DNA from: Streptomyces sp. Q6
Lineage (GTDB): Bacteria; Actinomycetota; Actinomycetes; Streptomycetales; Streptomycetaceae
DNA length: 64,000 nucleotides
Direction: 5' to 3'
Assembly: GCF_036967205.1 (NCBI RefSeq)
Contig: NZ_CP146022.1
Location: 6,634,001 to 6,698,000 of the forward strand
A model generated the notes under the pieces. The model was not told the origin of the DNA, ran no database searches, and was given only the letters and a program-made list of their open reading frames with translations. Position 1 is the first letter of the stretch, and each line of letters opens with the position of its first letter. Positions 1 to 64,000 of this stretch are shown piece after piece. The translations under genes and the position numbers were made by a program.

Positions 1-50
1 ACCTGTGCCGCCCGGCGGCACAGGTTCCGGCGGGTCGGTGACGCACACGG

Positions 51-1436
51 TCAGGAGTGCCAGGGACCCGTCACCGCGAACGTCGTGCCGGGCGTGTAGC
101 AGTTCACGTACATCGTGTCGCCGTCGGGGGAGAAAGTGACCCCCGCGAACTCGCCCCACTCCGGGGCCTCGGGCGTCCCGATGTTCTGCCGGCCCCGCGC
201 CATGGCGTACACCTCGCCCTTGCGCGTGACGCCGAAGACGTGCTGCGCGCCCTCACCGTCCTCGCACACCATCAGGCCGCCGCTGGGCGCGAGGCAGATG
301 TTGTCGGGCTCCTCGCCGGGCAGTTGCACGTCGGTGTCCGGCCCGAAGACGATGACCAGCGTGAGGCGGCGCGACGCCGGGTCGTACCGCCAGATCTGCC
401 CGAAGTGGTCGGCGGCCGAGCCCTCCCTGCTGCGCGCGTACGACGACACGAAGTAGACGCACGACCCGCCCCAGTAGCAGCCCTCCAGCTTCTGGGCGTG
501 CGTGATGCCCTTCGGCCCGAAGTCCTGGTTGCGGATGGGGGTCTGCGCGGCCAGCGGGTCCGGTACGTCGACCCACTCGACGCCGCCGAAGCTCGCCCCG
601 GTCTCCTGGACCGCCGACAGGTCGGGCACGCCCGGCACCCGCATCGCCTGGAGCCGGCCGCCCGCGCGCAGCGAACCCAGGCCGCCCTCGGGCTTGTTGG
701 GCAGGAAGCGGTAGAACAGGCCGAACGGGGACTGGAACGCGTCCTCCGTCTCGTAGACGATGCCGCGCCGCGGATCGACGGCGACGGCCTCGTGCTGGAA
801 GCGACCCATCGCGGTCAGCGGGACGGCACCCGAGCGGTGCGGGTCGACCGGGTCGACCTCGAAGATGAAGCCGTGGTCCTTCGTGTAGCCGTTCGTACCG
901 GCCCGGTCCTCGGTCTCCTCGCAGGTGAGCCAGGTGCCCCAAGGGGTGTGGCCGCCCGCGCAGTTGACGGCCGTACCGGCGATCGCGACCCGCTCCGACA
1001 GCACGTTCCCGTGCCGGTCGACGGTGAGCGCCGTACAGCCGCCCTTGCCCATCGGGTCGTAGGTGAGGCCGGCGACGGTCGGCACCTGGATCTTCGCGGT
1101 GACCCGGTTCTCGTGGTTGCGCACGAGGTGCACGCGGCCCTGTCTCCCGGCGAAGGCGGCCATGCCGTCGTGGTTGCTCGGCACCTTGCCCTCCCCGGAC
1201 CGCAGGGGGTCCCCTTCGCGGGAGAGCACCTTGTACGAGAACCCCTTCGGCAGGTCGAGCAGTCCGGCCGGGTCGGGCACCAACGGCCCGTAGCCGCCCT
1301 TCCCCTGTGCCGCGGCGGACCCGGCGAACAGCTCGGAGACGGCCCCGGCGAAGGTGATCCCCACCCCCAGCGCGCCGGTGCGGGCGAGGACTTGACGTCG
1401 TGTTGCGGACTGCCGTGCATCGGTGGTGCGTGACAT
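51..1436 (-). CDS. Secreted PhoX-family (DUF839) phosphatase-like protein
   Basis: Encodes 461 residues. The N-terminus has a twin-arginine export signal (ATRRQVLA at residues 11-18, then a hydrophobic stretch ending in an AAAQ cleavage region near residue 44), so the protein is probably exported folded by Tat. The body matches the PhoX/DUF839 beta-propeller family, whose studied members are calcium/iron-dependent alkaline phosphatases. Seen: signal, length and many short acidic and aromatic repeats. Family knowledge: phosphate-ester hydrolysis outside the cell. Inference: a role in phosphate scavenging. The substrate cannot be told from sequence, and the family also contains members of unproven activity. 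Confidence 0.85.
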   Translation of the reverse strand: MSRTTDARQSATRRQVLARTGALGVGITFAGAVSELFAGSAAAQGKGGYGPLVPDPAGLLDLPKGFSYKVLSREGDPLRSGEGKVPSNHDGMAAFAGRQGRVHLVRNHENRVTAKIQVPTVAGLTYDPMGKGGCTALTVDRHGNVLSERVAIAGTAVNCAGGHTPWGTWLTCEETEDRAGTNGYTKDHGFIFEVDPVDPHRSGAVPLTAMGRFQHEAVAVDPRRGIVYETEDAFQSPFGLFYRFLPNKPEGGLGSLRAGGRLQAMRVPGVPDLSAVQETGASFGGVEWVDVPDPLAAQTPIRNQDFGPKGITHAQKLEGCYWGGSCVYFVSSYARSREGSAADHFGQIWRYDPASRRLTLVIVFGPDTDVQLPGEEPDNICLAPSGGLMVCEDGEGAQHVFGVTRKGEVYAMARGRQNIGTPEAPEWGEFAGVTFSPDGDTMYVNCYTPGTTFAVTGPWHS

Positions 1437-1617
1437 GAGAGCAACTTCCTGTTGGCGGACAGGACTGTGACCCGGCTGTGTCTATCACGCACACTCCGTC
1501 ACGGGAACCACGCGCGTAGCAAGTGCAGCTAGAGGATGGTTACTCGTGTAGCCAAGCGGCCTTCCCGCCCCGGGACCTACGGGGGAGGAGGCGCGGCCCC
1601 TGGGCGCGGACGAGCCC

Positions 1618-2742
1618 CTATGCGCGGACGAGCCCCTTCGCGTCCCGGGCCAGTGCCGTGAGCCGCGAGATCGCCCGGAAGTACTTCTTCCGGTAGCCGC
1701 CGTTCAGCATCTCCTCGCTGAAGAGCCGGTCGAACGGCTCGCCCGCCGCCAGCACCGGGATCTCGCGGTCGTAGAGCCGGTCCGCGAGGACCACGAGGCG
1801 CAGGGCCGTCGACTGGTCGGGGACGGCGGAGACATCGGTGAGGCAGACGGCCTTGAGGTGGTCCGTCAGGGCGCCGTAGCGGCTCGGGTGCACCCGGGCG
1901 AGATGCTCCAGGAGGTGCGGGAAGTCGTCGAGCGACGCGCCCTCGGTGGCGTACGCGGCCTTGGTGACCTGCTCGTCGGAGAACGGCGCGGGGGCCTCGG
2001 GCAGCCCGCGGTGCCGGTAGTCCTCGCCGTCGATGCGCAGCGGACGGAAGTGCGCGGACAGGCCCTGGATCTCGCGCAGGAAGTCGGCGGAGGCGAACCG
2101 GCCCTCGCCGAGCTTGCCCGGCAGTGTGTTCGAGGTGGCGGCGAGCGCGACGCCCGCGTCGACCAGCTTGCCGAGCAGGGTGGAGACCAGGACGGTGTCG
2201 CCGGGATCGTCGAGCTCGAACTCGTCGATGCAGAGCAGCCGGTGGCCGCTGAGCGTCTTCACCGTCTGCTGGAAGCCGAGCGCGCCGACCAGGTTCGTCA
2301 GCTCGACGAACGTGCCGAACGCCTTGAGCTCCGGCGCGGCCGCGGTCGCGTGCCACAGGGAGGCGAGGAGGTGGGTCTTGCCGACGCCGTAGCCGCCGTC
2401 GAGGTAGACGCCGCGCGGCCCGGTCGGGGCGGCGGCCTTCTTGCCGAAGCCGAACAGCCCGCGCTTCTTCCCGGAGCCCGAGGCGTGCGCCCCGCCGAGC
2501 CCGGCGGCGAAGGAGCTCAGGACCGAGACGGCCTGCGTCTGGCTCGGCTGGTTCGGGTCGGGGATGTACGTCTCGAAGCGGGCGGTGCTGAACCGGGGCG
2601 GCGGCACCATCTCCGCGACCAGGCGCTCCGCGGGGACGTGCGGTTCACGGGCGCACAGGGACAGCGGCGCCGCGTCGGGTATGGGGCTGATGCCCATGGG
2701 GCGGGACTCCCGGGAGTCGGCGGCTTCGGTGGAGGACGACAC
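1618..2742 (-). CDS. zapE: ZapE/AFG1-family AAA ATPase
   Basis: Encodes 374 residues. Walker A is GGYGVGKTH (116-124) and Walker B is IDEFE (172-176). The spacing and the arginine-rich C-terminal half match the AFG1/ZapE family. In Escherichia coli ZapE associates with the division ring and FtsZ; in actinomycetes the role is not established. The chosen start is a GTG two bases after GAGGAG. A downstream ATG (2694) with GGGAG eight or so bases before it is an alternative that would remove 16 residues. The gene diverges from the pyrimidine reductase with only 37 bp between starts, so the two promoters must overlap. Confidence 0.85.
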   Translation of the reverse strand: MSSSTEAADSRESRPMGISPIPDAAPLSLCAREPHVPAERLVAEMVPPPRFSTARFETYIPDPNQPSQTQAVSVLSSFAAGLGGAHASGSGKKRGLFGFGKKAAAPTGPRGVYLDGGYGVGKTHLLASLWHATAAAPELKAFGTFVELTNLVGALGFQQTVKTLSGHRLLCIDEFELDDPGDTVLVSTLLGKLVDAGVALAATSNTLPGKLGEGRFASADFLREIQGLSAHFRPLRIDGEDYRHRGLPEAPAPFSDEQVTKAAYATEGASLDDFPHLLEHLARVHPSRYGALTDHLKAVCLTDVSAVPDQSTALRLVVLADRLYDREIPVLAAGEPFDRLFSEEMLNGGYRKKYFRAISRLTALARDAKGLVRA

Positions 2743-2779
2743 AACTCCTCAGCTTAGTGGCCGTGCCACACTGCACGTC

Positions 2780-3625
2780 ATGCGACGCCTGTTCCCTGTG
2801 ACGTACGAAACAGCAGATGGCAAGGGGTACGAGGGCCAGGAGGTGGCCGAGGGGCCGGTGAGCCGCGAGTGGAGTCTCGACGAACTCGCCGACGCCTACG
2901 CCTACCCCGCCGGTACCGGAGCCGGTCGGGAGGTCGGTCAGGAGGGGGACGTGTGGTTGCGCGCCAACATGGTCTCCACGCTCGACGGGGCGGCCCAGCA
3001 CGACGGCCGCTCGCAGCCCATCTCCTGCCCCACCGACATGCGGATCTTCGGCACCCTGCGCGGCCTCGCCGACGTGGTGATCGTCGGCGCCCAGACCGTC
3101 CGCCAGGAGGGCTACCGGCCCGCCCGCGCCAGGGAGGCCTTCCTGGCACGCCGGGCGGCCGCGGGCCAGCGTCCGGCCCCCTCGATCGCGGTCATCAGCG
3201 CGAGCCTCGACCTCGACTTCGACCTGCCGCTGTTCACCGACCCGCTGGCGCCGACGTTCCTGGTCACGGGGGCGGGCGCCCCGGCCGACCGGGTGGCGGC
3301 CGCGCGCAGGACGGGCACCGAGGTGCTGGTCGCCGGCGAGGGCGCGACCGTGGACCCGGACCGCGCGGTGCGGGCCCTCGCCGAGCGCGGGCTGCGGCGG
3401 CAGCTCACCGAGGGCGGTCCCCGGATGCTGGGTCAGTTCGTGGCGGCCCGGGTACTCGACGAGCTGTGTCTGACGGTGGCGCCGTTGCTCACCGCGGGTG
3501 ACGCGCAGCGCATCGCGGGAGGGTCGACCCTGGCCGTGCTGGAACGTTTCGAACTGGCATCTCTCCTGGAGGAGGACGGTTTTCTCTTCACTCGGTACCG
3601 TCGGACCCGACACTCGACGGAATGA
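2780..3625 (+). CDS. Pyrimidine reductase family protein (RibD C-terminal domain)
   Basis: Encodes 281 residues. The RibD-C/dihydrofolate-reductase-like fold is indicated by NMVSTLDGAA, GAQTVRQEGYRP and TEGGPRMLGQF, the usual dinucleotide- and substrate-binding blocks of 5-amino-6-(5-phosphoribosylamino)uracil reductases. There is no deaminase domain, so this is the stand-alone reductase type. It would use NADPH to reduce a riboflavin-pathway intermediate or a related pterin-like substrate. No rib genes are adjacent, so a place in riboflavin synthesis is inferred from family only. An in-frame extension upstream overlaps the divergent zapE and was rejected; the ATG at 2780 starts at the conserved region. 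Confidence 0.82.
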   Translation: MRRLFPVTYETADGKGYEGQEVAEGPVSREWSLDELADAYAYPAGTGAGREVGQEGDVWLRANMVSTLDGAAQHDGRSQPISCPTDMRIFGTLRGLADVVIVGAQTVRQEGYRPARAREAFLARRAAAGQRPAPSIAVISASLDLDFDLPLFTDPLAPTFLVTGAGAPADRVAAARRTGTEVLVAGEGATVDPDRAVRALAERGLRRQLTEGGPRMLGQFVAARVLDELCLTVAPLLTAGDAQRIAGGSTLAVLERFELASLLEEDGFLFTRYRRTRHSTE

Positions 3626-3668
3626 GTCGTTCCGTTTAGCTTCCGCTGGGCACACTAAATCTCGCAGA

Positions 3669-3686
3669 CCCCGTGCGGCCACGGGG
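3669..3686 (+). terminator. Short GC hairpin downstream of the pyrimidine reductase
   Basis: A perfect 7-bp stem (CCCCGTG/CACGGGG) closes a CGGC tetraloop about 45 bases after the reductase stop codon. There is no T-run. It is a plausible Streptomyces-type stem-loop terminator or RNA 3' end, but could be chance in such GC-rich sequence. Confidence 0.4.
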
Positions 3687-3769
3687 CAGGATGGTTTCCG
3701 CAGTTCCGCTGGTCCACCCCGGGGGGTCGTCGCAAGGCGGCCCACGGTAGGAGAAGAAGGGCGCCCGTC

Positions 3770-4243
3770 GTGTTCACGAGCGTATTGATGATCGAGAAGG
3801 CCCTGACGTCTGCCGACGTGGAGTTCGTCACCACTTTGCACGGTGACGAGGAAGTCTCTTTCCATGTGCTGCTCCAGCCCCGCGGCGACCAGGCCGACCG
3901 CCTGCTGCGGGCCATCGACGACGTCGCCATGGGCGAGCTCGACGAGGCGGCGCGGGAGGACGAGGTCCCCGAAGGCGACGAGGCCAAGGCGCCGGCCGAG
4001 CAGGCCCTCGCGGTCTCCCTTGCGGCCCTGCACCAGGCGGGCTGCGCGGCCGAGGGGCGACTGATCGAGGACCACCCGCTGGACGCCCTGAAGGCGCTGG
4101 TCGACGACGTCAAGGCGGACGAGGTCATCGTGCTGACCGACCCGCACTACGTCGAGGAGTTCTTCCACCGCGACTGGGCCTCCCGCGCCCGGCACAAGGT
4201 GGGCGTTCCGGTTCTGAAGCTGTTCTCGTACAGCAAGGCGTGA
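3770..4243 (+). CDS. Conserved actinobacterial protein of unknown function
   Basis: Encodes 157 residues from a GTG preceded by GGAGAAGAAGG at good spacing. The C-terminal part (DEVIVLTDPHYVEEFFHRDW, then VGVPVLKLF) looks like the last strands of a universal-stress-protein-like alpha/beta domain. The middle is acidic and probably a flexible helix. I recall close relatives carrying the name indole-3-glycerol phosphate synthase. Nothing here supports that: the protein is too short for a TIM barrel and lacks TrpC motifs. It lies just upstream of murC, on the same strand, with 118 bp between. No function is assigned. Confidence 0.72.
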   Translation: MFTSVLMIEKALTSADVEFVTTLHGDEEVSFHVLLQPRGDQADRLLRAIDDVAMGELDEAAREDEVPEGDEAKAPAEQALAVSLAALHQAGCAAEGRLIEDHPLDALKALVDDVKADEVIVLTDPHYVEEFFHRDWASRARHKVGVPVLKLFSYSKA

Positions 4244-4361
4244 GCGGTGCCGTAGCCGAGGTGCGAGGCGGGCGGGGCCGAGGCAATAGGCTTGGCCCCG
4301 TCCGTCGCCGTTCCGGCCGCGGATCAGGACACCCAAGGACGACCTCAGGGGAGCGACACGT

Positions 4362-5768
4362 ATGGCACCCGGCCTGCCCACTTCTACCGCCGCCATGGAC
4401 CGACCGCACTTCATCGGCATCGGCGGCGCCGGAATGTCGGGCATCGCCAAGATCCTCGCGCAGCGCGGCGCGCGGGTCGCGGGCAGCGACTCCCGTGAGT
4501 CCGCCACCGCCGAGGCCCTGCGTGCGCTCGGCGTCACGGTCCACATCGGCCACGACGCCGCGCACCTCGCGCCCGACGCCAGCTGCGTCGTCGTCTCCTC
4601 CGCGATCCGCGAGGACAACCCGGAGCTGGTCCGCGCCGCCGAGCTGGACATCCCCGTCGTCCACCGCTCGGACGCGCTCGCGGCCCTGATGGACGGCCTG
4701 CGCCCGATCGCCGTCGCCGGTACGCACGGCAAGACGACCACGACGTCGATGCTGGCGGTCTCGCTCAGCGCCCTCGGGCTCGACCCGTCGTACGCGATCG
4801 GCGGCGACCTCGACGCCCCTGGTTCGAACGCGCTGCACGGCGAGGGCGACATCTTCGTCGCCGAGGCCGACGAGTCGGACCGCAGCTTCCACAAGTACCG
4901 GCCCGAAGTCGCGATCATCCTGAACGTCGAGCTCGACCACCACGCCAACTACGCGTCGATGGACGAGATCTACGACTCCTTCGAGACGTTCACGTCCAAG
5001 ATCGTCCCCGGCGGCACGCTGGTGATCGCCGCCGACCACGACGGCGCGGTCGAGCTGACCCGCCGTATCCGCGACACGACGTCCCTCAAGGTCGTCACGT
5101 ACGGCGAGTCCGAGTCGGCCGACATCCGCATCCACAAGATCACCCCGCGTGGGCTGGCCAGCGAGGTAACGGTCCTCCTGGACGGCAAGCTGCTCACCTT
5201 CACCGTCTCGGTCCCCGGCCGCCACTACGCGCACAACGCGGTCGCGGCCCTCGCGGCGGGCGTCGCCCTCGGCATCCCGTCCCGGAACCTGGCGGGCGCG
5301 CTGAAGTCCTACACGGGCGTCAAGCGCCGCCTCCAGCTCAAGGGCGAGGAGAACGGCGTGCAGGTCGTCGACTCGTACGCCCACCACCCGACCGAGATGA
5401 CCGCCGACCTGGAAGCCATGCGCTCGGCGGTCGGTGACTCCCGCATCCTGGTCCTCTTCCAGCCGCACCTCTTCTCCCGCACCCAGGAGCTGGGCAAGGA
5501 GATGGGTGACGCCCTGAAGCTCGCGGACGCCTCGGTCGTGCTCGACATCTACCCGGCGCGCGAGGACCCGATCCCCGGCATCACCAGCGCCCTGATCGTC
5601 GACGCGGCGCGTGCGGCCGGCGCCGACGTGCAGCCGGCGAGCGACAAGGCGGCGGCCGTCGAGGCGATCGCGGGAATGGCGAAGCCCGGCGATCTCGTTC
5701 TCACCATGGGAGCGGGCGACGTCACGGACCTCGGCCCGCGGATCCTGGACCACCTCGCACAGCGCTGA
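4362..5768 (+). CDS. murC: UDP-N-acetylmuramate--L-alanine ligase MurC
   Basis: Encodes 468 residues. It has the MurC signature order: an N-terminal UDP-binding glycine loop (GIGGAGMSGIA), the ATP-binding GTHGKTTTTSM, the central acidic ADESDRSF block, then the DSYAHHPTE motif of the C-terminal domain. It adds L-alanine to UDP-MurNAc in the cytoplasm, the first amino-acid addition in the peptidoglycan stem peptide. Length is normal for the family. A RBS (GGGAGCGAC) precedes the ATG. In this window murC stands apart from any mur/fts cluster and is followed ten bases later by msrB, with which it is probably cotranscribed. Confidence 0.96.
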   Translation: MAPGLPTSTAAMDRPHFIGIGGAGMSGIAKILAQRGARVAGSDSRESATAEALRALGVTVHIGHDAAHLAPDASCVVVSSAIREDNPELVRAAELDIPVVHRSDALAALMDGLRPIAVAGTHGKTTTTSMLAVSLSALGLDPSYAIGGDLDAPGSNALHGEGDIFVAEADESDRSFHKYRPEVAIILNVELDHHANYASMDEIYDSFETFTSKIVPGGTLVIAADHDGAVELTRRIRDTTSLKVVTYGESESADIRIHKITPRGLASEVTVLLDGKLLTFTVSVPGRHYAHNAVAALAAGVALGIPSRNLAGALKSYTGVKRRLQLKGEENGVQVVDSYAHHPTEMTADLEAMRSAVGDSRILVLFQPHLFSRTQELGKEMGDALKLADASVVLDIYPAREDPIPGITSALIVDAARAAGADVQPASDKAAAVEAIAGMAKPGDLVLTMGAGDVTDLGPRILDHLAQR

Positions 5769-5778
5769 AGGAGACCTC

Positions 5779-6186
5779 ATGTCGTACGACGTCGAGAAGC
5801 CGGACGAGCAGTGGCGCGCGGAGCTGACCCCGGCGGAGTACGCGGTACTGCGCCAGGCCGGCACGGAGCCCGCCTTCGTCGGTGAGTACACCGACACCAA
5901 GACCAAGGGCGTCTACTCCTGCCGCGCCTGCGGCGCGGAGCTGTTCACCTCGACGGAGAAGTTCGAGTCGCACTGCGGCTGGCCGAGCTTCTACGACCCG
6001 AAGAACTCGGACGCCGTCGAGCTCATGGAGGACCGCTCGCACGGCATGGTCCGCACGGAGGTCCGCTGCGCACGCTGCGGCTCGCACCTCGGGCACGTGT
6101 TCGAGGGCGAGGGGTACCCCACGCCGACGGACCAGCGGTACTGCATCAACTCGATCTCGCTGCGACTGGCGGCGGACGAGGACTGA
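5779..6186 (+). CDS. msrB: Peptide-methionine (R)-S-oxide reductase MsrB
   Basis: Encodes 135 residues. It has two zinc-ligand CxxC pairs (CRAC and CARC), the SHCGWPSF block, the GHVFEGEG block and the catalytic cysteine in RYCIN (Cys122). It reduces methionine-R-sulfoxide in proteins using thioredoxin. The start is an ATG with AAGGAGA seven or so bases upstream, ten bases after the murC stop, so the two are likely one transcript. Length matches single-domain MsrB; there is no MsrA fusion. Confidence 0.95.
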   Translation: MSYDVEKPDEQWRAELTPAEYAVLRQAGTEPAFVGEYTDTKTKGVYSCRACGAELFTSTEKFESHCGWPSFYDPKNSDAVELMEDRSHGMVRTEVRCARCGSHLGHVFEGEGYPTPTDQRYCINSISLRLAADED

Positions 6187-6220
6187 CGGACCGGGCCGCC
6201 CGGCCCGCTCGACCTGGAGG

Positions 6221-7072
6221 TCACGCCGCGTCGGCGTCGGCCTCCATGGTCATGCGGGCCATGTGCAGCGCCAGGTACGAGATCTCGTCGTCGCTCAGCC
6301 GCTCGCCCAGCCGCAGCTCGACGATCGTCGCCAGCTTCTGCGCCGTACCGGTCGCCTCCGGGTAGTGCTGGCGGATGCCCTTGCCGATCGTGGACTCGTG
6401 GCCCTTCAGCTGGCGGTGCTGCTGGATCCGCACGAAGAGATAGCGGACGTGCGTGATGAACCGCGCCGCGCTCAACGACTCCTGCGCCACGTCCAGGCCG
6501 TACTGCTCGCGCACGACGGCGAGCATCTGCTGGATGACCCCGGTCATCGTGTACGTGAACGACAGGTCGCCCGACGCGAAGCCGGCGTTGACCAGGTGCA
6601 GGGCGAGCGCCGTCGCCTCGGAGGGGTCGAGGCGCGGGTCCACCCGCTCGTTGATGGCCGCCAGCAGGCTCTGCGCCTGGGCGTACTCGGTGCCGTACAG
6701 GGCCTGCGTCTCGGCGCGCAGCGGGTACTCGACGACGATCCCGCGCTTCGCCCGGTCCAGGGCGCCCGCGACATGGTCGGCGACCGCGATGGCGAGGGTC
6801 GGCCGCGTGGACTCGCGCCCCTCGATGCCGACCTCTTCGAGCGCGATGACGACGGCGCGCAGGACCTCCTCGCCGATGAGGGCGAAGACCTCGGCCAGAT
6901 GATCGGGATCGCGGCCGTCGGCCGGGACGAAGACGCGCACGATCAGCGCGGGGTCGATGGGCTTGCCCTGCTGCGAGCTGAACCCGATGCCACGCCCGGT
7001 GAGGATGACCTCCTGGCCCCGCTCGTCACGAGCGAGGACCACATTGTTGTTCAGGACGCGTAGTGCCTCCAC
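6221..7072 (-). CDS. LicT/BglG-family transcriptional antiterminator
   Basis: Encodes 283 residues. The first 60 or so form the RNA-binding CAT domain (RVLNNNVVLA, GRGIGFSSQ), followed by two PTS regulation domains (PRD1 and PRD2) containing the histidines normally phosphorylated by HPr or EIIB (ADHVAGAL, LALHLVNAGF, THVRYLFVR, LALHMARM). Proteins of this family bind a RAT hairpin in nascent mRNA and prevent formation of an overlapping terminator when the cognate sugar is being transported. A matching RAT/terminator pair lies in the leader of the PTS permease gene just upstream (9305-9394). The gene lies 136 bases downstream of the permease on the same strand, so it probably also controls its own expression. 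Confidence 0.92.
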   Translation of the reverse strand: MEALRVLNNNVVLARDERGQEVILTGRGIGFSSQQGKPIDPALIVRVFVPADGRDPDHLAEVFALIGEEVLRAVVIALEEVGIEGRESTRPTLAIAVADHVAGALDRAKRGIVVEYPLRAETQALYGTEYAQAQSLLAAINERVDPRLDPSEATALALHLVNAGFASGDLSFTYTMTGVIQQMLAVVREQYGLDVAQESLSAARFITHVRYLFVRIQQHRQLKGHESTIGKGIRQHYPEATGTAQKLATIVELRLGERLSDDEISYLALHMARMTMEADADAA

Positions 7073-7208
7073 CGGCCCTCCTTTCCGTCCGTGGTCCGAT
7101 GCCTGTCCGATGATCCCGTATTGTCCGCCGTCCGCGCCAACCGCGCCGGAACGGCCACGGTGCGCGCGCCCCGCGGAGGGACGCGCGCACCGGACGGACG
7201 GCGGAGGG

Positions 7209-9230
7209 TTACCGCTGGACGGTCACCACGGGGGCGCCGGCGACGACGTCCTGCCCGATCCGCGGCTCGACCGAGGCGAACTCGGCGGTGTTGGGGACCG
7301 TCATGAGGGTGACGGTCGGGTGCTCCGCGGCGCGCACGGCGTCGAGGTCGACCTCGGCGAGGAGATCGCCGACGGAGACCTTCTGGCCGGACTCGACGCG
7401 TACGTCGAAGCCCTCGCCCTGCATCTTGACCGTGTCGATGCCGACGTGGACCAGCACCTCGACGCCGTCCGCGGTGCGGATGCCGAAGGCGTGACCGGTG
7501 TCGACGACGGTGACGAGCTCACCGTCGACCGGGGCGACGATGCGGCCGTCGGCCGGCTCGATGCCCACGCCCTCACCGAGCGCGCGGGACGAGAAGACCG
7601 GGTCCGGGACCTCGTCGAGGCCGACCACACGGCCCGCGACCGGCGCCGCGAGCTCCACCTTCGCGGCGGTGACGACCTCACGGTCGTCGGCCGGCGCGTC
7701 CTCGCCGCGGGCGGCGGCCTCGGCGGCGTCGCGCTCGGCGTTGGCCTGGGCGCGGTCCTCCTTGGTGCGGAAGTCGGAGAAGTAGACGAGCGCCATCGAG
7801 GTGAAGAAGGCCGCGGTGATCGCGATGATGTACGTGACCATCGGGTCGAAGACCGGGATGGTGAGCAGCGAGGTGAAGGCGAAGGCGTCGGTGTCCACGC
7901 CGCCCATGACGCCGACGATCACACCGCCCACGAGGCAGCCGACGAGCATGCGCGGGTAGATCCGCTTGAAGCGCAGGTGGATGCCGTACAGGGACGGCTC
8001 GGAGATACCGCCGAACAGACCCGCGGCGAGCGCGCCGGTCGCGGTCTGGCGCATCTCCTTCTCACGGTGACGGATCGAGAGCAGCAGCACACCGGCGGTG
8101 GCGCCGAAGCAGGCGAAGTTCCACGCGCCCATGGGGCCCTGGATGAAGTCGTACCCGAGGGTGCTGATGTTCTGGAGCATGAGGGCGTTCAGCGGCCAGT
8201 GCAGGCCGAGCGGCACCAGGAACGGGTAGATCAGCGGGATCAGGATCGCGAAGACGATCGGGGCGTTGTTGTTCAGCCACGACAGACCCTCACCGAGGCC
8301 GTTGCCGGCCCAGATGCCCATCGGGCCGATGAGGAACGCGGTCACCGGGATCATGATCAGCATGCTGAAGAACGGCACGAACACCATGTGCACGTTCTCC
8401 GGGAAGACGCGCTGCAAGCCTTTGTAGACCAGGGCGAGCAGGGCGACCATCAGCAGCGGCACGAAGACCTGGCCGCCGTAGTCGTTCAGCTGCATCGGCA
8501 GGCCGAAGACGTGCGCCACGCACTCCTGGGTGCCCAGGGTCGCGTTGGTGGTGCAGGTGATTCCGGGGATCCCGGAGTCCTTGTTGAGCATGCCGGTGAA
8601 GTTCGGGGTCATCACCGCGGCCATCACGGCGGCGCCGACCCACGGGTCGATCTTCAGCTTCTTGGCCGCGTTGTACGCGACGAAGATCGGCAGGAAGTAC
8701 AGCACCGAGCGCCACATGGCGTCGACGAACACCCAGGTCGCGGACTTGTCCGTGGCCCGGAAGTCGACCAGCCCGAAGGCGTCGAGCATGGAGGCGATCG
8801 CGATGATCAGCGAGGAGCCGAGCAGCACGCCCATGAGCGGGCGGAACGAGTCCGAGAGGTACTCGAAGAAGTTGTCGACCCAGGCGAAGCGGCCGCGGCT
8901 CTTGGCGCGCATCTCGGCCTTGACGTCCGCGTCGGACTTCGGCTTGGCCGTGCCGCCCGCGGTCATCGACGGCAGGTTCATGATCTCGGAGTAGACGCGT
9001 GCGACGGCGCCTCCGATCACGATCTGGAAGCGGTCGCCGGACTGCGGCACGGTCCCCATGACGCCACCGAGGGCGTCGAGGGCGGCCTGGTCGACCTTCT
9101 GCCCGTCGTGGAGCTGGAAGCGCAGCCGCGTCGCACAGTGCGTGAGGCTCTCGATGTTCCCGGGCCCGCCGACGCCACGGAGAATGCTCTCCGCCAGCGC
9201 CTCGGTACCCGGTGCGGTGGTGCTGCTCAT
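7209..9230 (-). CDS. PTS beta-glucoside/glucose-type permease, EIIBCA fusion
   Basis: Encodes 673 residues in the order EIIB - EIIC - EIIA. EIIB has the phosphorylated cysteine in LTHCATRLRF (Cys32). EIIC is a long multi-helix membrane domain, roughly residues 110-480, with the family GISEPSLYGIHLRFK loop. EIIA of the Crr type has LVHVGIDTVKM with the phosphorylated histidine, after an acidic linker. It imports and phosphorylates a sugar using phosphoenolpyruvate. The pairing with a LicT-type regulator and RAT leader favours an aryl-beta-glucoside such as salicin or cellobiose, but substrate is inferred. The start at 9230 has AGGAAG four bases upstream; further upstream in-frame codons fall in the leader and are excluded. 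Confidence 0.92.
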   Translation of the reverse strand: MSSTTAPGTEALAESILRGVGGPGNIESLTHCATRLRFQLHDGQKVDQAALDALGGVMGTVPQSGDRFQIVIGGAVARVYSEIMNLPSMTAGGTAKPKSDADVKAEMRAKSRGRFAWVDNFFEYLSDSFRPLMGVLLGSSLIIAIASMLDAFGLVDFRATDKSATWVFVDAMWRSVLYFLPIFVAYNAAKKLKIDPWVGAAVMAAVMTPNFTGMLNKDSGIPGITCTTNATLGTQECVAHVFGLPMQLNDYGGQVFVPLLMVALLALVYKGLQRVFPENVHMVFVPFFSMLIMIPVTAFLIGPMGIWAGNGLGEGLSWLNNNAPIVFAILIPLIYPFLVPLGLHWPLNALMLQNISTLGYDFIQGPMGAWNFACFGATAGVLLLSIRHREKEMRQTATGALAAGLFGGISEPSLYGIHLRFKRIYPRMLVGCLVGGVIVGVMGGVDTDAFAFTSLLTIPVFDPMVTYIIAITAAFFTSMALVYFSDFRTKEDRAQANAERDAAEAAARGEDAPADDREVVTAAKVELAAPVAGRVVGLDEVPDPVFSSRALGEGVGIEPADGRIVAPVDGELVTVVDTGHAFGIRTADGVEVLVHVGIDTVKMQGEGFDVRVESGQKVSVGDLLAEVDLDAVRAAEHPTVTLMTVPNTAEFASVEPRIGQDVVAGAPVVTVQR

Positions 9231-9304
9231 GATGCTTCCTCGCATCTCGGATTCTTGCTGTCGTACATCGGCTCGTGATCGCTCCCGACCCGGGTCCGGG
9301 CAAC

Positions 9305-9346
9305 AAAAAAGGCCCGGGCAACGCCAAACGGCGTTTCCCAGGCCTT
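9305..9346 (-). terminator. Intrinsic terminator in the PTS permease leader
   Basis: On the minus strand a 17-position stem (15 Watson-Crick pairs, one G-T, one mismatch) begins at AAGGCCTGGG and ends at CCCGGGCCTT, with a GTTT loop, and runs straight into a T-tract (plus-strand A-run 9305-9310). This is an unusually textbook Rho-independent terminator for Streptomyces. Its 5' arm shares AAGGCC with the 3' side of the RAT element, so the two hairpins cannot form together. Confidence 0.88.
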
Positions 9347-9394
9347 GCCTCGCCTCACGAGGACGGCGACGTCTTCGTGGGGAGTAACAACCCT
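9341..9394 (-). promoter_or_regulatory. RAT (ribonucleic antiterminator) element for the LicT/BglG protein
   Basis: The minus strand reads AGGGTTGTTACTC on the 5' side and GAGGCAAGGCCT on the 3' side, close to the classic RAT ends GGATTGTTACTG and CAGGCAAAACC. The two sides pair at AGG/CCT and CTC/GAG with the expected asymmetric internal loops between. The apical loop is enlarged by an extra hairpin (CACGA-GAC/GTC-TCGTG, one mismatch), making the element about 54 nt instead of about 30. A TACAGT -10 candidate (plus 9418-9423) would place transcription start about 15 bases upstream. The RAT overlaps the terminator by six bases, which gives the on/off switch. Confidence 0.85.
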
Positions 9395-9467
9395 GTGATC
9401 GGGATCGATCGGCCGTCACTGTACACCGGGACCGGCGGCGTACGGAAGCCCCGTCGAGGCCGCCGCC

Positions 9468-10718
9468 TCACGGCTCCCGGAGCACCGGCAGTTCCTTGAT
9501 CCCGTTGATGAAGTTCGACACCAGCCGCCGTGGTGTCCCGGCGGGGCGCAGCTCCGGCAGGGCGCGGCTCACCTCGTCGTAGAGCACCCGCAGCTGGAGC
9601 CGTGCGAAATGCGCGCCCAGGCAGACGTGCGGGCCGTCGCCGAAGGACACGTGCGGGTTCGGGGCGCGGTGCGGGTCGAGACGGAAGGGGTCGGTGAAGA
9701 CGCGTTCGTCGTGGTGGGCGGACGCGTGGAGCACGACGACCTTGTCGCCCTCGGCGATACGGGTGCCCGCCAGCGTCGTGTCCTTCGCCGCCGTACGGCG
9801 GAACGTGAGCACCGGCGGGTGACGGCGCAGGAGTTCGTCCGTGAGAGACGCCAAGTCCAGCTCGTTCGCGCGGAGTCGGGCGTACGTCGACGGGTTCTCG
9901 GCCAGCAGGGACAGGCCGCCCGGCGCCGCGCCGCGAACCGTGTCGTTGCCCGCGATCGTCAGCAGGAAGAAGAACATCTGCCGTTCGGGCGGCGTGAGTT
10001 CGGGGTCCGTGGCGAGCGTCGTCATGACGTCGTCGGCCGGGTGCGCCCGCTTGTGGGCGGCGAGCGCGTCGGCGTACGCGAACATGTCGGCCAGGGCGGA
10101 CGGGGAGCGCGGGTTCACCGGGCGCCCCGCGTCGTCGAGGACCGGTTCCGGCGCCTCGTCCGGGTCCTGGTAGCCGATGACCCGCCGCGTCCAGTGCAGG
10201 AGCAGCGCGCGGTCGGACTCCGGTACGCCGAGGAGGTCGGCGAGGTTGAGCAGGGCGTAGTCGTCGGTGACGGTCGAGACCAGGTCGACCGAGGACGTGC
10301 CGTCGTCCGCCCGGAGCGCCTTGTCCAGCAGGGCCGTCGCCCGGGTGCGCGCCGCCCGCTCGAACCCCTCGACCCGGCGCGGCGTGAAGGCCCGGCTCAC
10401 CAGGCGGCGCAGCCGGCCGTGCGCCGGGGGGTCCTGGTTGAGCATCATGCCCCGGATGAAGGGCAGGTCCGCCGGGTCCGGGTCGCGGATCTGCGTCGCG
10501 CCGAGGTACGAGGAGTACGTCGTCGCGTCCTTCAGGACCCGGACCACGTCCGCGTGCCGGGACACGGCCCAGAAACCGGGGCCCTCCGGCCAGCCGAGGA
10601 CCGCCGGCTCGGCCTGCCATGACACCGGGTGGTGGTCGCGCAGGACGCGGTAGCGGTCGTGCGGGACTCCCGCCGCGTACAGGCGCGGGTCGAAGACGTC
10701 GGGCGGCCCGCCCGTCAC
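9468..10718 (-). CDS. Cytochrome P450 (CYP)
   Basis: Encodes 416 residues. The I-helix oxygen-activation motif is AGNDTV, the K-helix ExxR is ELLRRHPP, and the heme-cysteine loop is FGDGPHVCLGAHFAR. All catalytic elements are intact, typical of a soluble bacterial class I P450. The GTG start overlaps the stop codon of the upstream hydrolase (GTGA), so the two are translationally coupled. No ferredoxin or reductase gene is adjacent, so electron partners must be elsewhere. The substrate is unknown; the hydrolase partner could act on the same compound, but that is inference. Confidence 0.9.
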   Translation of the reverse strand: MTGGPPDVFDPRLYAAGVPHDRYRVLRDHHPVSWQAEPAVLGWPEGPGFWAVSRHADVVRVLKDATTYSSYLGATQIRDPDPADLPFIRGMMLNQDPPAHGRLRRLVSRAFTPRRVEGFERAARTRATALLDKALRADDGTSSVDLVSTVTDDYALLNLADLLGVPESDRALLLHWTRRVIGYQDPDEAPEPVLDDAGRPVNPRSPSALADMFAYADALAAHKRAHPADDVMTTLATDPELTPPERQMFFFLLTIAGNDTVRGAAPGGLSLLAENPSTYARLRANELDLASLTDELLRRHPPVLTFRRTAAKDTTLAGTRIAEGDKVVVLHASAHHDERVFTDPFRLDPHRAPNPHVSFGDGPHVCLGAHFARLQLRVLYDEVSRALPELRPAGTPRRLVSNFINGIKELPVLREP

Positions 10719-11488
10719 GCGCCGTCCGCCCGGAGGAAGTCCTCCACCACCCTGATCAGCGCCAGCGGCGCCTCGTCCATCGCGTAGTGGCCGCACACCG
10801 GCAGATCGACGAGCTCGCCGCGCACGAACCAGCGCAGCCACGTCTGCCGCATCAGGTCCGCCGACAGCGCCGGGTCGAGCTGGCCGGTGACAGCGAGCGC
10901 GGGCGTCGTACAGCCTTCGAGTCGGGTGTGGAAGTCGTCGCGCGCCCACGAGTCCAGCCAGGCCCGGAACGCCTTGGCGTCGCTGCACGCCAGCGACCGC
11001 TCGACCATGCGGTCCAGCCAGGCGGCGGGGCGGACGCCGCCCGTCGTGACGTCGAGGATGGCGCGGCGGTTCGCGGGCTCGGTGTCGGCCCCGGCGAACA
11101 GCTCCCACTGCTCGGGCGGCAGCGCCAGCCCTGAGGCGGGCACCGGGGACACCCCGGCGACGCGCCGCACCCGCGCCCCCGCCCGCGCGACCACCCGCTG
11201 CGCCACGCTGCCGCCCATCGAGTGCCCGATCAGCGAGAAGCGCTCCCAGCCGAGCCGGTCCGCCAGGTCGATGACGTCGTCCGCCGCCTCGGCCGTCGTG
11301 TACGCGCCCGGCGTCTGGATCGCCTCGCCGTAGCCGCGCAGGTCGACGAGGGCGTACTGGAAGGAGACGCGGTCGAGGTCGGGGACGATCGGCGCGTACG
11401 CGGAGCGGTCCGCGAACCAGCCGTGCACCGCGATCACCTTGTGCGGGCCGTCGCCGTGCAGCGCGTGGGGCAGCGAGAAGGAGGCCAC
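10715..11488 (-). CDS. Alpha/beta hydrolase
   Basis: Encodes 257 residues. It has the hydrolase oxyanion loop HGWFADR, the nucleophile elbow GHSMGGS, the acid in GQLDPAL and the catalytic histidine in CGHYAMDE, so the triad is complete. Start GTG at 11488 has AGGAG five bases upstream; an in-frame upstream extension is not conserved-looking and lacks a RBS. The stop overlaps the P450 start by four bases. The substrate (ester, lactone or epoxide) cannot be read from sequence. Confidence 0.85.
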   Translation of the reverse strand: MASFSLPHALHGDGPHKVIAVHGWFADRSAYAPIVPDLDRVSFQYALVDLRGYGEAIQTPGAYTTAEAADDVIDLADRLGWERFSLIGHSMGGSVAQRVVARAGARVRRVAGVSPVPASGLALPPEQWELFAGADTEPANRRAILDVTTGGVRPAAWLDRMVERSLACSDAKAFRAWLDSWARDDFHTRLEGCTTPALAVTGQLDPALSADLMRQTWLRWFVRGELVDLPVCGHYAMDEAPLALIRVVEDFLRADGA

Positions 11489-11596
11489 GTCGACTCCTGG
11501 GGGTGTGGGACGAGCGGTTCCGGTCGCGTCAACGGTGGCGCTCCGCGGGCCGGGCCACAAGAGGGCGTGCGGTGGCGGTCGGCGACAATAGGGGGC

Positions 11597-12442
11597 GTGA
11601 CCTCTCCCGATGCCCGTCGCCCCGCTCTGCCCCGCGCCGACCTGACCGCCGACTGCGGCACCTGCTTCGGCCTCTGCTGCGTCGCGCTGCCCTTCGCCAA
11701 GTCCCAGGACTTCGCGGCGAACAAGAACGCGGGCACGCCCTGCCGCAACCTCCGGAGCGACTTCCGCTGCGGCATCCACGCCACTCTGCGCGACGACGGC
11801 TACCGCGGCTGCACCGTCTTCGACTGCTTCGGCGCGGGGCAGAAGGTCTCGCAGGTCACGTTCGACGGGGTGAGCTGGCGGGAGCGCCCCGACAGCGCGC
11901 GCACCATGTACGACGTCTTTCCCGTCATGCGCCAACTGCACGAGCTGCTCTGGTACTTGGAGGAGGTCCTCGCACTGCGCCGGGCCGCCGCCGTGCATCA
12001 GGACGCGCGGCGCGCCCTCGACACCATCGACCTGCTCACGCGTGCGGACGCCGAAGAGCTGCTCGCCGCCGACGTGCCCGCGATCCGGGGCGACGTCAAC
12101 ACCCTGCTGCTGAGGGCGAGCGAACTGGTGCGCGCCGAGGTGCCCGGAGCGCTCGGGCGCAAGAAGAACCACCGCGGCGCCGACCTCGTCGGAGCCCGCC
12201 TGCGGAAGGCCGACCTGCGCGGCGCCAACCTGCGCGGCGCCCTCCTCGTCGCCGCCGACCTGACCGGCGCCGACCTGCGCACGGCCGACCTGATCGGTGC
12301 CGACCTGCGCGACGCGCGCCTGGCGGGCGCCGACCTCACCGGCAGCGTCTTCCTCACCCAGGCCCAGCTGAACGCGGCGCACGGCGACGCCACCACCAAG
12401 GTGCCCGCGGCGCTGCGACGGCCCGCGCACTGGGACGCGTAG
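11597..12442 (+). CDS. Cysteine-rich pentapeptide-repeat protein
   Basis: Encodes 281 residues. The N-terminal 80 residues contain eight cysteines (20, 23, 27, 28, 49, 58, 72, 77), including CGTCFGLCC, resembling the YkgJ-type metal (Zn/Fe-S) cysteine cluster. A helical middle is followed by a C-terminal run of A(D/N)LxG pentapeptide repeats (about residues 195-255), which would form a right-handed beta-helix. The start GTG has no ribosome-binding site, but GACAAT lies seven bases upstream, so the mRNA is probably leaderless. The role is unknown; the fusion of a metal-binding head to a beta-helix suggests a binding or scaffolding protein. Confidence 0.8.
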   Translation: MTSPDARRPALPRADLTADCGTCFGLCCVALPFAKSQDFAANKNAGTPCRNLRSDFRCGIHATLRDDGYRGCTVFDCFGAGQKVSQVTFDGVSWRERPDSARTMYDVFPVMRQLHELLWYLEEVLALRRAAAVHQDARRALDTIDLLTRADAEELLAADVPAIRGDVNTLLLRASELVRAEVPGALGRKKNHRGADLVGARLRKADLRGANLRGALLVAADLTGADLRTADLIGADLRDARLAGADLTGSVFLTQAQLNAAHGDATTKVPAALRRPAHWDA

Positions 12443-12522
12443 ACCCTATGACCGCCGGGCCTTTCCCGGGCGCCGGGCCGATAAACCCGAAGGGACTCGA
12501 ACGGCCGCGGTTCACGCGATAG

Positions 12523-14847
<2,325 letters not shown>

Positions 14848-14863
14848 TCCGCTGACGGTCGCC

Positions 14864-14989
14864 TCAGACGCTCCGCGCGCCCGCCTCCGAGAGCTGGGCG
14901 CGCAGGGCGTCGGCCGCGGCCCGCACGGCGTCCGGCAGGCCCGCGGCGGCCAGGGCGTCGTGCTCCCGGGTGAGGCGCACGCCGAGCAT
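14864..14989 (-). CDS. Possible small protein, 41 residues
   Basis: A short open frame beginning MLGVRLTREHDAL and ending SEAGARSV. Its codons are strongly G/C at the third position and the peptide is plausibly a helical pair, both consistent with coding. No ribosome-binding site precedes the ATG, and coding-like character continues about 12 codons upstream without a start codon. It converges on geoA. It may be real, a 3' remnant of a longer gene, or chance. No function assigned. Confidence 0.3.
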   Translation of the reverse strand: MLGVRLTREHDALAAAGLPDAVRAAADALRAQLSEAGARSV

Positions 14990-15249
14990 GACACCGCGCC
15001 AGTGCCGGACCGGGCTGTCGTCGGCCCCTTCGAGTTGCCCTCTCGCTGCTGAACTCTCCTTTCGGGTGGGTCTATTGAGGTGAGTCGGGCGGGGCCCGTA
15101 CGGCTTGCGTGGACCGAACCGACGGCGGCATGAGTGCGCTGACCTGCTGTGAGGTGCGGGAATTCGCGCGAGGGCGGGCACTCTCACTCGTTCGGGGATC
15201 GTCGCGTGCCGCGGCGGAGGGTAGGGCTGTGGCCGGAGGCGAGCGACCT
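14990..15249. other. Intergenic stretch with no firm gene
   Basis: Between the small ORF and the PDZ-protein start I see no convincing gene. An AAAGGAG on the minus strand near 15060 is not followed by a start codon within range. The right part should contain the promoter of the PDZ-domain gene, whose GGAGG lies about ten bases before the ATG at 15250. Confidence 0.4.
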
Positions 15250-15848
15250 ATGGAACAGACCGCGTTGCGACCCAAGTCCAGGCCAGGAGCCGCGGGGCAC
15301 GACCCCGGCGGCGCTCCCGGGCGGAAGCCGCGCCCCGCCCGCCGCCCACATGCCGCGCGACGCCGCGGAAAGCGCCTGGTCACCTGGTTGTCCGGCCTGC
15401 TCTGCGCGATCGTTCTCGTGCTGGCCGGGGTGGGCCTCGGCACCGTCGGCGCCACCGTCATCGGCATGAGCAAGCTGGCCGAGACGCGGAAGCAGGCGGC
15501 CCAGGCGCCCCGGCGCCGGGCACGCCGTCCGCCGCGCCGACCGCGCACAGCGCCGCGCCCTCGCGGTCCCGCGCCGAGGCCAGGGGCAGCCTCGGCGTGG
15601 AGGTCGTCGACGCTCCGAAGGGGCCGGGCGCGCTGGTCGTCGCCGTACACGTGCCGGGGCCCGGCTACACCGCGGGACTGGTGCGCGGTGACGTCCTGTT
15701 GAGCCTCGGAACGGCGCGGATCGGCTCGGCGAGCGACCTCGCGGCGGTCGTCAGGGACGCGCACCCGGGGCGACAACTGACGTTGACGGTCCGTCACGAC
15801 AGCGGTGCACGGCAGGAGTTGACGGTGACACCGGGAGTGGTGACCTGA
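15250..15848 (+). pseudogene. PDZ-domain membrane protein interrupted by a -1 frameshift
   Basis: The N-terminal frame encodes a basic cytoplasmic segment (residues 1-43) and one transmembrane helix (about 44-72), then passes into arginine-rich nonsense near 15500-15525. The frame one base back continues with a Pro/Ala linker and a complete C-terminal PDZ domain (SLGVEVVDAP ... GLVRGDVLLSLG ... VTPGVVT). The span is 599 bases; adding one base gives 200 codons, 199 residues. So a single base appears missing inside a run such as GGCGCCCCGGCGCC. Intact, it would be a membrane-anchored PDZ protein facing outside, resembling a DegP-type protease without the protease domain. It could be a sequencing indel rather than a true pseudogene. 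Confidence 0.75.
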
Positions 15849-15974
15849 GAGCGCGCGACGCCGGACGCGGACCGGACCGTACGGAGGGCGCGGTCATTGT
15901 CCCGTCATGCCGTCGGGGCGTCGTGGCGTCGTACGGAATCGTGGGTGATCGGGCCGTGCGGACCGGCGGTGGCT

Positions 15975-16727
15975 TCAGACCGTACGGAAGTGCGTCGTCA
16001 GGCGTCGCTCGTCGTCCAGGACATGGAACGCGAACCCGACCGGCGCCGCCCGGTCGGCGACCTGCTCGCCCTCCCACGGCAGCCGCAACGTCCATGTCAC
16101 ACCCGGCCCCGCGATCAGCGGCCGCCCGGCGAACGTCGTCGCCGCCGGAGTGTGCGCATGGCCGGCGATGACGGCGACGATCTCCGGCCTGCTCTCCAGC
16201 AGGCGTGCCAGGGAGCGGGGTTGGTCGAGCCGGTAGCGGTCGGGCAGCGGGTGGTGGAGGGCGACCGGCGGGTGGTGGAAGGCGATCAGGGCGGGCGTGT
16301 CGCCGTCGAGCGCGTCCAGCTCCTCCTCGATCCAGCCGTACGTCTCCTCGTCGAGCGCCCCTTCGTCGGCGCCCGGGACGCTGGAGTCGCACATCAGGAT
16401 CGCGGCCCCGCCCACCCGGTGCGCGCTGTTCACCGGCCCGTCGGCGGCGGCCTCGCGCAGCAGGGCCTTGCGGTACGGGGCGCGGCTGTCGTGGTTGCCG
16501 GGGCAGGTCAGGACCGGGAACGGTGACGCCGGGTCGTGCAGACCGAGCAGCGCGGCCGCCTCCTCGTACTCCGACTCGGCGCCGTGATCCGCGATGTCGC
16601 CGGTGACGAGCAGCGCGTCCACCCCTCCCGGCAGCGCCCGCAGATGGTCCATCACGCGGCGGGCCCGCTCGGTGGCGCGCGGGGTCCCGTCGAGGTGCAG
16701 ATCGCTGATCTGGGCGAGCACGAGCAT
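15975..16727 (-). CDS. Metallophosphoesterase, cyclic-AMP phosphodiesterase (CpdA) type
   Basis: Encodes 250 residues. It contains the calcineurin-like metal motifs in order: DLHLD near the N-terminus, GDIADHG, GNHDSR, HHPPVALHH, and GHAHT. This pattern fits class III cyclic nucleotide phosphodiesterases and related phosphoesterases that use a di-metal centre. It would act in the cytoplasm on cAMP or another phosphodiester; substrate is not provable here. A perfect 8-4-8 palindrome lies 65 bases upstream of the start (16792-16811) and may control it. Confidence 0.87.
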   Translation of the reverse strand: MLVLAQISDLHLDGTPRATERARRVMDHLRALPGGVDALLVTGDIADHGAESEYEEAAALLGLHDPASPFPVLTCPGNHDSRAPYRKALLREAAADGPVNSAHRVGGAAILMCDSSVPGADEGALDEETYGWIEEELDALDGDTPALIAFHHPPVALHHPLPDRYRLDQPRSLARLLESRPEIVAVIAGHAHTPAATTFAGRPLIAGPGVTWTLRLPWEGEQVADRAAPVGFAFHVLDDERRLTTHFRTV

Positions 16728-16791
16728 GGGCGTACGTCCTTGTCCGGTAGAGGGGCCGGGAGACCCCGTACGTAATGGCTCTCCTGAATCT

Positions 16792-16811
16792 AAGCATTAG
16801 CGTTAATGCTT
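16792..16811. promoter_or_regulatory. AT-rich 20-bp palindrome, candidate operator
   Basis: AAGCATTA-GCGT-TAATGCTT, a perfect inverted repeat with 8-bp arms, in the divergent region between the phosphoesterase (-) and the aminopeptidase (+). Such an AT-rich dyad stands out sharply from the local base composition and has the shape of a MarR- or TetR-family operator. No such regulator is encoded next to it. Confidence 0.6.
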
Positions 16812-16988
16812 GAACAAGGCTGAGGCGTTAATTGCCGGTGCTGGGTGTGCTTGTGCTCCGTGACGGGCGGCTGTTCGGCCCGGAGGCGGACTCGCGCCGT
16901 CCGCGGCCGCCGGGCAGGATGCTGCCCAGAGACCGGACCGTGTTCCCGGGTCCGGTGAGGCGACCGCAGCTTCCTGGAGGTTCCGGAG

Positions 16989-18116
16989 ATGACGACCGGC
17001 ACACCCGCGCCCTTCACCGCCGCCGACTACGAGGCCCGCATGGAGCGTGCCGCGCAGTCCGCCGCCGACGCGGGACTCGCCGGTGTGCTCGTCGCGCCCG
17101 GACCGGACCTCGTCTGGCTCACCGGCTACTCCGTACCGGCCGACACCGAGCGGCTCACCCTCCTCGTCCTCGCCGCCGGGCAGGAACCCACGCTCGTCGT
17201 GCCGACGCTGGAGGCGCCCGACGCGGCGAAGGCCGCCGGCGCCGACGCGATGACGCTGCGCGACTGGACCGACGGCACGAACCCGTACGACGTCACGGCC
17301 CCGCTGCTCGATGTCACCGGCCGCTTCGGTGTCAGCGACAACGCCTGGGCCATGCACCTGCTCGGGTTGCAGAAGACGCTGCCCGACACCTCGTACGTGT
17401 CGCTCACCGAGGCGCTGCCCATGCTGCGCGGCGTCAAGGACGCCGCCGAACTGGAACGCCTCGCCGCCGCGGGCGCCGCCGCGGACGCGACGTACGAGGA
17501 GATCAAGAAGGTCGCCTTCGCGGGCCGCGAGGAGAACGACATCGCCCGCGAACTCGCCGATCTGCTGCGGAAGTTCGGGCACTCGCAGGTCGACTTCACG
17601 GTCGTCGGATCAGGTCCCAACGGCGCCAACCCGCACCACGAGGCGAGCGACCGCGTCATCCGGCACGGCGACATGGTCGTCCTCGACTTCGGCGGCCTGA
17701 AGCACGGCTACGGCTCCGACACGACCCGCACCGTGCACGTCGGGGAGCCCACGGACGAGGAGCGGCGCGTGCACGACATCGTGCGCGAGGCGCAGACGGC
17801 GGCGTGCGACGCCGTGCGGCCGGGCATCGCCTGCCAGGACGTCGACCGCGTCGCCCGCAAGGTGATCACGGACGCCGGGTACGGCGAGTACTTCATCCAC
17901 CGCACCGGGCACGGCATCGGCGTCACCACGCACGAACCGCCGTACATGATCGAGGGCGAGGAGCAGGAACTCGTGCCCGGAATGTGCTTCTCGGTCGAGC
18001 CGGGCATCTACCTGCCGGGCCGGTTCGGCGTCCGCGTCGAGGACATCGTCACCGTCACCGAGGACGGCGGCCGACGCCTCAACGCCACGGCGCGGGACAT
18101 GGCGATCGTGAGCTGA
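16989..18116 (+). CDS. Xaa-Pro aminopeptidase/dipeptidase (M24 family)
   Basis: Encodes 375 residues. An N-terminal creatinase-like domain (1-140) precedes the pita-bread metallopeptidase domain with the di-metal ligands in DFGGLKHGYGSDTTRT (two Asp), HRTGHGIG (His), and the Glu residues of HEPPYMIEGE and CFSVEPGIY. It should remove residues adjacent to proline, or cleave X-Pro dipeptides, using Mn or Co. CTGGAGG and TTCCGGAG upstream of the ATG supply the RBS. Six bases after its stop the next gene starts, so the two are probably cotranscribed. Confidence 0.92.
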   Translation: MTTGTPAPFTAADYEARMERAAQSAADAGLAGVLVAPGPDLVWLTGYSVPADTERLTLLVLAAGQEPTLVVPTLEAPDAAKAAGADAMTLRDWTDGTNPYDVTAPLLDVTGRFGVSDNAWAMHLLGLQKTLPDTSYVSLTEALPMLRGVKDAAELERLAAAGAAADATYEEIKKVAFAGREENDIARELADLLRKFGHSQVDFTVVGSGPNGANPHHEASDRVIRHGDMVVLDFGGLKHGYGSDTTRTVHVGEPTDEERRVHDIVREAQTAACDAVRPGIACQDVDRVARKVITDAGYGEYFIHRTGHGIGVTTHEPPYMIEGEEQELVPGMCFSVEPGIYLPGRFGVRVEDIVTVTEDGGRRLNATARDMAIVS

Positions 18117-18122
18117 GCCGCC

Positions 18123-19007
18123 ATGCCGACGCCACCGCGCCCCACCGCCGAGACGGTGCGCCACCTCCTGGAGCCCCTGCTCCCGGGAGGCGGCTCGGTC
18201 CGCGCCGGTGACACGCCGTACGCCTGGTGGGTCGGCGACAAGCACGTCCTGCGCCTCGCCCCCGACGCTCCGGCGTCGACGCGGCGACGGTGCGAGCTGC
18301 GACTGCGCGACCTCGTCCGCCCCTACGTGCCGGTCTCGGTGCCCGTCGGCATCGCGTCGGGGGAGTGGGCGCCCGGACTCGTCTACTCCCTGGACACCCG
18401 GCTGCCCGGCGAGACCGCGCAGGAGCGGGAGGTCACGGCCGCCGGCGAGGAGGACCTCGCTGGTCTGCTCACCGCGCTGCGGGCCGTGCCGGTCGCGCGT
18501 GCCGCCCAGCTCGGCGTGCCCAAGGTCGCGCCGCGTTCCCTGGAGAACCTGCGGCGGCAGGCGGCCCCCGCGGCCCAGAAGCTCGACGGGCAGGGCGAGT
18601 TCGACGCCGAGCGGCTGCGCCAGCTGACCGGCCACGCGGTGGCTCAGCTCGGACCGCTGCCCGACGCCGTCCTCGTCCACCACGGCCTCTCCGGCGAGCA
18701 CCTGATCGTCACGCGCGACGGGCGGGTGACCGGCGCGCTGGGCTGGGGTGACGCGGTCATCGGCGACCCCGCGGAGGACATCGCGGGCCTCGCGGCATCG
18801 GTCGGCGCACGCGCGGCGGTCCGCTCCGCGACGCTGGCGGGGTACGGGGCGCGGGTGTGTCTGCGGGGGTTGTGGCTGGGCCGGTGCGACGCGCTGGTCC
18901 GGCTGGCGGAGGGCGACGCCGGGCCGGAGGGCGATCGGGCGCTGCTGCGGGTGCGGCTGGAACGGGTGTGGGAGCCGATTCTGCTGGAGCTGGTGTCGGA
19001 GGGGTGA
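18123..19007 (+). CDS. Aminoglycoside phosphotransferase-fold protein, probable pseudokinase
   Basis: Encodes 294 residues with the APH/choline-kinase fold order. The catalytic loop normally reads HGDLxxxN or HGDLxxxH, but here reads HHGLSGEHLIV, so the catalytic aspartate position is glycine. The metal-binding aspartate of the IDW block is also replaced (GALGWGDA), while the following GDPAEDIAGLA block is kept. I infer loss of phosphotransfer and a binding or regulatory role, unless nearby acidic residues substitute. It follows the aminopeptidase by six bases. The C-terminus is rich in arginine and leucine and looks helical. Compare the intact kinase at 36043. Confidence 0.72.
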   Translation: MPTPPRPTAETVRHLLEPLLPGGGSVRAGDTPYAWWVGDKHVLRLAPDAPASTRRRCELRLRDLVRPYVPVSVPVGIASGEWAPGLVYSLDTRLPGETAQEREVTAAGEEDLAGLLTALRAVPVARAAQLGVPKVAPRSLENLRRQAAPAAQKLDGQGEFDAERLRQLTGHAVAQLGPLPDAVLVHHGLSGEHLIVTRDGRVTGALGWGDAVIGDPAEDIAGLAASVGARAAVRSATLAGYGARVCLRGLWLGRCDALVRLAEGDAGPEGDRALLRVRLERVWEPILLELVSEG

Positions 19008-19097
19008 GGGGGGTCTTGGGGCGGTGGATGCGGGCCGGTGGGTGCGGTTCGGTGCGGGTGTGCGGGTGCGGGAGCGGTGGGGGCTGGTCGCGCAGTT

Positions 19098-19147
19098 CCC
19101 CGCGCCTCTGAAATGCGCACTGCGTGCGCCCTCTCAGAGGCGCGGGG
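19098..19147. terminator. Long GC inverted repeat between convergent genes
   Basis: A perfect 14-bp inverted repeat (CCCCGCGCCTCTGA / TCAGAGGCGCGGGG) with a 22-base loop lies between the converging kinase-like gene and treZ. The flanking GCGCAGTTCC and the arm sequence match, from memory, a short element recurring between Streptomyces genes. It would act as a bidirectional terminator. Confidence 0.7.
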
Positions 19148-19203
19148 CATAAGGGCGCGGTTCCGCTCAGCCTCCACCCACCCGCACCCGCACCGCCGCC
19201 CCC

Positions 19204-20994
19204 CTAAGGCGCGACAGCGACCACGCACGACTCCGGCGGAATCGTGAGCACTCCGTCCGCCCCAGGGACGTCCACCCGCTCCCATGCCGCCAGCAACCGC
19301 GCCACCGGCCGCCCCAGCGGAATCGACACCGCCGCCCCCGACAGGTTCACCGCCACCCGCAGATCACCCCGCCGGTACGCGATCCAGCGGGCCTCCTCGT
19401 CGTACGCGACCCGCACCGCCGCCAGATCCGGGTCCTGAAGGTCCGTACGGGCGTGGCGCAGGGCGATGAGTTCCCGGTACCACGCGAGCACGCGCGCGTG
19501 GTCGCCGCTCTCGCGCTCCGACCAGTCGAGACAGGACCGCAGCCGCGTCGCCGGGTCCTGCGGGTCCGGGATGTCGGACTCCGCCCAGCCGTGCGCCGCG
19601 AACTCCCGCCGCCTGCCCTTGCGTACGGCGTCGGCGAGCGACGGGTCGGTGTGGTCCGTGAAGTACTGCCACGGTGTGCTCGCCGCCCACTCCTCGCCCA
19701 TGAACAGCATCGGCGTGAACGGGCCGGTGAGCACCAGCGTCGCCGCGCACGCGAGGAGGCCGGGGGAGACGGAGGCGGCGAGCCGGTCGCCCTGCGCGCG
19801 GTTGCCCACCTGGTCGTGGGTCTGCGTGTAGGCGAGCAGCCGGTGCCCGGGTGTCCGGGTACGGTCCACCGGACGGCCGTGCCGGCGGCCGCGGAACGTC
19901 GAGTACGTGCCGTCGTGGAAGAAGCCGTGCGTGAGCGTCTTGGCGATCGCCGCCAGCGGCTCACGCGCGAAGTCCGCGTAGTACCCCTGCCGTTCACCGG
20001 TGACGGCGGCGTGGATCGCGTGGTGGACGTCGTCGTTCCACTGCGCGTGCAGGCCGATCCCGCCCTCCGCGCGCGGCGTGATGATCCGTGGATCGCCGAG
20101 GTCCGACTCGCCGATCAGGAAGAGCGGGCGGCCCAGCTGTCCGGCGAGGCGGTCGACGTCCGCCGACAGCTCCTCCAGGAACGTCAGCGCCCGCCGGTCG
20201 TGGAGTTCGTGGATCGCGTCGAGCCGCAGCCCGTCGATCCGGTAGTCGCGCAGCCAGGTCAGCGCGCTGCCGACCAGATAGGCACGCACCTCGTCCGAGC
20301 CGGGCGCGTCCAGGTTCATGGCGCTGCCCCACGGCGTGTGGTGCGTGTCCGTGAAGTACGGGCCGAACGCGGGCAGATGGTTGCCGGACGGGCCCAGATG
20401 GTTGTGCACCACGTCCAGGACGACCCCGAGCCCCCGCTCGTGCGCCGCGTCGACAAAGCGCTTCAGCGCCTCCGGGCCGCCGTACGGCTCGTGCACGGCC
20501 CACGGGCCGACCCCGTCGTAGCCCCAGCCGTGCCGCCCCGGGACCGGGGACAGCGGCATCAACTCGACGTGCGTGATGCCCAGGTCGACCAGATGGTCGA
20601 GGCGCTCGGCGGCGGCGTCGAGGGTGCCCTCCTGCGTGTACGTGCCCACGTGCAGCTCGTACAGGACCGCGCCGGTCAGATCCCGCCCCGCCCAACCGGT
20701 CCGCCAGACGTACCGGTCGTGGTCGACGACCGCGCTCAGCCCGTCGGGCCCGTCGGGCTGGCGGCGGGAGCGGGGGTCGGGCAGGACGGGGCCGCCGTCG
20801 AGCGCGAACCCGTAGCGCGTCCCGTCCCTGGCCTCGGCCGACCCCGACCACCAGCCGACGCGATCGGGATCACGCTCCAGCTCTGTGTCCGCAGCGCCCG
20901 CTACGTGGAGCGTGACCCGCTCGGACTGTGGTGCCCACACCTCGAACTGCACGGACGGTTCCCCCTCGTCTGCGGCCGGTGACGACGCGTCCAT
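19204..20994 (-). CDS. treZ: Malto-oligosyltrehalose trehalohydrolase TreZ
   Basis: Encodes 596 residues. An N-terminal beta-sandwich (EVWAPQSERVTLHV) precedes a GH13 barrel with VVLDVVHNHLG, GLRLDAIHEL (nucleophile Asp) and LIGESDL (acid Glu). FSPVL-like and GYDGVGPWAVHEPYG blocks are typical of TreZ. It cleaves the alpha-1,4 bond next to the terminal trehalosyl unit made by TreY, releasing trehalose. TreY and GlgX (TreX) lie in the same 12-kb stretch, although separated by unrelated genes and pointing the same way. Length matches the family. Confidence 0.95.
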   Translation of the reverse strand: MDASSPAADEGEPSVQFEVWAPQSERVTLHVAGAADTELERDPDRVGWWSGSAEARDGTRYGFALDGGPVLPDPRSRRQPDGPDGLSAVVDHDRYVWRTGWAGRDLTGAVLYELHVGTYTQEGTLDAAAERLDHLVDLGITHVELMPLSPVPGRHGWGYDGVGPWAVHEPYGGPEALKRFVDAAHERGLGVVLDVVHNHLGPSGNHLPAFGPYFTDTHHTPWGSAMNLDAPGSDEVRAYLVGSALTWLRDYRIDGLRLDAIHELHDRRALTFLEELSADVDRLAGQLGRPLFLIGESDLGDPRIITPRAEGGIGLHAQWNDDVHHAIHAAVTGERQGYYADFAREPLAAIAKTLTHGFFHDGTYSTFRGRRHGRPVDRTRTPGHRLLAYTQTHDQVGNRAQGDRLAASVSPGLLACAATLVLTGPFTPMLFMGEEWAASTPWQYFTDHTDPSLADAVRKGRRREFAAHGWAESDIPDPQDPATRLRSCLDWSERESGDHARVLAWYRELIALRHARTDLQDPDLAAVRVAYDEEARWIAYRRGDLRVAVNLSGAAVSIPLGRPVARLLAAWERVDVPGADGVLTIPPESCVVAVAP

Positions 20995-21047
20995 GGTGCG
21001 TCACTCTTGATCGTCAGGAGGGCCGATTCGGCGAGTTGCGGCCCGGG

Positions 21048-21986
21048 TCACACGTAATGGACGCGCTTCTGCGTCACCGGGTACCCGGCCTTCGTGAAAT
21101 TCGCCGCCATCGGGACGTTCCCCTGGTCGGTGGCCGCGTCGATCGCCTCGGCACCCTGCTCGACGAGGAAACGCGTCGATTCCACCAGGAGGTCATACGC
21201 ATAACCCCGCCCGCGCTGCTCCGGCACGACCCCGATGAAGCCGATGATCGGGCCCGAGTGGTTGTACGCGGGCACATGGATGCCGACGACGTCGCCGCCG
21301 TCCTTCGTGTACGCCAATCGCAGCCATGAGCGGGGCGAAGGGCACCAGTGGAAGAAGTCCAGCTCCTCCCGCGCGGCCTGGTCGAGGCCGCCCTCCTCGA
21401 CCGCGCGCAGCGCGTGCGCGTCCAGCGTCGCGGAGTGCACGCGACGCAGCACGTCGAGGACGACCGCGTCGTCCGGCTCCGCCCGGAACTCCAGCCGGCC
21501 GGGCCGCTCCGGAACGCCGTTCTCCGGAGTCCACCGGTAACGGAAACGCTCCACAAGAAGGCGCATGCCCGCCTGTCGCGCCGCCTCCATGCGTGCTTCG
21601 GCGGCGGCGCGCACCTCGGGGCGCTCCTCCCAGTCGGCGGGCAGGATCAGCTCGTACTCGACGTCGTACGGGGCCTGCTTCAGGAGCTCGACGCCCGCTT
21701 CCAGGTCGTCGGGGGAGACGTCGAACCAGTTCAGGTTGACCGGCTCCGCGTCGTCCGGCGCGCCCCACCAGGCGGCCCGTGCCACGACGCGTCCCGCGCG
21801 CAGCGCCACCCAGGTCCGGGCGGGGTCGTAGTCACCGCCCTCGGCGAACGTGCGGTAGTCGACTCCGGTGATGACGCGGCCGACGAGGCCCGGGTCGTCC
21901 ATGGAGTGGAAGAGTGCGGTGTCGCCCTTCGAAGGCTCGCCGTCCGTGAGGGCGCGAATCACCAGGTCCTGCGTGACAGAGGTCAA
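21048..21986 (-). CDS. GNAT-family N-acetyltransferase
   Basis: Encodes 312 residues. The C-terminal domain has the acetyl-CoA loop VVPEQRGRGYAYDLL followed by a terminal strand and the asparagine loop (DQGNVPMAANFTKAGY). The N-terminal half resembles a second, degenerate GNAT domain. The start is a TTG with AAGGAG five bases upstream (minus strand), the only start with a RBS in range. Substrate unknown. It diverges from the DUF1707-FHA gene. Confidence 0.82.
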   Translation of the reverse strand: MTSVTQDLVIRALTDGEPSKGDTALFHSMDDPGLVGRVITGVDYRTFAEGGDYDPARTWVALRAGRVVARAAWWGAPDDAEPVNLNWFDVSPDDLEAGVELLKQAPYDVEYELILPADWEERPEVRAAAEARMEAARQAGMRLLVERFRYRWTPENGVPERPGRLEFRAEPDDAVVLDVLRRVHSATLDAHALRAVEEGGLDQAAREELDFFHWCPSPRSWLRLAYTKDGGDVVGIHVPAYNHSGPIIGFIGVVPEQRGRGYAYDLLVESTRFLVEQGAEAIDAATDQGNVPMAANFTKAGYPVTQKRVHYV

Positions 21987-22106
21987 GAACTCTCCTTGTG
22001 GAGCGGCCCGTTCCCGGCCGCGGCGGCGACGAACGTAGCAGGGGCGGGAGCGGGACGCTCCCGGTTTTCTGGACACCCCGGCCCCCGCTGCCCGACAATC
22101 ACCTCT

Positions 22107-22658
22107 GTGACGTCCTCTTTTGAACACCACACGTACCCGGGGCGGTTGTCCGACGCCGAGCGGGACCGTGCGCTGAAGGTGCTCAGGGACGGGGTCGCGC
22201 TCGGCCGGCTCTCGCACGACACGTTCGTGCGCCGCATGGAGCTGGCGCTCGCGGCCCGCAAGCCGGACGAACTGGCCGTGCTCACCGCCGACCTGCGCCG
22301 CGAGAACCGGTGGTCGCGTGCCGTCTTCGGGGCCGTGGGGGCCGTCTCCGGGTTCACCGTGCGGCTGCGCCGCGCCTGGACCGTCGAGCGGCTGCCCAAG
22401 CTGCTGCTGCCGCCGGTCGCCAACCCGTACCCGCTGCGGATCGGCCGCGACCCGGCGAACGGCCTGCGCCTCAGCCACGAGACGGTCTCGCGGGTGCACG
22501 CCGAGCTGAGCCGGCAGGGCGGCACGTGGGTGCTGCGCGACCTCGGCTCCACGAACGGCACGTCCGTGAACGGCCGGCGGGTCATCGGCGCCGCCGTCGT
22601 CCAGGACGGCGACCAGGTCGCCTTCGGCCGGATGTCGTTCCGGCTCTCCGCAGGCTGA
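22107..22658 (+). CDS. DUF1707 and FHA domain protein
   Basis: Encodes 183 residues. Residues 1-60 form a DUF1707 domain (RLSDAERDRALKVLRDGVALGRLS), common in actinobacterial membrane or signalling proteins. Residues about 105-183 form an FHA phosphothreonine-binding domain with IGRD, HETVSRVHAEL and DLGSTNGTSVNG. The link between them is basic and lacks a transmembrane helix. It should recognise a Thr-phosphorylated partner of Ser/Thr kinases. GACAAT lies seven bases before the GTG start and there is no RBS, so the transcript is probably leaderless. Confidence 0.87.
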   Translation: MTSSFEHHTYPGRLSDAERDRALKVLRDGVALGRLSHDTFVRRMELALAARKPDELAVLTADLRRENRWSRAVFGAVGAVSGFTVRLRRAWTVERLPKLLLPPVANPYPLRIGRDPANGLRLSHETVSRVHAELSRQGGTWVLRDLGSTNGTSVNGRRVIGAAVVQDGDQVAFGRMSFRLSAG

Positions 22659-22708
22659 ACCGCCCGACTGACCGGCCGACAGGCCGACCGCCCGACTGAC
22701 CGGCCGAC
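22659..22708 (+). repeat. Tandem 22-bp direct repeat with 28-bp period
   Basis: Two identical copies of a 22-bp sequence beginning ACCGCCCGACTG (22659-22680 and 22687-22708) are separated by AGGCCG, directly after the FHA gene stop. Partial degenerate copies (ACCGACAGACCGACAGACCGG) continue downstream. It looks like slippage-derived tandem repetition. Confidence 0.7.
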
Positions 22709-22749
22709 GGACCGACAGACCGACAGACCGGCCGGCAGGCCGTCGGTCC
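22709..22749 (+). terminator. Hairpin terminator between convergent genes
   Basis: GGACCGAC (22709-22716) pairs with GTCGGTCC (22742-22749) around a 25-base GC-rich loop, and GTCTTTGTC follows. It lies between the FHA gene and the converging M14 peptidase gene and could terminate both. Confidence 0.5.
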
Positions 22750-22787
22750 GTCTTTGTCATCCGGCGGGCCCGGTCGGCCGGGCGCGG

Positions 22788-24029
22788 TCAGCCCTGCGCG
22801 TGCCGGACCGCCGCGATCGTCGTCCGCGCCTGGTGCTCGACCTGATGGGCCACCGGCACCCAGCGCGCCCCGAACCGGTCCGCGTACACCTCGCACCAGC
22901 GCGTGACGAGGGCGTCGAGGCGGGGCGCCGCCAGGTCGTCGGCCTCCTCCAGGACCCGCAGCAGCATCGCGGCGGCCCGCAGCGGCAGTCGCCGCGCGAA
23001 CGCGTCGATCGATCCGATGTACGCCATCGTCGCGTTCGGCGGCGGGGGCTGCATCCAGTCGTCCGCCAGGCCCGGTACGAGGCTCAGTGCCCAGCGCGCC
23101 GCCCGCAGCAGCGGGCCCGTGGTGTCGGGGAGGCGGGGCAGGGACTCCGCGAGGATGTCCTCGACCAGGAGGGTGTCGCGGCTCAGCCGCGCCGACAGCC
23201 GCGCGAGGGCCCGCTCGGGCGCCGGGTGCGTCGCCGGGTCGTCGACCAGGTCGCTGGCCCACATGGGGACCTCGACGATGGCCGTGGAGCCGCCGTAGCG
23301 GTGGGCGTGATGCCAGGTGGAGTGCCGGGCGTCGTCCGGCAGGCTCGGGAACGCGGCCTGCGCGTCGGGGTCCGGCATCACATGCACCCCGCGCCCGGAA
23401 GCTGGCCAGCCCGCCGCGTCGGACGCCCCGGTCTCCACCGGGATGTGCAACTCCGCCGCCGACTTCGCGAACGGCTCGGCGAGCCCCGGTATGTCACGCG
23501 TCAACTGCACCCAGCTGCCGCCCAGTTCCGTGCCGTGCAGCGACACCTGGAGGTAGGGGCGCAGGTGGTCGATGACACCGGTGAGCGTCCGCGTCTCCGG
23601 CGGGAGCCGGTCCGGCGGCAGCACGGACGGCGACCACTCGGGCTGCTCCGGGCCCGCGGGCCGGAAGAAGTGCCGGTGGTAGTCGAGGAGGGTGCGCGGC
23701 GCCGGTGTGCGGTGCAGGGCCGCGCCGTCCGGGTCCGCGCAGAGCAGGAAGTGCCAGGACCGGTCGGTTCTCAACTCCCGGTCCATCAGCGCTCGTTCGG
23801 CCAGGTGCAGCACCGTGGAGGCGCCCGTAGGTTCGTTGGCGTGCGCGCCCGCGACGATCAGGACGGCACGCCGGTCGTGTCCCACGGACAGCAGCTGAAG
23901 GGGTCTGTTCCCCCGGGACAGACCGACCTGGCGTAGATGGCACAGGTCAGGTCGGTGGGTCGCCAGCTCCCGCGCTGACTGGACCAGTTCGGCCGAGGTG
24001 GGGTAGCGCTGCTCCGTCAGATGACTCAC
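22788..24029 (-). CDS. M14-family zinc carboxypeptidase-like protein
   Basis: Encodes 413 residues from a GTG. The M14 zinc ligands are AGAHANEPTG (HxxE) and the later histidine in VSLHGTELGG; the catalytic glutamate is probably in AIVEVPMW. A C-terminal extension of about 130 helical residues follows. No signal peptide is seen, so it is cytoplasmic, unlike secreted M14 digestive enzymes. An alternative start 42 bases upstream adds MGYCVLLTPRAPTG. Substrate could be a peptide or a murein peptide. Confidence 0.8.
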   Translation of the reverse strand: MSHLTEQRYPTSAELVQSARELATHRPDLCHLRQVGLSRGNRPLQLLSVGHDRRAVLIVAGAHANEPTGASTVLHLAERALMDRELRTDRSWHFLLCADPDGAALHRTPAPRTLLDYHRHFFRPAGPEQPEWSPSVLPPDRLPPETRTLTGVIDHLRPYLQVSLHGTELGGSWVQLTRDIPGLAEPFAKSAAELHIPVETGASDAAGWPASGRGVHVMPDPDAQAAFPSLPDDARHSTWHHAHRYGGSTAIVEVPMWASDLVDDPATHPAPERALARLSARLSRDTLLVEDILAESLPRLPDTTGPLLRAARWALSLVPGLADDWMQPPPPNATMAYIGSIDAFARRLPLRAAAMLLRVLEEADDLAAPRLDALVTRWCEVYADRFGARWVPVAHQVEHQARTTIAAVRHAQG

Positions 24030-24401
24030 CCCCGTTGGTGCTCTCGGCGTCAGCAAAACGCAGTACCCCACGCCAGGACCGGACTGTCAAGAAGGCCTGT
24101 CCCGGCCGCCGTCCCGCGTCCCGGCACCCGTGCAGGCCACACCCCGCATGACGGGAGAACGTCTCGGCGACAGACTTCGTTCCGGTTCTTCCCGCCGTGC
24201 GTCCCGTCCATGGATACGGGACCGGCGGGCCCGGTGTTCATCCCGGTCTCCGCCGAAATCTCAGGCTATGCCCTTACGGAGGGTAGGCGCCATCACTCGT
24301 ACGGGCGTACGAGGAGAGCGCGCCGGAGCCGCCGGTGGTCCGCTGGGAGGAGCCGCGCGCAGCACCGGTGCGCGCATCGGCGCACAGAGTGGAGCCCCGC
24401 G
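24030..24401. other. Divergent region upstream of M14 peptidase and P450
   Basis: About 370 bases between divergent starts. An in-frame extension of the P450 exists here, but it is arginine/serine-rich, carries no P450 homology and would overlap the peptidase start, so I treat the stretch as promoter sequence. No repeat or small gene is supported. Confidence 0.4.
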
Positions 24402-25571
24402 GTGCTGTGCCCTCTCGGACAGGCCTCACAGCCCGGGGTCCGTCGTCACCTCCCCCTCCGTCCCACGCCGCCGCCAAGCCTCGCCGACCCCGACGTGGCC
24501 CGTGACCCGTACCCGCTGTACCGCAGGCTCCGCGACACCCACCCCCTCCTTCACGACGAGGTCTTCGGCGCGTGGCTGCTCAGCCGCTACGTGGACGTGC
24601 GCGCGGCCCTCGCCGACCCCCGCCTGGTCGCCCCGCCGCCCGGCCGCTCCTTCGCCCACCTCGAAGAGGCCACGCACGACGCCCACCGGGCCCTCGTCTC
24701 CCCGGCACTCCAGGGACGCGCGCTGGCCGCGTTGAAGGCGGGCGTCGACCGCACCGCCTACGTGCTCGCGCGCCGCCTGATACGCCTCCAAGAGGCCGAC
24801 CTGGTCGAGGAGTTCTGCCACTGGCTGCCCGCCGCCGCGGTCGTGGCCGCGCTCGGCCTGCCGCCCGCCGACACGGTCCGCATCGCCCCCTGGTGCCGCA
24901 CCGGACTGACCCACCTCGGCGGTGTCCCCGCCGACCTCGACCTCGACGCGTTCCTGCGGCCCCACCTCGCCCGCCGCCGCGCACACCCGGGCGGCGACCT
25001 CCTGTCCGTGCTGTGCACCGCGCGGACCGACGGGCGGCCGCTGTCCGACGAGGCGGTCACCGGGCTCGTGGCGACCCTGCTCGGCGCGGGCGGCGAGGCC
25101 ACCGGGCGGGCCCTCGCCGCGCTCCTCGCCAACCTCCTCGACCACCCCGCCCAGTTGGCGCTCGTCCGGGCCCGGCCCGGCCTGGCCGACGCCGCCTGGG
25201 CCGAGTCGCTGCGCCGCGACCCGGCCGTGCACATCGTGCTGCGCCGCGCCCTCGCCCCGGTCGAGACGAGCGGCGGCACGATACCCGCGGGCGCCACCGT
25301 GGCCTGCCTGGTGGGCTCCGCCGGCCGGGACGCCACCCGCTTCGCCGACCCCGACCGCTACGACGTCTTCCGCGCGGCCCCGGGCCAGCTGGCGTTCGGC
25401 GCGGGCCGCCACCGCTGCCTCGGCGTCCAGCTCGCCCGCCTCACCGCCGGTTCGGGCCTGCGCGCCCTCCTGGAGGCCCTGCCGGTGCTTCGCTGGGCGC
25501 CGGGCTTCAGACCGGCCCCCGAGGGCCTGCTCACCCGCTCTCCGGCCGCTGTGCGGGTCCGTCTGCGCTGA
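24402..25571 (+). CDS. Cytochrome P450 with altered I-helix
   Basis: Encodes 389 residues from a GTG with GGAG about eight bases upstream. The heme loop FGAGRHRCLGVQLAR and the ExxR in ESLRRDP are intact. The I-helix reads LLGAGGEATGRA: the acid is kept as Glu but the next residue, usually Thr of the (A/G)GxDT motif, is Ala, with Thr one position later. This could alter oxygen activation. The protein is short for a P450. No redox partner is adjacent. Its 3' end overlaps the treY 3' end by 41 bases (convergent). Confidence 0.85.
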   Translation: MLCPLGQASQPGVRRHLPLRPTPPPSLADPDVARDPYPLYRRLRDTHPLLHDEVFGAWLLSRYVDVRAALADPRLVAPPPGRSFAHLEEATHDAHRALVSPALQGRALAALKAGVDRTAYVLARRLIRLQEADLVEEFCHWLPAAAVVAALGLPPADTVRIAPWCRTGLTHLGGVPADLDLDAFLRPHLARRRAHPGGDLLSVLCTARTDGRPLSDEAVTGLVATLLGAGGEATGRALAALLANLLDHPAQLALVRARPGLADAAWAESLRRDPAVHIVLRRALAPVETSGGTIPAGATVACLVGSAGRDATRFADPDRYDVFRAAPGQLAFGAGRHRCLGVQLARLTAGSGLRALLEALPVLRWAPGFRPAPEGLLTRSPAAVRVRLR

Positions 25572-27929
25572 CCTCGTCGGCCCGGACCAGCAGCGCCACC
25601 GGCAGCCGTCCGAACAGCTCCGCCGCGCGCGCGTGCCCGCTGAACCGCCGCTCGGGGCCGAGCAGCTCGACCCAGTCGCCGTCCGGCAGCCGCACCTCCG
25701 TGTCCCGCCACCCACCCGCCTCCGCGAGCCGCAACGACAGCCGGGTCACGGCCACGATCACGCGCTGCGACCGCATGTAGGCGACGCAGTGCGCCGCACC
25801 GGGACCCTCGGCGGACAGCGGTGTGTACGTCGCCCCGCCGCCGAACCAGTCCGGGTGCTCCTTGCGCAGCCGCAGCGCCGCCTTCGTGAGCGCCGACTTC
25901 TCCGTGGAGCGTTCGGCGTCGAAGCGGGCCGCCGCGCGGTTGTCCGGGTCCACGAGGGCCCGGTACTCGTGCTCCGTGCCCTGGTAGAGGTCGGGGACGC
26001 CCGGCATCGTCAGATGGACCAGCGCCATGCCCAGGACGTTCGCCCGCACGTGCGGTGCCAGCGAGTCCATGAAGCGCAGCACCGCGTCCCCGGGAGGACC
26101 GCACGGGCCGGCCGACACGAAGTCGCGCACCGCCTTCTCGTAGGAGGGGTTCTGCTCCGTCCACGTCGTGAACAGGCCCGCCTCGCGCGCGTGCTTGAGC
26201 ATCGCCCGCTGCAACCGCTCCGGCTCCGCGGGGCCGAGCCCGGCCACCGTCTGCCAGGCCGCCCACGCCAGTTGCGGGTCGGGGGCGCTGGTGCCGCCGC
26301 CGTGCGCGGTCCGCTCCGTCACCCCGGCCAGCAGCGCCTCCCAGCGGCCCGGACACTGGGTCAGGACCGAGATCCCCGCGCGTACGTCGGCGCTGCGCTT
26401 CGTGTCGTGCGTCGACAGGGCCGTCGACGTGTACGGCCAGTCCCGCTGCACGCGCGCGCAGTACGCGTGGAACGCCTCCGCCGCCACCGCCGGGCTGTCG
26501 GGGCAGCCGCCGACCTCCAGGGCCGACAGGAGCGGCGTGTGCCGGTAGAACGCCTTGTCCTCGACCGACTTGGCCCGCAGCGCCGACGCGGTCTGCGCGA
26601 ACCGGTCACGGAACCCGCGGTGCCGCGGGCCCGTGCCGCGCCGCCCCAGCGCCAGGTCCCGTACGGCGTCCACCGCGCGCGCCTCCTCCGGCACGGCGAA
26701 CGCGGCCTTCGCGTCCGCCGCGTCGTCCGCCGTCAGGACCGACTCCGGGTCCGCGCCGCCCGTCGCGTACGGGCGGTACACCGGGACCCGCACCAGCAGC
26801 TCCCGCAGCGCGGCGCGCAGCGCCACGGCGCGTGGTCGCGCAGCTCCGGCTCCAGGGCGCACAGCGCCACCGCCTCGCGCGTCAGCCGGTCCACCTCCGT
26901 GGCCAGCTCGTACGTCACGACCCGCCGGGCGGCGCGGCGCACCGTCGCCGCCCAGTCGCCGCCCTGGTCCGCCGCGGCGCCCGTGAACCGGCGGAACAGG
27001 CCCAGGAGGTGACCGGCGCCCGCCGGGTCCGTGAACAGGCCGTCCACGTGCCGCAGGGCGTCGTATCCGGTGGTGCCCGCCACCGGCCAGGCCGCGGGGA
27101 GATGCTCGTCCGCCTCCAGGATCTTCTCGACGACCGTCCACCGGCCGCCCGTCGCCTCGGCGAGGCGGCGCACGTAGCCGCCCGGGTCGGCGAGGCCGTC
27201 CGGGTGGTCCACCCGCAGCCCGTCGACGACACCCTCGCGCACCAGACGCAGCACCGTCGCGTGCGTCGCCTCGAAGACCTCCGGGTCCTCCATCCGCACC
27301 GCGATCAGGTCCGAGATGGTGAAGAAGCGCCGGTAATTGAGCTCCGTGCGGGCCAGCCGCCACCAGGCCAGGCGGTACCACTGCGCATCCAGGAGCTGCG
27401 GCAGCGGCAGGTCCCTGGTGCCCTCACGCAGGGGGAATTCGTGCTCGTAGTAGCGCAGTACGTCCCCGTCCACCTTCATGTGGGGCAGTTCGTCGCCCAC
27501 ATGTCGTGCGAGGACCGGGAGCAGCACCCGACCGCCCTGCGCCTCCCAGTCGATGTCGAACCAGCGCGCGTACGGAGACGACGGGCCGTGCCGCAGCACC
27601 TCCTGGAGCGGGCCGTTGTGGCGCGCGGACGCCGCCATGTGATTGGGCACGATGTCGACGACCAGGCCGAGCCCGTGCGCGTGCGCTGTGTCCGCCAGCG
27701 CCCGCAGGCCGTCCTCACCGCCCAGTTCGTCGCGCACGCGCGCGCAGTCCACCACGTCGTAGCCGTGCGTCGAACCGGGCACGGCCTCCAGGACGGGCGA
27801 CAGATGCAGATGGGAGACCCCCAAGGAGGCCAGATGGGGGACCGCGACCGCCGCCGCACCGAACCCGAAGTCCGGTTGCAGCTGGAGCCGGTACGTCGCC
27901 CACGGGATCGTCGGATGCTGAGGCGTCAT
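25531..27929 (-). pseudogene. treY: Maltooligosyl trehalose synthase TreY, interrupted by a one-base frameshift
   Basis: The N-terminal part (residues 1-370) contains the TreY blocks TYRLQLQPDFGF, VVDIVPNHMA, VDGLRVDHPDG and VEKILEADE. It leaves frame at about 26825-26832, immediately after ELRDH. The adjacent frame continues with AVALRAALRELLVRVPVYRPY and runs to the normal C-terminus (HDTKRSADVRAG, MPGVPDLYQGTE). The span is 2399 bases; one added base gives 800 codons, 799 residues, normal for Streptomyces TreY. TreY converts the reducing-end glucose of maltodextrins to a trehalosyl unit for TreZ. With the gene as read, trehalose synthesis by this route would fail. A sequencing indel is at least as likely as a real mutation. 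Confidence 0.85.
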
Positions 27930-28010
27930 GCGAACCTACGTACCCCCATGGGCGGGTTTCGTGTCATCGCCGCATACATGACCGCGTCCGGACGTCGTTA
28001 GCGTCGGACG

Positions 28011-29227
28011 ATGAGCGACGGATCGACGAAGGCGAGCGCGACGACACTCGACACCTACCGGCAGGTGGTCGCGGTCACGGGAGGGCTCCTGCCGACCGTC
28101 TCGTTCCTCGGCAGGCTCCCCGTCGCGGTGATCCAGTTCGGCAGCGTCCTGCTCGTCACGCGCACGAGCGGCTCGCTCGCCACCGGCGGCACCGTCGCCT
28201 GCGCTCTCGCGCTCGGCCAGGTCGCCATGGGGCCCTTCGTGGGCCGCCTCGCGGACCGGCGCGGGCAGCGCTCCGTGGTGCTCGCCTTCGCGCTGCTCAA
28301 CTCGCTCGCCGTGGCCGTCTACACGCTGGGCGCGCTGAGCCACCTGCCGACGCCCCTCCTGGTGGCGCTCGCGGTCCTCGCGGGCGCCACCGTGCCCGGC
28401 ATCGGACCTCTCGCGCGGGCCCGCGGTGTCGCCCTCGTCCGCCGCGAGGGGCCGACGAACGCGTCGTGAACGCCGTGCTGTCCCTGGAGTCGACGATGGA
28501 CGAGCTGTCGTTCGTCCTGGGCCCCGCCCTCATCGGCGTCGCCTCCGTGCTCGCGCACCCCGCCTACGCGTTCGCCGGCGCCGCCGTCCTGGTCGCCGTC
28601 TGCGGCACCGCCTTCGCCCTGCACCCGACGGCCGCGGCCGTGCCCGCGCCGCGCCGCGCGGCCCGGTCGCCGAGCGGCCGCGGCTGCCCCGCCAGGTCCA
28701 CGTCGTGCGCGTGGGCCTCGTGCTTCTCGGCGTCCTGCTCGGTGGCTGCGGCGCCGGAATCACCGCGCTCACGCAGGAGCTGGGCCACGAGGACCAGGCC
28801 GGGCTCGTCTACGCCGCGATGGGCGTCATGAGCGCCGTCGTCGGCCTGTCCATGGCGGCCGTCCCCGAACGGTTCGCGCTGCCGCACCGCTGGCGCGTCG
28901 CCACCGCCGCCGCGGCGCTCCTGTCGCTGCCGCTGATCGTCACGCACAGCATGCCGCTCCTGTACGTCGCCGTGACCGTCTTCGGCGCCCTGTTCGCACC
29001 GAACCTGATCACCGGGTTCGGGCTCACGGAACGGGCCGTGCCGCGCGAACGGCTCGCCGAGGGCATGACGGTCGCCGCGAGCGCGTTCGTCGGCGGACAG
29101 GCCGTCACGCTCGCCGCGGCGGGGCGCCTCGCGCAGGCTCACGGCCCCGCCGCCGCGTTCGCGGTGGGCAGCGCGGCCGCGGCCCTCGCCTTCGTCGTCG
29201 CATGGCGCGTACGGCCCCTCCAGGCCC

Positions 29228-29253
<26 letters not shown>
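28011..29253 (+). pseudogene. MFS transporter, interrupted by two one-base frameshifts
   Basis: Three reading frames each carry part of one major-facilitator protein. Residues 1-150 (MSDGSTKASATTLD through GPLARARGVAL, four to five helices) are in the first. The frame shifts at about 28448-28456 to AVLSLESTMDELSFVLGPAL and again at about 28650-28670 to VHVVRVGLVLLGVLLGG and the remaining helices. The span of 1243 bases plus two equals 415 codons (414 residues), a normal length. Both changes behave as single-base deletions in G/C runs. TAGCGT six bases before the ATG suggests a leaderless transcript. Substrate unknown. The 3' end overlaps glgX by 26 bases. Confidence 0.8.
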
Positions 29254-31345
<2,092 letters not shown>

Positions 31346-31505
31346 GGCTATGACTCTTCCACTTCCGGCCCGGTGATCCGGGCGACATCGGCCAGAGTCT
31401 CCCCGAAAGTGGCGGAACCACCCAGGAGTTGGGTCCCTCTTACAGGAAGACCACGCAATACCGGCATGCCCTCCGGTGGGACTGCCGGGGAAGTAGGGGG
31501 AAGAT

Positions 31506-32300
31506 GTGCGCGAGCTAGCAAGACGCCATCTCGGGAAGCTGGTGGCGGGGGTGGCCCTCGCGGCCGCCGGTGCCGCCGTGGCGATCGGCACGAGCCTGCC
31601 CGGTGACGACGCGGGCGGCGCGGGTGACGCGGCCAGGGCCGGCGCGGCCCAGCGCGACGCCGTGGCTCCGGAAGGCACGGTCGAGGCCGCACCCGCCGAG
31701 GGCGACAAGGGCGTCGGACGCGACCCGCTGACCGACGCCGAGACCGACCGGGCGGAGCAACTGGCCGTGGCGGGGACCGCGTTGAGGATGGACGCCAGGG
31801 ACGTGGAGGGCGACCGCGGCCCCCAGCACCTGTCGACCAACCTGACCGAGGTCGACCCGGGCCTGAGCGCGGCGGACGCGGCCCAGCGCCGCGCCGACGT
31901 CGTCTACTACGACTACAAGAGCGACTCCGTCGTCACCAAGACCGTCAACCTCGACAGCGCAAAGGTCGAGGACACCCGCACCGACCACGGCGTGCAGCCG
32001 CCGCCCAGCAAGGACGAACTCGCCGAGGCGGCGCAGCTGTTGATCGCCGACCCGCTCGGCGCCGACCTCAAGAGCGACTACAAGGACGCGACCGGACGAC
32101 CGCTCACCACACAGGACCAACTCCAGTTGAGCGGCATGGTGTTCCGCAAGGAGACCGTCGCGAAGGTCCCCTCCGACCTCACGGAGTGCGGCAAGCACCG
32201 CTGCCTGCGCGTCGTCGCCAAGGTGAAGAACGGGCCGTGGATCGACACCCGCGCCCTCGTCGTCGACCTCAGCGACCGCGAGGTCGGCCGCCTGCCCTGA
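31506..32300 (+). CDS. Secreted protein resembling copper amine oxidase N2/N3 domains
   Basis: Encodes 264 residues from a GTG. Residues 1-33 form a Sec/Tat-like signal (ARRHLGKLVAGVALAAAGAA). The mature part contains ADVVYYDYKSDSVVTKTVNL, a GVQPPPSKDELAEAAQLLIA block and a terminal strand-rich region with two cysteines (CGKHRC). These blocks resemble the N-terminal non-catalytic domains of copper amine oxidases (RxxVVxYD...VDL, then GVQPPLxxEE...L..ADP). The next gene, 62 bases downstream, encodes the catalytic domain with its own signal. I infer a two-subunit oxidase. Alternative: an unrelated secreted protein with chance similarity. Confidence 0.7.
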   Translation: MRELARRHLGKLVAGVALAAAGAAVAIGTSLPGDDAGGAGDAARAGAAQRDAVAPEGTVEAAPAEGDKGVGRDPLTDAETDRAEQLAVAGTALRMDARDVEGDRGPQHLSTNLTEVDPGLSAADAAQRRADVVYYDYKSDSVVTKTVNLDSAKVEDTRTDHGVQPPPSKDELAEAAQLLIADPLGADLKSDYKDATGRPLTTQDQLQLSGMVFRKETVAKVPSDLTECGKHRCLRVVAKVKNGPWIDTRALVVDLSDREVGRLP

Positions 32301-32362
32301 TCCGGCGAGCCGTTCCGTCACCGCTGTCTCCTGCCTTCTCCTGCGCAAGGGAGCCCTTTCGT

Positions 32363-33697
32363 ATGCCCGACAAGCACGTCACACGCGTCCCGCACGTCAC
32401 CAGAGCGGCGCGCGCCCGCAGGCCCGCCACGCTCCTCACCGGCCTCGCGGTCACCGCGCTGCTCGGCACCGCCCTCGCCGCACCCGCCACCGCCGCGCCC
32501 CCGAAGGCGCCCGCCGCCACGCCCGCCTGCTCGGCGGCGTACCAGATCGAGCAGACCCTCGACGGAGGCACGACCTGGCGGATGTGCTGGCACTACAACA
32601 CCCTGTCCGGGCTCGTCCTGGACAACGTCAGCTATCAGCCCAAGAGCGAGTCCACGCCGATCTCCGTTCTCACCAGTGCCCGCCTCGCGCAGGTTCATGT
32701 CCCCTACGACGACGGGGAGAACGAATACGACGACATCACGGGCACCGACTTCGGCCTCGCCCTGCAGAAGCTGAAGCCGGCCGAGTGCCCCGGCGGCACC
32801 ATCAAGACCGTCAAGGTCCCCGACATGGGCGACGTCCAGGGCCTGTGCGCGACCACGCGTGCGCGCGGGCACGCGTACCGCCTCAACGACGACGACTCGA
32901 CCGGCGGCAGCGGCAAGCTCTACAGCGCCCAGGGCAAGGACCTGCTGGTCTACACGGTCAACAAGGCGTCCTGGTACGAGTACATCACCGAGTGGCGCTT
33001 CTCCTCCGACGGCACCATCACGTCGAACGTGGGCGCCACCGGCAGCCTCTCCCCGTACGACTACAAGGGCACCGACGGCAAGGGCTGGCCCATCGGCAAG
33101 GGCGCGACCGCCTACGCCGAGAGCCACAACCACAACGTCTTCTGGCGGCTCAACTTCGGCCTGGACGGCTCCACCAAGAGCAAGGTCGAGCAGTACGACT
33201 CCAAGGTGACCCCGCCGGTCGGCAGCGGATCACCGACCACGAAGACGACCCGTACCCCCGTCACCAAGGAGCTCGCCGGTGACGTCAAGGACATGCGGTG
33301 GTGGCGCGTGGTCTCCACGGCGGGCAAGAACGAGGACGGGCACCCCCGCTCCTACGAGTTCGTGCCCGGCCGCTCCAGCAAGTTCCCCGGCCGCTCGTTC
33401 ACCAAGCACGACGTGTACTTCACGGAGTACAAGAAGTGCGAGCAGTACGCGAGCGACAACCCGGCGTCCGGCTGCGGCGGCACAAGTGTGGACAAGTGGG
33501 TGACGGGACAGACCCTGAAGCACCCGATCACCTGGGTCAACATCGGGTTCCACCACATCGCCCGGGACGAGGACCAGCAGCCGATGCCGGTGCACTGGCA
33601 GGGCTTCTCCCTGGCCCCCAGGGACGTGACCGCTATGAATCCGCTCACTCCGGCGGACCTGGCGGGCCAGAACGGCGTTCCCGGAAACGGTAGTTGA
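32363..33697 (+). CDS. Secreted copper amine oxidase-like catalytic domain
   Basis: Encodes 444 residues with a signal ending near AAPATAAP (residues 40-46). It shows the catalytic order of copper amine oxidases: VPYDDGEN (115-120 region), the TPQ-tyrosine block ASWYEYITEWRF (Tyr205 candidate), the copper-ligand HNHNVFWRLNFGLDG (His255, His257), and IGFHHIARDEDQQPMPVHW with the third histidine. The residue before the TPQ tyrosine, usually Asn, is Trp204, so cofactor formation is uncertain. It is about 200 residues shorter than a full oxidase because the N-terminal domains are in the preceding gene. Four to six cysteines suggest disulfides outside the cell. Confidence 0.78.
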   Translation: MPDKHVTRVPHVTRAARARRPATLLTGLAVTALLGTALAAPATAAPPKAPAATPACSAAYQIEQTLDGGTTWRMCWHYNTLSGLVLDNVSYQPKSESTPISVLTSARLAQVHVPYDDGENEYDDITGTDFGLALQKLKPAECPGGTIKTVKVPDMGDVQGLCATTRARGHAYRLNDDDSTGGSGKLYSAQGKDLLVYTVNKASWYEYITEWRFSSDGTITSNVGATGSLSPYDYKGTDGKGWPIGKGATAYAESHNHNVFWRLNFGLDGSTKSKVEQYDSKVTPPVGSGSPTTKTTRTPVTKELAGDVKDMRWWRVVSTAGKNEDGHPRSYEFVPGRSSKFPGRSFTKHDVYFTEYKKCEQYASDNPASGCGGTSVDKWVTGQTLKHPITWVNIGFHHIARDEDQQPMPVHWQGFSLAPRDVTAMNPLTPADLAGQNGVPGNGS

Positions 33698-33814
33698 GAA
33701 ACTCTCCTCTCTATCCGGCTGCACCGCCGACCGCTCCCGGAGTACCCTTCCTTGATCGTTGCTGGGGGAGTGCTCGACAAAAAGCTCGGGGGAGCGGAAG
33801 GCGGTGCGGAGCGG

Positions 33815-35083
33815 GTGAGCTCGGGAGGGCTGGAGCTGCCCCCTGGTGACGACGGTCACGAGGGCCAGGACAGCCAGGAGACAGCCTCCACGGACATCCC
33901 GCCCGGAGCGGTGTCGCTGGCTCGGCCCATGGACATCGGGGCGCAGATCGGCCCCGAACTGGACTGGGGCACCGACGCATGGCGTGAGGTCCGTACGCGC
34001 GCCCAACGAGCCGGCCGCGCCTATATCTGGCTGAACCTGGTCGAGCAGCGGCTGCGCGCGGTCGTCGCGGCCGTCCTGCGCCCCATCTACGAACCGGTCA
34101 ACGGGGACGACTGGGTCGTCGCCGCCGCCGGACCCGCCGGGCAGGAGTGGGTGCAGCGGGCCGTCGCCGTGCGCGAGGTCAGCCGCCGCAAGGGCTACCT
34201 CCTCGACCCCGCCGACGACAACGTCCTGTCGTTCCTGACCCTCCCGCAGCTGCGGGAGCTGATGGTCCAGCACTGGCCGTGCTTCGAGCCCTACTTCGAC
34301 GACCGGCGCGACGTCGAGCTCGCCCTCGACGAGCTGGAGGTCACGCGCAACGTCGTCTCCCGCAACCGCGCCCTGTCCGAGACGGTCCTCGCCCAGGCCG
34401 AGCGGGCCTCCTCCCGGCTCCTGGACATACTGCGCGCCGGTTCGGACGTCCCGTCGGCCCGCCGGCTGCCCGTCGACGCCGTCGAGGAGATGGTGGGCGA
34501 CCGGTACGCGGACGTCGTGGGCGTCCACTCCGACCGGGTACGGCTGCTGCGCCAGCTCCCCGCCGAGGACCTCTTCGGCGGCGCGCGGCGCCTCGACGCG
34601 ATCGGGATAGGCCTCAACCTGCTGGTCCAGAACTTCTCGGGGCGCCGCCTCATGCGCCTCGCCGAGTCGGGCTGCCGGACCCGGCTGCTGTTCCTGAACC
34701 CCGCGTCCAGCGCGGTCAAACGGCGCGAAAGGGAACTCGGGATCAAACGCGGCGAGTTGGGCCGTGCCGTCGAGATGAACATCCTGCACATGCGGCGCGT
34801 ACGGGCCCGCCTCAGGGATCCCGCCGCCTTCGAGATCCAGGTCTTCGACGAGACGCCGCGCTTCACCGCGTACCTCGTGGACGGCGACGGCTCCGACGGC
34901 CTCGCGGTGGTCCAGTCGTATCTGCGCCGCACGCGCGGGATGGAAGCCCCGGTCCTGGTGCTGCGCGGCGGCGGCCGGGTGGTGCGGGCGGGCGCCTCGG
35001 CCGACACCGGGGAGAACGGACTGTTCGTGACATACCGCGACGAGTTCGAGCAGGCGTGGGCCGACGGGCGCCCGGTGTCGTAG
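33815..35083 (+). CDS. SAV2148-family HEPN domain protein
   Basis: Encodes 422 residues. After an acidic, Pro/Gly-rich N-terminus (SSGGLELPPGDDGHEG), the body matches the actinobacterial SAV2148 HEPN family (AGRAYIWLNLVEQRLRAVVAAVLRP, then a long helical region). A C-terminal alpha/beta domain (RTRLLFLNPASS ... FTAYLVDGDGSDGLAVVQSY) resembles ligand-binding or PLD-like folds. HEPN domains elsewhere are often RNases, but the RxxxxH motif is not obvious here. In-frame starts at 33752 and 33770 would add up to 21 residues. Function unknown. Confidence 0.75.
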   Translation: MSSGGLELPPGDDGHEGQDSQETASTDIPPGAVSLARPMDIGAQIGPELDWGTDAWREVRTRAQRAGRAYIWLNLVEQRLRAVVAAVLRPIYEPVNGDDWVVAAAGPAGQEWVQRAVAVREVSRRKGYLLDPADDNVLSFLTLPQLRELMVQHWPCFEPYFDDRRDVELALDELEVTRNVVSRNRALSETVLAQAERASSRLLDILRAGSDVPSARRLPVDAVEEMVGDRYADVVGVHSDRVRLLRQLPAEDLFGGARRLDAIGIGLNLLVQNFSGRRLMRLAESGCRTRLLFLNPASSAVKRRERELGIKRGELGRAVEMNILHMRRVRARLRDPAAFEIQVFDETPRFTAYLVDGDGSDGLAVVQSYLRRTRGMEAPVLVLRGGGRVVRAGASADTGENGLFVTYRDEFEQAWADGRPVS

Positions 35084-35182
35084 CCGCCGGGTCCGCCGGG
35101 GGACGGGTGCCGGACCGATTGTCAGTGGCCCGTGCGAGGGTGATGGTCACTGGGGGAACGCACCACGAAGAAGGGGGCTGCC

Positions 35183-35908
35183 ATGGGCTGGCACCGGGAG
35201 CTGTTGATCGGCTTCGACCTGGAGACGACCGGGACCGATCCGCGCGAGGCGCGCATCGTCACCGGCGCCGTCATAGAGGTCAGGGACGGCGCCGTCCTCG
35301 GCCACCGGCAATGGCTCGCCGACCCCGGGGTGCCGATCCCCGACGAGGCGGTCGCGGTCCACGGCATCAGCAACGAACGAGCGGCGGCGGACGGTGAGCC
35401 GGCCGACCGCGTGGCCGACGCCATCGCCGAGGTCCTCGTCGGGTACTGGCGCACCGGCGTCCCGGTGGTCGCGTACAACGCGACGTTCGACCTGACCCTG
35501 CTCTCCGCCGAACTGGCCAGACACGGCCTGCCCTCGCTGCGCGAGCGGCTCGGCGGCATGGACCCCGCGCCGGTCGTCGACCCTTACACGATCGACCGGA
35601 GCGTGGACCGCTACCGCCGCGGCAAGCGCAACCTGGAGGCGGTGTGCACCGAGTACGGGGTCACGCTCGCCGCCGCCCATGACGCGTCGGCGGACGCGCT
35701 GGCCGCTGCGCTGCTCGCCCGCGCGATAGGTGAGCGCCATGCGAAGGTCGCGGCGCTCGGCGTGGCCGACCTGCATCGCCGGCAGGTGGAGTGGTACGCG
35801 GAGTGGGCGGCCGACTTCCAGAGCTTCCTGCGGCGCAAGGGCGATGCGGGGGCTGTGGTGGATCCTGTGTGGCCCGTACGGATCCTGGATCTGGCGGTGG
35901 GGGGATAG
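35183..35908 (+). CDS. DnaQ-like 3'-5' exonuclease (DEDDh)
   Basis: Encodes 241 residues. The DEDDh motifs are complete: FDLETTGTDP (Exo I, Asp and Glu), YNATFDLTLL (Exo II, Asp) and AHDASADALAA (Exo III, His and Asp). An HGISNERAAA block lies between. It resembles the proofreading epsilon-like exonucleases of actinomycetes that act as separate proteins. A strong RBS (GAAGAAGGGGG) precedes the ATG. The C-terminal 50 residues are a helical extension (RRQVEWYAEWAADFQ). Probably a DNA repair or RNA trimming exonuclease. Confidence 0.9.
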   Translation: MGWHRELLIGFDLETTGTDPREARIVTGAVIEVRDGAVLGHRQWLADPGVPIPDEAVAVHGISNERAAADGEPADRVADAIAEVLVGYWRTGVPVVAYNATFDLTLLSAELARHGLPSLRERLGGMDPAPVVDPYTIDRSVDRYRRGKRNLEAVCTEYGVTLAAAHDASADALAAALLARAIGERHAKVAALGVADLHRRQVEWYAEWAADFQSFLRRKGDAGAVVDPVWPVRILDLAVGG

Positions 35909-36042
35909 CGGAGTTCCTGGACTCCGGCCGGCCGGACCGTGGGTCCTTGACGCCGGTGGAACGGTGGCTTTCGCGCCGTCGCACGGAGGGCTGCGCCCCC
36001 GGACCCCCGGCCCTCGATCGCCGGACGGGCTTGATCGGCGGC

Positions 36043-36924
36043 TCAGAACGGGTACCAGCGCACCTCGGGGTCGCCGTCCCGCAGTGATGCCACCCTGCGC
36101 CGGAACTCCGTCAGAGCCTTCGGGTTGCTGGGCGCGTGCTGGGCGACCCACGCGCAGGACGCCGTCTCCCGGGCCCCGCGCAGCACGCCGCACCCGTCCC
36201 ACTCCCGCACGTCCCACCCGTACGCGGACACGAAGCCGTCGTAGGCCTCCGCGGGCAGCCCGTACCGGTCCCGGGACAGCGCCATGACCACCAGGTCGTG
36301 CTCGCGCAGATCCGCCGAAAACGTCTCCAGGTCGACCAGGACCGGTCCGTCGGGCCCGATGTGCACGTTGCGCGGCAGGGCGTCACCGTGGATCGGTCCG
36401 ACGGGCAGCCGGGGCGTCAGCGCGGCGGCGGCCGCGGCGAAACCGTCGCGCCGCTCCCGCAGATAGTCCGCGTCGGCCGGGTCGATCGCGTCGCCCGCGA
36501 GCCGCAGCCACCGCTCGACGCCGCCCAGCAACTCCCGCCGGGGCAGCGTGAACCCGGTCGGCGCGGGCAGCGCGTGCACCCGCGTGAGGAGCTCGGCGAG
36601 ATCGCGCGGCTCGGCGGGGCGCACGGCCGCCGGGATCCGGTGCCACACGGTGACCGGGTGCCCGTCGACGAGCAGCGGTTCCGCCTTCGCCGCGCGGACG
36701 GCGGGGACGTCGTGGTCCGCGAGATAGGAGGCGATGGCCAGTTCGCGGCGGGCCCGGTCGAGGAGCTCGGGCCCGGCCTGCTCGATGCTGCGGCCCACCT
36801 TGACGACGAGGTCACCGGCGGCGAACACCGCGTTCTCGCCGAGGGCGATCAGCTCCGCGGCGGCCGCGGGGCCCTCCACGACACCGGCCCGCGCCAGCAC
36901 GTCCCGTGCCCGTGCCTCGTCCAT
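36043..36924 (-). CDS. APH-family phosphotransferase
   Basis: Encodes 293 residues. The catalytic loop IHGDALPRNVHIG keeps the aspartate and asparagine, and the metal-binding aspartate is in VLVDLETFS. It is therefore a complete kinase, unlike the degenerate protein at 18123. Start ATG has GGGAGG seven bases upstream; a GTG five codons earlier is less likely. The substrate could be an aminoglycoside, homoserine, choline or another alcohol and cannot be told. A terminator-like GC stretch lies between it and the exonuclease stop. Confidence 0.84.
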   Translation of the reverse strand: MDEARARDVLARAGVVEGPAAAAELIALGENAVFAAGDLVVKVGRSIEQAGPELLDRARRELAIASYLADHDVPAVRAAKAEPLLVDGHPVTVWHRIPAAVRPAEPRDLAELLTRVHALPAPTGFTLPRRELLGGVERWLRLAGDAIDPADADYLRERRDGFAAAAAALTPRLPVGPIHGDALPRNVHIGPDGPVLVDLETFSADLREHDLVVMALSRDRYGLPAEAYDGFVSAYGWDVREWDGCGVLRGARETASCAWVAQHAPSNPKALTEFRRRVASLRDGDPEVRWYPF

Positions 36925-37104
36925 CCTCTTGCCTCCCACGTCTCACCTGGTACGGGGCCCAGTCTCGCACCCGCTGTCACGCGCCCGCCCGGGTGGTGGC
37001 CCCGCGAGAACCGGCGGGCGGCGCCGGCCTGCGGGCCGCGCTCGTCGGCGAGGCCGCACCGGACCGGTGGCTGAGGATCGGCGGCGGCCTGCACGTTCCA
37101 TTGG

Positions 37105-37134
37105 TTGCACGATACGTATCGTCTCGTCTATGGT
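37105..37134 (+). promoter_or_regulatory. Promoter with internal palindromic operator for the glycosyltransferase
   Basis: TTGCAC (-35, 37105-37110) and TATGGT (-10, 37129-37134) are 18 bases apart. Most of the spacer is filled by a perfect 14-bp palindrome ACGATACGTATCGT (37109-37122). The -10 is six bases from the ATG, so the transcript is leaderless. The arrangement is classic for TetR/MarR-type steric repression. Confidence 0.72.
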
Positions 37135-37140
37135 GAGGCC

Positions 37141-38361
37141 ATGACGAACCCGGAACACACCACGCCCGCGCACATCGCCATGTTCTCCATCGCGGCCCAC
37201 GGGCACGTGAACCCGAGCCTCGAAGTGATCCGGGAGCTCGTCGCCCGTGGACACCGCGTCACCTACGCGATCCCGCACCTGTTCGAGGAGAAGATCGCCG
37301 AGACGGGTGCCGAGCCGGTCCTCTACCGCACCACGCTGCCCGGCCCCGACGACGACCCGGCGGCCTGGGGGACCACGCTCCTCGACAACGTCGAGCCGTT
37401 CCTGGACGACGCGATCCAGACACTCCCGCAGCTCATCGAGGCGTACGAAGGGGACGGCGGGGTGGGCGTGCCCGACCTCGTCATCCACGACATCACCTCG
37501 TACCCGGCGGGGGTCCTCGCCCACCGCTGGGGCGTGCCCGCGATCACGCTCTCGCCGAACCTCGTCGCCTGGGAGGGGTACGAGGAGGAGGTCGCGAAGC
37601 CGATGTGGGCCGAACCCCGGCAGACACCGCGCGGCAAGGCGTACTTCGAGAAGTTCGACGCGTGGCTCAAGGAGTACGGCGTACCGAAGACCGCCGACGA
37701 GTTCTGGGGCCGCTACGACCGCACCCTCGTCCTCATCCCCAAAGCTCTCCAGCCCCAGGCCGACCGGGTCGACGAGAAGAAGAACACCTTCGTCGGCGCC
37801 TGCCAGGGCGACCGCGCCGCGCAGGGCGACTGGGAGCGCCCCGCGGACGCCGAGCGGGTGCTGCTCGTGTCACTCGGCTCCTCCTTCACCAAGCAGCCGG
37901 ACTTCTACCGGGAGTGCGTGAAGGCCTTCGGTGATCTGCCGGGCTGGCACGTCGTGCTCCAGGTCGGCAAGCACGTCACCGAGGACGACCTCGGCGCGGT
38001 CCCGGCGAACGTCGAGGTGCGGCAGTGGGTGCCGCAGCTCGCGGTCCTCAAGCAGGCCGACGCGTTCCTCACGCACGCCGGCGCCGGCGGCAGCCAGGAG
38101 GGGCTCGCCACCGCCACGCCGATGGTCGCCGTACCGCAGGCCGTCGACCAGTTCGGCAACGCGGACATGCTCCAGGGCCTCGGTGTCGCGCGCCACGTCC
38201 CGATGGCGGAGGCGGACGCCGAGACGCTGCGCGAGGCCGTCCTCGCGATGGCCGACGACCCTGAGGTGGCGCGCCGCCTCGCCGTGATCCAGCGGGACAT
38301 GGCGGGTGAGGGCGGCACGAAGCGGGCCGCTGACCTGATCGAGGCCGAGCTGCCCGGATGA
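37141..38361 (+). CDS. Macrolide-type UDP-glycosyltransferase (MGT/OleD-like)
   Basis: Encodes 406 residues of the GT1 GT-B fold. The N-terminal acceptor half has [16 protein letters not shown], with the catalytic His in AAHGHVNP; the C-terminal donor half has LVSLGSSF and [19 protein letters not shown] (nucleotide-sugar loop with His and Glu), then [11 protein letters not shown]. These proteins transfer glucose to macrolides and other xenobiotics, often giving self-resistance. No antibiotic cluster is adjacent, so a detoxification role is inferred. It is preceded by a promoter with a 14-bp palindrome (see 37105-37134). Confidence 0.9.
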
Positions 38362-38480
38362 GGAACACGCGTCGACGGTTGCGCGCGCGCCCGTGAAGGG
38401 CGTGTGCGCATCGGGTCACGGACGGGCCGTTCCATAACGCTCAGGTAACGCCGCGTCGTCGGGGCATTCCTGAAGATCCC

Positions 38481-38560
38481 TACCCCCTGTACGACGGTTA
38501 CCCCCTGGTGAAGGTTGTGCCCGTGCGGTCTTGAACTTCCCGAAAACTCCTTTCTAGCGT
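38481..38560 (+). promoter_or_regulatory. Promoter with upstream direct repeats for the CDP-alcohol transferase
   Basis: TTGAAC (38531-38536) and TAGCGT (38555-38560) form a promoter with an 18-base spacer. Two identical 9-bp repeats TACCCCCTG lie at 38481-38489 and 38499-38507, an 18-bp period, 23 bases upstream of the -35. They sit at a place expected for an activator such as a response regulator. Confidence 0.55.
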
Positions 38561-38589
38561 GAGGTGAACACGCGAAGGAACACGGAAAG

Positions 38590-39561
38590 TTGGCCGACTT
38601 CATGCCCCGAGACATACCGCCGCTGCGTGACGTGCGACGGATCACCCAGAAGAAGCGCGATGCCTGGTGGACCGTGCTGCTCGTCGATCCGATCGCCACG
38701 CCGCTCGTGCGGGTCACGGCGCGATGGACGCGCGTCACGCCGAACCAGATCACCTGGGGGGCGCTGATCCTCGGCCTCGGGGCGGCCGCGTGCTTCGCCA
38801 TGGGGGACTGGCGCTGGCTGATCGCCGGCGCCGTCGTCTACCACCTGAGCTTCGTCCTGGACTGCATGGACGGCAAGGTCGCGCGACTGACCGGGCAGGG
38901 TTCCGTGTTCGGCGCCTGGCTCGACTACATCTTCGACCGCGTCCGCGTCATGGCGTGCGCCGTCGCCCTGATGGCCGGCCAGTACCACCGCACCGACGAC
39001 CTGATCTACATCTGGCTCGCGGTGGTCGTCGTCTTCCTCGACGGGCTGCGGTACATCAACTCGCTGGAGATCTTCAAGACCCGGCACACGATGCGCAAGC
39101 AGATCAAGGCCGGGATGCGGGCGGCCCGCGACGCGGAGAACGAGGCGGGCGTCGCCTTCATGGAGGACCTGCTGCGCGCCAACCCGGACGCCGACGTGGA
39201 GCAGGACCTCGGCGGGGCCGCGGCCGCCGCCCAGACCGGCGGGGACCCGGCCGTGACGCCGCGCCGCCAGGTCGTCGACCTGCACCAGGAGTTCCGCAGC
39301 CGCTTCCCGGTCTATCTGCGCGCCCGCTCCTTCCTGCTGCGCCACCGCATCCGGACGCACCTGGTGAGCGGCATCGAGTTCCAGATGGCCGTCTTCATCG
39401 TCGGGCCGCTGCTCGACCAGGTCATCGGAGCGACGGTGGTCGCCGGCGCGCTGCTGCTCGTCTTCGAGCTCGCCATCGTCTACAAGCTGCTGCTGTCCAC
39501 GCGCGACTTCGGCCGCACGCTCGACTCCTTCGAGAAGGACGGCCTGTCCACCGCCGCGTGA
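38590..39561 (+). CDS. CDP-alcohol phosphatidyltransferase family membrane protein
   Basis: Encodes 323 residues with about six transmembrane helices. The full catalytic signature is present: DCMDGKVAR, eight residues, G, three residues, D, three residues, D (ending GAWLDYIFD). It transfers a phosphatidyl-type group from CDP-diacylglycerol or a similar donor to an alcohol. A soluble loop (about residues 150-235) rich in Ala and acidic residues splits the helices. Start is TTG with AAGGAA nine bases before; an ATG four codons later is an alternative. Product unknown, perhaps a phosphoinositol or archaetidyl-like lipid. Confidence 0.87.
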   Translation: MADFMPRDIPPLRDVRRITQKKRDAWWTVLLVDPIATPLVRVTARWTRVTPNQITWGALILGLGAAACFAMGDWRWLIAGAVVYHLSFVLDCMDGKVARLTGQGSVFGAWLDYIFDRVRVMACAVALMAGQYHRTDDLIYIWLAVVVVFLDGLRYINSLEIFKTRHTMRKQIKAGMRAARDAENEAGVAFMEDLLRANPDADVEQDLGGAAAAAQTGGDPAVTPRRQVVDLHQEFRSRFPVYLRARSFLLRHRIRTHLVSGIEFQMAVFIVGPLLDQVIGATVVAGALLLVFELAIVYKLLLSTRDFGRTLDSFEKDGLSTAA

Positions 39562-39613
39562 TGCGGTCGGCGAACAGGCCGTCGGGGTGGTGGCGAGCCG
39601 GGGCCGCGCGTCG

Positions 39614-41881
39614 TCAGACGCGCGCCTCCTCGCCCTCCCTGTGCTCCTGGTGCGGCGGCGCGGTGAGAGCGTCGGACGCCTCGTCGTGGGTGAGGTCCGG
39701 CATCCGCTCCAGCCACTTCGGCAGGTACCAGTTGCGCTCGCCGAGCAGGGCCATCACGGCCGGGAGCAGGACGCCGCGGATGACGGTCGCGTCGATCAGG
39801 ATGGCGGCCGCCAGGCCCACGCCCATCTGCTTGAAGGACTGCATGGACAGCGTCCCGAAGATGGCGAACACGGCGACCATGATCACGGCGGCGCTCGTCA
39901 CCACACCGGCCGTCGTGACGACCCCGTGCCGGATGGCGTCCGTGTTCGTACGTCCCTGAAGACGCGCCTCCTTGATCCGCGACACCACGAACACGTGGTA
40001 GTCCATCGACAGGCCGAACAGGATCACGAAGAGGAACAGCGGCAGCCACGAGATGATCGCGCCGACGCCCTCGGCGCCGACCAGCGAGGCGCCCCAGCCG
40101 TTCTGGAAGACGGCGACGAGAATCCCGTAGGCCGCGCCCACGGACAGCAGGTTGAGCGCGATCGACGTGATCGCCACGGTCAGCGAGCGGAACGACAGGA
40201 GCATCAGCAGGAAGGCGAACACGACGACGAACACGAAGACCGGGACGACCGAGCCGACGATCTGGTCGTTGAAGTCCTTCGACCCCGCGACCTGACCGGT
40301 GATCGGCGCCTCGACCCCGTCGACCTTCCCGAGCGTGTCGGGCCGCACCTGGTCCCGCAGCAACGCCAGGCTCTTCTCCGCCTGGTCCTGGTCGGACCCG
40401 CCGATCAGCGGTACGTCGATGAACGCGACGTTCTGCCGCGCGTGCACCGTCACCTCGACCGGACCGCGTGAGGCACCCGAACTCACCGCCCGCGCACGGA
40501 AGTCGGCGATCGCCGAGCGGACGGCGGGCGCGTCGATGTCGTCCGCCTTCACGACCACCTCGGCCGGGTCGGACCCGCCGGGGAACGCCTCGTTGACCCG
40601 GTCGTACGTCGCCACGATCGGCAGCGAGTCGCCGAACTCCTGGTCCAGGGTGAGGTTCTGGGTCTTCATGCCGAGCGCGGGCGACGCGATCGCGACGAGC
40701 GCGCCCACCGCGACGACGACGGAGACGGCAGGCCGGGCGAGCACGATCGTCAGCACGCGCTGCCACAGCCGGCTGCCCTCGGGGGAGTCGCCCCTCCCGT
40801 CGCCCTTGTTCCGGCGGCGCAGGAACGGGACACGGCCCTTCTCCACGCGCTCGCCGAGCAGCGAGAGCAGCGCCGGCAGGACCGTCACCGAGCCCACCAT
40901 CGCGACCGCCACCACGATCAGCGAGGCGAGGCCCATCGCCTGGAACTCCGCGAGTCCGGTGAACATCATGCCCGCCATCGCCACGCACACCGTGACACCG
41001 GAGACGATGATCGCCCGGCCGCTGGTGGCGGCCGCCACGCGCAGCGCGGTCTGCGGGTCGTGGCCCTTCATCCGCTCCTCGCGCTCGCGCCGCAGATAGA
41101 ACAGGCAGTAGTCGACGCCGACCGCCAACCCCACGAGCAGCATGACCGAGTCGGCGGTCTCGCTCATCGGCTGGAGATGGCTGACGACACCCATCAGGCC
41201 CATCGTCGCCATGATCGCCGTGATCGCGAGGGCCACCGGGAGCAGCGCCGCGACGAGCGCGCCGAACGCGATCAGCAGGATGCCGAGCGCCACCGGCACC
41301 GCCGAGTACTCGGCGCGCCGGAAGTCGTCGCCGAACGCGTCGTCGAACGTCTTGTCCATGCTGGCGCCGCCGATCTCCTCGATCCGCAGCGCGTCGTGGT
41401 CGTCGGCCACACCCGCGACGGCGGCGAGGACCGGCTCGATCCGGTCGGACGCGGTCTCCGGGTCACCGCGCATGTCGAACTGGACGAGCGCGGTGCGGCC
41501 GTCCTTCGACACGGTCTGCGACGCGGACGCGTACGGCGAGCGCACATGCGTCACCGCGCCGGTGCCCTCGACGGCCTGGACGACGTCCTCGACGGCGCGC
41601 CGGAACTCCGGTGCCGTGGCGCGGAGTTCACCGTCCTTGCTCTGGACGAGCACGGTCTCGCCCACCGGTTCGTCGATGTCCGCGGCCTCGACGATGCTCG
41701 CGGCCCGGCCGGTCTCGCCGCTGAGCCCGTCGCCGTCCGAGACGTCCACGCGTCCGGCGGCCGAGCCGAGGCCCATCGCCAGCACGACGAAGAGGACCCA
41801 GATCCCCACCGCCGCCCACCGGTGCCGCACGCTCCAGCCGCCCGCCCGGGCGGCGAAGCCCTTCACCCCGTTCCTCGCCAT
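39614..41881 (-). CDS. MMPL/RND-family transporter
   Basis: Encodes 755 residues with two repeats of one helix, a large outside loop and five clustered helices, the MmpL pattern. The N-terminus begins MARNGVKGFAARAGGWSV and the first helix is WAAVGIWVLFVVLAMGLG. Conserved GxxxDY-like blocks (LAVGVDYCLFYLRR and LFGLSMDYHVFVVSR) carry the proton-relay aspartates. MMPL proteins export lipids or complex natural products using proton force. RBS GGAGGTGA lies before the ATG. It converges on the CDP-alcohol transferase; a lipid-related link is only inference. Confidence 0.92.
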   Translation of the reverse strand: MARNGVKGFAARAGGWSVRHRWAAVGIWVLFVVLAMGLGSAAGRVDVSDGDGLSGETGRAASIVEAADIDEPVGETVLVQSKDGELRATAPEFRRAVEDVVQAVEGTGAVTHVRSPYASASQTVSKDGRTALVQFDMRGDPETASDRIEPVLAAVAGVADDHDALRIEEIGGASMDKTFDDAFGDDFRRAEYSAVPVALGILLIAFGALVAALLPVALAITAIMATMGLMGVVSHLQPMSETADSVMLLVGLAVGVDYCLFYLRREREERMKGHDPQTALRVAAATSGRAIIVSGVTVCVAMAGMMFTGLAEFQAMGLASLIVVAVAMVGSVTVLPALLSLLGERVEKGRVPFLRRRNKGDGRGDSPEGSRLWQRVLTIVLARPAVSVVVAVGALVAIASPALGMKTQNLTLDQEFGDSLPIVATYDRVNEAFPGGSDPAEVVVKADDIDAPAVRSAIADFRARAVSSGASRGPVEVTVHARQNVAFIDVPLIGGSDQDQAEKSLALLRDQVRPDTLGKVDGVEAPITGQVAGSKDFNDQIVGSVVPVFVFVVVFAFLLMLLSFRSLTVAITSIALNLLSVGAAYGILVAVFQNGWGASLVGAEGVGAIISWLPLFLFVILFGLSMDYHVFVVSRIKEARLQGRTNTDAIRHGVVTTAGVVTSAAVIMVAVFAIFGTLSMQSFKQMGVGLAAAILIDATVIRGVLLPAVMALLGERNWYLPKWLERMPDLTHDEASDALTAPPHQEHREGEEARV

Positions 41882-41999
41882 GAGGTCACCTCCGGATTCG
41901 AAGGTAGGGGCGGGACCATCGCGGATCGTCGTGCCGGCCGGTGAGGTCGCGCGGGCCGTTCTCGACGCCCAGGAGGACCCAAGCCCCTTACATCTATGC

Positions 42000-42137
42000 G
42001 GGGTTGAGACGCATGGGGATGATCCGTGACGGGCTGATCTGTCCTTTTTATTATTACGAAACCTTGTTGAGTAAGTCACAGGCGCATGAAGGTCTTGATC
42101 TGGTCGCGTCAATCGGTCAGGGTTTCGTCTCAACCCC
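42000..42137. promoter_or_regulatory. Intergenic AT-rich island with promoter, bounded by 12-bp inverted repeats
   Basis: GGGGTTGAGACG (42000-42011) and CGTCTCAACCCC (42126-42137) are perfect inverted repeats 114 bases apart in the 364-base gap before the subtilase. Inside is a low-GC stretch, and a promoter-like GTGACG (42026-42031), 17 bases, TATTAT (42049-42054). The remaining parts of the gap (41882-41999 and 42138-42245) hold the divergent MMPL promoter and the subtilase RBS (GAGGAGACC); I see nothing else. Confidence 0.5.
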
Positions 42138-42245
42138 CGGAGATCTTCCGGAGATTGGCCGGGGTCGCACGAAATTGCGCGCCCCCACGCGCGTAGAACC
42201 ACCCCCCCCACAATCCCCCCACGCACCACGAGGAGACCTCTCTTC

Positions 42246-43460
42246 ATGGCAACTCACCAGCGCGCGCGCTTCGGCGCCGTCAAGCTCACCGCGGCGATAG
42301 CCACCGCTGCCACCGCGGTCGGCGTCACCGTCCTCGCGGGCCCCTTCGCCCAGGCCGCGCCCGCCGAGGGCACGGTGTACGGACAGGGCGTCGAGGGCGC
42401 CGTGTCCGGCAGCTACATCGTGCTCCTGGACGGCAGGGCGGACACCACCGCCGCCAAGAAGGACCTGGCCAAGGAGTACGGCGGCACGCTGAAGCGGAAC
42501 TACGACTCGGCCGTCAACGGCTTCTCGGTCAGCGGCCTCTCGCGGACCGAGGCCAAGCGGCTCGCCGCCGCCGGCGGTGTCGACAAGGTCGTCCAGAACA
42601 AGACGTTCCACATCGACGCCACCCAGGACGACCCGCCGTCGTGGGGCCTGGACCGCATCGACCAGGCGGACACCGCGGGCGACAACGCGTACACGTACCC
42701 CGACAGCGCGGGCGAGGGTGCGACGGCGTACGTCATCGACACCGGCGTCCGCGTCAGCCACAAGGACTTCGGCGGCCGCGCCTCCTACGGCTTCGACGCC
42801 GTCGACAACGACGACAGCGCCGACGACGGCAACGGACACGGCACGCACGTCGCCGGCACCATCGCCGGTGAGGCGCACGGCGTCGCCAAGAAGGCGAAGA
42901 TCGTCGCCGTCCGCGTCCTCGACAACGAGGGCTCCGGCACCACCGAGCAGGTCGTCGCGGGCATCGACTGGGTCACCGAGCACCACCAGGGCCCCTCGGT
43001 CGCCAACATGTCGCTCGGCGGCGGCGTCGACGAGGCGCTCGACGCGGCCGTCCAGAAGTCGATCGCGTCGGGCGTCACCTACGCCGTGGCGGCCGGCAAC
43101 GAGTCGTCCGACGCCGCGCAGTCCAGCCCCGCCCGCGTCCCGGAGGCCATCACCGTCGCCTCCTCCACCAAGGACGACGAGCAGTCCGACTTCTCCAACT
43201 ACGGCTCCGTCGTGGACCTCTACGCCCCCGGCTCGGACATCACGTCCGACTGGAACACGGGTGACGACGCCACCAACACCATCTCCGGTACGTCGATGGC
43301 GACGCCGCACGTTGTCGGCGCCGCCGCGGTCTACCTCGCCGGGCACCCGGACGCGGCTCCGGCCGACGTCGCGAAGGCGCTCACCGACGGGGCCACCCCG
43401 GACGCCATCACGAACGCGTCCGAGGGCACCGCGAACAAGCTCCTGAAGCTCACCGAGTAA
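42246..43460 (+). CDS. Secreted subtilisin-like serine protease (S8)
   Basis: Encodes 404 residues. The signal peptide ends near AQAAPA (residue 40), then an I9 propeptide (about 53-124, SGSYIVLLDGRAD ... FHIDAT), then the mature protease. The triad is Asp165 (AYVIDTGVR), His198 (GNGHGTHVAG) and Ser350 (SGTSMATPH), with oxyanion Asn285 (AAGNES). It is an extracellular alkaline protease of the proteinase K-like type. Propeptide, length and all catalytic residues are intact. A hairpin follows the stop codon. Confidence 0.95.
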   Translation: MATHQRARFGAVKLTAAIATAATAVGVTVLAGPFAQAAPAEGTVYGQGVEGAVSGSYIVLLDGRADTTAAKKDLAKEYGGTLKRNYDSAVNGFSVSGLSRTEAKRLAAAGGVDKVVQNKTFHIDATQDDPPSWGLDRIDQADTAGDNAYTYPDSAGEGATAYVIDTGVRVSHKDFGGRASYGFDAVDNDDSADDGNGHGTHVAGTIAGEAHGVAKKAKIVAVRVLDNEGSGTTEQVVAGIDWVTEHHQGPSVANMSLGGGVDEALDAAVQKSIASGVTYAVAAGNESSDAAQSSPARVPEAITVASSTKDDEQSDFSNYGSVVDLYAPGSDITSDWNTGDDATNTISGTSMATPHVVGAAAVYLAGHPDAAPADVAKALTDGATPDAITNASEGTANKLLKLTE

Positions 43461-43469
43461 CCCGAGTGA

Positions 43470-43487
43470 CCCGAGTGACGACTCGGG
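43470..43487 (+). terminator. Hairpin after the subtilase gene
   Basis: CCCGAGT-GACG-ACTCGGG forms a perfect 7-bp stem about ten bases after the stop codon. CCCGAGTGA is also present as a direct repeat just before it. No T-run. Confidence 0.5.
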
Positions 43488-43551
43488 ATCCCTGACCGGC
43501 GGCCGTCGTGCCCACCCCCACGGGGTGCGGCGGCCGCCCTATCGTGTGCGC

Positions 43552-44133
43552 ATGACTCAGCGGACACGGCCGGATCGGCGGACGGCCCAGCGATACGCGG
43601 CGCTGCTGCGCGGCATCAACGTCGGGGGCAACAAGAAGGTGCCGATGGCTCAACTACGGCCCCTGGTCGAGCGGTTGGGGTGCGACGACGTCCGCACGTA
43701 CCTCCAGAGCGGGAACGTCACCTTCGCGGCGGACGGCGGCGACGAGGAGTCGTGGGCGGCGGCCCTGACCCGCGCGATCGCCGACGAGTTCGGCTTCGCC
43801 GTGGACGTCCTCGTACGCGACCACGCCTACCTGAAGGCGATCGTGGCCGCCTGCCCGTTCCCGGCCGCCGAACTGGAGGGCAAGCAGCTCCACGTCACGT
43901 ACTTCTCGGAACCGGTCACCGAGGAGCGGTTCGCCGCCGTGGACCGCGCGACGTACGCGCCGGAGGACTTCCGGATCGGCGACCGCGCCCTGTATCTCTA
44001 CGCCCCCGACGGCCTCGGCCGCTCCAGGCTGGCCGAACAGCTGTCGCGGCCCGGCCTGACCAAGGGGCTGATCGCGACCAGCCGCAACTGGAACACGGTC
44101 GTCAAACTGGTGGAGCTCACGAGCGGGACGTGA
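43552..44133 (+). CDS. DUF1697 family protein
   Basis: Encodes 193 residues. The family block YAALLRGINVGGNKKVPM lies near the N-terminus, followed by TYLQSGNVTF and VKLVELTSG near the end. The family has a ferredoxin-like fold and no agreed biochemical role. TATCGT lies six bases before the ATG and no RBS is visible, so the mRNA is probably leaderless. The 3' end overlaps the converging aldo-keto reductase by 17 bases. Confidence 0.85.
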   Translation: MTQRTRPDRRTAQRYAALLRGINVGGNKKVPMAQLRPLVERLGCDDVRTYLQSGNVTFAADGGDEESWAAALTRAIADEFGFAVDVLVRDHAYLKAIVAACPFPAAELEGKQLHVTYFSEPVTEERFAAVDRATYAPEDFRIGDRALYLYAPDGLGRSRLAEQLSRPGLTKGLIATSRNWNTVVKLVELTSGT

Positions 44134-44983
44134 GCGCGTCGAGCCGCGACATGTCCTGCGCGGTGAGCCGCACGGCCGCCGCGGCCACGTTCTCCTCCAG
44201 GTGCGCGAGCGAGCCCGTGCCCGGCGTCGGGCACAGCACGGGGGAGTGGTGGAGCAGCCAGGCGAGCGCGATCTGCGACGGGGTCGCGCCGTGCGCCGCC
44301 GCGATCTCGGTGAGCGCCTGATGATCCGTCAGCGCGCCGTTGCCCAGCGGGAACCAGGGCAGGAACGCGATGCCGCGCTCCTCGCAGAGACCGAGCAGCG
44401 GCTCCGACGCGCGGTCGAGGACGTTGTAGCGGTTCTGCACGGACGCGATCGGCACGAGGTCCAGATCGAGCGCGGCCCGCAGCTGCTCGGCCGTCACCGA
44501 GTCGAGGCCCACGTGCCTGACCTTGCCCGCGTCCACCAACTCCCGCAGCGTGCCCAGCTGTTCGGCCATCGGGACCTCCGGGTCGAACCGGTGCAGCTGG
44601 TACAGGTCGACCCGCTCGCGCCGCAGCCGGCGCAGACTCGCGTCGCACATCGCCCGCAACTGCTCCGGCCGCCCCGCGACGTGCCAGGCCTGCGCCGACG
44701 TCCGGACGACACCGCCCTTCGTCGCCACCACCAGGCCCTCGGCGTACGGGTGCAGGGCCGCGGCGACCCGCTCCTCCGCGATGTCCGGGCCGTAGTTGTC
44801 GGCGGTGTCGACGAGCGTCACCCCCAGCTCGACGGCCCGTCGCAGCACGGCGACCGCGTCCGCGTCGGACCCGCGCGGCCCCCAGGCGCCGGGCCCCGTC
44901 AGATGGACGGTGCCGTAGCCGAGACGACGTACGGGAAGGTCGGAGCCGATGAGGAAGGTGAGGTCAGAGGCATCGTGCGTCAT
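44117..44983 (-). CDS. Aldo/keto reductase
   Basis: Encodes 288 residues of the AKR TIM barrel. The catalytic tetrad positions are seen in DTADNYGPD (Asp, Tyr), VVATKGGV (Lys) and LYQLHRFDPE (His). NADPH-binding blocks (GTGSLAHLEENV, near the C-terminus) are present. It reduces aldehydes, ketones or sugars; no neighbour indicates a substrate. It converges on the DUF1697 gene with a 17-base overlap. Confidence 0.9.
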   Translation of the reverse strand: MTHDASDLTFLIGSDLPVRRLGYGTVHLTGPGAWGPRGSDADAVAVLRRAVELGVTLVDTADNYGPDIAEERVAAALHPYAEGLVVATKGGVVRTSAQAWHVAGRPEQLRAMCDASLRRLRRERVDLYQLHRFDPEVPMAEQLGTLRELVDAGKVRHVGLDSVTAEQLRAALDLDLVPIASVQNRYNVLDRASEPLLGLCEERGIAFLPWFPLGNGALTDHQALTEIAAAHGATPSQIALAWLLHHSPVLCPTPGTGSLAHLEENVAAAAVRLTAQDMSRLDALTSRS

Positions 44984-45102
44984 GGAGCGACGCTAACCGA
45001 CGCCCTGGGAAGCACCTCGCGGGGGCCGGTCGGCGCCCGGTTTTGCCGGATCGCAACAGCCGCGTCGATGGCCGCTGCACCTTTCCGTGAAAGGGTCGGC
45101 GC

Positions 45103-46113
45103 ATGCGTTACGTCATCATCGGAGCAGGAGCGGTCGGCGGAGCCATCGGCGGCCGGCTCGCGCAGTCGGGGCAGGACGTCGTGCTCGTCGCGCGCGGCGC
45201 GCAGTACGAGGCGCTGCGCGAGCACGGGCTGGTGCTGCGGACACCGGACGGGGAGCACACCCACCGGCCACCCGTCGTCGACGGCCCCGAGGCGCTCGGG
45301 GAGCTGCGCGCCGACGACGTCCTCGTGCTCTGCGTGAAGACCCAGGACAGCGCCGCCGCGCTCGCCGCCTGGGGTCCGCGGCCCGTCGCGGGCGGTGGCA
45401 CGGCGGCCGGTCGGCTGCCCCTGGTCTGCGCGCAGAACGGCGTGGAGAGCGAGCGGCTGGCCCTGCGCACGTTCCAGCGGGTGTACGCGATGTGCGTCTG
45501 GCTGCCCGCCGAGTTCGTCGAGCCCGGCGTCGTCCGCGCCGACGGCACCCCGCTCACCGGCATCCTGCACCTGGGCCGCTACCCGTCGGGCAGCGACGAC
45601 ACCGCCCACGCCGTCGCCGCCGACCTGGCGAAGTCCCACTTCGAGGCGCCCGTCGCCGACGACGTGATGCGCTGGAAGTACGCCAAGCTCCTGGCCAACC
45701 TCGCCAACGCCATCGAGGCGCTGTCCGGCGTCCTGACCAGCGAGGAGGGGATCGCCCTCTTCCGGCGGGCCCGCGCCGAGGGCGAAGCCGTCCTCGGCGC
45801 CGCCGGGATCGCGTACACGAGCCGGGACGAGGAGAAGAGCACCCGCGCCGACAAGATCCGGTTCGAGCCGTTCGACGGGTCACCGCGCGGTGGCGGCTCG
45901 TCGTGGCAGTCCCTGCGGCGTGGCGCGGGCAGCATCGAGGCGGACTACCTCAACGGCGAGATCGCCCTGCTCGGCCGGCTGCACGGCGTGCCCACACCGG
46001 TCAACGACGTACTCCAGGAGCTGGCGGACGACGCCGCGCGGCGCGGGCGTCCGGCGGGCGCGCTCTCCGTGGCGGAGCTGGTGGCGGTGGTGGACGCGCG
46101 CGTCGGGGGGTGA
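45103..46113 (+). CDS. 2-dehydropantoate 2-reductase (ketopantoate reductase)
   Basis: Encodes 336 residues. The N-terminal Rossmann motif is IIGAGAVGGAIGGRLA. The catalytic lysine and asparagine lie in WKYAKLLANLANAIEAL, and the C-terminal helical domain carries LNGEIALLGRLHGVPTP. It fits the PanE/ApbA family, which reduces 2-dehydropantoate with NADPH in coenzyme A synthesis. Several paralogues are common in actinomycetes and no pan gene is adjacent, so assignment to pantothenate synthesis is not certain. Confidence 0.86.
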   Translation: MRYVIIGAGAVGGAIGGRLAQSGQDVVLVARGAQYEALREHGLVLRTPDGEHTHRPPVVDGPEALGELRADDVLVLCVKTQDSAAALAAWGPRPVAGGGTAAGRLPLVCAQNGVESERLALRTFQRVYAMCVWLPAEFVEPGVVRADGTPLTGILHLGRYPSGSDDTAHAVAADLAKSHFEAPVADDVMRWKYAKLLANLANAIEALSGVLTSEEGIALFRRARAEGEAVLGAAGIAYTSRDEEKSTRADKIRFEPFDGSPRGGGSSWQSLRRGAGSIEADYLNGEIALLGRLHGVPTPVNDVLQELADDAARRGRPAGALSVAELVAVVDARVGG

Positions 46114-46178
46114 GCGTCCACCGAGGCTGTCGCGTTTGTTCAAGAAGGGTGGGGGGCCGTCCCCGTACCGTCCCAGGC

Positions 46179-46769
46179 ATGGAACCGAGCATGCAGAACG
46201 TACAGCCCCACCTGGTCGAATGCGCCGCCGAAGCCGCCCGCGTCGCCGCCGGCGTCAAGCCCGACCGGCTCGACGCGCCGTCCCGCTGCGGAGACTGGGA
46301 CGTGCGCACCCTCGTCAACCACTGGGTCCTCTACGGTGCCCACGGCCTCGAACACCGCGCCCTGCGCGAGCAACTGCCCGACGAGCTCACCGGGCGCGAC
46401 TTCACCGCCGACGAGGAGTGGGCCACCGCGTTCGCGCGGCAGCTGGACCGGGCCGTCGCCGCGTGGGCCGACCCGAAGGTCTGGGAGGGCGAGGTGGACC
46501 TCGGGTACGCGGCGCAGCCCGCCCCGGAGGTCGCCACGCTCCTCCTGCTGGAACTTGCCCTGCACGGCTGGGACGTGGCCGCCTCCACCGGACAGGAGTT
46601 CCGCGTCTCGGACGGCACCGCCCGGCTGCTCCTCGACGTCGTCCGCGCCAACGCCGAGCTGTACCGCCAGTACGAGGGCTTCGCCGCACCCGGTGACCTC
46701 CCCGCCGGGGCGGACGAGTTCGCGCAGGCGCTGGCGCTCAGCGGACGCACCCCGGGGCAGCAGCCGTAA
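46179..46769 (+). CDS. TIGR03086-family metal-binding protein (DinB/maleylpyruvate isomerase-like)
   Basis: Encodes 196 residues. The helix-bundle motifs include SRCGDWDVRTLVNHWV and LALHGWDVAASTG, with histidines placed like the metal ligands of mycothiol-dependent maleylpyruvate isomerases and DinB-like thiol-transferases. Role: probably a mycothiol- or metal-dependent enzyme of unknown substrate. TACCGT lies seven bases before the ATG with no RBS, so it is probably leaderless. A second ATG four codons downstream is possible. The next gene also belongs to a mycothiol-linked family, which fits a common thiol theme. Confidence 0.83.
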   Translation: MEPSMQNVQPHLVECAAEAARVAAGVKPDRLDAPSRCGDWDVRTLVNHWVLYGAHGLEHRALREQLPDELTGRDFTADEEWATAFARQLDRAVAAWADPKVWEGEVDLGYAAQPAPEVATLLLLELALHGWDVAASTGQEFRVSDGTARLLLDVVRANAELYRQYEGFAAPGDLPAGADEFAQALALSGRTPGQQP

Positions 46770-46865
46770 GCGGCCCACGACGCACCCGGGTGGTCGTGAA
46801 TGGCCCAGGGGAGTAGGGCGGAAATGGACCAGAGGCCAGGGCCAGTCGGTGACTAGGTTCGAGGC

Positions 46866-47483
46866 ATGACCACGACCTCGCGCACCCGCGTCGACTTCTT
46901 CTTCGACCCCGCCTGCCCCTTCGCCTGGATCACCTCCCGCTGGATCCTGGAGGTCGAGCGCGAGCGCCCGCTCGACCTCCGGTTCCGGCCGATGAGCCTG
47001 TACCTGCACAACACCGGCAACGAACTCCCCGACTGGTACCGCGCGTTGGTCGACAAGTCGATCGGCCCGGTGCGCGTCGCCGTGGCCGCCGCCGAGCAGC
47101 ACGGCGACGCGGTGCTGCGCGACCTCTACACGGCGTTCGGCACCCGCATCCACCAGGACAAGAACGAGGACTTCGACGCCGTGATCGCCGAGGCGCTCGC
47201 CGAGCTCGGCCTGCCCGCCGCACTCGCCTCCGCCGCACACGACCCGGCGTACGACGACGCGGTCCGCCGCAGCCACGACGCCGGGAAGGAGCCCGACTCG
47301 GACGGCTACGTCGGCACACCCACGATCCACGTCGACGGCACGGTCTGGTTCGGGCCCGTCCTGCGCGCGATCCCGCGCGGCGCCAGAGCAGCCGAACTCT
47401 TCGACAGTTTCCGGGTCCTCGCCTCGGAGCCCGACTTCTTCGAACTCAAGCGGACCCGCACCGGGGGCCTCGACTTCGACTGA
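46866..47483 (+). CDS. DsbA-like oxidoreductase of the mycothiol-dependent Rv2466c type
   Basis: Encodes 205 residues with the thioredoxin-like DsbA fold. The active site is DPACPFAW, with one cysteine in place of the usual CPWC pair, and cis-Pro block [10 protein letters not shown]. The pattern resembles Mycobacterium tuberculosis Rv2466c, a mycothiol-dependent nitroreductase/thiol reductase (CPWC there). It may act on mycothiolated or xenobiotic substrates. TAGGTT six bases before the ATG suggests a leaderless transcript. Confidence 0.83.
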
Positions 47484-47513
47484 CCCGACTGCCCCAGCGG
47501 CCGCCCCGGCCGG

Positions 47514-48779
47514 TCACTCGCCGCGCCACTCCCCGTCGCGGCGCGCCCACCGCACGGCGGGCCCGACCCCCAGACCGGCCGCCACGAACAGCACCCCCAG
47601 CACGACCCAGCCGGCCGTTCCGTGCTCGATCGCGGTGACCGTCACCAGGGCGGGCGCCGCCATCGTCGCCGCGGCCTGACCGGAGTTGAACACGCCCTGG
47701 TAGACGCCCTGCGCGCGGGCGTCGGCCAGGCCGTAGCCGACCGTCCAGCCGCCCGCCGCCTGGAGCACCTCGGCCAGCACCTGCACCACCGCCGCGACCA
47801 CCAGGATGCCCAGCGCCCCCAGCGGCGAGAGCCCCGCCGAGCACGCGAAGAACGCGCAGGACAGCGCGAGCAGCAGACCCGAGCGGCGCATCGCGCGCAC
47901 CGCGCCCGGCAGATCCTCCACACCGCGCGTCGCCCGCACCTGGAGCAGCGCCACCAGAACACAGTTGAGGACCATCAGGAGCGCCGCGGACCAGCGCGGC
48001 GCGTCCGTGTTCCCCACGATCCACAGCGGGATCCCCACCTCCATCAGGCTGTACTGCAGGGCCAGTACGGCGTTCAGGCAGGTCACCGTCAGGAACGGCA
48101 GATCGCGCACCGCCCGCCACCGGCTCTCCTCCGGGACGTCGGCCTGAGCCCGGCGCCCCGCGCCGCCCGGCAGCCGGTGCACCAGCACCGCCGACCCCAC
48201 GAACGCCGCCGCGTCGACCAGGATCAGCACCGTGTACCCGGCGCGGCTGTCCAGTTGGAGAGCGAGCGCGCCGAACGCGCCGCCCACGCCCATGCCCACA
48301 TTGGTGACCATCCGCAGATGCGCCCGGCCCTCCACCCGCTGCCCGGCCGGAAGGACGTCCGCGTACAGCGCGTTGCGCACGCCCATGCTCCCCTGGCACA
48401 GGGCCGCGTAGCAGATCGCCGTCACCAGGAACGAGGCGTACGAGCCGATCAGCGTGTACGCCGCCAGGGCCACGCCGCACCCGATCCACAGCCCGGTCAG
48501 GACCGGGCGCCGGCCCCACCGGTCCGAGGCGCGCCCCGCGGGCACCCCCGCCACTAGCCCGAACAGCCCGGCCACCGTCAGACCGACCCCCACCGACGTG
48601 GCGCCGAGACCGACGAACCGGGTGAAGTACAGGACGCTCACCGGGAAGAACAGGCCCCGCCCGAACGCGTTGAGCAGCGTGAGCAGCGACAGCCGCAGCA
48701 GCACCGGTTCGGCGGGCAGCATCCCGCCGAACCGGGTCGCGGCAGCCGCCTTCGGCGGCTTGAGCAGCGAAGTGGTCAT
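47514..48779 (-). CDS. MFS transporter
   Basis: Encodes 421 residues with about 12 transmembrane helices (LLTLLNAFGRGLFFPVSVL, RASDRWGRRPVLTGLWI between helices 2 and 3, the MFS loop motif). Likely a multidrug or metabolite efflux permease. It diverges from the DUF5937-ArsR regulator, with 74 bp between starts, a common arrangement in which the regulator controls the pump. An ATG 36 bases upstream (48815) has AAAGGA directly adjacent and seems a poorer start. Confidence 0.88.
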   Translation of the reverse strand: MTTSLLKPPKAAAATRFGGMLPAEPVLLRLSLLTLLNAFGRGLFFPVSVLYFTRFVGLGATSVGVGLTVAGLFGLVAGVPAGRASDRWGRRPVLTGLWIGCGVALAAYTLIGSYASFLVTAICYAALCQGSMGVRNALYADVLPAGQRVEGRAHLRMVTNVGMGVGGAFGALALQLDSRAGYTVLILVDAAAFVGSAVLVHRLPGGAGRRAQADVPEESRWRAVRDLPFLTVTCLNAVLALQYSLMEVGIPLWIVGNTDAPRWSAALLMVLNCVLVALLQVRATRGVEDLPGAVRAMRRSGLLLALSCAFFACSAGLSPLGALGILVVAAVVQVLAEVLQAAGGWTVGYGLADARAQGVYQGVFNSGQAAATMAAPALVTVTAIEHGTAGWVVLGVLFVAAGLGVGPAVRWARRDGEWRGE

Positions 48780-48853
48780 GCACACAGAGAACCGGGGTTC
48801 CCGGCCCACCGGCATTCCTTTAGCGTGGCACTGAACAGTCGAGGAGCGGTCGG

Positions 48854-49840
48854 ATGGGTGTGATCGAGTTCCGGTTCGCCGTCGGCGACCTGGCCCGGAT
48901 GTCGTTCGCCTACTCGCCCCTCCAGGAAGTGGTGTACTCGCTGCGCGCCTGGCGCGACCCCGCGCGCTACCCGCACCAGCGGCCGTGGCTGCGCCGCCTC
49001 GGCCCCGCCTTCCGCCGCCAGGACACCGAGCTGCTGACCGCGCTCGTCGCCCCGCGCCTGTGGGTCCCCGACTTCCTCACCCCGCGCCCCGACCGCACCC
49101 GGCCCACCCTGGCCGCCCAGTTGGAGACGCTGCGCCGCACCCCGCCGCAGGTCCTGGCCCCCGAGATCACCGCCGCGTACGGTCCCGACCCGCTGCCCCC
49201 GGTCCTGCGCACGGGCCTCACCGACCCGGAACGCCTCCTCGACCGGATCGTCGGCGCGCTCGACACGTACGGGCACGCGTGCCTCGCCCCGGACTGGTGG
49301 CCCCGGGTCCACGCCGTCCTCGAAGCCGACCTCGCGCACCGCGGCAAGGTTCTCGCGGAGGAGGGCGCGGGCGGCCTGTTCGCGAGCCTCGACCCGCGCC
49401 TCACCTGGAACGGCGACGTGCTCACCCTGGTCAAGAAGGTCGACCGGCACCCGTGGCCCGAGGCCGACATCCGCATCGGCGGCCGCGGCCTCGTCCTGGT
49501 CCCGACGCTCTTCGCCCAGGGCGCCCACACCATGATCGACCCCGCACTCCCGCCGCTGCTCAGCTATCCGGCCCGCGGCCGCGCCACGATCTCCGAGACG
49601 CCGCCCCCCGCCTCCGACGCGTCCCTGATCCGTCTCCTCGGCGCCGCCCGCGCCCGCATCCTGCGGCTGCTCGCGGAACCCGCCTCGACGACGGAGCTCG
49701 CCCACCGCCTCGGCGTCACCCCGGGCGCGGTCAGCCAGCACCTGTCGATCCTCTACGACGCGGGACTGCTGACCCGCACCCGCAGCGGGCGGAGCGTGCG
49801 GTACGTACGCAGTGAGCTGGGGGAGCGGCTGGCGGCCTGA
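48854..49840 (+). CDS. DUF5937-ArsR family transcriptional regulator
   Basis: Encodes 328 residues. The N-terminal 230 residues (IEFRFAVGDLARMSFAYSPL) match the DUF5937 sensing domain. The C-terminal 70 residues form an ArsR winged helix (LAHRLGVTPGAVSQHLSIL, the recognition helix, then a wing). No metal-binding cysteines are seen, so ligand sensing differs from classical ArsR. GAGGAG lies seven bases before the ATG. It is divergently arranged with the MFS gene and probably represses it. Confidence 0.87.
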   Translation: MGVIEFRFAVGDLARMSFAYSPLQEVVYSLRAWRDPARYPHQRPWLRRLGPAFRRQDTELLTALVAPRLWVPDFLTPRPDRTRPTLAAQLETLRRTPPQVLAPEITAAYGPDPLPPVLRTGLTDPERLLDRIVGALDTYGHACLAPDWWPRVHAVLEADLAHRGKVLAEEGAGGLFASLDPRLTWNGDVLTLVKKVDRHPWPEADIRIGGRGLVLVPTLFAQGAHTMIDPALPPLLSYPARGRATISETPPPASDASLIRLLGAARARILRLLAEPASTTELAHRLGVTPGAVSQHLSILYDAGLLTRTRSGRSVRYVRSELGERLAA

Positions 49841-49844
49841 GCCG

Positions 49845-50585
49845 TCAGGCGCCGAGCGCCGTCAACTCCCGTACGGCGGCGGCCTCGTAGCGTGCGACCA
49901 GGACCCGCGCCACCTCCGGCGCGGGACCGAGCACGTCGGCGAGGACGTCCGCCCCGGCCGCGCCCGCCGCGATCCGGTCGGGCAGCCGGCCCGGGGCCAG
50001 GACGTACGGGGCGACGGCCACCCGCTGGCAGCCGAGCGCGCGGAGTTCCCGCACGGCGTCGTCCGTACGGGGAAGGGACGCGGAGGCGAACGCAGGCCGC
50101 ACGGCGCACCAACCGGTGTGCCGCCACTCCCGCGCGATTTCAGCGATCACTGCGATCGCCTCCGGGTCGGAGGAGCCCGCCGAGGCCAGGACGACCCCGG
50201 TCGTGGGCTTGTCGGCGGGGGTCAACCCCGCCTCGTACAGGCGTCGTTCGAGGGCCGTGACCAGCAGCGGGTCCGGACCGAGCACGTCCGCCTGGTGGAT
50301 CCTGAGCGTGCGCGGCGCCTGCCGGAGCACCGCGGGGATGTCCGCCTTCGCGTGGAAGGCGCGCGTGAGCAGCAGCGGGAGCGCCACGACGTCACGGACG
50401 CCCTCCGCCGCCAGGGACTCCAGCACCCCCGACACCGACGGGAGCGTGAAGTCCAGGAACGCCGTCTCCACCCGTACCCCCGGCCGCTGCGCCCGCACCT
50501 CGCGCACGAGGGCGTGCACCGTCGCGGCGTGCCGCGGGTCGCGGCTGCCGTGGGCGATGACCAGGAGGACGGGGGAGGGGGACAT
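49845..50585 (-). CDS. Sirohydrochlorin chelatase (CbiX/SirB-type)
   Basis: Encodes 246 residues. The family histidine motifs are IAHGSRDPR at the N-terminus and TRAFHAKADIP; the C-terminal half repeats the fold. It inserts Fe (or Co) into sirohydrochlorin to make siroheme, the cofactor of the sulfite reductase at the start of this operon. It starts eight bases after the ssuC stop. It is the last gene of the sulfur operon and faces the regulator gene end-to-end. Confidence 0.86.
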   Translation of the reverse strand: MSPSPVLLVIAHGSRDPRHAATVHALVREVRAQRPGVRVETAFLDFTLPSVSGVLESLAAEGVRDVVALPLLLTRAFHAKADIPAVLRQAPRTLRIHQADVLGPDPLLVTALERRLYEAGLTPADKPTTGVVLASAGSSDPEAIAVIAEIAREWRHTGWCAVRPAFASASLPRTDDAVRELRALGCQRVAVAPYVLAPGRLPDRIAAGAAGADVLADVLGPAPEVARVLVARYEAAAVRELTALGA

Positions 50586-50593
50586 GGAACCGC

Positions 50594-51508
50594 TCAGTTC
50601 TTGACGAGGAGACCGCGGCCGCGCAGCACGCGGCGCTCCAACGGGCTGAAGATCAGCAGGTCGATCACGATACCGACGATCAGGATCAGCAGGATCGCCA
50701 GGAAGACCATCGGCATGGAGGACGCGTTGCGGCCGTTCTCCAGGAGCTGGCCGAGGCCCACGCCCAGGTCCGGCGACGAGGCGATGATCTCCGCCGCCAT
50801 CAGCGAACGCCAGGAGAACGCCCAGCCCTGCTTCAGGCCCGCCAGATATCCGGGCAGCGCCGCCGGCAGCACGATGTGCCACAGGCCGCGTGCGCCCGTC
50901 GCGCCGAGGGTGCGGCCCGCCCGCAGGAACAGCGGCGGCACCTGGTCGACGCCGGAGACCAGGCCGTTCGCGATCGAGGGGACCGCGCCCAGCAGGATCA
51001 CCGCGTACATCATCGAGTTGTTCAGGCCGAGCCACAGGACCGCCGGGGGGACCCAGGCGACCGACGGCAGGGACTGGAGGCCCGAGAGGATCGGGCCGAT
51101 CGCCGCGCGCACGAACTTCACGCGCGCCACGAGCAGACCCAGCGGCGTGCCGATCGCCAGGGCGAACAGGAAGCCGAGCAGACCGCGCGAGACGCTCGTC
51201 CAGATGTAGCCGAGCAGTTCGCCCTTCACCCAGGCCGTCTGCACCTCGTCCCAGACCGCGGACGGCGGCGGCAGCTTCGTCGGGTCGTCGACGACGCCGA
51301 AGGAGACCAGGCCCTGCCAGACCAGGAGCACCACGGCGATCGCCGTCAGCGGCGGGAAGATCTTCTCGCGGAACGTCTTGCTGAACGGGGTGCGCCCCGA
51401 GTGCACGCTCTCCAGGGCGTCCAGGCCCGCTTCCAGACCCGCGAGGTCGTCCGGCTTGTCCGCCGGCTTGTCCACCGTGGCGGTGGCCGTCGGTTCAGTC
51501 CTTGCCAT
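50594..51508 (-). CDS. ssuC: Sulfonate ABC transporter permease SsuC
   Basis: Encodes 304 residues with about six helices and the permease EAA-like loop (LGATGARGLWHIVLPAALPG) that contacts the ATPase. It starts inside the ssuB 3' end (14-base overlap) with GGGGAGA upstream. It forms the channel with SsuB and SsuA for uptake of aliphatic sulfonates or related compounds. The first 40 residues are a hydrophilic cytoplasmic tail. Confidence 0.87.
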   Translation of the reverse strand: MARTEPTATATVDKPADKPDDLAGLEAGLDALESVHSGRTPFSKTFREKIFPPLTAIAVVLLVWQGLVSFGVVDDPTKLPPPSAVWDEVQTAWVKGELLGYIWTSVSRGLLGFLFALAIGTPLGLLVARVKFVRAAIGPILSGLQSLPSVAWVPPAVLWLGLNNSMMYAVILLGAVPSIANGLVSGVDQVPPLFLRAGRTLGATGARGLWHIVLPAALPGYLAGLKQGWAFSWRSLMAAEIIASSPDLGVGLGQLLENGRNASSMPMVFLAILLILIVGIVIDLLIFSPLERRVLRGRGLLVKN

Positions 51509-52286
51509 GGCGGCGGATCTCCCCACGCAGTTGTTCGGTGATCTCGACGGAGAGCTCGGCGACCTCCGGGTCCTCGATGCGACGGGGCTGCGCGATGTCC
51601 ACCGTCCACTCGTGGGCGATCCGGCCGGGCCGCGACGACAGCAGCACGACGCGCTGCGCGAGCCGCACCGCCTCGCGGACGTTGTGCGTGACGAACAGGA
51701 CGGAGACGTTCGTCTCCCGCCAGATGCGGGTGAGCTCGTCGTGCAGCACGTCCCGGGTGATCGCGTCGAGCGCCGCGAACGGCTCGTCCATCAGGAGCAG
51801 CCCGGCGTCCTGCGCGAGCGCGCGGGCCAGTGCCACGCGCTGCCGCATACCGCCGGACAGCTCGTGGACGCGCTTGCCGTACGCGTCCGACAGCCGCACC
51901 AGGTCGAGCAGCTCCTGGGTGCGGCCGCGTCGCTCACTCTTCTGAACTCCCCTGAGTTTCAGGGCGAGTTCGATGTTCTTGCCCGCGGTCAGCCACGGGA
52001 ACAGCGCGTGCTCCTGGAACATCAGGGCCGGGCGGCCCTGTGTCGCGATGGAGCCGGCCGACGGGGCGTCGAGCCCCGCGACCAGGTTGAGCAGTGTCGA
52101 CTTGCCGCAGCCGGAGGCCCCCAGGAGGGTGACGAACTCACCCGGAGCGACATCGAGGCTGATGTCGTCCAGGACGAGCTGGGATCCGGCGGGCGTGACG
52201 AAGGACTTCGACACGTGCTCGATGCGGGCCGCGTTGCCGTCGGTCGCGACGGCGGCGTCCGCGGCCTTGGCGAGGGTCGTCGCCAT
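51495..52286 (-). CDS. ssuB: Sulfonate ABC transporter ATP-binding protein SsuB
   Basis: Encodes 263 residues. Walker A is GASGCGKST, the signature is LSGGMRQRVALARAL and Walker B is LLLMDEP, followed by a switch histidine in VTHNVREA. It powers import with SsuC and SsuA. AGGAGGTGA precedes the ATG at 52286. It starts 35 bases after the ssuA stop and overlaps ssuC by 14 bases. The Ala-rich N-terminal tail is not typical but harmless. Confidence 0.9.
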   Translation of the reverse strand: MATTLAKAADAAVATDGNAARIEHVSKSFVTPAGSQLVLDDISLDVAPGEFVTLLGASGCGKSTLLNLVAGLDAPSAGSIATQGRPALMFQEHALFPWLTAGKNIELALKLRGVQKSERRGRTQELLDLVRLSDAYGKRVHELSGGMRQRVALARALAQDAGLLLMDEPFAALDAITRDVLHDELTRIWRETNVSVLFVTHNVREAVRLAQRVVLLSSRPGRIAHEWTVDIAQPRRIEDPEVAELSVEITEQLRGEIRRHGKD

Positions 52287-52321
52287 GGTCGTCACCTCCT
52301 GGGAATCGTGAATCCGGACGG

Positions 52322-53452
52322 TTACTTGACGCCGAGGCCCGCGTCGGCGACCTCGGTGCCGCCTTCGGCCTTCAGCACCTTGTTGAGCGGCTTCAGGTCG
52401 TAGATCCCGTTCAGGTCGGGCTTCTCCAGGAGGCCCGCCTTGACCGCGTGCGCCGCCTCGGTGTCGAGGGTCGAGGCCAGCGGGTCATCGGTGAACTCGA
52501 TCGACTTCCACGCCGGGTCGAGCACGTTCGCGGGCAGCGCCTTGCCCGAGTCCTTCTCCAGCTGCTTGTTGGCGGCGGCCTTCGCCTCGTCCGGGTTCGC
52601 GTTGATCCACTTGTTCGTCTTCACCGAACCGCGCAGCACGGCCTCGACGACGTCCGGGTGGGCCTTCAGGAACTTCTGCGACACGATGATGTTCGTGATC
52701 ACGAACTTCTTGTCGGGCCACAGGTCGGACTCGTCGAGGAGGACCTTGCCGCCCTCGGCGACCAGCTTGGACGCGGTCGGCTCCGGCACCCACGCGCCGT
52801 CGATGGAACCGGACTTGTAGGCGTCAGGGGTGATCTTGTTGTCCGTGCGGACCACGGACACGTCGCCCTTGCCGGAGTTCGCGTCGACCTTCCAGCCCTG
52901 CTCGGCCGCCCAGTTCAGGAACGCGACGTCCTGCGTGTTGCCGAGCTGCGGGGTGGCGATCTTCTTGCCCTTGACGTCGTCCAGGGACTTGATCTTCTTG
53001 GGGTTCACGACGAGCTTCACGCCGCCCGAGGCCGAACCGCCGATGATGCGCAGCGACTTGCCCTGCGACTTGGTGTAGCCGTTGATCGACGGGGAGGGGC
53101 CGATCCAGCCGATGTCGATGGACCCGGCGTTCAGCGCCTCGATCTCCGAGGGCCCGGCGTTGAAGACCTGGTAGGAGGCCTTCGTGCCCTTGAGCTCCTT
53201 CTGGAAGAAGCCCTTCTGGTTGCCGACGAGGGCGGTGCCGTGGGTCAGGTTCCCGAAGTAACCGATCTTCACGGTGTCGGCGGAGAGCGCCTTGCCCTTG
53301 GCGGCGACGTTCTCCTTGCTGCTGTCATCGGCGTCGGAGCCGTAGCCGCAGGCCGTCGCGGTGAGCGCGAGGAGCGGCAGCGCGGCGACGGCGAGCAGGC
53401 CGCGGCGCGCGAGAGGCGATCGGTGTGCGGACGTCGATCGGTTGGCAGGCAC
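52322..53452 (-). CDS. ssuA: Sulfonate ABC transporter substrate-binding lipoprotein SsuA
   Basis: Encodes 376 residues. The signal ends in LALTATACGYG with a lipid-attachment cysteine around residue 36. The mature protein is an NMT1/SsuA-type solute-binding fold (KIGYFGNLTHGTALVG, GSIDIGWIGPSPSINGY, ATPQLGNTQDVAFLNWA). It binds sulfonates outside the membrane and delivers them to SsuB/SsuC. GTG start has AGGAA eight bases before it. About 135 bases of non-coding sequence before it may carry its own promoter. Confidence 0.88.
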   Translation of the reverse strand: MPANRSTSAHRSPLARRGLLAVAALPLLALTATACGYGSDADDSSKENVAAKGKALSADTVKIGYFGNLTHGTALVGNQKGFFQKELKGTKASYQVFNAGPSEIEALNAGSIDIGWIGPSPSINGYTKSQGKSLRIIGGSASGGVKLVVNPKKIKSLDDVKGKKIATPQLGNTQDVAFLNWAAEQGWKVDANSGKGDVSVVRTDNKITPDAYKSGSIDGAWVPEPTASKLVAEGGKVLLDESDLWPDKKFVITNIIVSQKFLKAHPDVVEAVLRGSVKTNKWINANPDEAKAAANKQLEKDSGKALPANVLDPAWKSIEFTDDPLASTLDTEAAHAVKAGLLEKPDLNGIYDLKPLNKVLKAEGGTEVADAGLGVK

Positions 53453-53587
53453 GGGAGGTGTTCCTCTCGTAGGCCCGGCGGAGCACGCGCGTCTAGGGCG
53501 TGGCCGGGCGGTCGGCAAATAGGGGTCTTCGTCGAACGCGGTACGGGGCGTGGGGGGTGAGGGCGCGCAGGCAGTGCGCGTACGTCT

Positions 53588-53689
53588 TCACACACATCGC
53601 GCGACCCCGCCCTGCCCGCTGCCCAGGGCGCCGCTGCCGACGCGGCCGCCCTCTTTCGCGAACGTCCCGTAGTAGTCGATGAGGATCAT
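53588..53689 (-). CDS. Possible 33-residue peptide coupled to cysN
   Basis: The ATG begins two bases after the cysN stop and the frame (MILIDYYGTFAKEGGRVG ... ARCV) has strong third-position G/C over most of its length and ends with a penultimate cysteine. Tight spacing and codon use support translation; there is no RBS. It could be a small structural peptide, or an inert tail. A second possible peptide (ATG overlapping its stop, beginning MCVKTYAHC) is weaker. No function assigned. Confidence 0.4.
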   Translation of the reverse strand: MILIDYYGTFAKEGGRVGSGALGSGQGGVARCV

Positions 53690-53691
53690 GC

Positions 53692-55038
53692 TCAGAAGTC
53701 CCAACCCTCGTCGTCGACCAGCGACTTGGGGTCCTCGGCGCTCGCGAAGGACTCGCCCGCCATGCCCGCGGCGAGCGTCGTCCCGTCGGCCGGGTCGATC
53801 AGCAGGAAGGAGCCGGTGCGCCGGGAGTCCGCGTAGGAGTCGAGGGCGAGCGGCTCGGCCGTGCGGACCTTGACGAGACCGATGTCGTTGGCGACGAGCT
53901 GCCCGGGGTCCGGGTGCTGGGAGAGGTCGTCGAGCGTGAGCCGCGACGGGATCTCCTTGACGATCGCCTTGACCGTCCGGGTCGTGTGCTTGAGCAGCAC
54001 GCGCTGGCCGACGGTGAGCGGGGTGTCGGCGACGTGGCACACGGTCGCCTCGACGTCCTGCGAGGTCGCGGGCGCGTCCCCGCTCGGCACGATGAGGTCG
54101 CCGCGCGAGATGTCGATGTCGTCCTCCAGGAGGAGGGTGATCGACTGCGGCGTCCACGCCACGTCGACCGCCTGCCCCAGCAGGTCGATCCCGGCGATCT
54201 TCGACGTACGGCCGGACGGCAGTACGGTCACGGACTCGCCCACGCGGAACGTGCCGGCGGCGATCTGCCCCGCGTACCCCCGGTAGTCCGGGTGCTCCGC
54301 GGTCTGCGGCCGGATCACGTACTGCACGGGCAGCCGCGCGTGGCAGCTCGTGAGGTCGTGGCTGACCGGCACCGTCTCCAGGTGCTCCAGGACCGTCGGG
54401 CCGCCGTACCAGTCCATGTTGGCGGACGGCTCCACGACGTTGTCACCGGCGAGCGCGGAGATCGGGATCGCGGTGATCTCCGGGACGCCCAAGTGACCGG
54501 CGTACGCGGTGAATTCCTCGGCGATCGCGGCGAACACGGACTCCTTGTACTCGACCAGGTCCATCTTGTTCACGGCGAGCACGACGTGCGGCACGCGCAG
54601 CAGGGCGGCGACGGCCGCGTGCCGGCGGGTCTGCTCGATGACGCCGTTGCGCGCGTCGACGAGGACCACGGCGAGGTCGGCGGTCGAGGCGCCGGTGACC
54701 ATGTTCCGGGTGTACTGCACGTGCCCGGGGGTGTCCGCGAGGATGAAGCGGCGGCGCGGGGTCGCGAAGTAGCGGTAGGCCACGTCGATGGTGATGCCCT
54801 GCTCGCGCTCGGCGCGCAGGCCGTCGGTGAGCAGCGCGAGGTCGGGCTCGGCGGAGCCGCGCGAACGCGACGCGTGCTCGACGGCCTCCAGCTGGTCGGT
54901 GAGGACCGACTTGGAGTCGTGCAGCAGACGGCCCACGAGGGTCGACTTGCCGTCGTCGACCGACCCGGCGGTGGCGAACCGCAGGAGGGTCGTGGCGGAC
55001 AGGCCGGCCAGCTCTTCGGCCGCGGTGGTCGTGCTCAT
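53692..55038 (-). CDS. cysN: Sulfate adenylyltransferase subunit CysN (GTPase)
   Basis: Encodes 448 residues. GTPase motifs are GSVDDGKST (P-loop), DTPGHVQYTRN (G3) and NKMD (G4), followed by EF-Tu-like domains. There is no fused CysC domain. With CysD it makes adenosine 5'-phosphosulfate from ATP and sulfate, driven by GTP hydrolysis. It starts two bases after the cysD stop. Length is normal for the unfused form. Confidence 0.95.
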   Translation of the reverse strand: MSTTTAAEELAGLSATTLLRFATAGSVDDGKSTLVGRLLHDSKSVLTDQLEAVEHASRSRGSAEPDLALLTDGLRAEREQGITIDVAYRYFATPRRRFILADTPGHVQYTRNMVTGASTADLAVVLVDARNGVIEQTRRHAAVAALLRVPHVVLAVNKMDLVEYKESVFAAIAEEFTAYAGHLGVPEITAIPISALAGDNVVEPSANMDWYGGPTVLEHLETVPVSHDLTSCHARLPVQYVIRPQTAEHPDYRGYAGQIAAGTFRVGESVTVLPSGRTSKIAGIDLLGQAVDVAWTPQSITLLLEDDIDISRGDLIVPSGDAPATSQDVEATVCHVADTPLTVGQRVLLKHTTRTVKAIVKEIPSRLTLDDLSQHPDPGQLVANDIGLVKVRTAEPLALDSYADSRRTGSFLLIDPADGTTLAAGMAGESFASAEDPKSLVDDEGWDF

Positions 55039-55040
55039 GT

Positions 55041-55976
55041 CTAGAAGTACCCTTCGCGCTTGCGGTCTTCCATCGCGGCCTCGGACATCTTGTCGTCGGC
55101 GCGCGTGGCACCGCGCTCGGTGAGCCGGGAGGCGGCGATCTCGACGATGACCTTCTCGATCGTCGTCGCGTCGGAGTCGACGGCGCCGGTGCAGGACATG
55201 TCGCCCACCGTGCGGTAGCGGATGAGACGGGTCTCGACCGTCTCGCCCTCCTTGGGGCCGCCCCACTCACCGGCGGTCAGCCACATGCCGTTGCGGCTGA
55301 AGACCGGCCGCTCGTGCGCGTAGTAGATCTCGGGCAGGTCGATGTTCTCGCGGGCGATGTACTGCCACACGTCGAGCTCGGTCCAGTTGGAGAGCGGGAA
55401 GACGCGGACGTGTTCGCCGGGCGCGTGGCGGCCGTTGTAGAGCTGCCACAGTTCGGGGCGCTGGCGGCGCGGGTCCCACTGCGAGAACTCGTCCCGCAGG
55501 GAGAAAACGCGCTCCTTGGCGCGTGCCTTCTCCTCGTCGCGGCGCCCGCCGCCGAAGACGGCGTCGAACTTCTCCGCCTGGATCTTCTCCGTCAGCGGCA
55601 CCGTCTGGAGCGGGTTGCGCGTTCCGTCGGGGCGCTCCTTGAGCACGCCGCGGTCGATGTAGTCCTGCACGTGCGCGACGTGCAGCCGCAGCCCGTGCTC
55701 GGCGACGACGCGGTCGCGGTACGCGAGGACCTCGGGGAAGTTGTGCCCGGTGTCGACGTGCAGCAGGGAGAAGGGAATCGGCGCGGGCGCGAACGCCTTG
55801 AGCGCCAGGTGCAGCATGACGATCGAGTCCTTGCCGCCGGAGAAGAGGATCACCGGCCGCTCGAACTCGCCCGCCACCTCACGGAAGATGTGCACCGCCT
55901 CGGACTCCAGAGCGTCCAGGTGGCTCAGCGCGTAAGGGCTGTCGGTCTCCTCGGAGACCGCGGCTACGGTCGTCAT
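55041..55976 (-). CDS. cysD: Sulfate adenylyltransferase subunit CysD
   Basis: Encodes 311 residues. The ATP-PPase loop is FSGGKDSIVML, and downstream blocks (SLLHVDTGHNFPEV, FGGGRRDEEKARAKER) match CysD. It transfers AMP to sulfate, activated by CysN. The ATG overlaps the cysC stop (ATGA), so translation is coupled. Complete and of normal length. Confidence 0.95.
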   Translation of the reverse strand: MTTVAAVSEETDSPYALSHLDALESEAVHIFREVAGEFERPVILFSGGKDSIVMLHLALKAFAPAPIPFSLLHVDTGHNFPEVLAYRDRVVAEHGLRLHVAHVQDYIDRGVLKERPDGTRNPLQTVPLTEKIQAEKFDAVFGGGRRDEEKARAKERVFSLRDEFSQWDPRRQRPELWQLYNGRHAPGEHVRVFPLSNWTELDVWQYIARENIDLPEIYYAHERPVFSRNGMWLTAGEWGGPKEGETVETRLIRYRTVGDMSCTGAVDSDATTIEKVIVEIAASRLTERGATRADDKMSEAAMEDRKREGYF

Positions 55977-56539
55977 GCGGTCAGGCCCCTCTCGGTCAGC
56001 AGTGCGTGGAGCGCTGCCGCGGACTCCTGCACGGACTGGGTGTGCGACTCGATGCGCAGGTCGGGCGTCTCGGGCGCCTCGTACGGATCGTCGACGCCGG
56101 TCAGGCCGGTCAGCTCGCCCGCCGCCTGCTTGGCGTACAGGCCCTTCACATCGCGCTCGGAGCAGACCTCCACCGGCGTCGCGACGTGCACCTCCAGGTA
56201 GGCGGTGCCGCCCGCCTGGTGCCGCTTGCGCACGGCCTCGCGGCTGTCCGCGTACGGGGCGATGACCGGGACGAGCGTCAACACGCCGTTACGGGCGAGG
56301 AGTTCGGCGAGGAAGCCGATGCGCTGCACGTTCGTGTGCCGGTCCTCGCGGCTGAAGCCGAGCCCCGCCGAGAGGTACTCGCGGATCTCGTCGCCGTCGA
56401 GCACCTCGACCTGCCGGCCCTCGGCCCGGAGCGTCGTCGCCAGCTCGTACGCGATGGTGGTCTTACCGGCACTCGGCAGACCCGTGAGCCAGATCGTGGC
56501 TCCGGTCACTTGCTTCTCCAAAGTCTGTATACGGCTCAT
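55973..56539 (-). CDS. cysC: Adenylylsulfate kinase CysC
   Basis: Encodes 188 residues. P-loop is GLPSAGKTT; the family block LDGDEIREYLSAGLGFS is present, and the substrate-binding YLEVHVATP near the middle. It phosphorylates APS to PAPS. The operon's reductase has APS-reductase-type cysteines, so PAPS may feed sulfation reactions instead of reduction. A GTG (56509) ten codons downstream is an alternative start. Confidence 0.93.
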   Translation of the reverse strand: MSRIQTLEKQVTGATIWLTGLPSAGKTTIAYELATTLRAEGRQVEVLDGDEIREYLSAGLGFSREDRHTNVQRIGFLAELLARNGVLTLVPVIAPYADSREAVRKRHQAGGTAYLEVHVATPVEVCSERDVKGLYAKQAAGELTGLTGVDDPYEAPETPDLRIESHTQSVQESAAALHALLTERGLTA

Positions 56540-56543
56540 GGGT

Positions 56544-57254
56544 TCAGCCGTGGATTCCGCACTCGGTCTTCGCCCGGCCCGCCCAGCGTCCGGCGCGCGC
56601 GTCCTCGCCCTCCAGGAGGCGGCGGGTGCAGGGGGCGCAGCCCACGGACCCGTAGCCGTCCATCAGGAGCGGGTTGGTGAGCACACCGTGCTCACTGACG
56701 TACGCGTCGACGTCGTCCTGCGTCCAGCGGGCGATCGGCGAGACCTTGACCTTCCGCCGCTTCTCGTCCCAGCCGACGACCGGGGTGTTCGCGCGGGTGG
56801 GCGACTCGTCGCGGCGCAGGCCCGTGGCCCACGCGGCGTACCCGGCCAGTCCCTCTTCGAGGGGCTTCACCTTCCGCATGGCGCAGCACAGGTCGGGGTT
56901 GCGGTCGTGCAGCTTCGGGCCGAACTCGGCGTCCTGCTCGGCGACGGACCGGCGCGGGGTGAGCGTGATGACGTTGACGTCCATCACGGCCTCGACGGCG
57001 TCGCGGGTGCCGATCGTCTCCTCGAAGTGGTAGCCCGTGTCGAGGAAGACGACGTCCACGCCGGGCATCGCGCGCGAGGCGAGGTGGGCGACGACCGCGT
57101 CCTCCATGGACGAGGTCACGCAGAACTTCTTGCCGAAGGTCCGCGTCGCCCACTGGAGGATCTCCAGGGCCGAGGCGTCCTCCAGGTCGCGTCCGGCCCG
57201 CTCGGCCAGCGCCTTCAGCTCTTCGGTGTCCGACGAGATCTGAGCTGTCGTCAT
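56544..57254 (-). CDS. cysH: Assimilatory adenylylsulfate (APS/PAPS) reductase CysH
   Basis: Encodes 236 residues. The iron-sulfur cysteines DLCCAMRKVKPL and GCAPCTRR are present, as in plant and most bacterial APS reductases but not in E. coli-type PAPS reductases. The C-terminal active-site motif ECGIHG is intact. It reduces APS to sulfite using thioredoxin. It overlaps the zinc-ribbon ORF by four bases (ATGA) upstream and is followed four bases later by cysC. Confidence 0.93.
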   Translation of the reverse strand: MTTAQISSDTEELKALAERAGRDLEDASALEILQWATRTFGKKFCVTSSMEDAVVAHLASRAMPGVDVVFLDTGYHFEETIGTRDAVEAVMDVNVITLTPRRSVAEQDAEFGPKLHDRNPDLCCAMRKVKPLEEGLAGYAAWATGLRRDESPTRANTPVVGWDEKRRKVKVSPIARWTQDDVDAYVSEHGVLTNPLLMDGYGSVGCAPCTRRLLEGEDARAGRWAGRAKTECGIHG

Positions 57255-57430
57255 ATCTGTTCCCCTCCACCGTCGTTGCTCTGAAGCCCTCGGGCCAGCA
57301 GCCCGAGGAACTTCAGCTGGAAGGCTCGGTTGCACGCTCCGCATTCCCAGGCGCCGTGACCTTCTTCGTTCGGACGAAGGTCCTCGTCGCCGCAGTAGGG
57401 GCAGTAGAAGGGCGCGGCACGCTCGCTCAC
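57251..57430 (-). CDS. Small zinc-ribbon protein between sirA and cysH
   Basis: Encodes 59 residues from a GTG that overlaps the sirA stop (GTGA), and its stop overlaps the cysH start (ATGA). It holds two CxxC pairs (FYCPYCGDED and WECGACNRAF), a classic zinc ribbon, and an amphipathic C-terminus (FLGLLARGL). The double overlap implies stoichiometric translation with both reductases. I recall a similar small gene in other actinobacterial sulfur operons. Function unknown; a metal- or iron-sulfur-supporting role is inference. Confidence 0.85.
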   Translation of the reverse strand: MSERAAPFYCPYCGDEDLRPNEEGHGAWECGACNRAFQLKFLGLLARGLQSNDGGGEQI

Positions 57431-59124
57431 GACAGGGCCTCCTCGGACGCGCGGGCGGCCCACGTGGCGAACCGCTCGCCGCTCTCGCGCTGCTCCTGGA
57501 AGCGGGTCAGGACACGCTCGACGTAGTCGGGCAGTTCGTCGGCCGTGACCTTCAGGCCGCGGACCTTGCGGCCGAACCCGGCCTCCAGGCCGAGCGCACC
57601 GCCCAGGTGCACCTGGTAGCCCTCGACCTGGTCGCCGTTCTTGTCGAGCATCAGCTGGCCCTTGAGACCGATGTCCGCGACCTGGATACGGGCGCAGGCG
57701 TTCGGGCAGCCGTTCAGGTTGATGGTGATCGGCTCGTCGAAGTCCGGGATGCGGCGCTCCAGTTCGTCGATGAGCGAGGCGCCGCGCGCCTTCGTCTCGA
57801 CGATGGCGAGCTTGCAGAACTCGATGCCGGTGCAGGCCATCGTGCCGCGCCGGAACGGCGACGGGTTCACCCGCAGGTCGAGCGCCTCCAGGGCGGAGAC
57901 GAGCGAGTCGACCTGGTCCTCGGCGACGTCGAGCACGATCATCTTCTGCTCGGCGGTGGTGCGCAGCCGGCCCGAACCGTGGGCGGCCGCGACCTCGGAG
58001 ATCTTGGTGAGGGTGGCGCCGTCCACCCGGCCGACGCGCGGGGCGAAGCCGACGTAGAAGTTGCCGTCCTTCTGCCGGTGCACGCCGACGTGGTCGCGCC
58101 ACCGCTCGACGGGCTGGGCGGGCGCCGGGCCGTCGACCAGCTTCCGCTTCAGGTACTCGTCCTCCAGGACCTGGCGGAACTTCTCGGTGCCCCAGTCGGC
58201 CAGCAGGAACTTCAGGCGGGCGCGGGTGCGCAGCCGGCGGTAGCCGTAGTCGCGGAAGATCGAGATGACGCCCTCGTAGACGTCCGCCACCTCGTCGAGC
58301 GGCACCCACGCGCCGAGCCGCTGCCCGATCTTGGGGTTGGTCGACAGACCGCCGCCGACCCACAGGTCGAAGCCGGGGCCGTGCTCGGGGTGCGCGACGC
58401 CGACGAACGCGATGTCGTTGATCTCGTGCACCACGTCGAGCAGCGGCGAACCGGAGATCGCGGACTTGAACTTGCGCGGCAGGTTCGAGAAGGCCGGGTT
58501 GCCGATGATCCGGCGCTGCACCTCGTCGATGGCCGGGGTGCCATCGATGATCTCGTCCTCGGCGATCCCGGCGACGGGCGAGCCGAGGATCACACGCGGG
58601 GTGTCACCGCAGGCCTCGGTCGTGGACAGGCCGACGGCCTCGAGGCGCTCCCAGATCTCGGGCACGTCCTCGATCCGGATCCAGTGGTACTGGATGTTCT
58701 GCCGGTCGGTGATGTCGGCGGTACCGCGCGCGAACTCCTGCGAGATCTCGCCGATGACCCGCAACTGCTCGGTGGTCAGCCGGCCGCCGTCGATGCGGAC
58801 GCGGAGCATGAAGTACTCGTCGTCCAGCTCCTCCGGCTCCAGGATCGCGGTCTTGCCGCCGTCGATCCCGGGCCGGCGCTGCGTGTACAGGCCCCACCAG
58901 CGCATGCGTCCGCGCAGGTCGTTGGGGTCGATGGAGTCGAAGCCGCGCTTCGAGTAGATCGTCTCAATGCGTGTCCGCACATTGAGACCGTCGTCGTCCT
59001 TCTTGAACTGTTCGTTGCCGTTGAGCGGCGTGAAGTGACCCACGGCCCACTGGCCCTCACCGCGGTGACGGCTCACCTTGCGGCGTGGCGCGGCGGCAGC
59101 GGGCTTTTCAGGGGTGGCAGCCAT
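57427..59124 (-). CDS. sirA: Ferredoxin-dependent sulfite reductase SirA (nitrite/sulfite reductase family)
   Basis: Encodes 565 residues. The siroheme-[4Fe-4S] ligands are ACTGIEFCKLAI (C-x5-C) and LNGCPNAC (C-x3-C). Two ferredoxin-like half-domains and repeated siroheme pockets are present, as in the SirA/NirA family of actinobacteria. It reduces sulfite to sulfide with six electrons from ferredoxin. It is first in the operon, 167 bases after a leader peptide, and needs the chelatase at the other end of the operon. The start ATG (59124) is followed by a short basic tail before the conserved region; it lacks a strong RBS. Confidence 0.94.
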   Translation of the reverse strand: MAATPEKPAAAAPRRKVSRHRGEGQWAVGHFTPLNGNEQFKKDDDGLNVRTRIETIYSKRGFDSIDPNDLRGRMRWWGLYTQRRPGIDGGKTAILEPEELDDEYFMLRVRIDGGRLTTEQLRVIGEISQEFARGTADITDRQNIQYHWIRIEDVPEIWERLEAVGLSTTEACGDTPRVILGSPVAGIAEDEIIDGTPAIDEVQRRIIGNPAFSNLPRKFKSAISGSPLLDVVHEINDIAFVGVAHPEHGPGFDLWVGGGLSTNPKIGQRLGAWVPLDEVADVYEGVISIFRDYGYRRLRTRARLKFLLADWGTEKFRQVLEDEYLKRKLVDGPAPAQPVERWRDHVGVHRQKDGNFYVGFAPRVGRVDGATLTKISEVAAAHGSGRLRTTAEQKMIVLDVAEDQVDSLVSALEALDLRVNPSPFRRGTMACTGIEFCKLAIVETKARGASLIDELERRIPDFDEPITINLNGCPNACARIQVADIGLKGQLMLDKNGDQVEGYQVHLGGALGLEAGFGRKVRGLKVTADELPDYVERVLTRFQEQRESGERFATWAARASEEALS

Positions 59125-59291
59125 GGGTGATACGTCCTTCAGGCAGGCAGTCAAGAGGGGGTGGCGCGCAGGGCCTCTGCGAGGGGGGCGGCCGGTGACG
59201 GGTGGGCGGCTCTGACCTGCACACTTCGCGCGAGGGCGCGGCGGTGCGCAGGACGACAGGTGGAGCGGGGGAGTCGGCGGGGCTGGTTCCG

Positions 59292-59375
59292 TCAGCGCGC
59301 CGGACAGATGGCGCTGGACATGCGGCCGAAGTCGACGTGCCGTCGACTCACCAAGGCGATTCCAGCTGTAGACAT
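59292..59375 (-). CDS. Leader peptide of the sulfur-assimilation operon (27 residues)
   Basis: Encodes MSTAGIALVSRRHVDFGR then MSSAICPAR, closely matching, from memory, peptides annotated as putative leader peptides upstream of Streptomyces sulfite reductase operons (conserved core SRRHVD.GRMSSAIC). A cysteine codon occurs near the end (Cys24), so ribosome stalling when cysteine is low could change folding of the 167-base leader before sirA, in which CCTGCGCAC/GTGTGCAGG can pair. No classic terminator is seen, so the mechanism is unproven. Confidence 0.72.
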   Translation of the reverse strand: MSTAGIALVSRRHVDFGRMSSAICPAR

Positions 59376-59408
59376 GACGGAAGCGTGTCATGGGACTTTG
59401 GGCCCGGT

Positions 59409-59461
59409 CCACCATCGTCCGCAATATGGACGCAGATGTCTCACCTTATGGACGATGGTGG
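59409..59461. promoter_or_regulatory. 12-bp inverted repeat upstream of the sulfur leader peptide
   Basis: CCACCATCGTCC (59409-59420) and GGACGATGGTGG (59450-59461) are a perfect inverted repeat with a 29-base centre. The minus strand also carries CGTCCATA twice (in CGTCCATAAGG and CGTCCATATTG). Lying just upstream of the leader, at promoter position, it is a good operator candidate for a sulfur or cysteine regulator. Confidence 0.6.
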
Positions 59462-59542
59462 CGCCGGTCACACGGGACGTGCGTGTTAGGTCGCTTACGC
59501 CCTTATTGCGCCACGCGAACCTCGCGCGGCCGCACGTCGGCC

Positions 59543-60127
59543 TCAGGCGGAGGGGAACGCTCCGGGCCACGGTCCCGGAGTCGGAGCGTCCGGCTCCTCG
59601 CCGGTCTCCGTCCGGAACAGCCGGAACCCGCGCCGCTCGTAGTTGGCCATCGCGTGCTCGCCGTCGAGGCTGCACGTGTGCAGCCACACCCGCTTCGTCT
59701 CCGTCCGCTCCGGCCAGCGTTCCGCCAGGTCCCAGGCGCGCGCGATGCCGTACGAGAGCAGGTGCCCGCCGATCCGGCGCCCGCGGAAGGCCGGGATCAG
59801 ACCGAAGTAGACGATCTCGACCGCGCCGTCGTCCTGCGCCTCCAGCTCCACGTAACCGGCCGGCGTCCCCTTCTCGTAGGCCACCCAGGTCTCGGCTCCG
59901 GGCCTGCCGAGCTGCTCCTCCCACTGGGCGTACGTCCAGCCGAGACGGTCGATCCACTTGATGTCGCCGCCGACGGACGCGTACAGGAACCGGCTGAATT
60001 CCGGCGAGGGCACCTCGGCGCGCACGATCCGCACGTCGTCGCCCTCGGGGGCCGCGGCCGGCCGCAGATCGGACGGCGCGGTCTGTTCCAGCGACCAGGT
60101 GGTGACGGTGATGTTGCTGCTGCTCAT
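59543..60127 (-). CDS. GNAT-family N-acetyltransferase
   Basis: Encodes 194 residues of one GNAT domain. The acetyl-CoA loop is IPAFRGRRIGGHLLSY, followed by the beta-bulge strand and LHTCSLDGEHAMANYERRGF. Substrate unknown. It lies upstream of, and points away from, a secreted metalloprotease. The gene ends about 80 bases before the sulfur operon's repeat, and both run on the minus strand, so read-through into the sulfur leader is possible. Confidence 0.82.
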   Translation of the reverse strand: MSSSNITVTTWSLEQTAPSDLRPAAAPEGDDVRIVRAEVPSPEFSRFLYASVGGDIKWIDRLGWTYAQWEEQLGRPGAETWVAYEKGTPAGYVELEAQDDGAVEIVYFGLIPAFRGRRIGGHLLSYGIARAWDLAERWPERTETKRVWLHTCSLDGEHAMANYERRGFRLFRTETGEEPDAPTPGPWPGAFPSA

Positions 60128-60278
60128 GGGGTCATCGGATCACGGGTGGGGGCCGCGGGCCAAGGGCGTTCGGTCGGCGTGAACGTGACGCGCTCTGGTC
60201 AACCGGGCCGGGCGTGCGGGAAGATCCCGCAGCGCACCGCACCACCCCCCGCATCCGACCTACCGGAGGATGTTTCCG

Positions 60279-61319
60279 ATGCCCCACCGCTCTCGCCGCG
60301 TACCCCGCGGTCCGCTCGCCGCGGCCACCCTCACCGTGGCCCTCGCCACGCTCGCGTCCCCCGCCCTCGCCGCGCCCGTCGCCCCGCAGGCCCGCGTCTT
60401 CATGGTCAACCCGGTCCAGTCGTCCGGCGACCAGTCCCTCACCGACGCCAAGGACGCGGCGACCGCCGTCCCGGAGAACCAGTACGCCCTCGCCGCCCTG
60501 CGCAACCTCGACGCCAGTGGCGGCCTCTCCGGCACGTGGGCCTCCGTCAGATCCGACACCGGCGCCTCCGCGAAGCTCGCCGACGTCGGCACGTACACCC
60601 GTCACGACGACCAGTTCGAGCAGGTCATGGCCTACTTCTGGGTCAACGAGGCGCAGGAGTACCTCCAGTCGCTCGGCTTCGGCGGCGACCTGCCCGGTGC
60701 CAACGACCGCGCTCAGCCCGTCCGCATCAACCAGTGGGGCGCCGACAACTCCTTCTTCACCGACAAGAAGGCCGAGATCCGCTTCGGCAAGGGCGGTGTC
60801 GACGACGCGGAGGACGCCGAGGTCATCGTCCACGAGTACGGACACGCCGTGCACAACGCCCAAGTCCCCGGCTTCGGCACCTCGTTGGAGGCCGGATCGA
60901 TCGGCGAGGCGTTCGGCGACTACCTCGCCGTAGAGGTCGGCGCGGCCGCCGACGCCACATACGGCTGGCCGATGAAGACCGACCTGGCGTGTGTCGCCGA
61001 CTGGGACTCGGTCTCGTACACGAACACGGCACCGCACTGTCTGCGCCGCGTCGACACCGACAAGACGTACGCGGACAAGGTCGGCGAGGTGCACGCCGAC
61101 GGCGAGATCTGGTCGCGGGCGCTGTTCGACATCCGCGGCGCGCTCGGCGCCCGCACGGCGGACCGGATCATCGTGAACGCGCAGTTCGGCTTCGCGCCGG
61201 ACACGAGTTTCGCTGCCGCCGCCACGACGACGGTCGCGACGGCCCAGAAGATGTACGGGAAGCAGGCCGCGGCCGCCGTGCGCAAGGCGTTCGCGGACCG
61301 GGGCATCCCCGGCGTGTGA
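60279..61319 (+). CDS. Secreted HExxH zinc metalloprotease (M4/M36-like)
   Basis: Encodes 346 residues with a signal ending near SPALAAP. The zinc site is VHEYGHAVHN (HExxH), and the third ligand probably the Glu of GSIGEAFGDYLA, a gluzincin pattern like fungalysin or thermolysin. A long propeptide is absent. The ATG at 60279 has GGAGG nine bases upstream; an ATG nine bases earlier lies right against the GGAGG. An extracellular protease, probably for nutrient scavenging. Confidence 0.85.
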   Translation: MPHRSRRVPRGPLAAATLTVALATLASPALAAPVAPQARVFMVNPVQSSGDQSLTDAKDAATAVPENQYALAALRNLDASGGLSGTWASVRSDTGASAKLADVGTYTRHDDQFEQVMAYFWVNEAQEYLQSLGFGGDLPGANDRAQPVRINQWGADNSFFTDKKAEIRFGKGGVDDAEDAEVIVHEYGHAVHNAQVPGFGTSLEAGSIGEAFGDYLAVEVGAAADATYGWPMKTDLACVADWDSVSYTNTAPHCLRRVDTDKTYADKVGEVHADGEIWSRALFDIRGALGARTADRIIVNAQFGFAPDTSFAAAATTTVATAQKMYGKQAAAAVRKAFADRGIPGV

Positions 61320-61406
61320 CGCGAGCCGGGCGGCCGGACCCCACCCGGGTCCGGCCGCGCCGGTGGGCTCCGGGCCGCCTCGAAGGGCCCGGTGCGCGCC
61401 CGGGGT

Positions 61407-62693
61407 TCAGGACCCCGGGACGCGCGCTCCGACGACCGCCGGCGCCGTCGAGTGCGGCAGCAGGTCCCGCGGATCGTCGGGCAGCACCACCTCGACGTCC
61501 GTGTCCTCCAGGAAGCGGTACGGGCGATGCGCGAGCAGCCCGCCGAGATAGCGGCGGACCCGGGACATCTCCGCGCGGACCGTCACCGTGCGGGCCGGGT
61601 CGCCGAACAGGTCCTCGGCCAGGCCCGACGCGCTGCGCCCGGTGCGGTGCAGGGCCAGCAGGTACAGCAACTCGGCGTGCCGCGGGCTAAGTTCGTGCGA
61701 CCAGGAACCCGCCTCGCCGGACACCTCCACCGACCAGCGGCGGGCCCGGCTCACGTCCAGGACGACCCGGGTCGCGGTCAGCGGCTCCGGCGCGTCGTCC
61801 ACCAGGATCAGCCAGCCGCCGGGCAGCGGCGCCGCCTTGCACGCGCCGAGCGCGGGTATCCAACAGGCGCCCTCCACCAGGGACTTGGGCAGTGCCACCC
61901 GGTCGAGCAGCGGCATCCCGGTGACCGCCGCCGTCCAGCCGTGCGGGTCGACCGCGACGGCCCGCCCGCGGATCCGGGCCAGGACCGGCGCGGCCACCGC
62001 CCGCAGCCGCTCCAGGGTCGCCACGTGCCGCTCGCGCAGCCGCGCCTCGGCGAGCCGGGCCACCGACGTCACCCACGACAGCGTCGCCGGGTGCATCGTC
62101 TCCACCGGACCGCTGACGTCCACGACCCCGAGCAGCCGTCCGTCACGCGGGTCGCAGATCGGCGCGCCCGTGCACGTCCACTGGTGGTGCGACTCCACGA
62201 AGTGCTCGGCGGAGAACACCTGGACGGGCCGCCGCGTCACGAGCGGCGTGCCCACCCCGTTCGTCCCGACGACGTCCTCGGCCCAGTGCGCGCCCACCAT
62301 GAAGCCGTGCCGGTCGCCCTTGCGCAGCACCGCGGGATGCCCCTCACGCCACAGCAGCCGGCCGTCGGCGTCGCTCACCACCATGATGTGCTGCGCCGCC
62401 TCGGCCACCGTCACCAGCGCCTCCCGCAGCACCGGCAGAACAGGCAGCAGCGGCGAGGACCGGCGACGCTCCTCGACCTCGTCGGCGCTGAGCAGCCCGC
62501 GCCGCACGTCGCGGTCCGGGGCGACGCCGCCGCGCAGCATCCGGTCCCAGGACTCGCCGATCTCCGGGCGCGGCCTCACCCGGGGGCGGTGCCCGGAGAG
62601 CGTCGCGTCACGGACGCCCCTCAGGAGCCGGGACGCGAGCGCCACGTCCATCGCGGAGAGCCGCGTCAGGTCGATCGTCGAGTCCTTGTTCAT
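61407..62693 (-). CDS. GAF-domain transcriptional regulator (AcoR-like, without sigma-54 domain)
   Basis: Encodes 428 residues. The first 270 resemble the N-terminal sensory part of AcoR-type activators (RPEIGESWDRMLRGGV, GAHWAEDVVGTNGVGTPL, GAPICDPRDGRLLGVVDVSG), i.e. a GAF domain. There is no AAA sigma-54 interaction module; instead the C-terminus has a winged-helix-like block (LAEDLFGDPARTVTVRAEMS). Such proteins in actinomycetes often control alcohol or aldehyde oxidation genes. GAGGAA precedes the ATG by six bases. The ligand is unknown. Confidence 0.82.
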   Translation of the reverse strand: MNKDSTIDLTRLSAMDVALASRLLRGVRDATLSGHRPRVRPRPEIGESWDRMLRGGVAPDRDVRRGLLSADEVEERRRSSPLLPVLPVLREALVTVAEAAQHIMVVSDADGRLLWREGHPAVLRKGDRHGFMVGAHWAEDVVGTNGVGTPLVTRRPVQVFSAEHFVESHHQWTCTGAPICDPRDGRLLGVVDVSGPVETMHPATLSWVTSVARLAEARLRERHVATLERLRAVAAPVLARIRGRAVAVDPHGWTAAVTGMPLLDRVALPKSLVEGACWIPALGACKAAPLPGGWLILVDDAPEPLTATRVVLDVSRARRWSVEVSGEAGSWSHELSPRHAELLYLLALHRTGRSASGLAEDLFGDPARTVTVRAEMSRVRRYLGGLLAHRPYRFLEDTDVEVVLPDDPRDLLPHSTAPAVVGARVPGS

Positions 62694-62772
62694 GCCTGAT
62701 TCCTCGGTATGCGGGGAGTGACGCCCATCGTGCACCGCCGAGCCGGGGCCAAGGGTGTCCTTGGTAAAAGGA

Positions 62773-62792
62773 GGTTGCAACCCCCTGCAACC
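62773..62792. promoter_or_regulatory. Inverted repeat upstream of the GAF regulator
   Basis: GGTTGCA-ACCCCC-TGCAACC, 7-bp perfect arms, lies 80 bases upstream of the regulator start; the left arm is also part of the 10-bp palindrome GGTTGCAACC. A second TGCAACC copy makes it look like a multimer operator, possibly autoregulatory. Confidence 0.5.
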
Positions 62793-62945
62793 CTGGCGAA
62801 CAACCGTACGGCGATTGAAACTGGCAACAACGCGGTCAAGGCCGCGTGCAAGCTCCTCAACGGGGCCTGTAAGGCGGGGATGGTGCCGTGTCGGCGCAGC
62901 ACCATCCCCGCGCGCAGCCCGTTCCGGAGCCGATGCTCACCGGGT

Positions 62946-64000
62946 TCACACCACCGGACGGGCCCGTTCCACGATGCCCGCCAGATCCAGGGTGTGCGGC
63001 AGCGTCCCGAACGCCGACCCCCGGTCCGTGCCGAACCGCGACGCGCAGAACGCGTCCGCCACGTCCGCCGGCGCGAACCGCACCAGCAGCGACCCCTGGA
63101 GCACCAGCGCGATCCGTTCCGTGATCCGCCGGGCCCGCGCCTCGACGCCGTCCAGGTCGCCCAGTTCGGTCAGCAGGTCCTTCACCGCCGCGTCCAGGCG
63201 GTGATCGGCGCCGCGCGCCCGGCCGATCTCCCGCAGGAACGCGTCGAAGGCCTCCGGTTCACGCTGGAGCGCCCGCAGCACGTCCAGCGCCTGGACGTTC
63301 CCGGCGCCCTCCCAGATCGAGTTGAGCGGCGACTCGCGCAGCAGCCGCGGCATGCCCGACTCCTCCACGTAGCCGTTGCCGCCCAGGCACTCCAGGGCCT
63401 CGGCCACCACCGGCGTGCACCGCTTCGTCACCCAGTACTTGGCCGCGGGCACGGCGATCCGCAGGAACGCCTCCTCACCCGCGTCGTACGCGGCGGCGAG
63501 CCGCAGCGCCAGCGTCGTCGCGGCCTCCGACTCCAGCGCCAGATCCGCCAGCACATTGCTCATCAGCGGCTTGTCGACGAGGAGTCCGCCGAACGCCGAG
63601 CGGTACCCGCAGTGGTGGATGGCCTGGGCCACCGCCTGCCGCATGAGCGCCGCCGAGCCGAGCACGCAGTCGAGCCGGGTCGCCGCGACCATGTCGACGA
63701 GGGCGCGCACCCCGCGCCCCTCGTCGCCGACCCGCCGCGCCCACGTCCGGTCGAACTCGACCTCGGCCGACGCGTTCGACCGGTTGCCCAGCTTGTCCTT
63801 GAGCCGCTGGATCAGGAAGGTGTTGCGCGTCCCGTCCTCCAGGATCCGCGGCACGAGGAAACAGCTGAGCAGCCCCGCCCCGCCGTCGTCCGCCCGCGCC
63901 AGGACCAGGAACCCGTCGGACATCGGCGCGCTGCAGAACCACTTGTGCCCGGTGAGCGCGTACGCCCCGTCGGCCGCCAGCGGTTCGGCACGGGTCGTGG
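62946..64000 (-). CDS. Acyl-CoA dehydrogenase, AidB-like (partial at right edge)
   Basis: The C-terminal 351 residues of a longer protein; the 5' end lies outside the window. TGHKWFCSAP at the edge, then GTRNTFLIQRLKDKLGNRSN, LLRESPLNSIWEG and LGGNGYVEESG are diagnostic of the AidB branch of acyl-CoA dehydrogenases, FAD-binding proteins linked to DNA alkylation protection and, in some members, isovaleryl-CoA-type oxidation. The start codon is not visible, so the ATG at 63923 is internal. It runs convergent with nothing in the window; a promoter-rich gap separates it from the GAF regulator. Confidence 0.88.
   Translation of the reverse strand, partial: TTRAEPLAADGAYALTGHKWFCSAPMSDGFLVLARADDGGAGLLSCFLVPRILEDGTRNTFLIQRLKDKLGNRSNASAEVEFDRTWARRVGDEGRGVRALVDMVAATRLDCVLGSAALMRQAVAQAIHHCGYRSAFGGLLVDKPLMSNVLADLALESEAATTLALRLAAAYDAGEEAFLRIAVPAAKYWVTKRCTPVVAEALECLGGNGYVEESGMPRLLRESPLNSIWEGAGNVQALDVLRALQREPEAFDAFLREIGRARGADHRLDAAVKDLLTELGDLDGVEARARRITERIALVLQGSLLVRFAPADVADAFCASRFGTDRGSAFGTLPHTLDLAGIVERARPVV

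Follow-up and report, generated by a model that had tools for sequence, protein, structure and literature searches.

The operon formed by a PTS EIIBCA gene and a LicT/BglG-type antiterminator gene in Streptomyces sp. Q6 is very probably (about 90%, judged from sequence) controlled by a LicT/BglG-type switch, in which a ribonucleic antiterminator (RAT) hairpin in the leader overlaps an intrinsic terminator; we infer that control is exerted by antitermination. The window, i.e., the whole stretch of 64,000 nucleotides that was analysed, carries the operon on its minus strand. The RAT, the overlapping terminator, the EIIBCA gene, and the LicT-type gene were conserved together, which supports the likely mechanism proposed in the earlier note. 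Newly found were an apical arm of the RAT that is clade-wide, near-silent in predicted energy, and covarying in the larger size class, and a link of this operon to Brachybacterium.

In the leader of the EIIBCA gene, pattern and fold together placed a 54-nt RAT with the halves GGGTTGTTACTC ... GAGGCAAGGCCT at 9393-9340, where RAT ends had been read before. An intrinsic terminator was predicted by folding at 9346-9305, with 16 pairs, one mismatch, and a T6 end, in agreement with the 17-position stem and T-run described earlier. The terminator folded at -30.1 kcal/mol (z -5.5), and 0 of 200 shuffles were equally good; the RAT alone folded at -24.0 kcal/mol (z -2.5), equalled by 5 of 200 shuffles. 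Since AAGGCCT (9346-9340) belongs to both the RAT 3' half and the terminator, the two predicted structures are mutually exclusive on paper. The RAT has the conserved 5' and 3' halves and a hairpin with internal loops. RATs typically have a short apical loop and span about 29-32 nt overall, whereas the window RAT carries an extended apical arm of 36 nt (9384-9349; 10-20 nt in short RATs), predicted to form 14 pairs with bulges. At about twice the size of short RATs, it fits the earlier estimate of nearly double length, yet within its clade (51-83 nt) it is one of the shorter RATs. In the first 20 kb, a simple scan for terminators returned three sites including this one, compared with 3.7 in shuffles; alone, it would not single out the leader. 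Likewise, the loose pattern TTGTTACN{8,38}GGCAAG is unspecific by itself, because in the window's genome it matched once and its reversed control twice.

On the minus strand, the leader is followed by the EIIBCA gene (9230-7209) and then by the antiterminator gene (7072-6221, GTG start). The EIIBCA product matched Pfam PTS_EIIB, PTS_EIIC, and PTS_EIIA_1 and falls in the beta-glucoside/glucose superfamily. The antiterminator matched CAT_RBD with 61.1 bits (cut-off 25) and PRD with 90.7 bits in two stretches, and the CAT and PRD domains are therefore intact, as had been claimed. In a structure-chain comparison, it matched the LicT chains 1tlv, 1h99, and 1l1c, the last of which we take to be the CAT-RAT complex, and also 1auu. 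Four PRD histidines (H100, H159, H208, and H270), presumably the phosphorylatable sites by analogy with LicT, were invariant in all 52 antiterminators aligned. The score of 198.9 bits against the curated LicT equivalog model was below the cut-off of 300. The protein is a LicT-like member of the BglG/SacY family, and the curated model does not class it as a LicT equivalog. Induction by salicin or cellobiose, which the earlier note had put forward, was not supported: the EII scored 523.9 with the beta-glucoside model TIGR01995, below the cut-off of 614.7, nine flanking ORFs taken from six related loci gave no match to a glycosidase family, and in the record of a plasmid-borne copy of the operon the EII gene is labelled 'glucose PTS transporter subunit IIA'. 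By Pfam, the upstream neighbour on the operon's strand is a P450 gene (p450), and the neighbours on the opposite strand are SelR-domain and Mur-ligase genes. Elsewhere in the window, Rfam matched the Streptomyces small RNA Scr6106 at 62830-62914 on the plus strand (62.9 bits, cut-off 52.5).

A -10 box, TACAGT (9423-9418), lies 24 nt before the RAT, from which we infer a transcript start near 9410. Of 28 leaders (the 27 with long RATs and that of L023, a Streptomyces orthologue with a 38-nt RAT), 25 had TANNNT 24-25 nt upstream of the RAT; in 21 of those 25, the window not among them, TGN came before it. The predicted start coincides with a 5' hairpin, GATCG-ATCC-CGATC (9410-9397). In the 27 long leaders, 95.6% of its cells were paired, and the mean stem was 5.1, compared with 3.2 in shuffled sequences; in the short class, the hairpin was weaker and less regular, with a mean stem of 4.2 versus 3.1 shuffled and 3.7 further upstream. 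Two sister Brachybacterium have both sides of one of its five pairs changed. Because the stem, not the letters, was kept in these two, we prefer to read GATCGATCTCGATC as an RNA hairpin rather than as a DNA operator site. Most long-RAT leaders had a short hairpin from the predicted first nucleotide, and some short RATs were preceded by other hairpins. By eye, the 5' end could also pair at long range with sequence past the terminator, but L020 lacks this pairing and the idea was dropped. Directly before the ATG, the ribosome-binding site is enclosed in the loop of a hairpin, GATGC-GAGGAA-GCATC (9246-9231); at least 4 of the 5 pairs of this hairpin were present in 25 of the 28 clade leaders, and it may add a translational layer of control. 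Immediately past the T-run stands GTTGCCC (9304-9298); of the 14 other leaders of Streptomyces orthologues, 12 share it by eye, and it was also seen in the distant L018 and L033. Rfam returned no family at the gathering score for the window leader, with chance-level matches only (E up to 5), and no family for the leaders of four relatives.

We then examined how widely the switch occurs. CAT_RBD was matched in 17 of 392 Streptomyces genomes, with a single match in the window's genome, consistent with the view that BglG-type control is rare in Streptomyces. Fifteen of the 17 genomes, including the window's, carry orthologues, the other fourteen being 77-88% identical to the window protein; the remaining two proteins are distant (35% and 30% identity). 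The long-RAT pattern TTGTTACTN{31,61}AGGCAAGRCCTGG was found in 13 of the 392 genomes and its reversed control in none. It occurred in 13 of the 17 genomes with a CAT-domain gene and in 0 of the 375 without one. As for the CAT genomes lacking the pattern, one has TTGTGAC, one has a short RAT, and two are those with distant proteins. An exact pattern searched in 395 family genomes matched the window alone and was too narrow, and a short-RAT pattern gave no match in 198 phylum genomes and hence is uninformative on long versus short RATs. Two further loci were noted. Near the EII gene of L018, a Streptomyces whose antiterminator is distant, two short RAT-like sites stand close to each other, one on each strand. 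In Streptomyces sp. NBC_00536, a linear plasmid of 267 kb carries a further copy of the long-RAT operon (L116, NZ_CP107820.1 35443-38624).

Species genomes were also scanned with an antiterminator alignment, and the best 80 of 189 relatives were used, the more distant ones lying outside the sample; together with the window and 16 further genome stretches, they made up 97 sequences. A RAT was called when the motif, with at most three mismatches in all, was followed by a T-run. By this rule, 75 of the 97 sequences had a RAT, corresponding to 62 unique leaders. In this sample, with its best 80 of 189 relatives, 27 of the 62 unique leaders had a long RAT (51-83 nt), from 23 Streptomyces and 4 Brachybacterium, and 35 had a short RAT (28-38 nt), including one distant Streptomyces. 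The extra apical hairpin first noticed in the window was thus recovered in 27 leaders, all from Streptomyces or Brachybacterium, and the search for the same RAT with its extra stem in other Streptomyces was positive in 23 of 24 orthologues, L023 (38 nt) being the exception. Three mismatches were needed for L056 (long) and for L089, L103, and L106 (short). The 22 sequences without a RAT by this rule were 18 Bifidobacterium, L057, L058, L095, and L033; the short RAT of L057 was missed because its T-run is broken, L058 and L095 have little sequence ahead of the antiterminator gene, and L033 is a distant Streptomyces. Loss of conservation of the RAT and terminator arms in homologous leaders, which would have spoken against the switch, did not occur.

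In the antiterminator tree (52 rows), Streptomyces and Brachybacterium were grouped with support of 99/95, and with Dermabacter at 100/100. Streptomyces was nested in Brachybacterium, with B. phenoliresistens as its sister (100/99), and a Brachybacterium clade, a group named after the tree had been seen, was rejected with an AU p of 0.005. The EII tree (41 rows, L058 being left out as too short) also joined Streptomyces and Brachybacterium (100/100), and the two groups were sisters in 100% of 200 bootstrap trees, on a branch with 92/74. Horizontal transfer of the operon between the Brachybacterium and Streptomyces lineages is well supported by these trees. The support does not extend to its direction, for the antiterminator tree nests Streptomyces and the EII tree makes the groups sisters. 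The RAT extension of B. phenoliresistens aligned with that of Streptomyces, and a short RAT is present in B. nesterenkovii, which the antiterminator tree places outside Streptomyces and B. phenoliresistens.

Next, we looked for covariation in the hairpins. The 80-83 nt class comprises 17 of the 27 long leaders and does not include the window. Across its 26 pairs, 96.1% of cells were paired, and no more than 55.7% when partners were slid. Eight of the 26 pairs were changed on both sides, compared with 3.6 in shuffles, and 19 cells were so changed, compared with 5.4; in both counts, 0 of 500 shuffles were as high. These numbers lean towards structure, since the shuffles ignore relatedness and the structure was drawn from nearly the same alignment. 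Three of the eight pairs lie in the upper RAT stem and five, of 14, in the two helices of the arm. Without L031, the count of two-sided changes over the remaining 16 leaders was still 8 pairs and 18 cells. Further pair types in this class were no more numerous than in shuffles, of which 331 of 500 were as high. In the window's own 51-54 nt class of four leaders, 95.8% of cells were paired (3 of 71 unpaired) and no pair was changed on both sides, so that covariation is silent on the window's own arm. Pairing of the extra hairpin, as described in the earlier note, thus gained compensatory support in the 80-83 nt class and none in the window's four-leader class; these counts cover the two classes, with the other six long leaders outside them. 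Over all 27 long leaders, 97.2% of the cells of the terminator and the 5' hairpin were paired and 6 of 20 pairs were changed on both sides, 5 of 15 in the terminator alone; further pair types were not above shuffles (182 of 500 as high). By eye, the 80-83 nt arms of the relatives share a GA / GCYYGA internal loop in 15 of 16 rows (alignment A4, columns 16-19 and 64-71), which to us recalls the kink-turn consensus; the window RAT lacks it. The arm was not taken to be coding, since length differences of one or two bases occur among the RATs.

Furthermore, we compared the predicted energetics of the two classes. For the RAT alone, the long and short classes averaged -34.4 and -9.6 kcal/mol, and for the terminator, -30.0 and -26.4 kcal/mol, respectively. 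When the RAT base was forced and compared with the free fold, the values were -11.2 (sd 0.9) for long and -10.2 (sd 1.0) kcal/mol for short RATs, a switch difference of ~1 kcal/mol (p 2e-5). This difference seems to track one base of the switch (GGCCT versus GACCT) and not the arm: in the five long leaders that have GACCT, the values were -9.4 to -9.6, within the short range (-8.6 to -12.3). The increment from the lower RAT stem was -4.8 in long and -5.0 in short RATs, while the arm differed by 26 kcal/mol on average. In the predictions, the arm is folded in both the terminator and the antiterminator states. With this and the similar switch energy with or without it, stabilisation of the antiterminator is probably not how the arm acts; as far as protein-free energies predict, the arm would be near silent for the balance. 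It may instead act kinetically, serve as a site for binding or processing, or be nearly neutral. Differences in the CAT domain between the long and short classes were set aside as confounded with ancestry.

The switch would work as follows, with phosphorylation control and the substrate carried over from LicT/BglG by analogy. When the sugar is absent, the EII would phosphorylate the antiterminator on its PRD and the protein would stay unbound; the nascent leader would then adopt the terminator fold, and transcription would halt at the T-run. When the sugar is present, a dimer of the protein would bind the RAT and keep GGCAAGGCCT in the antiterminator, the terminator would be blocked, and EII and antiterminator would be produced. 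The apical arm lies above the part of the RAT that the CAT domain reads. As it is folded in both states, the arm would be expected to leave the balance as it is; its role may be kinetic or accessory, or it may be tolerated because an apical loop is permissive. In L023, with its 38-nt RAT, the arm would be dispensable.

Several readings of the arm were weighed. The best-surviving one, at somewhat under even odds, is that it was inserted into a permissive apical loop with almost no selective effect and stays paired only because GC-rich RNA left unpaired would misfold; the spread of lengths from 51 to 83 nt, the 38 nt of L023, the nearly unchanged switch energy, and the absence of compensatory changes in the window's size class fit it, whereas the compensatory changes in the arm helices of the 80-83 nt class and the presence of a long arm in nearly all Streptomyces orthologues and four Brachybacterium argue against it. 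More tentatively, the arm might be a second regulatory element present in both RNA states and read by RNase III/AbsB, a second protein, or a pausing RNA polymerase, in which case one leader would join control by a PTS sugar to a second input. Taken singly, such roles appear rather unlikely. Polymerase pauses have a consensus of G at -10, T at -1, and G at +1, which could be read at the RAT end, and the arm hairpin ends ~10 nt before CCT|G, so a pause there might give the protein time to bind; however, most short RATs share the same end letters without an arm, and the RAT 3' half would still be within the polymerase. A processing site or a binding site for another factor such as RNase III is comparably doubtful: the arm is a long helix, and the available text of a study on E. 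faecalis describes RNase III cutting the nagY RAT hairpin and cooperating with NagY (PMC12502629), but that evidence comes from outside Streptomyces, and the window arm is short and bulged. As for the whole leader, it is highly improbable that it is an ordinary terminator between the P450 gene and EIIBCA, with the RAT match a by-product of the stem sequence, for although the terminator is strong alone and the P450 gene lies upstream on the same strand, the RAT 5' half is outside the terminator and conserved while sequence further upstream varies, long RATs co-occur with CAT genes, and a -10 box is placed 24-25 nt ahead of the RAT.

The operon offers sequence evidence for LicT-type protein-directed antitermination operating in Streptomyces. 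Among the literature matches listed (titles and starts of abstracts, with subscription papers mostly outside), none described a RAT in Streptomyces or an apically extended RAT. The long, medium, and short RATs on close proteins, including L023, form a natural series for testing the effect of an apical extension on an RNA switch, and the leader could possibly serve as a sugar-inducible part for Streptomyces engineering.

Antitermination by LicT, BglG, and SacY is the classic RAT-terminator switch of B. subtilis and E. coli, and the window operon shares with it the CAT domain, two PRDs with four histidines, the RAT halves, the overlapping terminator, and the adjacent PTS EII gene. It differs in its 54-nt RAT (51-83 nt in the clade), in which a paired arm replaces the short apical loop, in its Streptomyces host, and in having the EII gene first and the antiterminator second. 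The E. faecalis nagY-nagE system, in the available texts of PMC9981650 and PMC12502629, likewise has a RAT overlapping a terminator, compensatory stem changes, and autoregulation, but its RAT is a divergent one of 32 nt, and RNase III cleavage was shown there. In C. acetobutylicum, the RATs of bglGTH, as the available text of PMC12628678 gives them, have the halves GGATTGTTACTG ... CAGGCGAGACC with 6-7 nt between; like here, such halves occur, the terminator includes the RAT 3' end, and the PTS is of the beta-glucoside type (in the window, at the level of the superfamily), whereas that operon has two RATs and places the regulator gene ahead of the transporter gene. Also close are the EIIBCA-LicT operons with short RATs in Propionibacteriaceae, Cellulomonas, Schaalia, and others, which share the RAT core, the terminator overlap, related genes, and a similar switch energy; unlike the window, they have RATs of 28-35 nt without the extra arm.
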